39,199 nucleotides of DNA from a bacterium BMS3Abin08. Lineage in GTDB: Bacteria > Nitrospirota > Thermodesulfovibrionia > Thermodesulfovibrionales > JdFR-85. This document shows, piece after piece, positions 1 to 39,199 of this stretch. The stretch is from contig BDTA01000084.1 of assembly GCA_002897935.1 (NCBI GenBank), positions 1 to 39,199 on the forward strand, in the 5' to 3' direction. Within the stretch, counting starts at the first letter, position 1. Each line of letters opens with the position of its first letter. The translations under genes were made by a program, and so were the position numbers. Under the pieces are notes generated by a model. That model was given only the letters and a program-made list of their open reading frames with translations. It had not been told where the DNA came from and searched no databases.

Positions 1-83
1 CACATTGCGGCGCTGAGCGGTCGCCCGAAGGGCATCCGTTTGAGTGCCTGGTTCTCCTCGAAGCGGAGCGGAGGGGGGAACGG

Positions 84-185
84 TTGAAGTCTGCGGCGGC
101 TGAACACTGAGCCACCGAGAACGATAAACATTAAGAAACTGCAAATTCAAAAAAAAGAGCGATTCAGCCGTCCGCAGCAGTTCCT
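84..185. repeat. Imperfect inverted repeat, possible degenerate second cassette recombination site
   Basis: The arms near 90-104 and 163-177 (CTGCGG-CGGCTGAA against its complement) pair along their length with one unpaired extra base, and an outer GGAAC/GTTCC pair lies beyond. The spacing and extrahelical base resemble an integron attC site, and the repeat sits directly after the 3' end of the small gene at 198-536, where a cassette site would be expected. However, the terminal core boxes do not match the GTTRRRY/RYYYAAC consensus, so this may be only a hairpin. Confidence 0.4.
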
Positions 186-197
186 TGGGTTGTAGAA

Positions 198-536
198 CTA
201 TTTCGTCCAAAGGGACCATATAGCCTGTGCAACCAAAGTCCCAATGACACCAAGCAGAGCCCCCAAGATTAACAACTTGAATTGGAACTTGCGGCCCTCC
301 TTCGCGTCTTGAATTACCTCCTGATGCCTCAGTTGAGTACTTTGCTCCTCCTTAAGTCTGTTGGCTAAATCAATTCTATCTTTCTTCGACAATCCAGCCG
401 TCGTCTCTTTCCATCTATCACAGCCTTCGGTACTATCCCGACGCGATTCATTATCGAAGGCGCACACAACATGGATACCTGATCGCTCAGCTTTGCTGTC
501 GATGCTAAATATGCAAGTTCCACAGACTCTTTTCAT
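198..536 (-). CDS. Hypothetical small membrane protein, probable integron cassette gene
   Basis: I do not recognise the family of this 112-residue protein. The N-terminal third carries several cysteines (C5, C8, C25, C39), a spacing that could bind metal. The middle is charged and probably helical (about residues 50-82), and a single hydrophobic segment lies near residues 87-108, so it is probably anchored by its C-terminus with the bulk in the cytoplasm. The start codon lies only 12 bases after the core of the attC-like site at 549-641 and has no obvious Shine-Dalgarno sequence. Both are typical of integron cassette genes. The function is unknown. Confidence 0.55.
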   Translation of the reverse strand: MKRVCGTCIFSIDSKAERSGIHVVCAFDNESRRDSTEGCDRWKETTAGLSKKDRIDLANRLKEEQSTQLRHQEVIQDAKEGRKFQFKLLILGALLGVIGTLVAQAIWSLWTK

Positions 537-548
537 GTGTTTTTAGCA

Positions 549-641
549 ACCCAACGCCTCACATCACCGGCAGCAAAAAGCAGAGCGACGAGAAACGAGG
601 AGCGGCGCTTTTTGTTGTCCGAGTGCATGTGATTGTTATGT
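549..641 (-). other. Integron attC recombination site
   Basis: Read on the minus strand, this 93-bp stretch starts with ACATAAC and ends with GGCGTTGGGT, whose GTTGGGT matches the attC core GTTRRRY. The two halves (roughly 555-580 and 607-637) pair over about 28 bases and leave three single unpaired bases on one side plus a small unpaired central spacer. Extrahelical bases like these let integron integrases recognise folded single-stranded attC. A variable loop of about 25 bases lies between the arms. The site sits between two minus-strand genes, each in the cassette orientation. No integron integrase gene is in the window. Confidence 0.75.
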
Positions 642-651
642 GTTTTTTGCC

Positions 652-996
652 CTAACATAGTACCGGCGATTTAAGTGCGCTATTAGAATCACTAAATTTT
701 ATTTTTTCGGAAAAAATAATTATTTCATCACCTACTCTATTAGATGCAGACTGGGAAAGTTTATGCATTAGTTTACGTTTTTCTGCATATAGGTTCAAAA
801 TATATTCATGGTTATCATATGAAACTATCCATTTCTTGCGCAATTGATGAACTTTCATAGAAAGCCTCTTGTGATCTTCTTTTGAATAGAAGTTCATATA
901 AAGATCCGCCCCTTTCTGGTAATAAGGAGGATCTAGTCCTAAAACAAGCGAGGCTTTTCTATGAGTTGTATAGAGCCCCATCTTATCCATCGACAA
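652..996 (-). pseudogene. Truncated D12-class N6-adenine DNA methyltransferase (C-terminal part)
   Basis: The 114 residues match the C-terminal half of D12-class adenine methylases. The catalytic motif IV DPPY lies at residues 22-25 and is followed by the family's NFY-KEDH, KKWIVSYDN and SEK segments. The N-terminal S-adenosylmethionine-binding domain (motif I FxGxG) is missing. The nominal TTG start at 996 is only where the open frame begins: family-like sequence may run a few codons further up to about 1010, then a TGA stop occurs at 1021-1023, inside the probable insertion sequence. The enzyme cannot be active as it stands. It is followed by the attC site, so it was probably a cassette-borne solitary or restriction-modification methylase. 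Confidence 0.7.
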
Positions 997-1007
997 GTTA
1001 CATTTTT

Positions 1008-2763
1008 GCCTGTTAATCTCTCAAAGCGATGATTTTATAGCGTGAATGCCTCGATCATTACCATCATAAAACCTAAAACACATTCTTACCGGTAAAACTT
1101 CCATGATTCCTACGCACCTTTCCCGCTTTCATCTTTTCTTGTTTTAACTTTCTGCTTAAATCGTATCTTCTCTATGTAATCGCTAATTTTAATCGTCGTA
1201 TTCGCTCCCATGTTGCAAAGAAATCCTTCAGCCATGCATTATACCCAAGTATTCGATATACTATCTTTCGTCCTGTCCTGATTATCTGAGCAGGCAACAA
1301 AATCAGCGTATATAGAAACCGGCGAAACTCCATCTTTATTACTTCAGCCCCGCGAACTTTATTGGGCATCAACAATCCAAACCATGACTTCAGATTCCAC
1401 GCCAATGCCGCCATCACCATATACGCCCAGTTGCTTTCCAAATCACGCACCGGCACTCTCATCGCATTTACTCCGTTTTTTAACTGCTCCACTACATTCT
1501 CCTGGTCGCAGCGTCCATTTGCCAATCTCACCACCTCTGCTGCCGTCAAATCTCTGCGCGTTGTGATATAGAAAAAATACCTGATATCGTCAAATAGTAC
1601 TTCCTCTCCTTTTTCAACGCTAAGGTTCTTTCTTATTACCACCATCCGGTAGGTCTGCCTGCATTTGCCAGGCCTATACTCAAATTCCGCTACCTCTTCA
1701 CTCTCCAACTTTATGTTCTTGAATTCACGCTTCCTTACTATCTCCTCTTTGACATTCTCAGGCTTCAAACGCTCCTGTGTCTGTACCTTATATTTGGACT
1801 TCCGCTTCAACTCCTTCCAATCCTCCTCAGAAACCTCTTCAGCCCGTTTTACCAACCCTTTACGTGCATCCATTCCAAATACAAAATCTACTCTCTCTGC
1901 CCATCGGTCAAATTTCCTCGTCAATGAAAAATCCGTGTCTCCCCTTAAACATATCTTCTTCGCATGGGGCTTCACTAAATCTATTGCACGATCAATCCAC
2001 TCCGTCGCTCCCTGGTGACTTGCTGCATTCCCCGGACGGTTTACTATGTACAATACCTCTTTGGTGTTGGCTAACGAAACAATCAAGGGCGCATATCCCC
2101 ATATCCCCTTGTACGATATGTCCATTCCCTTCTTGCACTCCCCCAGCGTCCCTGCTATCGTCCCATCTATATCTATCAGCGCCTCCTCCAGTCTCCCCTT
2201 TCCTCCTTCTGCCCATACTCGCTGCCGCGTCCTGTTTATGCTCTCCATCAGTGTTGCTATATCTTCCCTGTCAAATCGACGTGTGAAATCTCCGGCTGTC
2301 GTAGGATCAGGTATGCGCTGCGCTCCCAATGCATTCAGAAACACTTCGTCATTCCGCCTCAACTCTATATCCTCCAGACGCATCCCCCCGGCCAATATGT
2401 TATAGGCTATGTTTAATACATGATCAGATTCATGATAGGGTATATGTGCCTTTAATAATTTCAGGTTTGCGTTGATCTCTTTCTCTAATCCTATCCTTTT
2501 TACCATCTGGTGGAACACTCCTATTCCCCCGCAACTGATCGCTTGTGCCTTCTCGCTCATCTCGTAATGTATGTTGCTGCCCTTCATTATCGGCTCCCCC
2601 TGGTCCTTCCACTGCCTTTTCCCCAATCTACCCTCTATTCGCCGTTTACTTTTCCTTATTATTTTGCTATACTTGTTCTTAGATATTGTACTCACTTGAA
2701 ATGCCCCTTTCTTTGGTTATTGCGTTTACCACGCTTCTTATTTTAACCAATAGATTAGGGGCA
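1008..2763 (-). mobile_element. IS1380-family insertion sequence
   Basis: The element is defined by the IS1380-type transposase it contains. The boundaries are tentative. A sequence near 1008-1022 (CCTGTTAATCTCT) is an imperfect inverted match to the complement of about 2750-2763 (CCCCTAATCTATT). The element ends against a truncated methylase on the left and a truncated secreted-protein gene on the right, and no convincing target duplication is visible. Confidence 0.6.
1172..2695 (-). CDS. IS1380-family DDE transposase
   Basis: This 507-residue transposase moves the surrounding element by cut-and-paste DNA strand transfer. Visible family features are the N-terminal basic region, the conserved [12 protein letters not shown] segment near residue 130, a first catalytic aspartate in DIDGT, a second in LRGDTDFSL, and a glutamate in the late [14 protein letters not shown] segment, together forming the DDE triad. 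The length is slightly above the usual 430-470 because of about 35 extra N-terminal residues. It starts with GTG at 2693-2695, preceded by a purine-rich GAAAGGGG sequence. A later ATG (residue 37) is an alternative start. The frame is intact, so the element may still be mobile. Confidence 0.9.
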
Positions 2764-2767
2764 TTTC
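2698..2767. repeat. Imperfect 70-bp inverted repeat at the transposase-proximal IS end
   Basis: GAAATGCCCCT at 2698-2708 is perfectly complementary to AGGGGCATTTC at 2757-2767, and TTGGTTA (2713-2719) pairs with TAACCAA (2744-2750). The hairpin covers the end of the element and the transposase ribosome-binding region. It could be a subterminal transposase-binding structure, or it could shield the transposase start from transcripts entering from outside. It also lies just downstream of the broken secreted-protein gene and could act as a weak terminator. Confidence 0.6.
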
Positions 2768-2773
2768 TACCTC

Positions 2774-4875
2774 TTAATGCTTGTTCCTTGTTTTATCGCG
2801 CTTGTTTAAGGACTGTCCCGTATTTACATTCTTCTTCCAGTAGCCGGTTATAACCGGATCATAGGGCACGTACACCTCCATATGCACCGTGCCGCCTTCC
2901 TCTATCCCCGTAACCGTGAACTCAAACATCCCGTAGGGAAAGACTATCCCGGAAGGGGCATCAGCCGGGGGATCCACTGCCTGTACGTTCGTCTGCCCCG
3001 CACCGTTCGTATTGGATACCGTGGCATAATTGAGTCCGTCGGCAGTCTTGAGAGTGGTTACATCCCCCTGGAGGCTGTCAGATGTGCCGTCATCGTTTCC
3101 GTCCCCGCCGTTGGGGCCTCCGTCCTCCACACCCGGGGGCACACCGTCGCCGTCATCAAAGAACTCCGCCGTTACCGCCCTGCCGGAGGTCATCTTAATG
3201 GTACACTTTCCATCCAATACAGAATCACAACCCGTCCAGCCCGTAAAGCTTGAGTTCGCAGCGGAAGTGGCGGTCAGCGTCACCACCGTATCCTCATTAA
3301 ACCTTAGTGAACATCTCCTCCGCAGCCTATGCCGGAGGGACTGCTCGCCACCGTACCCGAGCCGGTGCCTGTCCTTGTCACGGTGAGCGTGTACCACATA
3401 ACCTCATCCGCACCCATGTCAACCGTGTTGTTTGATATACGGGGCTCCCCGTCAAAGTCCTTCTCCGGAAGCGAAGGGGCTGTGTTCGTTCCCGCATCTA
3501 TACAGGAAGATGTCGCCTTAAGATGGAAATTACCCCCGGCTTCATCCACAAACTGCGGGTCGGTGTTGTTTATATTCCCGGAGTGGGTGTAGGCAGCCGT
3601 ATCCGTTATGTAGATATCGGTGTCCTGCGCGGTGGTGAAATCAGCGGCCCCTGAAAAGGCGTTGTTGAATACGCTTACAGAGCAGGCTGTACCGTTAACG
3701 TCACCGTCTGAATTGATATAGAGATTCGCCCCGTTTCCGCCCCCGGTATTACTGTTGGATTTGAATATGTTGTTATAAATCCTCCCGACGGTATCATCGG
3801 TCCCCATCCATATGAAGACACCCCCGCCTCCACCGAAGGCGTCCGAGGCCGAATTCCCTGAAAAGGTATTGTTGGTGAGGGTTACGGTGGTTGATGAAGG
3901 CCCGGCAATCATTGCGGTCAGGCCTGAGTCCGGCGCATTACCGGATAGCGAGGCAACGTCGCGCGGAGGGATTGTTGCCAGCCCGGCTCCCCCGCCGTCC
4001 GAGGCGGTATTGTCACTGAAGGTGTTATTGGTAAGAGTGATTTGCGCACCTGTTGCGGCCGCAGCTCCGAGTCCGCCGCCGTCGTTGGCAGCGGTATTCC
4101 CGATGAAGGAGTTCCGATCAAGTAGGATTCCGGCGCCTGCCGCCAGTCCGGCTCCCCCGCCGTCATGTGCCGCTGTATTGCCATCAAAGATATTCCCCTG
4201 GAGTATTGCAAACCCTCCGGCCGTCATCACGGCAAGCCCGCCGCCGTCATACTGGGTGGAGTTACCGCTGAAGATATTGCCTATGAAAATCGCTGAGCCG
4301 TAAAGAGAGACAAAAGCCGCCCCGCCCCCACCGTTACCCTCGGCCGTACCGTCGGCTTGGTTACCTGAAAAGGCATTATTTGCAAGTGTAAGGCTTGCGG
4401 AAGTTGTAAAGACAAAAAGTCCTCCTCCACCGGGTGAAAACTGCACATCCGAGCTGCCGTTCCGGAAGGTGATCCCCTGAATCGTTACATTACTGCCGGT
4501 GTCACCACCGTCTCCACCGGTATCGGTGTTTATATTCATTATCTGCACGGCGCTTCCCCCGTCAAGGACGGCGGCCCCCGACCCTGCATGCTGAATCGTC
4601 AATGTATGCCCATTGTCTCCGTTATCGGTCAGGTATGTAAGCGTTGCAGTGATATTGTATGTCCCTGCCTGCACATTGATTACATCGTTGTCATTGTTGC
4701 CTGCCGCAAAGGCCAGGGCCGACGTAAAATCACATGTGCCGTCGGTGCAGTCGGTATCGGTTGCAGTCGTTACGTTGAGTGTTGCAGCCATAGAGGCGCC
4801 GGGTGAGAAAAAGAGTAAAAGTGTAAAGAATACGGCCGCTGAAAACAGACATATCTTTTTACAATATTTCTTCAT
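2774..4875 (-). pseudogene. Secreted beta-helix protein with choice-of-anchor domains, frameshifted and 3'-truncated
   Basis: The gene begins at the second of two in-frame ATGs (4873-4875), which has GGAGG five bases upstream. It encodes a signal peptide ending near AMAA, then parallel beta-helix repeats rich in N-x-F-x-G-N and DGGG turns. A choice-of-anchor-Q-like segment follows ([26 protein letters not shown]), then the start of an InlB-like repeat. Near 3312 the frame ends in TAA, but the repeat (FNEDTVVTLTAT, FTGWTGC) continues in the next frame. One added T restores a continuous protein of about 700 residues. After a calcium-binding-like D/G linker and a choice-of-anchor-U-like domain the protein stops in non-homologous sequence near 2830-2774, beside the IS. 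It was probably exported and surface-associated. Confidence 0.75.
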
Positions 4876-5125
4876 AATATCCTCCATCTCTTTATTTATT
4901 TATTCTCTATTTTATCCGCTGTCTGAAACCATGCGGGAAACCCCGGATCCCGGCCTGAGACCTGAACCCGGAGTGAGGTTTTTGCTTTGCCTGCCGTCAA
5001 AATGCCGAAGACGGACTATGGAGGGACAGGTCTCCGACATGCTCCTCCAGGTATATCTCCACCTCTGAGGTATTGTATCAGAAGAAAACCGGTTTGTAAA
5101 TCGGGTAAATACTGTATTTTGAGGC

Positions 5126-5250
5126 AACAGTCTGTTGCCCAAACAGGAAAATGTCCTTACAATGCACCTTGCCGAAAGCTCCGACCTTTGGTCGGAGAGC
5201 TTGACCGTCCTTCTGAATCCCGAATTAAGTTCGGGAAATATAGTGAACTA
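5126..5250. repeat. Mosaic intergenic repeat shared with 8852-8886 and 12665-12745
   Basis: The stretch 5126-5160 matches 8852-8886 with a few substitutions and one single-base indel. Immediately after it, the segment beginning AATGCACCTTGCCGAAAGCT with a CTCCGACC/GGTCGGAG hairpin recurs in reverse orientation around 12665-12720. The block looks like pieces of palindromic repeats joined together. Confidence 0.6.
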
Positions 5251-5252
5251 CC

Positions 5253-5409
5253 CTATGGCAGAGACCACAGGGCGTCTGAAAATTGTATGTTTATTTTCGG
5301 TGTCATTCCCGTTTGTCGGGAATCCTTCGACTTGTTCGGCATCACATGAAAGATTCCCCGAACGCTTTCGGGGAATGACAGAAATATGGAACTGCGGCAG
5401 AGACCGCAG
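5253..5409. repeat. GTCATTCC/GGAATGAC palindrome flanked by direct hairpin repeats
   Basis: The centre (5302-5379) begins GTCATTCC and ends GGAATGAC, with internal sub-hairpins such as TTCCCCGAACGCTTTCGGGGAA. It is flanked on both sides by near-identical 18-base hairpins with the common loop CAGAGA (5253-5270 and 5392-5409, CTGCGG-CAGAGA-CCGCAG in the second). The same GTCATTCC family recurs near 12.6, 25.1-25.5, 29.9 and 31.4 kb. Confidence 0.65.
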
Positions 5410-5421
5410 GGTGTTATATTT

Positions 5422-5460
5422 ATAAAAATAATGGTTACGAGACACTGAAACAATATCCCG
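5422..5460 (+). repeat. Short interspersed repeat, copy 1 (TTACGAG..CTGAAACAATA)
   Basis: This 39-base sequence recurs at 25525-25562 with only a few differences, including the shared core TTACGAG, CTGAAACAATA and CCCG. Both copies lie in intergenic DNA just before long plus-strand operons (ileS and mreB). Confidence 0.6.
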
Positions 5461-5529
5461 AAAGATTCACCATCTAAATCACCAGCTAAATGGGAGAAAA
5501 ATCATTTTTTTAATTCAGGCGGGGTTTTC

Positions 5530-5538
5530 TGATATAAT
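5530..5538 (+). promoter_or_regulatory. Extended -10 promoter for ileS-lspA
   Basis: The sequence TGATATAAT is a perfect extended -10 (TGnTATAAT). The -35 region is weak, which is normal for extended -10 promoters. A start near 5545 would give a leader of about 47 bases before the ileS ATG at 5592. Confidence 0.6.
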
Positions 5539-5591
5539 AACAGACGCCGTTTATCTCTTTATGATTTTTTGAGTACAAGGTGGTAAGGAAG

Positions 5592-8393
5592 ATGCCCGAA
5601 GACTACAAGGATACGCTTAATCTCCCCAGGACGACCTTCCCCATGAAGGCGAATCTGACACGGAGAGAGCCGGAGTTTCTCCGCTTCTGGGAAGAAAAGG
5701 GAATATACCGGAAACTCCAGGAACAAAACCGGGGAAAACCCGCCTTTATACTCCATGACGGCCCTCCCTACGCAAATGGGCACATCCACATGGGGCATGC
5801 CCTGAACAAGGTACTGAAGGATATCATCATCAAATACAAGGGGATGAAGGGTTTTTATTCGCCCTATGTCCCCGGCTGGGACTGCCATGGACTTCCCATT
5901 GAACTCCAGGTGGACAAAAAACTCGGCAAAAAGAAACACGAGACCCCGATCACAGAGAAACGGAGACTCTGCAGGGAATATGCAGAGCGGTTTGTAAACA
6001 TACAGCGGGAGGAATTCAAAAGGCTGGGCGTCTTCGGTGACTGGGAACGGCCCTACCTCACAATGACCTACGGATACGAGGCAACCATAGCCCGCGAGTT
6101 CATCCGCTTCATAAGGAACGGCTCCGTTTACAAGGGGAAAAAGCCCGTCCACTGGTGCCCCTCCTGTGTGACCGCCCTTGCAGAGGCGGAGGTGGAGTAT
6201 GACGAAAAGGTCTCTCCCTCTGTCTATGTAAGGTTCCGGGTGTCTGAAGAGGAGGCAGAAAAACTGGAAGGCTCCATCCCGGAACTCAAGGGGCATACCC
6301 TCTACTTCATAATCTGGACCACCACGCCCTGGACACTTCCTGCAAACCTTGCCCTTGCAGTCCATCCCGATGTGCAATATGCCGTGATAGAAAAAGACGG
6401 CGAATTCTTCATAGTGGCCTCTGAGCTTCAGGAGAGCCTGATGGAGAAAATCGGTCTTGACGGCAAGCGGGTCTCTCTGATCAGGGGAGACGCACTTGAG
6501 GGACTGAAGGCGAAGCACCCATTCATAGAGAGGCAATCCCCCGTGATAACCGGAGAGTTTGTAACCACCACCGAGGGCACGGGTATCGTCCATATAGCGC
6601 CCGGCCATGGTGAGGATGACTATCTTGCAGGACTCAGGTACGGCCTTGAGATATATGCACCTGTGGATGATTACGGGAGGTTCACAACTGATGACGGGGG
6701 TCTCAGGGGGGAGTTCGTCTTCAAGGCGAACGAGACCATCATCGACATACTCAAGGAGAGAAAGGCCCTCATGGGCCGGGCAGAGATAACCCACTCCTAC
6801 CCTCACTGCTGGAGATGCAAAAAACCCGTGATCTTCAGGGCAACCGAACAGTGGTTCATCTCCGTCGACCATAATAATCTCAGGCAAGCCTGCCTGGAGG
6901 AGATTGAACGGGTTAGATGGATCCCCGATTGGGGGAAAGAGCGGATCAGGGGAATGGTTGAACGCCGTCCCGACTGGTGTGTCTCCCGACAGAGGGCATG
7001 GGGGGTACCCATCACGGCGCTCAACTGCACCAACTGCGGTGATTTTGTGAAGGATGACCTCTTCTTTGAGAGGGTTATACGGCTGTTTTCGGAAAGGGGC
7101 TCCGATGCATGGTTTGATGCCACAGTGGAGGAACTCCTCCCTGAAGGCTACCGGTGTCCCTCCTGTGGCTCGGAGACCTTCAAAAAGGATACGGACATAC
7201 TGGATGTATGGTTTGACTCCGGGGTAAGCCATGCCGCCGTCCTCGAGACGGATGAGCGGCTCAAGTGGCCTGCAGAGATGTACCTCGAAGGGAGCGACCA
7301 GCACAGGGGATGGTTCCAGAGTTCGCTCCTTGCCTCCGTGGGGACGAGGAAGAGGGCCCCTTATAATATAGTCCTCACCCACGGCTTCGTAGTGGACGGA
7401 AAGGGAAAGAAGATGTCCAAATCCATCGGGAATGTAATCTCCCCTGACGACATTATAAAAAAGAACGGCGCAGAGGTCCTGAGGATCTGGGTTTCGGCGG
7501 AGGATTACCGTAACGATGTCAGGCTGTCCGGCGAGATAATCAAGCGGCTGGTAGATGCATACCGCAAGATAAGAAATACCTGCCGTTTTCTCCTCGGCAA
7601 TATCAATGACTTTGACCTCAGGGATTACTCAACGGAACTCACCGAGATTGACCGCTGGGCCATGAGCAGGCTTCAGTCCCTTGTAGAGAGAGTAACGGAG
7701 GCCTATGAGGAGTTCGATTTTCATAACGCCTTCCAGTCTATCTACAGCTTCTGCGTTGTTGAGATGAGTTCATTCTACCTTGATATCCTGAAGGACCGGC
7801 TCTATACATTCCCGTCTGGCTCGGCTGAGAGGAGGGCGGCCCAGTGGTGCATGCATCGGATCCTCTCCGTGATAACAAGGCTGATGGCCCCGATCCTCTC
7901 CTTCATGGCGGAGGAGGTCTGGCAGCATATGCCGGGGGATAGGGAGGAGAGCATTTTTCTGAGCGCGTTTCCCGGAGTAGAGAGCAGGTTCAGGGATGAT
8001 GAACTTGAAAAACGATGGAGTGTGCTCATCGAGGTGAGGAATGTTGTTAACAAGGCTATTGAGTTAAAACGCGAAGAGAAACTGGTGGGGAACTCCCTTG
8101 AGGCCAGGGTCGAGGTCTATGCCGACAGTGCAAGAATCTCCCTTTTAAGGGAATACGCTGACTTTCTGCCCACACTCTTCATAGTCTCGCAGGCCGGGGT
8201 TGGTGAGATACAAGAGGCTCCGGAGACCGCTTACAGGCCCGATGATGTCAGCGGGCTCGGGGTGGTGATAGAACGTGCGGGGGGTAAGAAGTGCCCCCGT
8301 TGCTGGAACTGGTCCGACTCCGTCGGGCGGTTCAGCGACCTTCCCGATGTCTGCGAGAGGTGTTATCACGTGCTTACCGGCACACACGGATAA
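5592..8393 (+). CDS. ileS: Isoleucyl-tRNA synthetase
   Basis: This class I synthetase charges tRNA-Ile with isoleucine and edits misactivated valine. The HIGH-type motif is HMGH at residues 66-69 and KMSKS is at 607-611. The long CP1 editing insertion lies between, with the TTTPWTLPAN segment visible. The C-terminus ends with a zinc-binding domain (CPRC...CERC), as in full-length bacterial IleS, and the length of 933 residues is normal. I start it at ATG 5592, which has AAGGTGG about eight bases upstream. An in-frame GTG at 5580 would add four residues. It shares a TAATG stop-start overlap with lspA, a common IleS-LspA pairing. Confidence 0.97.
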   Translation: MPEDYKDTLNLPRTTFPMKANLTRREPEFLRFWEEKGIYRKLQEQNRGKPAFILHDGPPYANGHIHMGHALNKVLKDIIIKYKGMKGFYSPYVPGWDCHGLPIELQVDKKLGKKKHETPITEKRRLCREYAERFVNIQREEFKRLGVFGDWERPYLTMTYGYEATIAREFIRFIRNGSVYKGKKPVHWCPSCVTALAEAEVEYDEKVSPSVYVRFRVSEEEAEKLEGSIPELKGHTLYFIIWTTTPWTLPANLALAVHPDVQYAVIEKDGEFFIVASELQESLMEKIGLDGKRVSLIRGDALEGLKAKHPFIERQSPVITGEFVTTTEGTGIVHIAPGHGEDDYLAGLRYGLEIYAPVDDYGRFTTDDGGLRGEFVFKANETIIDILKERKALMGRAEITHSYPHCWRCKKPVIFRATEQWFISVDHNNLRQACLEEIERVRWIPDWGKERIRGMVERRPDWCVSRQRAWGVPITALNCTNCGDFVKDDLFFERVIRLFSERGSDAWFDATVEELLPEGYRCPSCGSETFKKDTDILDVWFDSGVSHAAVLETDERLKWPAEMYLEGSDQHRGWFQSSLLASVGTRKRAPYNIVLTHGFVVDGKGKKMSKSIGNVISPDDIIKKNGAEVLRIWVSAEDYRNDVRLSGEIIKRLVDAYRKIRNTCRFLLGNINDFDLRDYSTELTEIDRWAMSRLQSLVERVTEAYEEFDFHNAFQSIYSFCVVEMSSFYLDILKDRLYTFPSGSAERRAAQWCMHRILSVITRLMAPILSFMAEEVWQHMPGDREESIFLSAFPGVESRFRDDELEKRWSVLIEVRNVVNKAIELKREEKLVGNSLEARVEVYADSARISLLREYADFLPTLFIVSQAGVGEIQEAPETAYRPDDVSGLGVVIERAGGKKCPRCWNWSDSVGRFSDLPDVCERCYHVLTGTHG

Positions 8394-8872
8394 TGAGCGG
8401 CATGGACAAAGGCAGGCAATCCAGCGGTATCCTCTTTTTTGTTTTAGCCCTTTCTGTTCTTATATTGGACCAGGCGACAAAGATCCTGGCAGTCAATACC
8501 ATCCGGCCTTACGAAAGCATAAGGATCCTGCCCTTTTTCCAGTTGGTTAATGTCAGGAACCAGGGAGCCGCCTTCGGGCTCTTCCAGTCGGCCGGGAATA
8601 CTTTCTTCATCATAATCTCAATTCTTGCAATAGTTTTTATATTCTTCCTGATCCTGAAAAACAGTGAGGACAGGCTCTCACTCTCCATCATACTCGGCGG
8701 GGCGCTCGGAAACCTGCTTGACAGGGTAAGGCTGGGACATGTAATAGATTTCCTGGATTTCTACGTGGGTAAATACCACTGGCCCGCCTTCAATCTTGCT
8801 GACTCGGCACTCACTGCCGGAATCGTGCTCCTCCTGATAAGAACGGTTATAAACAGTCGGTTGCCCAAATAG
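8393..8872 (+). CDS. lspA: Lipoprotein signal peptidase (signal peptidase II)
   Basis: This inner-membrane aspartyl protease cleaves the signal peptide of diacylglyceryl-modified prolipoproteins. At 159 residues it has the normal family length and four hydrophobic segments. The conserved NQGAAFG motif lies at 56-62. GNLLDR is followed by VIDF, with probable catalytic D119, and FNLADS carries catalytic D137. The start is the ATG that overlaps the ileS stop (TAATG). An in-frame ATG three codons later is possible. The last few codons and the stop lie in a repeat also found at 5126-5160, so the C-terminal tail appears to have been replaced by repeat sequence. The enzyme would serve lipoproteins such as the one at 22276. 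Confidence 0.95.
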   Translation: MSGMDKGRQSSGILFFVLALSVLILDQATKILAVNTIRPYESIRILPFFQLVNVRNQGAAFGLFQSAGNTFFIIISILAIVFIFFLILKNSEDRLSLSIILGGALGNLLDRVRLGHVIDFLDFYVGKYHWPAFNLADSALTAGIVLLLIRTVINSRLPK

Positions 8873-8886
8873 GAAAAATGTCCTCA
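8852..8886. repeat. Interspersed repeat spanning the lspA and nadB 3' ends
   Basis: These 35 bases match 5126-5160 with a few substitutions and one extra A. The copy contains the lspA stop codon (TAG at 8870-8872) and the complementary stop codon of nadB (8884-8886), leaving only 11 bases between two convergent genes. Confidence 0.6.
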
Positions 8887-10446
8887 CTCCCTTGTACACA
8901 GCAACCCTCCCTCAGGTGAGCTTTTCCAGTCGTAATGAAAAATACAATTCTCACGCTGCCTGAAATCAGACCTGTAATGGGCGCCTATGCTGCACTCCCG
9001 CCTGAGGGCGGCCTCTGTAATAACCAGAGAGGTCTGAAGCATATTCTTGAGTTCCAGCTCCCTGCGGCTCCTGTAATCGCCGTCGAGAATATGGATGTAT
9101 TGTTGCAGCTGTGACCTGGCCATTGTGAGAGATTCCTCGCACCTTATAATCCCGACCTTTTCCCACATTATCCTCCTGATGCCGGTTCTGATCTCGTCAT
9201 AATCCTGAATCTCCGTTGTCCCGGTTTCAGGAGAGGCCCTGTAGGTTCCCGGGAGGGTTACCCCTGACTGAGATGCCGACCTGCCCGACCTTGCCCCGAA
9301 TACGAGCCCCTCAAGGAGGCTGTTGCTTGCAAGGCGATTAGCCCCATGGACTCCCGTGCATGTAACCTCACCTGATGCGTATAGTCCCTCTATGCCGGAC
9401 CTGCCTTCAATATCGGTCCTTATGCCCCCCATCATGTAGTGGGCTGCTGGAGAAACAGGAATCCTCCCCTTAGTTATATCAACATCATACTTCAGGCAGG
9501 TTCTGTAAATCCTTGGAAACCTCTTCTTTATGAACCCGGCGTCAAGGTGTGTGAGGTCGAGATATACATGGGAACTCCCGGTCTTTACCATCTCGGAGAT
9601 TATGGACCTTGATACTACATCACGTGGTGCGAGTTCAGCGTCCGGATGATAACCCTTCATGAATAATTCGCCATATACGTTCCTGAGAAGCCCCCCCTCT
9701 CCACGCATTGCCTCGCTGAGGAGAAACTGCGGAGCCCCCGGGAAGTACAGTGCGGTGGGATGAAACTGGACAAACTCCATATCCCTGAGTATAGCGCCCG
9801 CCCTCAGGGCAATGGCCATCCCGTCGGAGGTTGCTACAGGGGGGTTTGTTGTCCTTGAAAATATCTGGCCAGCCCCTCCAGTGGCAAGAACAGTGGCACG
9901 GGAGAGGATATGGTAGGTCTCTTTTTTACGGTAAACCAGCGCTCCACGGCACTGCCCTTCCTCTATTATCAGGTCGATTGCCAATGAGAAGGGAAATCTC
10001 TGAATATTTTCAAAGGAAGACACCTTGTTAATAAGTACCTTCTCGATCTCCTTTCCGGTAGAATCGCCTTGTGCGTGGAGGATCCTTTTTCTTGAATGGG
10101 CGGCCTCAAGGGTAAAGTCGAGTTTCGTCCCTGTCCTGTCGAATTCCGCCCCCCACTCAATCAGTTCAGTAATCCGGGCAGGACCTTCCTCTACAAGGAT
10201 ACTTACCGCTTTTTCATCACAGAGACCGTCTCCAGCCCTGATGGTGTCTTCATAATGTATCCCGACCTCGTCCTCATCACTTATAGCTACTGCAACCCCT
10301 CCCTGGGCATACTCGGTGCTTGATTCCTCCATTATGTCCTTTGTAGCAACAAGCACTTTGCCGTGAGGGGCAAGCTCTATTGCCGCCCTGAGTCCGGCAA
10401 CTCCGCTTCCGATAATCAAAAAATCCGTCCTGATAGTCTCAGACAT
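8884..10446 (-). CDS. nadB: L-aspartate oxidase
   Basis: This flavoprotein oxidises L-aspartate to iminoaspartate, the first step of de novo NAD synthesis; NadA then makes quinolinate (nadA is not in this window). Sequence support: the FAD dinucleotide-binding GSGVAG at residues 13-18, the SSTEYAQGGVA segment typical of NadB, the HPTALYFPG and APRDVVSR active-site segments, and HGANRLASNSLLEGLVFG near residue 370. The length of 520 is normal. No Shine-Dalgarno sequence is visible upstream of the ATG, and a perfect -10 sits so close that transcription should begin at the start codon, suggesting a leaderless mRNA. The 3' end meets lspA convergently. Confidence 0.96.
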   Translation of the reverse strand: MSETIRTDFLIIGSGVAGLRAAIELAPHGKVLVATKDIMEESSTEYAQGGVAVAISDEDEVGIHYEDTIRAGDGLCDEKAVSILVEEGPARITELIEWGAEFDRTGTKLDFTLEAAHSRKRILHAQGDSTGKEIEKVLINKVSSFENIQRFPFSLAIDLIIEEGQCRGALVYRKKETYHILSRATVLATGGAGQIFSRTTNPPVATSDGMAIALRAGAILRDMEFVQFHPTALYFPGAPQFLLSEAMRGEGGLLRNVYGELFMKGYHPDAELAPRDVVSRSIISEMVKTGSSHVYLDLTHLDAGFIKKRFPRIYRTCLKYDVDITKGRIPVSPAAHYMMGGIRTDIEGRSGIEGLYASGEVTCTGVHGANRLASNSLLEGLVFGARSGRSASQSGVTLPGTYRASPETGTTEIQDYDEIRTGIRRIMWEKVGIIRCEESLTMARSQLQQYIHILDGDYRSRRELELKNMLQTSLVITEAALRRECSIGAHYRSDFRQRENCIFHYDWKSSPEGGLLCTRE

Positions 10447-10452
10447 TTCAAC

Positions 10453-10461
10453 ATTATATCA
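10453..10461 (-). promoter_or_regulatory. Extended -10 promoter of nadB
   Basis: On the minus strand the sequence is TGATATAAT (TGnTATAAT), the same extended -10 as in front of ileS. Exactly six bases separate TATAAT from the nadB ATG, placing the expected +1 on the A of the start codon. Confidence 0.55.
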
Positions 10462-10576
10462 GATGTGGACGGCAAAAACACATTTTTTGGGTTCGTTCTC
10501 ATTTCAAGCAGGGAACTCCCCCTATCCGTGTTTATGTAATCCCGGATCCAGCGATAAGAAGAGGCAGGTAGAGATG

Positions 10577-10711
10577 AAGGAGGAGAATGAGAGTATCTGA
10601 AGGGATTTGAATTTTGTATAGGATTCACCGGGAGGGTGAATTGCAAAATTCCCCCGGAGACTGGCCGGATGCCCGTCGGGAATGACTGAAGATACCGTCA
10701 TTCTCCTCCTT
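10577..10711. repeat. 135-bp palindromic element with 22-bp arms
   Basis: Bases 10577-10598 and 10690-10711 are inverted copies matching at 20 of 22 positions (core AGGAGGAGAATGA). The flanks also carry related sequence: ATCCAGCGATAA near 10547 matches the complement of TTACCGCTGGAT near 10720. The element resembles a MITE or large REP unit. No second copy is seen in this window. Confidence 0.6.
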
Positions 10712-10818
10712 GACATCGGTTACCGCTGGATTTGGGTCAATGTTTATGTAAGCTCCTGCTTTCCCCTGCATTTCATGGATATCTTCCGTTGAGGATATAA
10801 AGTAACGCCGGGGTCAAC

Positions 10819-10847
10819 TTGAGTTTAGGATATGATTACTGTTAAAT
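10819..10847 (+). promoter_or_regulatory. Candidate promoter for DUF3842-cooT
   Basis: TTGAGT (10819-10824), a 17-base spacer and TTAAAT (10842-10847) form a plausible sigma-70 promoter. It would start transcription at the ATG at 10855. The -10 is imperfect. A TATAAA near 10795-10800 is an alternative. Confidence 0.35.
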
Positions 10848-10854
10848 TAATCAA

Positions 10855-11277
10855 ATGAAGGTCGCCGTGGTTGATGGGCAGGGTGGAGGCATCGGGAGTC
10901 TGATAGTAAAGAGACTCCGGGAGGAGTTTGGGGACGAGATAGAGATTCTCGCCCTGGGAACAAACTCTTCTGCAACATCAGCCATGATGAAGGCCCGGGC
11001 CAATAGGGGCGCAACCGGGGAAAATGCAATTATATTCAACAGTGACAGGGTCGATTTTATATTAGGTCCACTGAGTATCCTTGTAGCTAACGGTATGCTT
11101 GGTGAGCTGACCCCCCTGATGGCCGAGACTCTTTCTTCTTCAAGGGCCAGGAAGGTGCTCCTTCCGCTCAATCAGGAGGGGATCGATGTCATAGGGATAG
11201 AAAAGGAACCTTTACCGCATCTCGTTGAGAAGGCAATAGATCTGTTAAGAAGATACATCAAAAAGGAGGCTTGGTAA
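10855..11277 (+). CDS. DUF3842 family protein
   Basis: The 140-residue protein begins MKVAVVDGQGGGIG, a Rossmann-like glycine-rich opening. The central part, TNSSATSAMMKARANRGATGENAI followed by a D-F-I-L-GP segment, and the late LPLNQEGIDVIGIE segment are typical of DUF3842. Its biochemical role is unknown; a nucleotide-binding fold is a guess from the glycine-rich start. It overlaps the next gene (CooT family) by a TAATG stop-start, so the two are almost certainly co-translated. That suggests a link to nickel handling. No Shine-Dalgarno sequence precedes the ATG. Confidence 0.85.
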   Translation: MKVAVVDGQGGGIGSLIVKRLREEFGDEIEILALGTNSSATSAMMKARANRGATGENAIIFNSDRVDFILGPLSILVANGMLGELTPLMAETLSSSRARKVLLPLNQEGIDVIGIEKEPLPHLVEKAIDLLRRYIKKEAW

Positions 11278-11465
11278 TGTGCGAAGCAAATGCATATATC
11301 TATGAAGATGGGAATGAATCCTTATACCTGGAGAATGTCGATATCCTGAGACCCGAGGGAGACAAGGTCTTCCTGAGAAACCTCTTTGGTGAGCAGAAGG
11401 AGTTTGAGGGTCGTATCAGGGAGATATCTCTCATCAGCCATAAGATATTACTGGAGAGGACATAA
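11277..11465 (+). CDS. CooT family nickel-binding protein
   Basis: This 62-residue protein starts MCEA, with the conserved cysteine at position 2 that in CooT (from the carbon monoxide dehydrogenase maturation locus of Rhodospirillum rubrum) is a nickel ligand. Other family signatures are ENVDILRPEGDKVFLRNLFGEQKE and the closing GRIREISLISHKILLE. It probably binds Ni(II) as a homodimer and may help supply nickel enzymes, but no carbon monoxide dehydrogenase or hydrogenase gene lies in this window. I start it at the ATG at 11277, which overlaps the DUF3842 stop. A frame-extended TTG at 11271 would displace the conserved Cys2. Confidence 0.85.
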   Translation: MCEANAYIYEDGNESLYLENVDILRPEGDKVFLRNLFGEQKEFEGRIREISLISHKILLERT

Positions 11466-11556
11466 CGGGCTGTTTAATCATCCGGTGTTATGTTAATTTT
11501 AGAGTGTCTTTATCTGTTGTGAACTCCTGTTTAAAAATTTCAAGAAAGGAGCAAAA

Positions 11557-12342
11557 ATGAGTATTCGCAGATTGTTTTGCCTTGTACTGGTATTCTCCTC
11601 TGTAACATTTTTCGGGGCTCAGGGCAAAGCCCTTGGATTTGGCGGCTGTGAGGAGGATTGCACCAAGTGTCATACCCTCAACGCCAAGGAGGCAGGGCAG
11701 GTCCTGAAACCGCTTATACCGGACATCAAGGTGCTTGAGGTAAGGATGGCCCCTGCAAAAGGCCTCTGGGAGGTCGCCCTTGAATCAAGGGGAAAGAAGG
11801 GGATCGCCTATGTTGATTTTTCAAAGGAAAATGTCTTCATCGGGCAGATAGTTAAGATCAAGACGAAGCAGAACCTCACCAGAAAGCGGTTTCTGGAACT
11901 CAACCGGGTGGATTTTTCAAAGATCCCCCTTGATAATGCCCTTGTCCTTGGTAACCCGAAAGCCGCACACCGGGTTGTGGTCTTTGATGATCCCGACTGA
12001 CCATTCTGTGCACGACTTCATCGGGAGATGAAGCAGGTTTTAGAGAAGAGAGACGATATTGTCTTCTTTATAAAGCTCTTTCCACTGAAGATGCATAAGG
12101 ATGCCAGAAGGAAGGCGATGGCCATCCAGTGTGAGAAGTCAATCAAGCTCCTTGAGGCAGCTTTTGAAAAAAAGAAGATCCCCGACCCCACCTGCAAAAC
12201 GGATGCTATAGACAAGAATATTGAACTGGCAACAAAGTTGGGAATAACGGGAACTCCTGCGATTATCCTACAAGACGGCCGGGTATTAAGTGGCGCAATA
12301 ACTGCTAAACAGATCATCGAGTATGTGGATGGCAAGAAGTAA
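11557..12342 (+). CDS. DsbC/DsbG-like thiol-disulfide protein, candidate selenoprotein (in-frame TGA = Sec148)
   Basis: A continuous frame of 261 residues is interrupted only by TGA at 11998-12000. The N-terminus has a signal peptide, then C-x3-C-x2-CH at residues 31-39 (a possible c-heme or metal site), a DsbC_N-like dimerisation region, and a thioredoxin-fold domain. The fold's active site normally reads CPxC after a V-V-F-D-D-P-D strand; here it reads U148-P-F-C151. Downstream are two more cysteines (C192, C213), where DsbC has its structural disulfide, and the TGTPAI cis-proline loop (P234). A hairpin at 12016-12033 fits a bacterial SECIS. AAAGGAG precedes the ATG. It probably isomerises or reduces disulfides in the periplasm. 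A nonsense mutation is the alternative, but the exact position of the TGA argues against it. Confidence 0.8.
12016..12033 (+). promoter_or_regulatory. Candidate bacterial SECIS element for the DsbC-like protein
   Basis: CTTCATC-GGGA-GATGAAG forms a perfect 7-bp stem with a GGGA tetraloop inside the coding sequence. The loop begins 23 bases after the TGA, within the 16-37-base range described for bacterial SECIS. Its first two loop bases are G, as the SelB-binding consensus requires. Confidence 0.7.
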
Positions 12343-12393
12343 CACTCTTGGATTATTTTCAAAATTATAGGGACATAATTCCTGATTTTGAAG

Positions 12394-12411
12394 ATGTCCC
12401 TGGCGGGACAT
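12394..12411 (+). terminator. Weak hairpin, possible terminator
   Basis: ATGTCCC-TGGC-GGGACAT is a perfect 7-bp stem with a 4-base loop, 52 bases after the stop codon, but only a short T tract follows. It may be a terminator or just a processing hairpin. Confidence 0.35.
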
Positions 12412-12557
12412 TTGACCCCTCTGTTTCAAACGCGGTAAGACTTTATCCTCATTATGTCGATTCCTGGGGGTTTTTCATCGCAAGAATCAGAAAGAGAGAA
12501 CCCCCTTCCCATTAAAAATGAACCTCCCCGCAACAGAGACGGCGTGGTATTGAAAAC

Positions 12558-12812
12558 TTAGACTCTTTCGTGTTTTAGTTGAAGGCAGGCTTAAAATTCA
12601 CATTAACATTAACCACAACGCACAACGTCATTCCGGCTTGTCCGGAATCTGTCTTTAAGAAGGATCCCCGACTCCCAAGCTCTCGGACCAAAGGCCGGGA
12701 GCTTCGGCAAGGTGCATTGTGATTTATACGAGGACATTGCAGAAACGATTCCCCGAACGCTTTCGGGGAATGACGGACTGATCAAGTGTTTTTAATTTTT
12801 TTACGAATGAAC
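12558..12812. repeat. Long mosaic intergenic repeat, copy 1
   Basis: The outer parts of this 255-bp stretch match 29838-30125. On the left are GTTTTAGTTGAAGG, AGGCTTAAAATTCA and GTCATTCCGGCTTGTCCGG. On the right are ATTGCAGAAACGATTCC, GAATGACGGACTGAT and AAGTGTTTTTAA. The middle differs: here it carries an AAGCTCTCGG/CCGGGAGCTT hairpin and a GGTGCATTGT segment shared with 5158-5200 in reverse. No coding capacity is apparent. Confidence 0.7.
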
Positions 12813-12853
12813 TTGAAGTTTCTTCAGGAATTTGTGTGGAAATAAGCAGGCAA

Positions 12854-14212
12854 CTACTTTTCTTTATCAGGCCGGGTTAACTTTTCCACAAAACTGGTGT
12901 TGTATTTTCCTTTCAAGAACCTCTCCGAACTCAACACCCTGATATGAAATGGAATGGTTGTCTGAATCCCCTCCACCACAAACTCCCCGAGGGCACGTAG
13001 CATACGGATTATTGCCTCATCCCTGTCCTTGCCGACGACTATGAGCTTGGCTATCAGGGAGTCGTAGTTTGTGGACACGGTCCAGCCCATGAAAGCGGCT
13101 GTATCCACCCTTACACCGGGGCCGCCGGGGGGGTAGAAGAAGGTAATCTTTCCTGACGAGGGAATGAATTTTTCAGGGTCTTCCGCATTTATGCGGCACT
13201 CAATGGCATGCCCGATGAACTTGACCGCTGACTGTTTAATCTCAAGGGGGAACCCTGCCGCAAGCCTGATCTGCTCTTTTATAATATCCACACCGGTTAC
13301 TGCCTCTGTAATCGGATGTTCTACCTGGACTCTCGTGTTGATCTCCATGAAATATACATCCTCATCGGGGTCGATAATAAACTCTACGGTTCCGGCATTC
13401 CTGTATCTGAGGGCCTTTGCCGTTTTAAGGGCATAATCTCCGATCTTCTTCCTGAGCCTGTCCGACAGTCCGGGGGCAGGGGCCTCTTCAATCAGCTTCT
13501 GGTGCCTCCTCTGGATGGAGCAGTCCCTCTCGCCAAGATGAATAACGGTGCCCTTGTTATCGGCGAGGATCTGAACCTCAATATGTCTCATCTCGGAGAT
13601 ATATTTTTCAATATAGAGGTCCTCCTTCCCGAATACCGTAAGGGCCTCCCGCTGTGCCGTATTGAAGGCGTCCTCAAGCGCCTCTTCGCGCTCAACGATC
13701 CGCATTCCCCTTCCACCGCCGCCGGCGGTGGCCTTCAGGATTACAGGAAAGCCCACTTTCTTTGCGATCTTCCTTGCCGCGGCAGTCTCCTTCACAATCC
13801 CGTCGCTTCCGGGCACTACCGGAACACCCTTTTTCTTCAGGAGCTGTCTCGTGCGGGCCTTCTCCCCACCCAGTCTTATGTTTTCAGGTTTCGGCCCGAT
13901 AAAGGTTATACCTGACTTCATGCAGGCCTCTGCAAACTGGGGATTTTCAGAAAGAAAACCATAGCCCGGATGGATTGCCTCTGAATCGGTTATCTCTGCC
14001 GCACTCAGGATGGCAGGGGTGTGGAGATAGCTCTGTGCAGGATCGGCAGGCCCTATACAGACCGCCTCATCCGCCAGCCTGACGGGCATTGTCTCCCTGT
14101 CGATTTCAGAATATACAACGACGGTCTTTATACCCAGTTCCCGGCAGGCCCGGATTATTCTTACCGCAATCTCTCCTCTGTTGGCTATCAGAATTTTTTT
14201 GAAGAGTTTCAT
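12854..14212 (-). CDS. accC: Acetyl-CoA carboxylase, biotin carboxylase subunit
   Basis: AccC carboxylates the biotin on AccB using ATP and bicarbonate, the first half-reaction of malonyl-CoA synthesis for fatty acids. Sequence support: the N-terminal ILIANRGEIAVRIIRA, the glycine-rich ATP loop GGGGRGMR, the ERDCSIQRRHQK segment, and the metal/biotin site MEINTRVQVEHPITE. The length of 452 matches the stand-alone subunit (about 450). It lies 46 bases after accB in the same orientation and is the last gene of the long minus-strand block. The carboxyltransferase genes accA and accD are not in this window. Confidence 0.97.
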   Translation of the reverse strand: MKLFKKILIANRGEIAVRIIRACRELGIKTVVVYSEIDRETMPVRLADEAVCIGPADPAQSYLHTPAILSAAEITDSEAIHPGYGFLSENPQFAEACMKSGITFIGPKPENIRLGGEKARTRQLLKKKGVPVVPGSDGIVKETAAARKIAKKVGFPVILKATAGGGGRGMRIVEREEALEDAFNTAQREALTVFGKEDLYIEKYISEMRHIEVQILADNKGTVIHLGERDCSIQRRHQKLIEEAPAPGLSDRLRKKIGDYALKTAKALRYRNAGTVEFIIDPDEDVYFMEINTRVQVEHPITEAVTGVDIIKEQIRLAAGFPLEIKQSAVKFIGHAIECRINAEDPEKFIPSSGKITFFYPPGGPGVRVDTAAFMGWTVSTNYDSLIAKLIVVGKDRDEAIIRMLRALGEFVVEGIQTTIPFHIRVLSSERFLKGKYNTSFVEKLTRPDKEK

Positions 14213-14258
14213 GGCTTTCTCTCAAACCCCCAACTATGACTTATCAATTGCAGACCAC

Positions 14259-14687
14259 CTATACGGGTTCTATCAGGAAGAGTGGTTCTCCATATTCGAC
14301 GGGCTGACCGTTCTCTACAAGCACCCTTACAACCACTCCGTCCACCTCACACTCGATCTCGTTCATGAGCTTCATGGCTTCAATAATACAGAGGACCTGC
14401 CCCTTATTAACCCTTGAACCAACATTCACAAAGGGATCCGTCTCAGGGGATGTCGCCCGGTAGAAGGTACCCACAATGGGCGAGGTTACGGTGAAGAGAT
14501 GCCCGACATCCTCTACCTCTTCAAGGGGTTTTGCAGATGCCTCTGCCTTCTTCTCAACTATCTCAAAGGGCGAGAGAAACCTCTCTCTCTTCAGCCTGAG
14601 CTTTATACCCTCCTTCTCAATCAGGATCTCCGATATATCCGTATCTTTAAGGAGATCAATCAGTTTCTGTATCTCATCGAGGTTCAT
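14259..14687 (-). CDS. accB: Biotin carboxyl carrier protein of acetyl-CoA carboxylase
   Basis: AccB carries the biotin that shuttles carboxyl groups between AccC and the carboxyltransferase. The C-terminal biotinyl domain has the EAMKLM motif with K106 as the biotinylation site, followed by the expected hairpin sequence and the terminal FLIEP. The N-terminal helix region and a shorter charged linker complete a normal 142-residue protein. Its ATG overlaps the efp stop codon by four bases (ATGA), so the two are translationally coupled, an arrangement found in several phyla. Confidence 0.96.
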   Translation of the reverse strand: MNLDEIQKLIDLLKDTDISEILIEKEGIKLRLKRERFLSPFEIVEKKAEASAKPLEEVEDVGHLFTVTSPIVGTFYRATSPETDPFVNVGSRVNKGQVLCIIEAMKLMNEIECEVDGVVVRVLVENGQPVEYGEPLFLIEPV

Positions 14688-15247
14688 CCTTTAGCCCTCT
14701 CAATATACTCTCCGGTACGGGTATCAATCTTTATAAAATCACCCTCGTTTATATGGAAGGGGACCTTAACCGCAGCCCCTGTCTCCACAACGGCGGGCTT
14801 GCTGCCACCTGAAGCAGTATCCCCCTTCACGCCGGGTTCGGTCTGGGTGACCTGTAATATCACGAAATTAGGCAGTTCCACCGAAATGGCCTCATCCCTG
14901 TAATAGAGTATATAAACGTTTGTGTTCTCCTTCAGATACAACCGTTTGTCTGAAAGCTGCTCCTCTGTGAGGGGGACCTGTTCATATGTCTCGGTGTCCA
15001 TAAAATAATAAAGGTTGTCCTGGTTATAGAGATACTGCATCTCCTTTTCCTGAAGGTCGGGTTTCGGGACCTTGTCTCCGGCAGAGAATGTCTCCTCAAC
15101 GGTCTTCCCGGTCCTGAGCCCCTTGAGTTTTGCACGCACGAAGGCAGCGCCACGTCCCATCTTTACATGCTGGAAATCGAGTACCTCATAGGGTTCGTCC
15201 CGGTACTCTATCTTTATGCCTCTCTTGAACTCATTTGTTGATATCAT
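14684..15247 (-). CDS. efp: Elongation factor P
   Basis: EF-P relieves ribosomes stalled at proline runs. The protein is a normal 187 residues with an N-terminal KOW-like domain (MISTNEFKRGIKIEY) and two OB-fold domains ending in GEYIERAKG. The loop that reaches the peptidyl-transferase centre reads KMGRGAAFV, so the tip residue is arginine (R32) rather than the lysine modified by EpmA. Arginine at this position is the residue rhamnosylated by EarP in the subfamily known from Pseudomonas and Neisseria. No modification gene is visible here. GGAGG precedes the ATG, and the gene overlaps accB by ATGA. Confidence 0.96.
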   Translation of the reverse strand: MISTNEFKRGIKIEYRDEPYEVLDFQHVKMGRGAAFVRAKLKGLRTGKTVEETFSAGDKVPKPDLQEKEMQYLYNQDNLYYFMDTETYEQVPLTEEQLSDKRLYLKENTNVYILYYRDEAISVELPNFVILQVTQTEPGVKGDTASGGSKPAVVETGAAVKVPFHINEGDFIKIDTRTGEYIERAKG

Positions 15248-15301
15248 TGATCCTCCTCACTTGCAGCATCTATTTTCCTCTGACAGATGATATATCACAC
15301 C

Positions 15302-16357
15302 TCAGATCACTTCAAGTCTTCCGGGAAGGCCTGTCATGACCTTCCGGCCCTTCCCTGTCACTACAACCATGTCCTCTATTCTTACGCCACCAAGCCCCGG
15401 CACATATATACCGGGTTCTATGGTAAAAACCATTCCCTTTTCAAGGGTTTCCTCACCTATCCATGATATACGAGGAGGCTCATGTATATCAAGTCCCACA
15501 CCATGCCCTGTTCCGTGACCAAAGTATCTGCCATAACCGGAACGGGATATGAAGTCACGCGCCACCCTGTCGATATCACGTGTCTTTCTTCCCGGGGCAA
15601 CCTCCTTAATCGCCTTCCTGTTGGCCCTGCGGACTGTATTATAGATGGCAACCTTTGCTCCGATATCCTCACCTTTTACAATAAAGCTCCGTGTCATGTC
15701 GGAAAAATAGCCATCCGCCTCTCCACCCCAGTCTATGATCACGAGGTCGCCACCATGTAAACGCCTCTGCGTCGCCCTTGCATGGGGCAGGGCAGACCGC
15801 TCACCTGAAGCCACTATTATATCAAAGGGGAGCCTGACACAACCCTCTCTCTTCAGTCTCAGTTCAAGCCGCCGTGCAAAGGAAACCTCTGATGTGCCTT
15901 TTTTAAGATGTCCCTTCACCGCTGTGAAGGCCGCCTCTGCACGCCTTACAGCCTCCCTGATTCTGCTCAGCTCATACCTGTCCTTTTTTACCCTCAGGGA
16001 CTCGACAAGTCCGTCAACGGGTCTTAACCGGAGACTCCTTTTCAGACTGTGGTACAGGAGGAAGGGAGCGGAAAGCTCGAAACCGAGGAGCCCTATCCCC
16101 ATCCTTCTGAGAACCCTCTTCACACAGGCCATCAACGACCCCTTTGGTACGACTATTTCACACCCCTTCACCTCCTGGAGAGACTGCTCCCTGTACCTGA
16201 AGTCCGTAAAAAAATAAGCCCCCCCGGCGGTTATCAACAGGAGGGCGGATGATCCACTGAATCCCGTCAGGTAGTGTATGTTCGTTATATTGCTGACAAG
16301 AAAGGCCCTGAACCGTTTCTTCAGGACCGCATCCCTTATAAGCTCAAGCCTATCCAT
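15302..16357 (-). CDS. pepP: Xaa-Pro aminopeptidase, M24B family
   Basis: This metallopeptidase removes N-terminal residues preceding proline. An N-terminal creatinase-like domain (about 1-125) precedes the pita-bread catalytic domain. The five metal ligands are visible: an aspartate in VIIDWGG, a second in FSDMTRSF, histidine in GHGTGHGVGLDIHE, glutamate in FTIEPGIY and glutamate in VRIEDMVVV. The 351-residue length matches the short bacterial YqhT/PepQ-like group that often neighbours efp, as it does here. The start is a plain ATG with only a weak AAAGG upstream. Confidence 0.92.
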   Translation of the reverse strand: MDRLELIRDAVLKKRFRAFLVSNITNIHYLTGFSGSSALLLITAGGAYFFTDFRYREQSLQEVKGCEIVVPKGSLMACVKRVLRRMGIGLLGFELSAPFLLYHSLKRSLRLRPVDGLVESLRVKKDRYELSRIREAVRRAEAAFTAVKGHLKKGTSEVSFARRLELRLKREGCVRLPFDIIVASGERSALPHARATQRRLHGGDLVIIDWGGEADGYFSDMTRSFIVKGEDIGAKVAIYNTVRRANRKAIKEVAPGRKTRDIDRVARDFISRSGYGRYFGHGTGHGVGLDIHEPPRISWIGEETLEKGMVFTIEPGIYVPGLGGVRIEDMVVVTGKGRKVMTGLPGRLEVI

Positions 16358-16515
16358 CCTTTAATAGAAAGACCGGCGCGCCGAGATACACGGAGGGATC
16401 TAAAATGATAAATCCGGAATGGGGGCCGTCTTTGAAAAGAACTGAGACAGTATATTCAGGATAAAGGTTCTCCATCGGTCCGGTATAAAAAAACGGGTAC
16501 GGAAAGGCGGGAAAC

Positions 16516-16872
16516 TCAAAACTCCCTTTCTATCTTCGGGACGACCGTACGCAATACGAATCTTGCCTTGCCGAAGTTGCCATCGGGTTTAAGAACCAGG
16601 GCGACATAATAACCTTCGGTTATCTTCCTCATAAATACGCCGCATTTTTCAGTTATCAGGACAAACTCACGGGCATCACCAAGCTGGAGGTCCTCCGCTG
16701 CTATCTCTATATCCTTTATAAGCGTTGAGGCCTCGGCAGAGAGGTCATTGAAATCAATCAGTCTTTCACGGACATATTCCTCTACCGGGATACCGTCGGA
16801 TGCAAGAATGATGGAGGCAACGGCCCCCTCAACCCCTTCAACCGCCTCTTTAAGAATCTCTGAGAAACTCAT
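16516..16872 (-). CDS. Roadblock/LC7 domain protein
   Basis: The 118-residue protein is a single roadblock/LC7 domain: ILKEAVEGVEGAVASIILASDGIPVEE at the start and a closing strand pattern FVLITEKCGVFMRKI...YVALVL. Roadblock domains dimerise and often regulate small Ras-like or MglA-type GTPases. No such GTPase is encoded nearby, so its partner is unknown. I start it at the ATG at 16872 (MSFSEIL), with GAGG upstream, because the longer open frame only adds residues that overlap the TPR gene. The coding regions overlap by 23 bases, implying coupled translation. Confidence 0.8.
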   Translation of the reverse strand: MSFSEILKEAVEGVEGAVASIILASDGIPVEEYVRERLIDFNDLSAEASTLIKDIEIAAEDLQLGDAREFVLITEKCGVFMRKITEGYYVALVLKPDGNFGKARFVLRTVVPKIEREF

Positions 16873-17938
16873 CCTTCCTCTTCTGCAATCCATCGAGCAT
16901 TGACTCCATACGCCCGACCAGAGCGCCCGTGTCTTTACCAAGGATAGACAACAGCTGTTTTAGCTCTGCAGACCTCTGTCTGACCCTGAGGTCATCGGGA
17001 TAATCGCTCAGAAGGTCTGCATACATCTCTATCGCCCTGACATAACGGTCACCCCTGACGTACTCATCCGCCTCGGCGATAAGCTTATCAACTCCGTTAC
17101 CCTCCGTCTCCTCCATAGCCTCTTCAGCCTCTTCCTGGAGTGACGAAAAGGAGAAGAGGGATTCTTCTTCCTTTTCCACGATTTCCGGTCCGGAAGGACT
17201 GTCACTTCCTTCGGATAATTCAAGCTCCGGTACATCCTCGAGTTCAAATATATCTTCGCCTTCAGGGTCGTGTATCTGCTCATCTATAAAACGGCTGAAC
17301 TCCTTGTACTCCTCATAGTCGATATCTACAGACTCCCCGGCAGGCTCCGGGTCAGGGATCTCAAAGGCCTCTTCAGAAACGGACGTCTCTTCTTCAGATT
17401 CAGACAGGGGCTCATCCCGGACCACCTCTGCCCCTTCTTCTCCCGGCAAGACAACCCCGTCAAAGGAAACGGGCTCCGGCTCCTGTTCATCTTCCGGGGT
17501 TGAAACACCCCCTCCTGTCTCCGGTTCCTTCAACTCCGTTGCACTGTCCTCCTTATCGAGGATGGCCTTGGCCTCATCATCGAAGGGGTTCAGTTCCATG
17601 ACCTTCCTGTAGTGTTCAACGGCCTTGTCTTTATTGCCTGTATCCCTGTAAATCTCGGCAAGTTTTTTTTGTGCAAAGAGGTTGTCGGGAATGCTCTTAA
17701 TAACCTTCTCAAATTCCTCCCTGGCGTCATCAACCTCTCCCTGTTCAAGATAGATCTTGCCAAGGGCGACACGTGCGCTTGTATAACCGGCCTCTTTCTC
17801 AAGACCTCTTAAGAGGATATCCACGGCCTCTTCATACATTGCGGCCTTACGATACTCCTCTGCAAGGGGGACGAAGAGCTTTGATTCAGGATCCTTTTCA
17901 ATCCTTGCCTTTAGTTTTTCAATATCTTCCAGTGCCAT
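16850..17938 (-). CDS. TPR-repeat protein with long acidic linker
   Basis: The 362-residue protein has about three N-terminal TPR units (residues 1-130, with A-G-Y-E-A and NPFDDEA patterns). A very acidic low-complexity linker of some 140 residues rich in E, D, P and S follows, and a final TPR-like hairpin lies near 275-320 with a helical end. There is no signal peptide, so it is probably a cytoplasmic scaffold. It is translationally coupled to the roadblock protein, so a complex between the two is a reasonable inference. I do not recognise a named family. Confidence 0.8.
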   Translation of the reverse strand: MALEDIEKLKARIEKDPESKLFVPLAEEYRKAAMYEEAVDILLRGLEKEAGYTSARVALGKIYLEQGEVDDAREEFEKVIKSIPDNLFAQKKLAEIYRDTGNKDKAVEHYRKVMELNPFDDEAKAILDKEDSATELKEPETGGGVSTPEDEQEPEPVSFDGVVLPGEEGAEVVRDEPLSESEEETSVSEEAFEIPDPEPAGESVDIDYEEYKEFSRFIDEQIHDPEGEDIFELEDVPELELSEGSDSPSGPEIVEKEEESLFSFSSLQEEAEEAMEETEGNGVDKLIAEADEYVRGDRYVRAIEMYADLLSDYPDDLRVRQRSAELKQLLSILGKDTGALVGRMESMLDGLQKRKDEFLRDS

Positions 17939-18009
17939 AATTGACCCCGCTGTTAGGCATAATTATAGTTATTAGAAACAAAACATGTCAATAATCATGA
18001 CAGGTTACG

Positions 18010-19197
18010 TCACTTTCCTCTTTTGAGGTAGTGATCAAATATCACCCCTGCACATTCTTCCTTACTCATCAGGGGGAAGCTGTAAACCCCGTTGTAATCT
18101 ACAATACTTATGATGTTTGTATCGGTGTCGAATCCGGCGCCCTCTTCCGTTACGTCGTTAAATACCGCAAAATCCATACCCTTATCTCTCAATTTGTTCT
18201 TAGTTTTAGCAATATCCGGACCAGTTTCCGCTGAAAAACCGATAATAAAGGGCCTGTTCTCCATCCCTGAAACGAATTTGACTATATCGGGGACCTTTTT
18301 CAATTTGATGTCCTTTATACTTTCCTTGCCTATCTTTTTTTTGCTGAAACCCTCAGGAGCAAAATCCGCAACTGCTGCTGCCATCACGAGGATATCCGTG
18401 CCACCTTCGACGGACCTTTGAACTGCTTCAAGGAACTCACCGCCGGTCTCAACCAGTGTATATCTTACACCCTCCGGGGGAGACAGGGCCGTTGGACCGC
18501 TTATAAGGGTGACCTCGGCCCCCCTTCTCATGGCAACCCTTGCAAGTGCAAATCCCATCCTGCCCGACGACCTGTTCGATATGAATCTGACAGGATCAAT
18601 ATATTCCCTGGTGGGTCCCGCTGTAACGAGGATACGCAATCCTGCCAAATCCTTCCGGGAAAACATATATTTTACGGCCTCAACAATCCTCTCAACAGGG
18701 GCAAGCCGCCCCCTTCCGGTATCACCACATGCGAGTTCCCCGGTCTCCGGACCGACCTCATAAACTCCCGAATCCTTTAACCACCCCAGATTCCTCTGAA
18801 CCACGGGGTGTTCATACATTTTCGAATTCATTGCCGGCGCTATAACTACAGGCCCGGTAAAGGAAAGGAAGGTGAGAGACACCATATCATCGGCAATCCC
18901 CGAGGCCATTTTACCGATAATGTTGGCGGTAGCCGGAGCAACGAGCATCAGGTCAGAGCTTTTGGGAATCTCTATATGTGACAGCGGGGCGGAGAAGGGA
19001 TCAACAAAGACCTGGCGTTCCGACAGGGTCCGGAGTGTAAGAGCGGAGATGAACCTTGTGGATGCCTCAGTCATAACAACAGTAACAGCGGCATCCTCTC
19101 TCTTCAATCTCCTGATTATATCAGCGGCTTTGTATGCAGCAATACCCCCTGAAACAGCTAAGAGTATATTTCTATTCTCCAGTGATGAGGGACTCAT
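18010..19197 (-). CDS. coaBC: Bifunctional phosphopantothenoylcysteine decarboxylase / phosphopantothenate-cysteine ligase
   Basis: This enzyme makes 4'-phosphopantetheine for coenzyme A: CoaB joins cysteine to phosphopantothenate and CoaC decarboxylates the product. The N-terminal flavin domain shows ILLAVSGGIAAYKAADIIRRL, SHIEIPKSSDL, APATANIIGKMASGIADD and the PAMNSKMYEHP motif with its active-site asparagine. The C-terminal ligase domain begins LRILVTAGPTREYIDPVRFISNRSSGRMG. I start it at ATG 19197 (MSPSS), giving a normal 395 residues and a 26-base overlap with rpoZ. An upstream ATG at 19233 would add 12 residues of overlap. Confidence 0.95.
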   Translation of the reverse strand: MSPSSLENRNILLAVSGGIAAYKAADIIRRLKREDAAVTVVMTEASTRFISALTLRTLSERQVFVDPFSAPLSHIEIPKSSDLMLVAPATANIIGKMASGIADDMVSLTFLSFTGPVVIAPAMNSKMYEHPVVQRNLGWLKDSGVYEVGPETGELACGDTGRGRLAPVERIVEAVKYMFSRKDLAGLRILVTAGPTREYIDPVRFISNRSSGRMGFALARVAMRRGAEVTLISGPTALSPPEGVRYTLVETGGEFLEAVQRSVEGGTDILVMAAAVADFAPEGFSKKKIGKESIKDIKLKKVPDIVKFVSGMENRPFIIGFSAETGPDIAKTKNKLRDKGMDFAVFNDVTEEGAGFDTDTNIISIVDYNGVYSFPLMSKEECAGVIFDHYLKRGK

Positions 19198-19555
19198 CAG
19201 AAGACTCTGACCCTTCTCCTGATTCCTTATCATGGAGGTAGATCTTTAGATCCTTCTCAAGTTCTGCAAGGTCTTCGGCTTCGGGTTCCTTATTGCTCTC
19301 CTCGAGAAGCCTCCGGAAATCAAGCTTTCTTGCCTCTTCCTCTGCCTTGGCAGCCTCTTCCCCGGTCAGGAAATCAATCACGCCCTGCGCCGTCTCTTCA
19401 ATTGCTATAGTTGTTACCTTTATCGATTGCGTCTCTATCTTCGGCTCAGCCCCCAACGTGAGTTCCTTTGCGCGCTGGGCAGCAATATTCACAAACCGGA
19501 ACCTTCCGTCAATCTTATCGTTGTGATACTCAACGGGCAATGAAATTACATCCAT
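19172..19555 (-). CDS. rpoZ: RNA polymerase omega subunit
   Basis: Omega helps assemble and stabilise RNA polymerase by latching onto beta-prime. The conserved core RFRFVNIAAQRAKELTLGAEP appears near residues 18-38, followed by KVTTIAIEETAQG. The protein is 127 residues, longer than typical (70-100), with an acidic charged C-terminal tail. GGAGG precedes the ATG. The gene lies between gmk and coaBC, as in many bacteria. Confidence 0.93.
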   Translation of the reverse strand: MDVISLPVEYHNDKIDGRFRFVNIAAQRAKELTLGAEPKIETQSIKVTTIAIEETAQGVIDFLTGEEAAKAEEEARKLDFRRLLEESNKEPEAEDLAELEKDLKIYLHDKESGEGSESSDESLITGE

Positions 19556-19661
19556 TTTCCAACCTCCTGTATAAGGTATCTGTAATTCTTTATGGTGTTC
19601 CTTGATAATGCCGGGCCTTCCGGCCGGAAGTAGCGGCCCATACCACCCGAGGCCTGACGGA

Positions 19662-20267
19662 CTATATCCCGAATGTCTTCTTTATCCAGGAGTGATCAAC
19701 CTTATCTATTGAGACCCTTCGGGCGATAACCACCGATTTAAGTTTAAAAAGGGCATCCTCAATCCTATCATTTACTATAACATAACCGTACAGGTAATAG
19801 TCTTTTATTTCTTCCAGCGCCTTGTTCAATCTCCTATCTATGACATCTGCCTCATCGGTCGCCCTGCCCGTAAGCCTCTCCATGAGGACATCCATGGAAG
19901 GCGGGAGTATAAAGATAAACACGGCATCGATATCCTTATCCCTGATCTGAGCAGCGCCCTGAACATCGATGTCAAGAAGGACATCCCTGCCGCTGTCGAG
20001 TAATTCGGATATCCTGGTTCGGGATGTGCCGTAGAGATTTCCGTGGACCTCCGCCCATTCGAGAAACTCACCCCTCTTTGCCATTGCCGTGAATTCATCT
20101 CTACCGACAAAGAAGTAGTCCTTCATGTCCCGTTCACCCCTCCGTGGCGCCCTTGTTGTGTATGAGACGGAAAATACCAGATCCGGGGTTTCCCTGAGTA
20201 ACATTCTACAGAGGGTGGTCTTCCCCGCTCCTGAAGGCGCAGAGACTATAAAGAGTGAACCCTTCAT
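19662..20267 (-). CDS. gmk: Guanylate kinase
   Basis: Gmk phosphorylates GMP to GDP. The P-loop APSGAGKT is at residues 10-17. The GMP-binding segment SVSYTTRAPRRGERDMKDYFFV and the later EWAEVHGNLYGTS and DIDVQGA motifs are all present. The length of 201 is normal. It follows remA by 20 bases. Confidence 0.97.
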   Translation of the reverse strand: MKGSLFIVSAPSGAGKTTLCRMLLRETPDLVFSVSYTTRAPRRGERDMKDYFFVGRDEFTAMAKRGEFLEWAEVHGNLYGTSRTRISELLDSGRDVLLDIDVQGAAQIRDKDIDAVFIFILPPSMDVLMERLTGRATDEADVIDRRLNKALEEIKDYYLYGYVIVNDRIEDALFKLKSVVIARRVSIDKVDHSWIKKTFGI

Positions 20268-20287
20268 CCCGGATCGCTCAGTGGATA

Positions 20288-20560
20288 TCAGCCCTTCCCC
20301 TCCTGGGGCTCACCGACAAAGCGTTGTGTAATCGTTTCCGGCTGGAGTGCAGAGAGGATCACATGATCACTGTCCGCCACGATGATCGATCTTGTCCTCC
20401 TGCCCTCTGTGGCATCCACGAGTTTCCCCCTCTTTCTTGCCTCGTCCCTCAATCGCTTCATGGGCGCTGAGGCAGGTGTAACAATGGCTATCACCCTCGC
20501 AGATGACACCACATTCCCAAAACCTATATTTACAAGAACAGGAACATGCTCCTTCTTCAT
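20288..20560 (-). CDS. remA: RemA/DUF370 family DNA-binding regulator
   Basis: The 90-residue protein matches the RemA family: [58 protein letters not shown]-like sequence, including the R-T-R-S-I-I motif. In Bacillus subtilis RemA forms rings that bind DNA upstream of biofilm genes. Here the target genes are unknown. GGAGG lies before the ATG. The yicC-remA-gmk-rpoZ-coaBC order is the same as in Firmicutes. Confidence 0.9.
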
Positions 20561-20662
20561 CTCTGAATCCTCCTTTTTAACATGCCACCTGAAACCGTCT
20601 GAATAAAAGGCAGCCTTGTTTCTTGTTTATAGAACGTCTCACCCCCCCCTTGGATAACCGCT

Positions 20663-21517
20663 TCATTGAATATTCTGGATCTGTTCCTTCATCTTCTCCA
20701 CCTCGCTCTTCATGAGAACAACGACTTCGGAAACCTTGTAGTCGCTGTTTTTCGATCCGATTGTGTTGATCTCCCTCAGGAGTTCCTGGAGCAGAAAATC
20801 AATCTTCCTGCCTATTGTAGCACCTCCGGCAATAATTTTTTTCATCTGTGCGGAATGGCTCTCTATCCGGGCAATCTCCTCCGAGATGTCTGCACGTTCG
20901 GCAAGCAGCGCCGCCTCCTGGATCAGCCTGTTTTCATCTATATGCTCTTTCAGAAGCGCTCCGATTTGTTCTTTCATCTTATCAAAGGCCCTTGTGTAAA
21001 ACTCCCCGGAGAACTCCTTTATCCTGTCAAGGTGTCCCTCCATCTCCCCGAGAGTCTTCAGTATCTCTTCCTTAAGGTGTTCACCCTCTCTGCACCTCAT
21101 ATCGGCAAGCCGTTGAACCGCCTCGGAAAAGGTGCTGAAAAGATCGTCCGGGCGGTAAGCCGGCTCTTCCTCAAACACAACATCCTTGAACCAGAAGAGG
21201 TGATTAAGGGAGGGGCCATCCTTCAGCTGCAGCTCCTCCTGCAGTCCTGCGAGGCTATTCAGTATCTTAGATGCAAACCCATGATTTATCTTCAGTGTTA
21301 CATCAGCATCACTTGTCAGAGATATCTTCACATCAATCCTGCCCCTTGTAAAGTTCTCCTTGACGATCCTCCTCAGGTTCATCTCGTAAGGACCCAGGAA
21401 GGCCGGCATCCTGAAATGAAGGTCAAGAAAACGGTGGTTTACGGATCTTGCCTCGATCCTGAAACCCCTCGCCTCCGAGGACCCAAAGCCCGTCATGCTC
21501 TGTATTTTATTGTCCAT
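20663..21517 (-). CDS. yicC: YicC/YloC family endoribonuclease
   Basis: Members of this family are RNA-cleaving enzymes linked to stationary-phase RNA turnover in Escherichia coli. The protein begins IQSMTGFGSSEA and has the family's EARSVNHRFLDLHFRMP and the C-terminal GRKIDFLLQELLREINTIGSKNSD motifs. The length of 284 is normal. It is the first gene of the minus-strand housekeeping block and is divergent from hisB. Confidence 0.92.
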   Translation of the reverse strand: MDNKIQSMTGFGSSEARGFRIEARSVNHRFLDLHFRMPAFLGPYEMNLRRIVKENFTRGRIDVKISLTSDADVTLKINHGFASKILNSLAGLQEELQLKDGPSLNHLFWFKDVVFEEEPAYRPDDLFSTFSEAVQRLADMRCREGEHLKEEILKTLGEMEGHLDRIKEFSGEFYTRAFDKMKEQIGALLKEHIDENRLIQEAALLAERADISEEIARIESHSAQMKKIIAGGATIGRKIDFLLQELLREINTIGSKNSDYKVSEVVVLMKSEVEKMKEQIQNIQ

Positions 21518-21586
21518 AATGCCTTATAGTTTACAAAAAAGGACAGGAAAAAGGATATGCCTTCAAGTTACGGGTGGGGTGGAAGT

Positions 21587-21615
21587 TTGACTTTTTAGGC
21601 GGTTATAGGGATAAT
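21587..21615 (+). promoter_or_regulatory. Sigma-70-type promoter for hisB
   Basis: TTGACT (21587-21592), a 17-base spacer and GATAAT (21610-21615) closely match the sigma-70 consensus. Transcription should begin near 21622, leaving a leader of about 79 bases before the hisB start. Confidence 0.65.
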
Positions 21616-21700
21616 GTTAGCAGCTACCGGAAATCCAGCGTAAAACCGCAAAATATAAACAGTGGATCCGGGAAATTATCGGCATAATCCGGAGGAGCAG

Positions 21701-22279
21701 GTGAGAAAGGCAAGGGTTGAGAGAAAGACAAAAGAGACCCAGGTGAAAACCAGCTTAAGCCTTGACGGAAGGGGAAGTTACAGGATAAGCACAACCATCC
21801 CCTTTTTCGATCATATGCTTTCACTGATGTGCCATCACGGCACGCTCGGCCTCAATGTATCTGCAAAGGGGGATACAGAGGTGGACTATCACCATCTTGT
21901 TGAGGATATAGGGATAACCCTGGGTGAAACCCTTAAGAAGGCCCTTGGGGAAAAGGTCGGGATAAGAAGATACGGCTTCTCCAAGGTGCCGATGGATGAG
22001 ACGCTAACAGAGGTGGTGATAGATCTCAGCGGACGTCCTTACCTTGTCTATAACGTGGCCAGGAAACGGGGCAGGCTCAATGACCTCCCTGTATCCCTCT
22101 TTGAAGAATTCTTCAGGGCGCTCTCAACCCATGCAATGATGACCCTCCATATCAATCTGCATTACGGCCGGGACCTTCATCATATCTACGAAGCGATATT
22201 CAAGGCCTTTGGCAGGGCGCTTAAGGATGCAACAACCATCGAATCTAAAAAGATCCCCTCAACAAAAGGCAGGATATGA
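21701..22279 (+). CDS. hisB: Imidazoleglycerol-phosphate dehydratase
   Basis: HisB removes water from imidazole glycerol phosphate in histidine synthesis. The twin metal-binding motifs are visible: FFDHMLSLMCHHG with DYHHLVEDIGI, and a second STHAMMTLHIN with LHHIYEA. The frame opens upstream at 21662, but I place the start at the GTG at 21701 because GGAGGAG lies just before it and family members begin R-K-A-x-V-E-R-K-T-K-E-T. This gives a normal 192 residues. It is a lone his gene here apart from hisC in the aromatic operon, and it overlaps the next gene by ATGA. Confidence 0.94.
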   Translation: MRKARVERKTKETQVKTSLSLDGRGSYRISTTIPFFDHMLSLMCHHGTLGLNVSAKGDTEVDYHHLVEDIGITLGETLKKALGEKVGIRRYGFSKVPMDETLTEVVIDLSGRPYLVYNVARKRGRLNDLPVSLFEEFFRALSTHAMMTLHINLHYGRDLHHIYEAIFKAFGRALKDATTIESKKIPSTKGRI

Positions 22280-22593
22280 GCGTCTCCGGCTCAAAACTCG
22301 AGACTCTTTGCCTGCTCATCCTTGTTTTAAGCTCTGCATTGCTTACCATCGGCTGTCAGGAAAAGCCGGCAGAGCAGTATGGAAACCGCCTCGTTAATGA
22401 GTATCAACGGACACAGAGGGTTGCTGATAGAATCAACCTCAATGAGATCAGGAAGTCAATTGAGGCATTCCATGCAGAATACGGCAGATACCCCGGAAAC
22501 CTTCAGGAATTGGCGGGCTATGCAGGCACCCGGCTTAATCCCGAAATGTATGACTATGACCCGGAGACAGGCAGTTTAAAGAAAACCGAATAA
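22276..22593 (+). CDS. Small predicted lipoprotein, GspG-like C-terminal motif
   Basis: The 105-residue protein has a hydrophobic leader ending in a lipobox (LTIGC, cysteine near residue 27), so LspA should process it to a membrane-anchored lipoprotein. The mature part resembles the C-terminus of type II secretion pseudopilins (LNEIRKSIEAFHAEYGRYPGNLQEL, ending YDYDPETGSL) but lacks the pilin leader peptide. It may be a surface protein that evolved from a pseudopilin-like module. It overlaps hisB by four bases (ATGA), giving co-translation without an evident functional link. Confidence 0.75.
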   Translation: MSVSGSKLETLCLLILVLSSALLTIGCQEKPAEQYGNRLVNEYQRTQRVADRINLNEIRKSIEAFHAEYGRYPGNLQELAGYAGTRLNPEMYDYDPETGSLKKTE

Positions 22594-22648
22594 TCGCTGT
22601 ACCGCCTCTCTGTCAAGACCCCTCTTCCGGTGCCTCCATAACACCGGG

Positions 22649-24301
22649 TTACCTGTATCCACGTACAAGATAAGGAACATGCCCACCTTTATCACTCCTG
22701 AATCTTATTATCGACCTATCTTTCATACGGTTATTTCCGGCACCCCTTCCTGATCTGAGTTCACCCGCTTTCTTTCCGGGCCCCCTGTTTTCAACATCTC
22801 TGAAAAAGCCCTCCATACCCCTGTGCCTGTTGTCTTCACGTAATTCAATCCTGCGGCGGGGAGAACGGGATTTTTGATTCTGATTAATCCTTCCAAGGGT
22901 GTTGCTCTTTCTTAAATCCTTATGCCGGATTTCTCTCACGGCATCGAAGGCCCTCTTAATATCTCTCTGAACATGCCATCTCCTGATTTCCCGACTCTTC
23001 ATTTCCCGACTCTTCCCTGCATATCCCGGTCTCCCTCTGCCACCGTCTGTAAATGACCTGTCCCTTTTCCACCTCCTGTTTATTTCAATAGCTCTCATCC
23101 CCTTATAAACGGCCCTGTTAACACGGCCTGCGTGTATAACGGGGTTAAACCTTCTCTCTTCACGCCCGATGATCCTCTTCCATCTGTCCTGTCCTATTCT
23201 TTTTTTATAGATAAACTTAACGGAGTTCTTCACCCTTCCGTTAATATACAGATTCGTTATCTTCACATCCTCGACAACGCTAACCCTGTAGGGCCTGTAA
23301 TACACTTCACCCGGCGCCAGGGGAACCCAGGCTACATAGTCGGGGGTATATATCCAGGCCACAAGCGCCGGAGACCATGTAACGCTTCTGCGCATCGGGA
23401 GCACCCAGCACCATCCAAGCCCCTCTCTATAGATCCATCTGCCGTAGTGATAGGGTATCCAACCCCATGGTTCATCTGAAACCCATACGTACTCCTCGCT
23501 GACAAGGACCCATTTGCCAAGACTGTAAGGAGTCCAGCCAACATCCACAAAGGGGACCCAGACATAACCATACTCATCTGTGTAGACCCAGCGTCCGTAA
23601 TCACTGAAGTCCCTGTAATACCCCTTCAACCCGGTTGGCAGAGGCATATCATCTTCAAGCCCCTCCACAAGAAGGTAATCCCTGTCCAGGTTCCACCTTA
23701 TCCAGTTACCGGCAGCCCTTATCGGAACAGGCTCCGGATAACCATACCTGCCGGAAACAACCCTCATTCCGGACCGAAGCAGGAGAGAATCCCCTGCCCT
23801 TTTTACAATAACCATCCCGGTAAGAACTGCAACGCCGGTCCCTTCAGCCCCTGAAAAACCGATCGATGCCTGTGCACGTGCTTTAAACAGCGTCGAGACA
23901 TTGCCGGAATATACCCTCAATACCGTCTTTTCCCCGGGGAGGTCATTATATGAGATAAAGACCCTTCCCGAAACGAGTCTTACCCTGTAACTGTTCCCGC
24001 CCTGATCAAACCCCGGCCTCAAAATCCGGACATCCGTATTCCCGTCCATTCTTATGAACACACCGCCGGGGAACTGAATCTCGGCACGCCCATTACGTGA
24101 TACCCGTATCTCATCACCCTCAAGTACGGGCATATTGACCGAAACACCGGTCCATACCCTTTCCCGGGGCATATTCCTCAGGGTCACATCACCATCAACA
24201 TAACTTAAACGGGCGGGAACATACTCTCCGCTAACAGGACTGTTGAACGATAAAAGTACAAACAAAAACACAATACTGTTTATGATTACCGTTTTTTTCA
24301 T
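22649..24301 (-). CDS. FecR-domain protein with DUF6600 repeats, secreted
   Basis: The 550-residue protein has a signal peptide (MKKTVIINSIVFLFVLLSF, cleavage near VSGE). A FecR-type domain follows at about 30-190: VPARLSYVDGDVTL, a GDEIRVSRNGRAEIQF strand, and a GVFIRMDGNT segment. Next come W-rich repeats typical of DUF6600 (GRWVYTDEYGYVWVP, GKWVLVSEEYVWVSD, GRWIYREGLGWCWV). The C-terminus is very basic, rich in R, K, N and G, and is probably disordered or able to bind polyanions. I start it at ATG 24301, which has GGGAGG upstream; the longer frame starts have none. It is probably periplasmic or outer surface. The role is unknown; FecR domains often bind peptidoglycan or polysaccharide. Confidence 0.8.
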   Translation of the reverse strand: MKKTVIINSIVFLFVLLSFNSPVSGEYVPARLSYVDGDVTLRNMPRERVWTGVSVNMPVLEGDEIRVSRNGRAEIQFPGGVFIRMDGNTDVRILRPGFDQGGNSYRVRLVSGRVFISYNDLPGEKTVLRVYSGNVSTLFKARAQASIGFSGAEGTGVAVLTGMVIVKRAGDSLLLRSGMRVVSGRYGYPEPVPIRAAGNWIRWNLDRDYLLVEGLEDDMPLPTGLKGYYRDFSDYGRWVYTDEYGYVWVPFVDVGWTPYSLGKWVLVSEEYVWVSDEPWGWIPYHYGRWIYREGLGWCWVLPMRRSVTWSPALVAWIYTPDYVAWVPLAPGEVYYRPYRVSVVEDVKITNLYINGRVKNSVKFIYKKRIGQDRWKRIIGREERRFNPVIHAGRVNRAVYKGMRAIEINRRWKRDRSFTDGGRGRPGYAGKSREMKSREIRRWHVQRDIKRAFDAVREIRHKDLRKSNTLGRINQNQKSRSPRRRIELREDNRHRGMEGFFRDVENRGPGKKAGELRSGRGAGNNRMKDRSIIRFRSDKGGHVPYLVRGYR

Positions 24302-24678
24302 GATACACCTCCCGGTCTTATCAAATAAGCCGTCCATAACGGGTCCGGCTTTTATAATAGCATCTGTAACAGCATCTTTTATGCCAAACCCTGCAAGGAG
24401 GGGAAAGGGCCTCCGCCCTTCCATGCATGACACCTTCGGCCCTTAAGAAGTCCTTATATTACAGGGGCTTTCGTACTAAGGGTTTTTCACCGAAGCCTCA
24501 ATCACAGAAAATCCATTATGCACCTGAGGGTCCCCGGGTTCATCATCTTTCTCCATCACGGAATCGGATTTCCCTTTTCGGAATTTAATGTCTTCAATTG
24601 CAATATTCCTTCAGGGTTTTTCACCCCCGGGGAATTGGTTCCTTGAAAATATTTTCCGTCTTCTGATAGTATTTCATA

Positions 24679-25092
24679 ATGGCTACTCCCGCTGGGATTC
24701 TCTCCAGAATTGTTGCTAAGGTGATAGACCTCGTATTTATTGCGATTGCAATAGAGGCACTGAACCGTGCCGGGTTCCTTGCGGCCATGGTTTACATACT
24801 GGTCGCAGACGGACTGTTTGAAGGAAGAAGCCCCGGGAAGATGCTTGTAAATATCCAGACAGTGAAGGAGGACGGAACACCCTGCACATTAAAGGAATCA
24901 ATAATAAGAAACACTACCTTTGCTGTAGGCCTGTTACTATGGAAGATACCCATTATTGGCTGGGCCCTTTTCCTAATTCTGCTTTCCATTGAGTTCGTTG
25001 TCCTTATCGGAAGCGGCAATAAAAGAAGGGTTGGAGATGTTCTTGCCAGGACCGATGTGGTTGAGTTCCACCCAAAACGGACCGTTACCTAA
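24679..25092 (+). CDS. RDD family membrane protein
   Basis: The 137-residue protein matches the RDD family: an N-terminal segment SRIVAKVIDLVFIAI (R..D), the GLFEGRSPGKMLVNIQTV loop and a later IIRNTT segment, with three hydrophobic segments. RDD proteins are inner-membrane proteins, some of which act in ion transport; the function here is unknown. No strong Shine-Dalgarno sequence is visible. The first terminal repeat of a tandem MITE-like array starts two bases after the stop codon. Confidence 0.8.
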   Translation: MATPAGILSRIVAKVIDLVFIAIAIEALNRAGFLAAMVYILVADGLFEGRSPGKMLVNIQTVKEDGTPCTLKESIIRNTTFAVGLLLWKIPIIGWALFLILLSIEFVVLIGSGNKRRVGDVLARTDVVEFHPKRTVT

Positions 25093-25093
25093 A

Positions 25094-25240
25094 TAGAGTC
25101 TGTGTATAAACTGCCGTTTTTTATTTCTGTCATACCCGAAGTCTGTAGTCGGGTATCCAGAACTTATTGAAAAGACTGGATTCCGGCCCAACTGACCGCG
25201 GGAATGACGGCTCTATTGTTGACTTTATACACAGACTCTA
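25094..25240. repeat. MITE-like palindromic element 1
   Basis: This 147-bp element has perfect 17-bp terminal inverted repeats TAGAGTCTGTGTATAAA (25094-25110 and its complement at 25224-25240). The terminal TA could be a target-site duplication, as in Tc1/IS630-type MITEs. The interior carries diverged GTCATTCC-type palindrome sequence. Confidence 0.8.
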
Positions 25241-25242
25241 TT

Positions 25243-25378
25243 TAGAGTCTGTGTATAAAGTCGAAAAGTTGTCCTTTTTCTGTCATTCCGGCTTGTCCGG
25301 AATCTGTCTTTAAGAAGGATTCCCGACTCGCTTCGCTTGCGGGAATGACAAATAACTGCAGTTTATATACAGACACTA
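25243..25378. repeat. MITE-like palindromic element 2
   Basis: This 136-bp element begins TAGAGTCTGTGTATAAA at 25243-25259 and ends with the complement with two changes (TTTATATACAGACACTA, 25362-25378). It is separated from element 1 by TT only. The interior runs GTCATTCCGGCTTGTCCGG ... CGGGAATGAC. Confidence 0.8.
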
Positions 25379-25380
25379 TT

Positions 25381-25477
25381 TAGAGTCTGTGTATAAACGT
25401 TTTTCTGTCATTCCGACCCCCGAATGCGTTCGGGATTGCGGGAATGACAAATGACTGTAATTTATAAACAGACTCTA
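25381..25477. repeat. MITE-like palindromic element 3
   Basis: This 97-bp element begins TAGAGTCTGTGTATAAA at 25381-25397 and ends TTTATAAACAGACTCTA (25461-25477), one base different from perfect. It again follows element 2 after TT. The interior is a shorter GTCATTCC/GGAATGAC palindrome. Confidence 0.8.
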
Positions 25478-25524
25478 AATAGCAAAAAGCCCTTGCTGTC
25501 ATTTTGAACCTGATTCGGAATATA

Positions 25525-25612
25525 ATAAAAATAACGTTACGAGGCCCTGAAACAATACCCCGGGAGTTTTCGGGGCACAGGGTTCAGCGCCTGCCCTGAA
25601 TTTATTTCAGGG
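25525..25612. repeat. Two interspersed repeat modules before mreB
   Basis: Bases 25525-25562 match 5422-5460, with one base missing. Bases 25580-25612 match 37809-37841 in the opposite orientation (a 33-base module with few differences, core CTGAA...GGGCAGG). The modules occur in different combinations elsewhere, so they move or are copied as units. Confidence 0.6.
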
Positions 25613-25703
25613 GTGACAATCTATGGTTTGAGCAACAGCTCGAAAAGAACAAACACGCGCACCTTGATGTAAATTCTGCATATTACTGATTCAGGGAGGA
25701 TAG

Positions 25704-26732
25704 ATGTTTATACAGAAATTTCTTGGACTGTTTTCTAATGATCTGGCAATAGACCTTGGGACTGCCAATACCCTTGTTTTTGTAAAGGGGAAAGGGATTA
25801 TATGCAATGAACCCTCGGTGGTTGTAATAAGAAAGGACAATAAGAAGACCATCGCCGTCGGTGCAGATGCAAAAAGAATGCTTGGCAAGACACCTGCAAA
25901 CATAACTGCAATACGTCCCATGAAAGATGGTGTCATCGCTGATTTCGACGCCACAGGTGAGATGCTCAAGTATTTCATTACAAAGGTTCATAACAGGAAG
26001 AGCTTTGTTTCCCCGAGGGTGATCATAGGGGTCCCTTCAGGTATAACTCAGGTAGAACAGCGCGCTGTAAAAGACGCCGCCCAGGCATCAGGTGCGAGGG
26101 ATGTGTACCTGATTTCAGAACCAATGGCTGCTGCTGTTGGAGTCGATTTACCCGTTGGTGAGCCGACAGGCAATATGATTGTTGATATCGGTGGCGGTAC
26201 AACCGATGTCGCCGTGATCTCCCTTGAAGGTATTGTTTACAGCAAGGTCGTGAGGGTAGGCGGTGACAGGATGGATGAGACCATTCTTGCCTATATCAAG
26301 AGAAAATATAACCTTATGATAGGTGAGAGGACCTCTGAACAGATCAAGATGGAGATCGGTTCGGCATATCCTGTTGATGACAAAAAGCTGGAGTTGGAGA
26401 TCAAGGGACGGGATATGGTTTCAGGCATACCCAAGACAGTTCTGATAAACGAAGAAGAGATAAGGGAGGCGCTGAAGGAACCCGTTACCGTAATTCTGGA
26501 TACAATCAAGGTCACCCTTGAAAACACCCCGCCGGAACTTGCAGCGGACATTGTTGACAAGGGGATTGTAATAGCCGGTGGGGGGGCATTACTGAAGGGG
26601 CTTGACCTGCTGATAAAGGAAGAAACCCGGTTACCCGTCATAGTTGCAGAGGATCCTCTAACGGCCGTTGTCAGGGGGGTAGGCAAGATGCTGGGTGAGA
26701 TAGACCTCCTCCAGCGGATATCCATCAATTGA
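25704..26732 (+). CDS. mreB: Rod shape-determining protein MreB
   Basis: MreB is the bacterial actin that guides lateral wall synthesis beneath the inner membrane. The actin-like phosphate and nucleotide motifs are visible: [16 protein letters not shown] near 16, a central [16 protein letters not shown], and the C-terminal [15 protein letters not shown]. The length of 342 is normal. GGAGG precedes the ATG. It heads a cluster with mreC, mreD, mrdA and rodA, which together make the elongasome. Confidence 0.97.
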
Positions 26733-26741
26733 CCGCCTGAA

Positions 26742-27527
26742 ATGTTAGACAAACGGATCATTGCCCTCTTCCTTCTCATCTTCCTCTCCCTCGTCCTGAT
26801 GACCTTTCAGAGTACGCGCGGACCGCTAAAGCCCGTGTCGATTCTAAAGTACCCGTTATACTTTGCAGACAGAGAACTTCAATTTGCCTGGAATGCCGTT
26901 ACCGGTCCCATAAGGGACTTTAAGAATCTCAGGGAAAAAAACCTTGAACTTGAAGAAGAACTCCGGACACTCAGGCTTTCTAAAGAAATGAACCTTGAAC
27001 TGGTACTGGAAAACCGGAGATTGACAAAACTGCTTGAAATAAAGACAACGACCCCTGAGTATGTAACGACTGCACGGGTCATATCCTCGGGAATAGGGAT
27101 CTGGCCAAGGACGATTGTTATCAACAAGGGGAGCAGGGGGGGTATAGAACGGGATATGGTGGTCAGAAACGTTGAAGGTCTTGTCGGCAGGGTTATCGAG
27201 GTAATGTCTTCTTTTTCCAGGGTTCTGCTTATTACGGATGTAGGGTTTTCCGCATCGGTGAGGTTACAGGACTCGCGACTGGAGGGAATCTTGTCCGGAC
27301 GTGGTGACGGTCTCTGCACCCTTAAATATATCTCAACCGAGGAGGAGGTAAAGGCCGGGACTCTTCTCGTCACTTCAGGACTCGACGGAATCTTTCCGCC
27401 GGGTATTCCCGTGGGCATCATTTTTAGAATAGACCCGGGAGACGAACTCTTCCAGTCTATTATAGTAAGACCGGTAGTTGATGAAAAGAAACTTGAAGAG
27501 GTAGTTGTACTTAAAAAGAGGACCTGA
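26742..27527 (+). CDS. mreC: Rod shape-determining protein MreC
   Basis: MreC is a bitopic periplasmic scaffold of the elongasome that binds PBP2. The 261-residue protein has an N-terminal transmembrane segment (about 5-23), a coiled coil near 55-90 (NLREKNLELEEELRTL) and the beta-barrel domain with ARVISSGIGIWPRTIVINKGSRGGI and the late VTSGLDGIFPPGIPVGII motif. It follows mreB by nine bases. No clear Shine-Dalgarno sequence is seen before the ATG. Confidence 0.95.
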   Translation: MLDKRIIALFLLIFLSLVLMTFQSTRGPLKPVSILKYPLYFADRELQFAWNAVTGPIRDFKNLREKNLELEEELRTLRLSKEMNLELVLENRRLTKLLEIKTTTPEYVTTARVISSGIGIWPRTIVINKGSRGGIERDMVVRNVEGLVGRVIEVMSSFSRVLLITDVGFSASVRLQDSRLEGILSGRGDGLCTLKYISTEEEVKAGTLLVTSGLDGIFPPGIPVGIIFRIDPGDELFQSIIVRPVVDEKKLEEVVVLKKRT

Positions 27528-27529
27528 AC

Positions 27530-27994
27530 ATGGTAAAGGCAAAGAAGACATTACTTTACATATTTAGTATATCGGCTTTATTTCTTATCCAGTCGGTTTT
27601 TTCCGTAGGAGAGTTCAAGCTTAATCTCTTGATCCTACCGGTCTATTACGTTGGATTTAAGAAAGGCTATCTTAAAGGACTTCTTACAGGGGCGCTGATC
27701 GGTTTCCTTGAAGACAGTTTTTCCGGTAGCATAATAGGTCCGGCCCTCCTCTCTAAAGGGGTGCTCGGCATAGCAGCATCCTACATCAGGGGGGGATTCT
27801 TTATCTGGAGACCCGCCCTCGGAATGATATCCCTCTTTGGGCTGTGTCTGATCGATGATACGATACAGTTTATCTCCCTTGCAATTTTTTCAGACCAACC
27901 CACTACACTCAAACACTTTCTGATCTTTGCCCTCCTGAGGGCCATAATCATAAGTCCATTTGGAAGCTTCATTAAACCGGAAGATGGAAGATAA
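27530..27994 (+). CDS. mreD: Rod shape-determining protein MreD
   Basis: MreD is a polytopic inner-membrane partner of MreC. At 154 residues it is almost entirely hydrophobic with about five segments, and it has the family's GFLEDSFSG (G-x-x-x-D) motif. It starts two bases after the mreC stop and overlaps mrdA by 11 bases, so the trio is translationally coupled. Confidence 0.88.
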   Translation: MVKAKKTLLYIFSISALFLIQSVFSVGEFKLNLLILPVYYVGFKKGYLKGLLTGALIGFLEDSFSGSIIGPALLSKGVLGIAASYIRGGFFIWRPALGMISLFGLCLIDDTIQFISLAIFSDQPTTLKHFLIFALLRAIIISPFGSFIKPEDGR

Positions 27995-29735
27995 AGAAAA
28001 ACAGATAAAGGCACTTGCCTTTATCACATTTATTGTAATACTCACCTTTGTCCTGAGGCTCTGGCAGTTACAGATACTGAAAGGGGATCAGTTCAGGGAA
28101 CTCTCTGAAAGGAACAGGGTTTCCATCGTAAAGATCCCCGCCCCAAGGGGTATAATATACGACCGGAAAGGTAAGGCGCTGGTCAAAAACGCCCCCTTTT
28201 TTGTGGCCTCCCTCCTGCCTGAACCAACCCAGAAAGAGATCAATATGACGGAGCTGTCGGCACTCCTTAAAGTACCCGTTGAAGATCTGTCAGAAAAAAT
28301 TATCCACAAAAAAACACACTCAATTGAACCAATACCGTTAAAACGGGGGCTGACATTTGAGGAGGTCGCCAAAATCGAGGCACGGAGGGCAGACTTTCCC
28401 GGTCTTATTATTGAAACCGAAATAATAAGAGACTATCCATACAACAGTACCGCTGCCCACCTCATCGGCTATCTCAGCAGACCTTCGGATGAGCAGATGA
28501 AAACCGGGAGCTACGACGACTCGCCAAAGGGAACATACGTCGGCAGGTGGGGGGTTGAAGCGCTCTTTAATGAGAGATTGCGGGGGAAACCCGGCATAAG
28601 GTATATCGAGGTTGATGCCCTTGGAAGGCAGTTACATACCCTCAAGGTAGTGCCTCCTCAGAGGGGTGAGGATATACACTTGAGCATCGATATCAAGACC
28701 CAGATTGCGGCAGAGAGGGCATTCAAGAAAAGATCCGGCGCCTTGCTTGCCCTTGACCCTGAAAACGGCGAGATCCTTGCCCTCGTCAGCCTGCCCTCTT
28801 TCGACCCCAATCTCTTTGTCAGGGGAATCTCCCCTGATACGTGGAGGCGCTACATCAGACAGCCGGGACATCCGTTCCTCAACAGGGTTTTTCAGAGCCG
28901 TTATCCACCTGGTTCGGTTTTCAAGCTGATAACTGCAATTGCAGGTCTTGAAGAAGGTGTAATATCTAAAAACTTCAAAGTATACTGTACCGGTCAAATC
29001 CATGTGGGCAAATGGACGTTCAGATGCTGGAAGAAAGGGGGTCACGGGCTCATATCGCTTAAGAGGGCAATCGTGGAATCCTGTGATGTCTATTTTTATG
29101 AGGTCGGCAGGCTTCTCGGTATAGACAGGATCGCCAAGTACGCACAGGCCCTTGGACTTGACAGGCCGCCCGGGGTCCACCTTTCGGCAGAAAGGGCCGG
29201 TCTGATCCCAAGCACCAAATGGAAGAGACAGTCGAGAGGAAAACCATGGTATCTCGGCGATACATTCAACGCCGCAATCGGGCAGGGATATGTATCCCTC
29301 ACCCCCGCACAGGTAGCCCTTCTGATTTCCGCCATAGCAAGCGACGGGAAGGTCTTCAGGCCATCCCTTACCGTGGACTCCGGAACCCCCGAACCTATTG
29401 CCAAGCTTTCCTTCAAACCACAGACCCTGAAGATTCTGAAGAACGCTCTCATAGATGTTGTAAATTCCCCGAGAGGAACGGGCAGGCTCGCAAGATCCGA
29501 CAAGTACCTTATTGCCGGCAAGACGGGAACCGCACAGGTGGTCAGATTACCTGAGCACAATATGAACACCGGGAGGAACCTTATTAAGGATCACGCATGG
29601 TTCGTGGCATATGCACCTGCGGAAAACCCCGAGATAGCGCTCTCGGTATTTGTCGAGCATGGAGGGCATGGAGGGACCGCAGCAGCTCCGATAGCCAAGG
29701 AAACCATCGAGGCATACCTTGACGGAGAAAAATAA
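27984..29735 (+). CDS. mrdA: Penicillin-binding protein 2
   Basis: PBP2 is the elongasome transpeptidase that crosslinks peptidoglycan. After an N-terminal membrane anchor (about 12-30), the pedestal includes PAPRGIIYDRKG. The transpeptidase domain has the active-site serine in SVFK (S311, K314), SCD as the second motif (VESCDVYFYEVG) and KTG at 513-515 (AGKTGTAQ). I start it at the ATG at 27984 rather than a TTG at 27960, giving 583 residues, which is normal. It is separated from rodA by a long repeat (29838-30125). Confidence 0.95.
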   Translation: MEDKEKQIKALAFITFIVILTFVLRLWQLQILKGDQFRELSERNRVSIVKIPAPRGIIYDRKGKALVKNAPFFVASLLPEPTQKEINMTELSALLKVPVEDLSEKIIHKKTHSIEPIPLKRGLTFEEVAKIEARRADFPGLIIETEIIRDYPYNSTAAHLIGYLSRPSDEQMKTGSYDDSPKGTYVGRWGVEALFNERLRGKPGIRYIEVDALGRQLHTLKVVPPQRGEDIHLSIDIKTQIAAERAFKKRSGALLALDPENGEILALVSLPSFDPNLFVRGISPDTWRRYIRQPGHPFLNRVFQSRYPPGSVFKLITAIAGLEEGVISKNFKVYCTGQIHVGKWTFRCWKKGGHGLISLKRAIVESCDVYFYEVGRLLGIDRIAKYAQALGLDRPPGVHLSAERAGLIPSTKWKRQSRGKPWYLGDTFNAAIGQGYVSLTPAQVALLISAIASDGKVFRPSLTVDSGTPEPIAKLSFKPQTLKILKNALIDVVNSPRGTGRLARSDKYLIAGKTGTAQVVRLPEHNMNTGRNLIKDHAWFVAYAPAENPEIALSVFVEHGGHGGTAAAPIAKETIEAYLDGEK

Positions 29736-30178
29736 TCCGTTCAGGATCTGTTGTAAAAGACGTGCAATACAGACAGCCTCCTATGAATTTGCTGAAATTT
29801 CATATTGATGCGCTTCTCCCCGTGTTTGGATATGGGTTAGGCTCTTTCTGTTTTAGTTGAAGGGAGGCTTAAAATTCAACTTGACATTAACCAAAACGTA
29901 ACAATGTCATTCCGGCTTGTCCGGAATCGTTACTTTAAGAAGGATTCCCGACTCCCGAATGCGTTCGGGATTGCGGGAATGACTAATGACTGTTATTTAT
30001 AAACAGACTCTTATTAGACAAAGCAATCCGACATTTAGTGGTTTATACGAGAATATTGCAGAAACGATTCCGGACAAGCCGGAATGACGGACTGATAAAG
30101 TGTTTTTAACTTTTTGCGAACGAACCATCGTTTTTTATGTAACCGTAAGGCAAACTATGATATCAAGGATTTAAACTC
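29736..30178. other. Gene-free stretch between mrdA and rodA
   Basis: There is no gene here. Nearly the whole gap is a copy of the long mosaic repeat (29838-30125). Since mrdA and rodA normally overlap or are adjacent in this type of cluster, the repeat has apparently inserted into an operon. Confidence 0.7.
29838..30125. repeat. Long mosaic intergenic repeat, copy 2
   Basis: This 288-bp stretch matches 12558-12812 on both flanks. Its middle holds a different cargo: a GTCATTCC/GGAATGAC palindrome and, at 29996-30011, the right-hand terminal repeat TTTATAAACAGACTCT of the MITE-like family, without the matching left terminus. That indicates recombination between repeat families. Confidence 0.7.
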
Positions 30179-31312
30179 ATGTACGGAAATCTTTTTGTTA
30201 ATACCATAAAGAGACTTAAAAGGATTGACTGGATACTGCTTTCAATCCCCATAATAATCACAATACTGGGTATCATGACGATATACAGCGCAACACGTCC
30301 CGTTATTGATACATTTCAGCCGAAGTTCTATTTGAGACAGACTGTATGGCTTGTACTCTCCTTGATCATGTTGCTGGTAGTGATAAGTTTTGACTACAAC
30401 AGAATCCTCAGGTTCACCTACCATATCTACGCCTTTGGCATCCTCCTCCTTCTCCTGACCATTGTATCGGGACATACGGGGATGGGGGCGCAGAGATGGA
30501 TAAGCCTTGGACCGATCAGTTTCCAGCCCTCTGAAATCTTCAGGATCATACTCATACTGGTCACTGCACGATTCCTTGCAACCAAAGGCTCTCCTCTGAG
30601 ATTCTCGAATCTATCCATGTTTTTCCTCCTCTATGGTCTTGTACCTTTCTTTCTTCTTTATTTACAACCCGATCTCGGAACCGCTCTTGTGCTCCTTGTT
30701 ATCGTAACCCTGCAGACGATCGTGAGGGGTGTCCACAGGAAGGTAATAATAGGTGGGATAATCATAACCCTCATAGTCCTTCCCTTTCTTGGAAACGTCT
30801 TATGGCACGGGCTGAAGGGGTATCAGAAGAATCGCCTCATGGCATTCATCGATCCGGGGGTGGACCCCAGAGGAATCGGATACCAGATAGAACAATCAAA
30901 GATAACCATAGGGTCCGGGAAGATCTTTGGAAAAGGGTATCTGAAGGGTACACAGGGCCCCTTCAGGTTCCTGCCGGAGAAGCATACCGATTTTATCTTT
31001 TCCGTCTTTGCCGAGGAGTGGGGATTCTTTGGATCGATTATTCTATTGCTCCTCTATATGATCCTTATAATCAGGGGGTTGGAAACCGCATATTACGCAA
31101 AGGACCTCTTCGGAACCCTGATAGCGACCGGTATCAGTATAATGTTCCTCCTTTATCTGACAATCAATATCGGTATGACAATGGGACTTATGCCTGTAGT
31201 GGGGATCCCTCTCCCCTTCTTCAGCTATGGAGGAACGGCTCTTCTCAGCAATTTTATCTCCGTGGGGCTCCTCATTAATATACGTATGAGAAGATTTGAA
31301 CTCTTCTATTGA
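30179..31312 (+). CDS. rodA: Rod shape-determining protein RodA (peptidoglycan glycosyltransferase)
   Basis: RodA is a SEDS-family glycosyltransferase that polymerises lipid II and works with PBP2. The 377-residue protein is polytopic (about ten segments). SEDS signatures include GAQRWISLGPISFQPSE, LLYLQPDLGTALV, the loop PGVDPRGIGYQIEQSKITIGSG, FLPEKHTDFIFSVFAEEWGF and PLPFFSYGGTALL. AAGGA precedes the ATG by about eight bases. Confidence 0.95.
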   Translation: MYGNLFVNTIKRLKRIDWILLSIPIIITILGIMTIYSATRPVIDTFQPKFYLRQTVWLVLSLIMLLVVISFDYNRILRFTYHIYAFGILLLLLTIVSGHTGMGAQRWISLGPISFQPSEIFRIILILVTARFLATKGSPLRFSNLSMFFLLYGLVPFFLLYLQPDLGTALVLLVIVTLQTIVRGVHRKVIIGGIIITLIVLPFLGNVLWHGLKGYQKNRLMAFIDPGVDPRGIGYQIEQSKITIGSGKIFGKGYLKGTQGPFRFLPEKHTDFIFSVFAEEWGFFGSIILLLLYMILIIRGLETAYYAKDLFGTLIATGISIMFLLYLTINIGMTMGLMPVVGIPLPFFSYGGTALLSNFISVGLLINIRMRRFELFY

Positions 31313-31353
31313 TCCATGACTCATTGTTTTTATTAGATTTCCCGAACTTAATC

Positions 31354-31520
31354 AGACTCTGTGTATAAACTGCAGTTATTTGTCATTCCCGCAAGTGAAG
31401 CGCGTCGGGAATTCTTCTCAAAGAACGATTCCGGACAAGCCGGAATGACGATTGAGAGTTGACGCGACATTAGTGTCTGTGTATAAAATCGAGCAGTTGT
31501 CGTTTTCCCGTCATTCCGGA
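31354..31520. repeat. Cluster of MITE-like termini and GTCATTCC palindromes
   Basis: AGACTCTGTGTATAAA (31354-31369) and TAGTGTCTGTGTATAAA (31471-31487) are two terminal repeats in the same orientation. Between them lies a GTCATTCC...GGAATGAC palindrome (31382-31449), and a further partial TCATTCCGG follows. It fills the space between the convergent rodA and aroA genes and may serve as a bidirectional terminator. Confidence 0.7.
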
Positions 31521-31537
31521 AAGACAAGAAACCGCTC

Positions 31538-32842
31538 CTAAAGTGATTGGGAGAGTTCACCCAGTGTCCTGTAAAACCCGGGGAAGGAGATATCTACCGC
31601 TGAGACACCCTTTATGGTTGTAACACCTTCTGCTGCCAGTGCTGCAATGGAGAGTGACATTGCCACACGATGGTCCCCGTGACTTTTCACAACAGCGCCC
31701 TTCATCCTTACGGGCCCATTTATATCCATACCGTCCGGGTACTCCTTCACTTCAACCCCCAGCTTGCGCAGTTCCTCCGTCATCACGGCTATCCTGTCCG
31801 ACTCCTTGACCCTCAGCTCCCGGGCACCGCGGATCCGGGTGGTCCCATGGGCCTGTGTTGCCAGAACCGCCAAAATCGGAAATTCGTCTATCATCGCGGG
31901 AACCTCTTCCGGCCCTGTCTCAACGGCATTAAGCAGACCTGTATAGCTGCAGAGAATATCCGCAACGGGCTCTCCCGATACATCCCGTTCATTAAGGATC
32001 TTCAGGCCTGCTCCCATCCTCTTCATAATATCGATCAACCCCGTTCGAGTCGGATTTACCCCCACATTCCTGATCAACACCTCGGATCCCCCGACCATCG
32101 AAGCGGCAGCCATAAAAAAGGCAGCTGAAGAAAAATCCCCGGGGACCGAAATATCCATGGGTCCAAGCCTTGCTCCCCCTCTTATTGTCACCCTGAGACC
32201 CTCTACCGAGAGGTCTGCACCAATGGCCGTCAGCATCCTCTCCGTATGGTCCCTGGACTTATGTGGTTCCCTGACAGTGGTCTCACCTTCCACATAGAGC
32301 CCTGCAAGGAGTATGGCGGACTTGACCTGGGCAGACGCCACAGGGGACGTGTAGTCCATACCCCTGAGCCCCCCCCCTGTTATTACAATCGGGGCAAATG
32401 AATCACCCCCCCTTGCATGAATCTCCGCCCCCATATCCTTCATCGGTGAAATCACCCGGCTCATCGGCCTCTTTCTCAAGGAGTCGTCGCCAGTCAGAAC
32501 ACTCAGGAAGGGATGCCCGGAGAGGAGACCTGTGAGAAGCCTCATGGTGGTCCCGGAATTTCCGCAATCAATTACATCTTCAGGCTCTTTAAGGCCATAG
32601 AGTCCCTTCCCCGCAACCATTATCTCTTCCCCTTTGTCGTCTATATCTATCCCCAGAGCCCGCATTGCATTCATCGTGCTGATGGTATCAGCAGCCCTCA
32701 GGAGGTTCCTGATTCTGCTGACACCATCAGCTACCGAGGCAAAGATCATGGAGCGGTGAGATATTGACTTGTCAGGCGGGGGGATGATTTCTCCCTTTAA
32801 AGGTCCGCTCTTCCTTAATTCGATATTCCTGTCATCAGTCAT
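31538..32842 (-). CDS. aroA: 3-phosphoshikimate 1-carboxyvinyltransferase (EPSP synthase)
   Basis: AroA transfers the enolpyruvyl group of PEP to shikimate 3-phosphate. The motifs are clear: PPDKSISHRSMIFASVADG at the start, DCGNSGTTMRLLTGLL, a GDDSLRKRPM segment, PGDFSSAAFFMAAA, and the late IDEFPILAVLA and RVKESDRI. The length of 434 is normal. It is the last gene of the aromatic operon in this window and overlaps tyrA by eight bases. Confidence 0.97.
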   Translation of the reverse strand: MTDDRNIELRKSGPLKGEIIPPPDKSISHRSMIFASVADGVSRIRNLLRAADTISTMNAMRALGIDIDDKGEEIMVAGKGLYGLKEPEDVIDCGNSGTTMRLLTGLLSGHPFLSVLTGDDSLRKRPMSRVISPMKDMGAEIHARGGDSFAPIVITGGGLRGMDYTSPVASAQVKSAILLAGLYVEGETTVREPHKSRDHTERMLTAIGADLSVEGLRVTIRGGARLGPMDISVPGDFSSAAFFMAAASMVGGSEVLIRNVGVNPTRTGLIDIMKRMGAGLKILNERDVSGEPVADILCSYTGLLNAVETGPEEVPAMIDEFPILAVLATQAHGTTRIRGARELRVKESDRIAVMTEELRKLGVEVKEYPDGMDINGPVRMKGAVVKSHGDHRVAMSLSIAALAAEGVTTIKGVSAVDISFPGFYRTLGELSQSL

Positions 32843-33701
32843 CCCTTTCCATCCTCTTCCTTAAGTCCCTTGCATTCTCAAAGAGTCTCCGGAGATGTTC
32901 GGCGTCTCCCTTTACGAGCCCATCCCTTATATCGTCAAGGGCCTTCCTGAAGCTCTCAATCAGTCTCAGGAGGTTGTCCCTGTTATAAAGGCTTATCTCT
33001 GTCCAGAGTTCCGGTGAACTGAGTGCAATGCGCGTGGTATCCCTGAATCCGCTCCCGGACAGGTTGATATAATCCGGATCTGTATCTGAAAGGGTGTTCA
33101 CAAGGGCATAGGAAACAAGGTGCGGAAGATGGCTTAAAAGCGCAAAAACGAGGTCATGCTCCTCAGGTGAAAGCCTTGTCACTACCGCACCGAGCGCCTC
33201 CCAGAACTTCCCGACCCTTGAAAGTGCATCGGCTGCGGTATCCCCTGTCGGTGTCAGGACCACAGGGGCCCCTTCAAAGAGGTCCCCGGATGCGTAATCA
33301 ATCCCGGACCTTTCGGAACCGGCAATGGGATGGCAACCCACAAACCTCACTCCATCAGGAACAACCTCTTCAATCCTCCGGACAATGCTCCCCTTCACAC
33401 TCCCCACATCCGTCAGTAGCGAACCGGGCTTCAGTGAACCGGAAATGTCCTTCGTAATCTCAACAAACCGTCCCACAGGGGTTGCAAGAACCACCAGATC
33501 AGCGCCTTTTACAGCCTCTTTATGATTAATGGAGTAACCGTCAAGGATCTCCCTCTCTACGGCACGCCGGAGGTTTTCCTCGGTTCTGCCGGATCCGACG
33601 ACCTCTCTCGCAAGTCCGCGCCTCTTTATGCCAAGGGCGATACTTGCCCCGATCAGGCCGACACCTATAATTGCTACCCTGTTAAAAGCAACCTCCCCCA
33701 T
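32835..33701 (-). CDS. tyrA: Prephenate dehydrogenase
   Basis: TyrA oxidatively decarboxylates prephenate to 4-hydroxyphenylpyruvate for tyrosine synthesis. The NAD(P)-binding [17 protein letters not shown] lies near residues 13-29. Family segments [41 protein letters not shown] and [13 protein letters not shown] follow. The length of 288 is normal for the stand-alone enzyme without a chorismate mutase or ACT domain. It overlaps the DAHP synthase gene by one base (TGATG) and aroA by eight. Confidence 0.95.
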
Positions 33702-34726
33702 CAGACCTCTCTGCCGACAGCCGCTGCAACCGCCCTGATCTCATCCATCATCTGCCTGAACATGTCGGGTTTGAGAGATTGCTCTCCATCTGAAAGGGCC
33801 TCCTCGGGGTTTGTATGGACCTCGATCATGAGCCCGTCCGCGCCTGCGGCAACCGATGCACGTGCCATGGGAATAACGAGATCCCATTTGCCCACGGCAT
33901 GGCTTGGGTCCACAATCACGGGAAGATGCGTGAGCTGCTTTAATATCGGGACCGCCGACAGATCCAGGGTATTCCTGGTGGCGGTCTCAAAGGTCCTGAT
34001 ACCCCGCTCACACAGCATCACCTGATGGTTTCCCCTGGACATGATGTATTCGGCTGCCATCAACCATTCCTTTATGGTTGCAGAAAGCCCCCTCTTAAGC
34101 AGGACGGGCTTTTTGACCTCACCGACCTCGAGAAGAAGCCTGAAGTTATGCATGTTCCTTGCGCCGATCTGGATGACGTCGGCATATCTCGAAACAACCT
34201 CCACATCCCTGGGATCCATGACCTCCGTGACAACGGGAAGACCGGTCTTCTCGCGTGCCTCGGCAAGGATCTCAAGCCCCTCCTCACCAAGGCCCTGGAA
34301 ACTATATGGAGACGTCCTTGGCTTAAAGGCACCGCCGCGGATAAAAGAGGCCCCGGCCTCCCTGACCTTGCCGGCAATTGAAAGAACAACCGTTCTGTTC
34401 TCAACTGCACAGGGGCCGGCCATTACCTGTATCTTTTTACCACCTATTCTTTTGCCCTTTACTTCTATTACAGTGCCGGCTCCATGGAACTCCCTGCTTG
34501 CAAGCTTGTAGGGTTTGATGATACGCATAACATTTTCAACGGCATCAATCGCCTTTATCGCGTTTTCCTCATCCTCCGAAACCTTCGACGTATCACCAAT
34601 TACACCGATAATTGTCCTCTCCGTTCCCTTTGAGATATTAGCCTTAAGGCCCTTGCCTTCAAGCCTCTTTACAACATGACGGATGTCGTCATCGGTCACT
34701 CCGGGTTTTAATACGATTATATCCAT
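33701..34726 (-). CDS. aroF: 3-deoxy-7-phosphoheptulonate (DAHP) synthase, type I-beta
   Basis: This enzyme condenses PEP and erythrose 4-phosphate in the first step of the shikimate pathway. The 341-residue protein has an N-terminal ferredoxin-like regulatory domain (about 1-70) and a TIM-barrel domain with the KdsA-like sequences [48 protein letters not shown] and [16 protein letters not shown]. In Thermotoga maritima this type is inhibited by tyrosine through the N-terminal domain; similar feedback is likely here. It starts at ATG 34726, 83 bases after hisC. The symbol aroF is used by convention; it could equally be called aroG. Confidence 0.94.
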
Positions 34727-34809
34727 GAAATCCTCCTCTTTTGGTTTTAACTGGTTGCACGGGAATGATCAACAATCATTTCGGGATCGGGCCGGCCTAT
34801 TCGGTAGAA

Positions 34810-35889
34810 TTAAGGAACGAGCTCCTCTTCAAGAGCCTTTACAAGAATACTGTTTTCTTCGGGAAGCCCTATCGTTATCCTCACGGCATCCGGCCCCACC
34901 GGTCTTATGATAACCCCCTTCTTCAGCAACCTGCTGAAGAGTTCAGAGGCTGAAGGGGTCTTCAGCTTAACATAGATAAAGTTCGCCTCCGTGGGAACAT
35001 AATCCATCCCAAGCCTTTCAAATTCCCCGTAAAGGTATGATTTGCCTTCTTCATTAATGGTTACCGACCTTTGGATATGATCAGAATCACCCAGTGATGC
35101 AAGGGCTGCCGCCTGGGCCGGTGTGTTTGTATTGAATGGTTCACGGAGCTTGTTTATCTCCGTCACCAGTTCCTTCTTTGCTATCCCGTAACCAATCCTC
35201 AATCCTGCAAGCCCGTAGACCTTTGAAAAGGTCCTTAAAATCAGTATATCCCCTCCTTCCCTGAAATACTCCAGGGTGTCCGGATATCCCTTGTCCCGGA
35301 CATACTCATAGTAGGCCTCATCAACGATCACCAGCACCCCTTCGGGTAGCTGTGACATGAATTCATGAAATTCATCTTTATGGTTTATTGTCCCGGTAGG
35401 GTTGTTGGGGTTGGCTATAAAGACAATCTTTGTCCTCTCTGTAATTGACTCCGCCATCGTCCTGAGATCATGCCTCCAATCCTTAAGGGATACCTGGACC
35501 GACCTCGCACCGATAGATTGAACGGCCATGGGATATACGACAAATGAAGGGTTTGCCATAACAGCCTCATCCTCAGTTGTCATGAACGTCCTTGTTGCAA
35601 TATCAAGAAGCTCGTTTGAGCCATTGCCGAGTATTATCTCATCCTCATCGACACCGAGTCTCATTGAAAGCTCCCTTTTAAGATAAAACCCGCTTCCATC
35701 GGGGTACCTGTTAAGCCCGGAGAGCTTCCCTTTCAATGCCTCCAATGCCATTGGGGAGGGGCCGAGGGGGTTCTCGTTTGAAGCGAGCTTCACCGCCTCC
35801 TTTATCCCCAGTTCCCGCTGAAGCTCCTCAACAGGCTTCCCTGGCAAATAGGGCTTTATCGCCCTGATATGTTCCGGCGGTTTAATCAT
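34810..35889 (-). CDS. hisC: Histidinol-phosphate/aromatic aminotransferase
   Basis: This PLP enzyme of aminotransferase class I/II matches HisC: KLASNENPLGPSP near 34, GNGSNELL, FIANPNNPTGT and the PLP lysine K223 in RTFSKVYGLAGLRIGYG. The length of 359 is normal. It lies between pheA and DAHP synthase with a four-base overlap (ATGA) with pheA, and not with the other his genes (hisB is at 21701). It therefore probably transaminates phenylpyruvate and hydroxyphenylpyruvate, with or without its histidine role. Confidence 0.92.
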   Translation of the reverse strand: MIKPPEHIRAIKPYLPGKPVEELQRELGIKEAVKLASNENPLGPSPMALEALKGKLSGLNRYPDGSGFYLKRELSMRLGVDEDEIILGNGSNELLDIATRTFMTTEDEAVMANPSFVVYPMAVQSIGARSVQVSLKDWRHDLRTMAESITERTKIVFIANPNNPTGTINHKDEFHEFMSQLPEGVLVIVDEAYYEYVRDKGYPDTLEYFREGGDILILRTFSKVYGLAGLRIGYGIAKKELVTEINKLREPFNTNTPAQAAALASLGDSDHIQRSVTINEEGKSYLYGEFERLGMDYVPTEANFIYVKLKTPSASELFSRLLKKGVIIRPVGPDAVRITIGLPEENSILVKALEEELVP

Positions 35890-36983
35890 AACTCCTCAAT
35901 CCCTTTATTCATCACTTCCGTTTTAGGATATGAACCGAGCACCTTCAGAAAAATGCAGTATTTCTCAATAGCCTTGAGGGCCTTCTTCACATTCTTCTCA
36001 TGTATATGCCCTTCAAGGTCGATGAAAAAGATATACTCCCAGGCCTTCCTCTTCGACGGCCTCGACTCTATCTTTGTAAGGTTCAACTTCTCCCTGTAAA
36101 ACGGCGTAAGAACCTCGAACAAGGCGCCGGGCTTGTCCTTTATGGAGAGCATAACGGAGGTCTTGTCCTTGCCCGTGGGCGCAGGAAACTCGTCGGAAAT
36201 GACGAGGAACCTTGTGTAGTTGTTCTTGTTGTCTTCAATGCTCCTCTTTACAAACTTCAGGTCATACATCTTTGCGGCAAGGTCACTGGCTATGGCTGCC
36301 CCACTTTCATCTTTCGAAGCAAGCTCCGCTGCCTTTGCCGTGCTTGTAGTATCTACAAGCGCTACATTGTCGGGGAGGTTCCTCTCAAGCCAGCGTTTGC
36401 ACTGGGAAATAGCCTGGGGATGGGAATAGATCTTCTCAATGCTCTTTATATCCCCGCTCTTTGAAAGGAGGTTATGGGTTATCTCAAGCATTATCTCTGC
36501 CGAGACCTTCAGGTCAATGTCCATGAACATATCAAGGGTGTAGCTGACCACCCCTTCATTGGAATTCTCGATAGGCACTACTCCATAGTCTGCCTTCCCC
36601 TCAAGCACCGTCTCGAAAACATCCTTTATGCTCTCCACGGGGATGATCTTTGCGAATGAACCGAAGTGTCTCTGGGCAGCGAGGTGTGTAAAGGTGGCAA
36701 GCGGTCCCAGGCAGGCGACCTTGAGCGGTTCTTCAAGGGCAAGGGACGCCGAGATTATTTCCCTGAAGATTATCCTCAGGGCATCATTTGGAAAGGGACC
36801 CCTGTTCAGCCTCTTCAGCCTCTCAATTATTTCGCGCTCCCTGTGCGGGACATAGAAGCTTTCATCCATTCCCCTTTTGATATCTGCAATCTTCAGAACG
36901 GCATCCGCCCTTCTGTTCAGAAGGTCAAGGATCTTTTCATCAATCCCGTCAATCTCTGCCCGTAGCTTTTTAAGGTCTTTCAT
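35886..36983 (-). CDS. pheA: Bifunctional chorismate mutase / prephenate dehydratase
   Basis: PheA converts chorismate to prephenate and then phenylpyruvate. The 365-residue protein has a chorismate mutase domain (about 1-85: LRAEIDGIDEKILDLLNRRA, VPHREREI) and a prephenate dehydratase domain (CLGPLATFTHLAA, ADYGVVPIENSNEGVV, NYTRFLVI). A C-terminal ACT domain follows (PGALFEVLTPF and NLTKIESRPSK, the phenylalanine-binding ESRP motif), so feedback inhibition by phenylalanine is expected. It is the first gene of the aromatic operon. Confidence 0.96.
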   Translation of the reverse strand: MKDLKKLRAEIDGIDEKILDLLNRRADAVLKIADIKRGMDESFYVPHREREIIERLKRLNRGPFPNDALRIIFREIISASLALEEPLKVACLGPLATFTHLAAQRHFGSFAKIIPVESIKDVFETVLEGKADYGVVPIENSNEGVVSYTLDMFMDIDLKVSAEIMLEITHNLLSKSGDIKSIEKIYSHPQAISQCKRWLERNLPDNVALVDTTSTAKAAELASKDESGAAIASDLAAKMYDLKFVKRSIEDNKNNYTRFLVISDEFPAPTGKDKTSVMLSIKDKPGALFEVLTPFYREKLNLTKIESRPSKRKAWEYIFFIDLEGHIHEKNVKKALKAIEKYCIFLKVLGSYPKTEVMNKGIEEL

Positions 36984-37234
36984 TTAGAATATTCCCGGAA
37001 ACAAAATAAACATAAATTTAACAGATTTGTGCGTTTTTTTGCAATATCAGGGTTTATTCCATCCCGGGTCAATGGGTGCATGAACCCCTGCCCTTTCGCA
37101 AGCAGGGATAAAAAAACCTCTCATGATTCATATTTTCTTCATATTTTTCTTTTATCATAAAAGTCTGACTGAGATTAGGCTTTTACTCCCGACGGGGCGT
37201 ATAAAACTTCTATGGACTGAAAGAGAGGTAGTCT

Positions 37235-37681
37235 ATGGCAAAAAAGAAAAAGGCCGATAAGATCGGCCGGAAGAAACAAAATACATGGATGTGGATTGCA
37301 GGTACCGCTGCAGTGGTCGTTCTTATTCTGTTTGTCTCGGGCAAGATCCCTACCGGCAAGAGCGAGGTTAAGAAGAACTCCTTTACCGTTCAGGGAGGCG
37401 AAACCCGTCCTATCCTCGATCCCTCCCAGTTTACCGGTATGACCCGTTCAGCCTATGCAGCTGCCAAGGCATATCCCCAGGTACTGGACCAGGTTTACTG
37501 TTACTGCTACTGTGATGATCCTCCATTTAACCATAAGAGTCTGAAGAGCTGTTTTGCCGAGACCCACGGAGCCGGGTGACTACTCTGCCAACAGGAGGCC
37601 CTGAGGGCAGCCCAGCTTTATAAACAAGGAAAATCAATCAACGCAATCAAGACAGCAATTGATAGTGAATTTGGGAAATAG
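37235..37681 (+). CDS. PCYCGC-type protein, candidate selenoprotein (in-frame TGA = Sec115)
   Basis: A lysine-rich start and one membrane segment (about 19-35) precede a periplasmic domain of the family named for its PCYCGC motif. Here the motif reads YCYCYC (C89, C91, C93), with C106 further on. The frame meets TGA at 37577-37579, then continues LLCQQEALRAAQLYKQGKS and ends at TAG (37679-37681), giving 148 residues. Relatives have a C-terminal CxxC where this protein has U115-L-L-C118, followed by the same EAL...Y..GKSI..I pattern. A hairpin at 37585-37610 fits a SECIS. AGAGAGGT precedes the ATG. The role is unknown; extracytoplasmic metal binding or thiol redox work is likely. Without Sec decoding the protein would lose its C-terminal third-CxxC region. 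Confidence 0.8.
37585..37610 (+). promoter_or_regulatory. Candidate bacterial SECIS element for the PCYCGC-type protein
   Basis: A two-part stem forms: CTGCC (37585-37589) with GGCAG (37606-37610), an AA/AG internal loop, CAGG (37592-37595) with CCTG (37600-37603), and the apical loop AGGC (37596-37599). The loop begins 17 bases after the TGA and has G in its second position, meeting the bacterial SECIS distance and loop rules. Confidence 0.7.
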
Positions 37682-37699
37682 GGTTAACCGGTTAATCAG

Positions 37700-37721
37700 T
37701 GCCCGGGCAGAGGTCCGGGCA
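37700..37721 (+). terminator. Hairpin after the PCYCGC-type gene
   Basis: TGCCCGG (37700-37706) and CCGGGCA (37715-37721) form a perfect 7-bp GC-rich stem with an 8-base loop, 19 bases after the stop codon. The T tract is very weak. A perfect 12-base palindrome (TTAACCGGTTAA, 37684-37695) lies just before it. Confidence 0.4.
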
Positions 37722-37808
37722 TTCAAATGCGGCACGATAGCGAGGCTCCCAACTATAAGCCGCTGATTCCATGCAATGCTGCTACGGGGGCCTGTCCGGA
37801 ATTGCCAT

Positions 37809-37841
37809 CCCTGAAATGAATTAAGGGCAGGCTCTGAACCC
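37809..37841. repeat. 33-bp interspersed repeat module
   Basis: It matches 25580-25612 in the opposite orientation with few differences. It includes the imperfect palindrome CCCTGAAATGAATTAAGGG. Confidence 0.6.
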
Positions 37842-37908
37842 GTTCATACTGTTTCAGCCGCCTTTGGTAACGGCAGCTCACGCTATGGAACCTTGTGTTA
37901 ATCAGGAT

Positions 37909-38268
37909 TTAGAGTCTTCTTGCCTCTTTAAGCCCTTCTTTTATTAACAGAAAAAACACAACCGTCAGCCCGACAAGAAGACCTATAACATTTACCAGCC
38001 TGAGATAAATCAGGATTGCAAGCACTGCAAAGACGATGAGCAGCCTGAACATGCTGAAAAAGACGAGCTTCCCCTTTGCCTCTTTTCCCTCTTCAGGATT
38101 GAGAAGACCCGTTACCCCCCAGTGAAGCCCCTTCAGGTTGGCAAGTGCGAGCGCCCCGCCAATGAGGATGCTTGCGGGGAGGCGCTTCCAGTCTATAAAA
38201 GCCGAAATTGCGGCAAGCGGAATGACGACAAACAAAGACTGCCTATTTATCCTTCTTATCATATCCAT
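37909..38268 (-). CDS. atpI: ATP synthase subunit I-like membrane protein
   Basis: The 119-residue protein has four hydrophobic segments in the pattern of AtpI-like proteins, which assist assembly of the c-ring of F-type ATP synthase and may transport Mg2+. I start it at the ATG at 38268 (MDMIRRIN), inside the end of the preceding atpZ-like gene, giving a 26-base overlap. An earlier start would run through the partner gene. The paired order AtpZ-AtpI is standard, but here no atpB follows: the next gene downstream is convergent. Confidence 0.7.
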   Translation of the reverse strand: MDMIRRINRQSLFVVIPLAAISAFIDWKRLPASILIGGALALANLKGLHWGVTGLLNPEEGKEAKGKLVFFSMFRLLIVFAVLAILIYLRLVNVIGLLVGLTVVFFLLIKEGLKEARRL

Positions 38269-38482
38269 CTGACTGTTTCCTTGCAAAACGGAAAAGTTCC
38301 CTGAACCCTGCAATTATACCAAATATGAGAAAAACAATGGTTAGATAAGGGGAAGTACCAAGAAGGCTGTCAAGACCATAGCCTATGGCGAGACCGACAA
38401 AAGTGGCTATCACCAGGTTCAGCGGAATGGTGCTTGCGTCAAGGAGCTGCCTCCAGAACTTTCTGTCCTTGTCATTACTCAT
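38243..38482 (-). CDS. atpZ: AtpZ/AtpI family protein
   Basis: The 79-residue protein has two transmembrane segments (about 19-37 and 45-62) with the family pattern LVIATFVGLAIGYGLDSLLGTSPYLTIVFLIFGIIAGFRELFR. AtpZ works with AtpI ahead of the ATP synthase genes and is thought to take part in Mg2+ supply or complex assembly. The ATG is at 38480-38482, with GGGG a few bases upstream. It overlaps atpI by 26 bases. Confidence 0.8.
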   Translation of the reverse strand: MSNDKDRKFWRQLLDASTIPLNLVIATFVGLAIGYGLDSLLGTSPYLTIVFLIFGIIAGFRELFRFARKQSDGYDKKDK

Positions 38483-38664
38483 CCCCAGGGTCCTCGCTGT
38501 CTGAAAGGATACAATCCTCTGTTACCCCTGCGACCTCTTTATAAGATCCCATTTTATAAGATCCCGTCATGGCAGCGCTCTCCATCATATTGCAATACCG
38601 GGGACCATCTGAGCATACAAGCCAGAAAGAACCCTCAATAAAAAGGGTATTACGGGTATTAAAG

Positions 38665-38698
38665 GTCACCCGGCAGAAGGTAAAGCCTGCCGGGTGAC
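38665..38698 (-). terminator. Rho-independent-type terminator after the NrfD-like gene
   Basis: GTCACCCGGCAG (38665-38676) and CTGCCGGGTGAC (38687-38698) form a perfect 12-bp stem with a 10-base loop, beginning six bases after the stop codon of the NrfD-like gene. On the minus strand it is followed by CTTTAAT. Confidence 0.75.
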
Positions 38699-38704
38699 AA
38701 CAGT

Positions 38705-39199
38705 CTATTTAAACTTCAAGGATGGGGTCAGCTTGTTTATCCCCCAGAAGAGGACAAAGGGCATTATACCAACGATAAAGGCGCCAAAAAAACCTTCCTT
38801 GAAGGTTTCAAGATTGTAAGGGATAAAGGGCATTTTATAGTGCATATACCCGGCAAAGGTGAGGGAAAACGCCTGCCCCCCGATCACAACATTCCATCTC
38901 ATCATGAAAACGCCGAAAAGGACAAGGCTTAGCGCCACAGTTAGACGCCTGACCGTAAGCCTTGGAAGGAGCAGCAGGGTAAAGGGTAACAGATTGCCGA
39001 ATGTATACTGCAGGATAAAGATGTCCACGAAGTCCTTTCCATAGATAACCGAGCGGAGTATATCCCAGGATTTCACAGCCGTATATCCCCTGAAGATGAG
39101 GTCGAGGATCTCAAGGGTAATGGCGGCGATCATGAACCCTACGAGGTATTTGGAGGTCTTACCCATCAGATCGATCTCCACACCTGCAACCTCTTCGGC
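38705..39199 (-). CDS. NrfD-like polytopic membrane protein, C-terminal part (runs off the window)
   Basis: The visible 164 residues contain about five hydrophobic segments and end KLTPSLKFK. LTVALSLVLFGVFMMRWNVVIGGQAF followed by PYNLETFKEG matches the C-terminal half of NrfD/PsrC-type quinone-interacting membrane subunits (as in DsrP, QrcD or ActC). The frame stays open to the edge at 39199, and these proteins are normally about 380-450 residues, so this is a partial gene. A GTG at 39181 is only an internal codon by this reading. It would exchange electrons between menaquinone and a partner ferredoxin-like or cytochrome subunit, consistent with an anaerobic respirer. Confidence 0.75.
   Translation of the reverse strand, partial: AEEVAGVEIDLMGKTSKYLVGFMIAAITLEILDLIFRGYTAVKSWDILRSVIYGKDFVDIFILQYTFGNLLPFTLLLLPRLTVRRLTVALSLVLFGVFMMRWNVVIGGQAFSLTFAGYMHYKMPFIPYNLETFKEGFFGAFIVGIMPFVLFWGINKLTPSLKFK

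Follow-up and report, generated by a model that had tools for sequence, protein, structure and literature searches.

A predicted selenocysteine-containing DsbC-like oxidoreductase in a Nitrospirota genome

Disulfide oxidoreductases of the Dsb type that carry selenocysteine (Sec) at a UxxC active site are already known. Published catalogues of bacterial selenoproteins list a "thiol:disulfide interchange protein" with this site (PF13098; for example WP_011366075.1) (PMC1794560; reviewed in PMC9312934 and PMC13188914), and also a UxxC "DsbG-like protein", in agreement with the statement in the original prediction that Sec forms of Dsb-fold proteins had been reported. The hairpin that directs Sec insertion in bacteria (bSECIS) has a stem of 4-16 bp, a loop of 3-9 nt with G in the first two loop positions, a spacing of 16-37 nt from the UGA and an MFE of at most -7.5 (PMC13188914). 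According to the same review, changes from Sec to Cys are rare in bacteria and for the most part confined to FdhA and SelD. In this study, we analysed a gene within a 39,199-nucleotide stretch of Nitrospirota DNA, hereafter the window. Our literature search found no report of a Sec DsbC-like protein in Nitrospirota, and this gene is a well-supported further case of Sec at the UxxC site of a Dsb-type protein.

The recoded gene and its family

The gene runs from an ATG at 11557 to a TAA at 12340-12342 (Table 1). It had been proposed that two adjacent open frames are joined here through one TGA; sequence and translation agree with this, and the frame holds exactly one in-frame TGA. Read with Sec, the active site is D-P-D-U-P-F-C. 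An ordinary annotation loses the catalytic half of this enzyme, and does so in dozens of genomes at once.

Table 1. Positions of the features of the selenoprotein gene in the window
Feature	Position	Strand	Remarks
DsbC-like thiol(selenol):disulfide oxidoreductase selenoprotein gene, complete	11557..12342	+	261 aa
Probable Sec-type (secretory) signal peptide, end approximate	11557..11637	+	MSIRRLF, hydrophobic run, AQGKA; read from sequence
C31-x3-C35-x2-C38-H39 (CxxCH), possible haem c attachment site	11647..11673	+	Invariant in 17-member alignment; CxxCH in 102/120
DsbC_N (dimerisation-type) domain, residues 45-108	11689..11880	+	Pfam PF10411, 5e-9
Thioredoxin_2 catalytic domain, residues 137-256	11965..12324	+	Pfam PF13098, 8.9e-20
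UGA, predicted Sec148 (codon 148), site of first active-site Cys	11998..12000	+	TGA or TGC/TGT only in 120 distinct homologues
Cys151, second (resolving) active-site Cys of UPFC	12007..12009	+	Cys in 120/120 homologues
bSECIS hairpin CTTCATC-GGGA-GATGAAG	12016..12033	+	Arms 12016-12022 and 12027-12033, loop 12023-12026; perfect 7 bp in 78/78 TGA and 1/42 Cys members; fold
Cys192, half of conserved Cys pair	12130..12132	+	Invariant (17-member alignment); aligns with DsbC Cys
Cys213, other half of conserved Cys pair	12193..12195	+	Invariant (17-member alignment); aligns with DsbC Cys
Pro234, cis-Pro of TGTP (residues 231-234)	12256..12258	+	Invariant (17-member alignment)

The predicted DsbC/DsbG-like identity is well founded. 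The DsbC_N and Thioredoxin_2 matches both exceed their cut-offs, as expected for the DsbC/DsbG superfamily, PF13462 (Thioredoxin_4) matches at 6.1e-16, and DsbC structures are matched by sequence (4npb, 1.3e-15) and by profile (1.4e-19). A CxxC-type site with its cis-Pro loop is present as UPFC plus an invariant GTP, with the first Cys replaced by Sec. The fold hallmarks expected downstream of the TGA are in place, and C192, C213 and the G-T-P of TGTP do not vary among 17 relatives; the named relatives are metagenome-assembled genomes (MAGs) of Nitrospirota / Thermodesulfovibrionales. On the other hand, the protein scores 74 bits against the NCBIfam DsbC equivalog NF008129, far below the cut-off of 215 bits. 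It is therefore not a canonical DsbC, and "DsbC-like" is the right label. An AlphaFold model of the monomer, built from a 17-sequence alignment, has a mean pLDDT of 82.5 and a pTM of 0.58, with an uncertain domain arrangement. The catalytic domain of the model is closest to ScsC and DsbC, which are tied at a Z of about 17-18, with 134-145 residues superposed at an rmsd of 2.3-2.9.

Among 395 genomes drawn from the phylum, 156 had a homologue at E <= 1e-15. The 133 members extracted from the fetched loci have TGA (87), TGC (25) or TGT (21) at the codon for U148, and no other codon. Removal of identical copies leaves 120 distinct homologues, 78 with TGA and 42 with Cys. Hence, the TGA lies at the position of the nucleophilic Cys of CPxC, as originally read, and the proposed alignment with Cys-containing homologues shows Cys there in every one of the 42 non-TGA members. 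Each TGA member has exactly one in-frame TGA in its core. No relative was found in viral contigs.

These homologues also bear on the view that the gene is a pseudogene or the product of an assembly or sequencing error, its real products being two ORFs or a truncated protein. Such a view could point to the origin of the window in a draft MAG and to standard gene callers, which stop at TGA. Nevertheless, the TGA and an intact downstream coding region are common to independent genomes; the downstream active-site Cys, the cis-Pro and the Cys pair are invariant; and truncation would leave a product of 147 aa devoid of the whole catalytic domain. With 78 distinct homologous genes carrying TGA at the same codon, a sequencing error at this codon is excluded in practice, and the wider pseudogene or error reading is refuted in practice by the same homologues; we assign it a negligible probability.

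The hairpin, the selenium machinery and the decoding of UGA

The loop of the hairpin downstream of the TGA lies 22 nt from the UGA, and the 48-nt stretch formed by the UGA and the following 45 nt folds at -13.1 kcal/mol (z = -2.0 against shuffles). Stem length (7 bp), GGGA loop, spacing and energy all fall within the published bSECIS constraints. Taken alone, the hairpin is weak to modest evidence, because 5.8% of all TGAs in the window are followed by a comparable 7-bp hairpin of some kind; the background for a perfect stem at exactly this offset is 0.15%. Across the family, the hairpin is decisive. We found a perfect 7-bp stem at the fixed offset in 78 of 78 TGA genes and in only one of 42 Cys genes (Fisher p about 2e-31, with the genes counted as independent and kinship ignored), and it is therefore a bacterial SECIS. 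On supported branches of the tree, the hairpin goes with Sec in seven or eight of eight tree-independent pairs, with none against. Thus the 7-bp hairpin with a GGGA loop at the right distance, as first proposed, fits the bSECIS consensus and is conserved across the family only with TGA.

Codon usage within the stem follows the same pattern. All 78 TGA genes have CTT as Leu codon 6 and AAG as Lys codon 11, whereas in Cys genes CTT accounts for 11 of 34 Leu codons at the former site and AAG for 18 of 39 at the latter. The loop of the TGA genes consists of one variable base followed by GG (GT in two genes). Covariation in the stem is small, amounting to one pair that changes from T-A to C-G in three TGA genes, so the case rests on conservation of sequence plus structure. 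At gathering scores, an Rfam search of the window returned no SECIS, and neither did a search at E up to 1 of the 3.8-kb locus L009, which surrounds the gene; this result is uninformative.

The genome, a 2.61-Mb draft MAG that is 96% complete, contains all four genes for which a search had been advised: selC, a tRNA-Sec with a UCA (TCA) anticodon; SelA (595.8 bits); a full-length SelB (355.7 bits); and selD. The latter (L150; G000:C100:26260-27174, minus strand) has its own in-frame TGA, giving KAAGUAGKLGP, and SelD is thus itself a predicted selenoprotein. A strong SelB match was found in about 60 of the 64 counted genomes with a TGA form, and no clear match was found in four, with three candidates scored per genome. 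SelB occurs almost throughout the class, which makes the contrast between SelB and TGA weak.

Two paralogues of the DsbC-like gene in the same genome (contigs C123 and C83; 53% identical) have TGA at the same codon, within UPYC. A TlpA/AhpC-TSA-like gene lies 3.7 kb downstream of the C123 paralogue, near a cytochrome c gene (L015, G000:C123, 11911-12507, plus strand); its in-frame TGA, read as FWTTW-U-GWC, makes it a second Sec candidate. On C83, which holds the third Sec DsbC paralogue, a gene for a CcdA-like DsbD_TM protein (L016, 12425-13147, plus strand) lies about 3.5 kb further downstream, with a CopC-domain gene in between.

The genome also encodes a tRNA-Sec-shaped RNA between yedF and a LysR gene (G000:C92:10603-10701, minus strand; L002 1501-1599, L012 10603-10701), which matches RF01852 at 54.6 bits. 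Its anticodon is GCA (Cys), and it has U73 and an encoded CCA. It is similar to the selC* tRNA-Cys described in Nitrospirae and other groups, although its T stem reads 5 bp and the reported one 4 bp with a bulge (PMC7609411). A normal tRNA-Cys(GCA) is present besides. This RNA of Cys identity, the Cys residue of the 42 homologues and the existence in other lineages of selC* tRNA-Cys with a UCA anticodon (PMC7609411) could suggest that a suppressor tRNA or a variant code, rather than Sec insertion, places Cys or some other standard residue at the UGA. Yet the RNA in question has GCA, not UCA; among the tRNAs scanned via family matches, tRNA-Sec alone has a UCA anticodon, tRNA-Cys having GCA and tRNA-Trp CCA; 11 of the 24 long ORFs in the window terminate in TGA; and it is only the TGA genes that conserve the bSECIS. 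Standard decoding is consequently very improbable. Of its specific forms, a code with UGA as Trp was rejected given that TGA is a used stop and tRNA-Trp has CCA, and a Cys suppressor given that no UCA tRNA besides tRNA-Sec occurs among those scanned.

From the computed recoding signals, machinery, family and active-site position, we infer that the UGA is translated as Sec, and we regard Sec insertion at the active site of this DsbC-like protein as almost certain. None of the three checks by which the original prediction could have fallen, on the sel genes, on the TGA codon itself and on the residue in homologues, went against it. SelB, tRNA-Sec(UCA) and the hairpin just downstream would together decode UGA 148.

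Interchange of Sec and Cys

A quick maximum-likelihood tree of the 120 members, for which the Sec column was masked, shows at least 15 interchanges of Sec and Cys. With three plasmid-encoded Cys DsbC proteins as the root of this tree, parsimony at equal costs counts 1-4 gains of Sec as against 12-15 losses to Cys. The direction depends on cost, with a shift towards gains when losses are costed double, and many nodes are weakly supported. On this rooting with Cys outgroups, the most parsimonious history has an early gain of Sec, after which Sec gave way to Cys 12-15 times. The near identity of the hairpin in all Sec members favours a single origin of Sec.

Some Cys genes retain the hairpin, wholly or nearly so. 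One of them (L066, G128:C39:94842-95609) has TGT together with a perfect SECIS hairpin, and two others (L094 and L078) keep six of the seven pairs. Intact or near-intact hairpins of this kind are as expected if Sec had been lost recently. L066 is probably a recent change from Sec to Cys; alternatively, its UGU may be read as Sec.

Most switches in the DsbC-like family thus appear to run from Sec to Cys, in contrast with the rarity of such changes stated in the review (PMC13188914). The family amounts to a natural experiment, in which close relatives have Sec or Cys at one active site, with at least 15 switches and with SECIS hairpins that are intact in the Sec state and decayed in the Cys state. 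It makes the benefit of selenium to a periplasmic disulfide enzyme directly testable.

Role of the protein and comparison with known systems

Family membership and signal peptide point to a periplasmic selenium-based reductase or isomerase. The DsbC-type protein would be exported via its signal peptide, and Sec148, as the nucleophile of U-P-F-C, would attack substrate disulfides in the periplasm, with Cys151 resolving the mixed selenosulfide. Through its DsbC_N domain, the protein is probably a dimer. The genome encodes a full-length DsbD (a 617-residue open frame on C117), which probably keeps the protein reduced for work as a disulfide reductase or isomerase. We infer the redox partner, the substrates and the catalytic direction, and consider the isomerase/reductase role reasonably probable. 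Upstream, the gene directly adjoins DUF3842 and CooT genes (10855-11465), and a biotin carboxylase gene follows downstream. Among close relatives, only a minority keep any of this neighbourhood, in the form of DUF3842/CooT (13 and 8 loci); with so little conservation, it gives no hint of what the window copy does.

In 102 of the 120 members, a CxxCH motif directly follows the signal peptide, 111-119 residues N-terminal of the Sec/Cys position; in half of the 102 an extra Cys precedes it (CxxxCxxCH), as in the window protein. The motif is missing from a paralogue clade that includes the other two copies in the genome. The motif resembles a site of haem c attachment, but could instead be a metal site; the Pfam search gave no cytochrome match for the window protein. 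Sec could be inserted in a protein that serves mainly in something other than disulfide isomerisation, such as electron transfer linked to haem or the reduction of thiols in cytochrome c maturation. Besides the widespread CxxCH, such a role would agree with the location of one paralogue beside a cytochrome c gene and the Sec TlpA-like gene, and of another 3.5 kb from the CcdA-like gene. The window copy, however, lacks such neighbours, CxxCH is a candidate haem site only, and DsbC_N and the cis-TGTP loop fit an isomerase or reductase. We therefore hold this alternative to be possible but rather unlikely, and retain the isomerase/reductase role. A more elaborate proposal is likewise tentative: the proteins may form an undescribed class of haem c-bearing Sec DsbC in Nitrospirota, in which a covalent CxxCH haem would exchange electrons with the Sec/Cys site and Cys would have replaced Sec on a dozen or more occasions, with remnants of the SECIS left behind. 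Our literature search yielded no publication that deals with haem-linked DsbC or with selenoproteins of Thermodesulfovibrio.

Among known systems, the "thiol:disulfide interchange protein" selenoproteins share with the window protein PF13098 as top Pfam hit, Sec at the first Cys of UxxC and a bacterial SECIS; the likeness to WP_011366075.1 is one of shared Pfam domain only. They were named for a few Deltaproteobacteria (PMC1794560), whereas the window protein belongs to Nitrospirota and has DsbC_N and the N-terminal CxxCH. The DsbG-like selenoprotein (UxxC, PF13462 / NF041057) shares the DsbG/DsbC superfamily COG1651 and Sec at the first active-site Cys; NF041057 was not reported for the window protein in the NCBIfam search at E <= 1e-3. 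DsbC of Escherichia coli and Yersinia (1eej, 4npb) has in common with it the DsbC_N and thioredoxin domains, the GTP cis-Pro loop and the Cys pair, at 24-30% identity over the aligned structure. Unlike the window protein, which scores well below the DsbC equivalog cut-off, these enzymes have Cys rather than Sec and no CxxCH. For the catalytic domain, ScsC of Proteus mirabilis has the top structural Z (17.8), in a tie with DsbC entries, but it aligns only over that domain (model residues 116-261), whereas the window protein has a DsbC_N recognised by Pfam. The CxxCH after the signal peptide and the frequent reversions from Sec to Cys are the less expected features of the family.

Follow-up and report, generated by a model that had tools for sequence, protein, structure and literature searches.

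A Selenocysteine-Encoding Gene of the Known CYCXC (PCYCGC) Family in a Nitrospirota Bacterium and a Possible CcmH-like Role of Its Product

The window considered here, a stretch of 39,199 nucleotides from the bacterium BMS3Abin08 (contig BDTA01000084.1), carries a gene (37235–37681, + strand) which, with a probability of about 0.97, truly encodes a selenoprotein and belongs to the known CYCXC (OS_HP4, PF13798) family. The placement of selenocysteine (Sec) at the CxxC motif of the product is strongly supported by three lines of comparative sequence evidence, namely the Cys/Sec exchange in homologues, a hairpin conserved in Sec genes only, and the Sec machinery of the host. The broader explanation, in which Sec decoding is combined with the action of the protein as a CcmH-like extracytoplasmic selenol/thiol oxidoreductase, is in our opinion somewhat better than an even bet. 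CYCXC is not a new selenoprotein family, and the window gene is a new member of a known one; what is added here is that Sec is widely retained in Nitrospirota, that the SECIS hairpin and its register are supported by comparison, that a UxxU variant is seen in one genome, and that a CcmH-like function may be proposed.

The Gene, Its Product and Its Family

The reading frame opens with ATG at 37235, meets an in-frame TGA (37577–37579) after 114 codons and continues for 33 further sense codons to a TAG (37679–37681), which, on re-reading of the sequence, agrees exactly with the first-pass annotation. A probable ribosome-binding site, AGAGAGG, precedes it at 37222–37228, and the read-through product has 148 amino acids. 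Its translation includes a Lys-rich N-terminus followed by a hydrophobic segment of residues 19–36 (37289–37342), a probable membrane anchor, and then the CYCYC motif (37499–37513), in which Cys89 and Cys91 are invariant and Cys93 is at least 90% conserved in alignment A1. His100, Cys106 and His111 (37532–37567) are all invariant in the same alignment. The TGA, read as Sec115 on the basis of the TGA/Cys column in homologues, occupies position 1 of UxxC in the motif HGAGULLC, and Cys118 (37586–37588) occupies position 2, where all homologues have Cys except for one with TGA (L092). Routine annotation would end the protein at the UGA, and the conserved CxxC would be lost. The gene stands by itself, flanked by an aromatic amino acid operon and by atpI, which both lie on the opposite strand. 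It has no functional neighbour, and its own context does not decide its function.

The read-through protein matches PF13798 (PCYCGC) with 35.1 bits (cut-off 25) and NCBIfam NF041379 with 124.7 bits (cut-off 90, positions 1–89 of 90 covered), and both matches span the TGA. The latter model is named OS_HP4_CYCXC, CYCXC family (seleno)protein. A 2026 catalogue of prokaryotic selenoproteins (PMC13188914) lists the CYCXC family protein (hypothetical protein OS_HP4) under PF13798 with a UxxC motif and one Sec and, in its entry for this protein, credits OS_HP4 to Zhang & Gladyshev 2007, from an Olavius algarvensis symbiont; OS_HP4 is also listed in PMC9312934. The statement of the first-pass annotation that no prior description of Sec in this family was known is wrong, since the "(seleno)protein" model and the catalogue entry describe it. 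Its proposal that a PCYCGC-type family can be a selenoprotein is borne out by the exchange, the Sec-only conserved hairpin and the full Sec machinery of the host. A lipoproteome paper of 2026 still files PCYCGC under unknown function, and no published function of the CYCXC/PCYCGC family was found in the literature searched.

The window protein shares with the NF041379 family the Sec at position 1 of UxxC, the CYCxC motif and the existence of Cys homologues, and is new in host and sequence only. PCYCGC proteins of Bacillales and Burkholderiaceae have the same Pfam domain and conserved cysteines, but no in-frame TGA was noted in them, and their identity is 30–37% over part of the protein. No relatives were found in viral contigs, and sequence searches of the PDB, made with the protein and with the alignment, gave no match.

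Exchange of Cysteine and Selenocysteine in the Phylum

The genome search detected the family in 78 of 396 genomes of the phylum. The first-pass annotation had suggested the Cys/Sec exchange at the TGA column as a test, and the exchange is evident: the codon in 83 homologues of the phylum is TGA in 60, a cysteine codon in 22 (TGC 15, TGT 7) and NGA in one, while TAA and TAG are never used. The second position of CxxC is Cys in all but one of these homologues. Among 80 named loci of GTDB species, the column holds TGA in 34, Cys codons in 45 and NGA in one. Judging by record titles, nearly all the TGA genes belong to Nitrospirota, including Magnetobacteriaceae, with one labelled Proteobacteria and one without a phylum name; groundwater "Deltaproteobacteria" and other Nitrospirota supply most of the Cys genes. 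A tree built without the Sec column requires at least four Sec/Cys changes, three of them forced by well-supported branches, within the limits that the few available columns set on such a tree. A sequencing error at the TGA is extremely improbable, since the same codon recurs in dozens of species whose genomes, some of them single-contig, were assembled independently.

Several loci deserve separate mention. In L092 (1862–2317, + strand), identical to L117 (CP070737.1, Nitrospiraceae bin398), both positions of CxxC are TGA, giving UxxU in HAAAUNLUQDEAL, whereas the catalogue (PMC13188914) lists the family with one Sec; the second TGA comes from a single genome and is possibly a read error. A further candidate for UxxU, G397, was rejected because its second TGA is an ordinary stop. 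The key codon of L081 (G111) and L168 (JdFR-88) is NGA, an assembly ambiguity that is probably TGA, and there is another N in the gene; both loci were left out of the Sec count. The match L097/G244 was false, lying opposite an EF-G gene, and L095, considered as a flavoprotein fusion, turned out to be a fragment of PCYCGC that runs on into a distinct YHS/thioredoxin-reductase-like gene.

Selenocysteine Machinery of the Host

The BMS3Abin08 genome encodes SelA (595.8 bits) and SelB (355.7 bits), a tRNA-Sec with anticodon TCA, and SelD (G000:C100:26260-27174, L218), which itself carries one in-frame TGA. SelD with an in-frame TGA is a known type of selenoprotein. A second tRNA-Sec candidate, L010, was not called by ARAGORN. 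In the genomes compared, SelB (counted at E below 1e-80, tally by hand) was present in 54 of 58 with the Sec form against 5 of 18 with Cys forms only (Fisher P = 1e-7, the P values of this work being indicative, as the sequences are related). The four Sec-form genomes without SelB are probably incomplete MAGs. The first-pass annotation had proposed a check for co-occurrence with selB/selC; all four components of the Sec machinery were found in the host, and SelB co-occurs with Sec forms in the genomes compared.

The Hairpin Downstream of the TGA

A bacterial SECIS-like hairpin, conserved in Sec genes only, is located at 37594–37612, with the stem formed by 37594–37601 and 37605–37612 and a 3-nt loop at 37602–37604; the window gene forms six of the eight pairs of this stem. 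Counting the T of TGA as 0, it extends from +17 to +35. In 68 Sec genes, pairing was found in 86% of cells for type A, the kind present in the window, and in 99% for type B (the two types were separated by a simple text pattern, so that a few "A" genes look like B, with the Sec-versus-Cys tests unaffected). Synonymous recoding with the codon usage of the same genes gave only 63% and 66%, respectively, and 300 replicates never exceeded 69% and 72%. In 55 Cys genes, the same hairpin was paired in 47% of cells against 50% expected. The codon of Ala +7 is GCC in 66 of 68 Sec genes and in 19 of 55 Cys genes (indicative P = 8e-15), although upstream Ala codons in the Sec genes are GCC in only 97 of 428 cases. 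These data suggest that the hairpin is conserved beyond coding needs at the level of the whole set, the signal being weak in the window taken alone.

The first-pass annotation had placed a two-step hairpin with an AGGC apical loop 17 bases after the TGA. Such a structure does exist as the minimum free energy fold of the window RNA, but it is its loop and not its stem that begins 17 nt after the TGA. Its stability is unremarkable on its own (z −1.1 against dinucleotide shuffles and 0.16 against synonymous codons), and its register is paired in 80% and 65% in the two Sec groups compared with 86% and 99% for the neighbouring one. It was rejected as the SECIS element because it is less conserved than the neighbouring register 37594–37612.

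The ordinary stability of the window hairpin might be taken in favour of the view that translation really ends at the TGA, the similarity downstream being a remnant in decay or an overlap. This view is nevertheless very improbable: TGA stands at the column in 60 homologues and is never replaced by TAA or TAG, the frame beyond it stays open as far as a conserved C-terminus, the near-invariant Cys118 lies in this tail, and constraint on synonymous codons is confined to Sec genes. Hardly more probable is the reading of UGA as Trp or Cys by near-cognate readthrough, since a full Sec machinery is present, with an in-frame TGA in SelD itself, Cys is the only residue found in exchange at the column, and the SECIS-like hairpin is conserved. 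According to the preferred reading, the UGA would be decoded by SelB and tRNA-Sec, aided by the hairpin directly downstream.

Similarity to CcmH

A thiol-oxidoreductase activity toward apocytochrome c is attributed to CcmH (PMC3601427). In a profile comparison with hhalign, alignment A1 matched CcmH with a probability of 79% and a score of 35.8, the best of 90 decoys reaching 24.5. The CxxC motifs are superimposed and the helix-EI-helix-FG pattern is in register, over 35 columns only and with a 13-residue gap needed. The AlphaFold model of the protein has a pLDDT of 96.8, and its top two PDB folds are CcmH structures, 2kw0 and 2hl7 (E. coli and P. aeruginosa), the similarity being weak (Foldseek E 1.9–2.2, Z 4.7–4.8); the other fold neighbours are mitoribosomal proteins with Z 2.2–2.4. 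Such E values, with Z below 5, could also arise from a common helical arrangement rather than from the three-helix fold of CcmH.

Like CcmH/NrfF (PF03918), the CYCXC protein has a CxxC ahead of a probable helical hairpin that ends in EI...(Y/F)G, and unlike CcmH it has an additional N-terminal CYCYC/His half and Sec at the active-site position. The window protein gave no match to Pfam CcmH (PF03918) at E up to 1, only PF13798 being reported, and the LRCxxC motif of CcmH is absent from it (HGAGULLC), while LRC and VC are invariant among the aligned CcmH sequences. A natural fusion of cytochrome c (CBB3 type), CcmH and PCYCGC, all in Cys form, was observed in L058 (G272:C1:45000-48500, − strand), with E values of 6e-11 for the PF03918 CcmH domain and 1.3e-8 for PCYCGC.

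It may be proposed that the N-terminal helix anchors the protein in the membrane with the Cys/His/Sec-rich domain directed toward the periplasm, and that a CcmH-like helical hairpin (CxxC, helix, turn and a helix ending in FG or YG), in which Sec takes the place of the first Cys, makes up the C-terminal half. The most likely activity would be thiol-disulfide (selenenylsulfide) oxidoreduction, presumably fed by partners of the TlpA, CcdA or DsbD type. A reactive selenol beside cysteine substrates outside the cytoplasm is a suggested benefit of selenium. The CcmH-like function taken separately has, in our estimation, slightly less than an even chance. The first-pass annotation had suggested an extracytoplasmic redox or metal-capturing site; this fits the gene contexts described below and is narrowed here to the hypothesis of a CcmH-like oxidoreductase.

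Gene Neighbourhoods and a Possible Role in Metal Handling

Downstream of 56 Cys loci, many of them cut by contig ends, genes for TPR proteins (35), ResB (31), TlpA (28), CcsA (26), CcdA (24) and glutaredoxin-like proteins (19) were found, and Rnf genes often occur upstream, the Rnf and glutaredoxin names coming partly from sequence reading. The TPR protein matches a CcmI-type TPR model below its cut-off. This set of TPR protein, TlpA and CcdA resembles the neighbours of CcmH, namely CcmI, CcmG and CcdA; the CYCXC family is linked to System II (ResB/CcsA), whereas CcmH belongs to System I. The Cys forms would probably serve System II cytochrome c maturation, and the Sec forms probably a related handling of cysteine or copper in anaerobes. 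The host genome has ResB, and a TlpA-type thioredoxin directly follows the Sec gene in six loci. The more far-reaching idea that CYCXC/PCYCGC is an unrecognised CcmH-type oxidoreductase for System II with a CcmI-like TPR partner, of which Sec-using Nitrospirota carry a selenocysteine version, is rather unlikely.

The neighbours of other members form the basis of a serious alternative, according to which the protein is a periplasmic chaperone or trap of a soft metal (Cu(I) or similar) passing it to a Cus-type RND pump. The metal site would comprise CYCYC, Cys106, His100, His111 and UxxC, with Sec tightening the binding, and six conserved Cys/Sec residues and two His would suit such a site. Downstream of the 36 type B Sec forms, YtkA is encoded in 19 loci, TolC/CusC in 21, CusB in 13 and CusA in 6 (CusA/CzcA being assigned by TIGR00914), with a histidine kinase upstream in 9. 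On Burkholderiaceae plasmids, the genes for an RND pump, a copper-binding protein and DsbD are followed by PCYCGC, and on one of these plasmids a multicopper oxidase gene comes later; a Paenibacillus plasmid copy has genes for a heavy-metal P-type ATPase and for an ArsR regulator in its vicinity. Nevertheless, the context shared by the largest number of Cys forms is that of cytochrome c assembly, together with thioredoxin partners; the Burkholderiaceae contexts include DsbD and TlpA as well, and the CcmH profile and fusion evidence favour redox chemistry. The metal role is regarded as tentative and less probable than the CcmH-like redox function. The two roles are compatible, since it is in the periplasm that damage by copper and thiol redox chemistry come together. 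Taken together, the CcmH-like module, System II and Cus-type operons make "hypothetical protein OS_HP4" a testable redox/metal factor.

Particular arrangements of neighbouring genes were also noted. In L124, L129, L132, L141 and other loci, the Cys-form PCYCGC gene lies between the Rnf operon and the TPR-ResB-CcsA-TlpA-CcdA-glutaredoxin operon. In L105, L106 and L108, window-type Sec genes come directly after DsrMKJOP, which lies at roughly −5.5 to −0.5 kb relative to the Sec codon; DsrK, DsrJ, DsrO and DsrP were confirmed by NCBIfam, and in L110, on a short contig, a gene of the DsrP cluster precedes the Sec gene. DsrMKJOP is a sulfate-reduction operon, and DsrJ is a c-type cytochrome. Finally, a small conserved exported protein is encoded upstream of Sec genes (for example, at −640 to −316 in L079 and −685 to −364 in L121, relative to the Sec codon). 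It is located between a histidine kinase and the Sec gene, belongs to no Pfam family and is characterised by the motifs TPYGxxCPxCxxYGxC, GRFxxAxV and TGRxRSIY, in this order.
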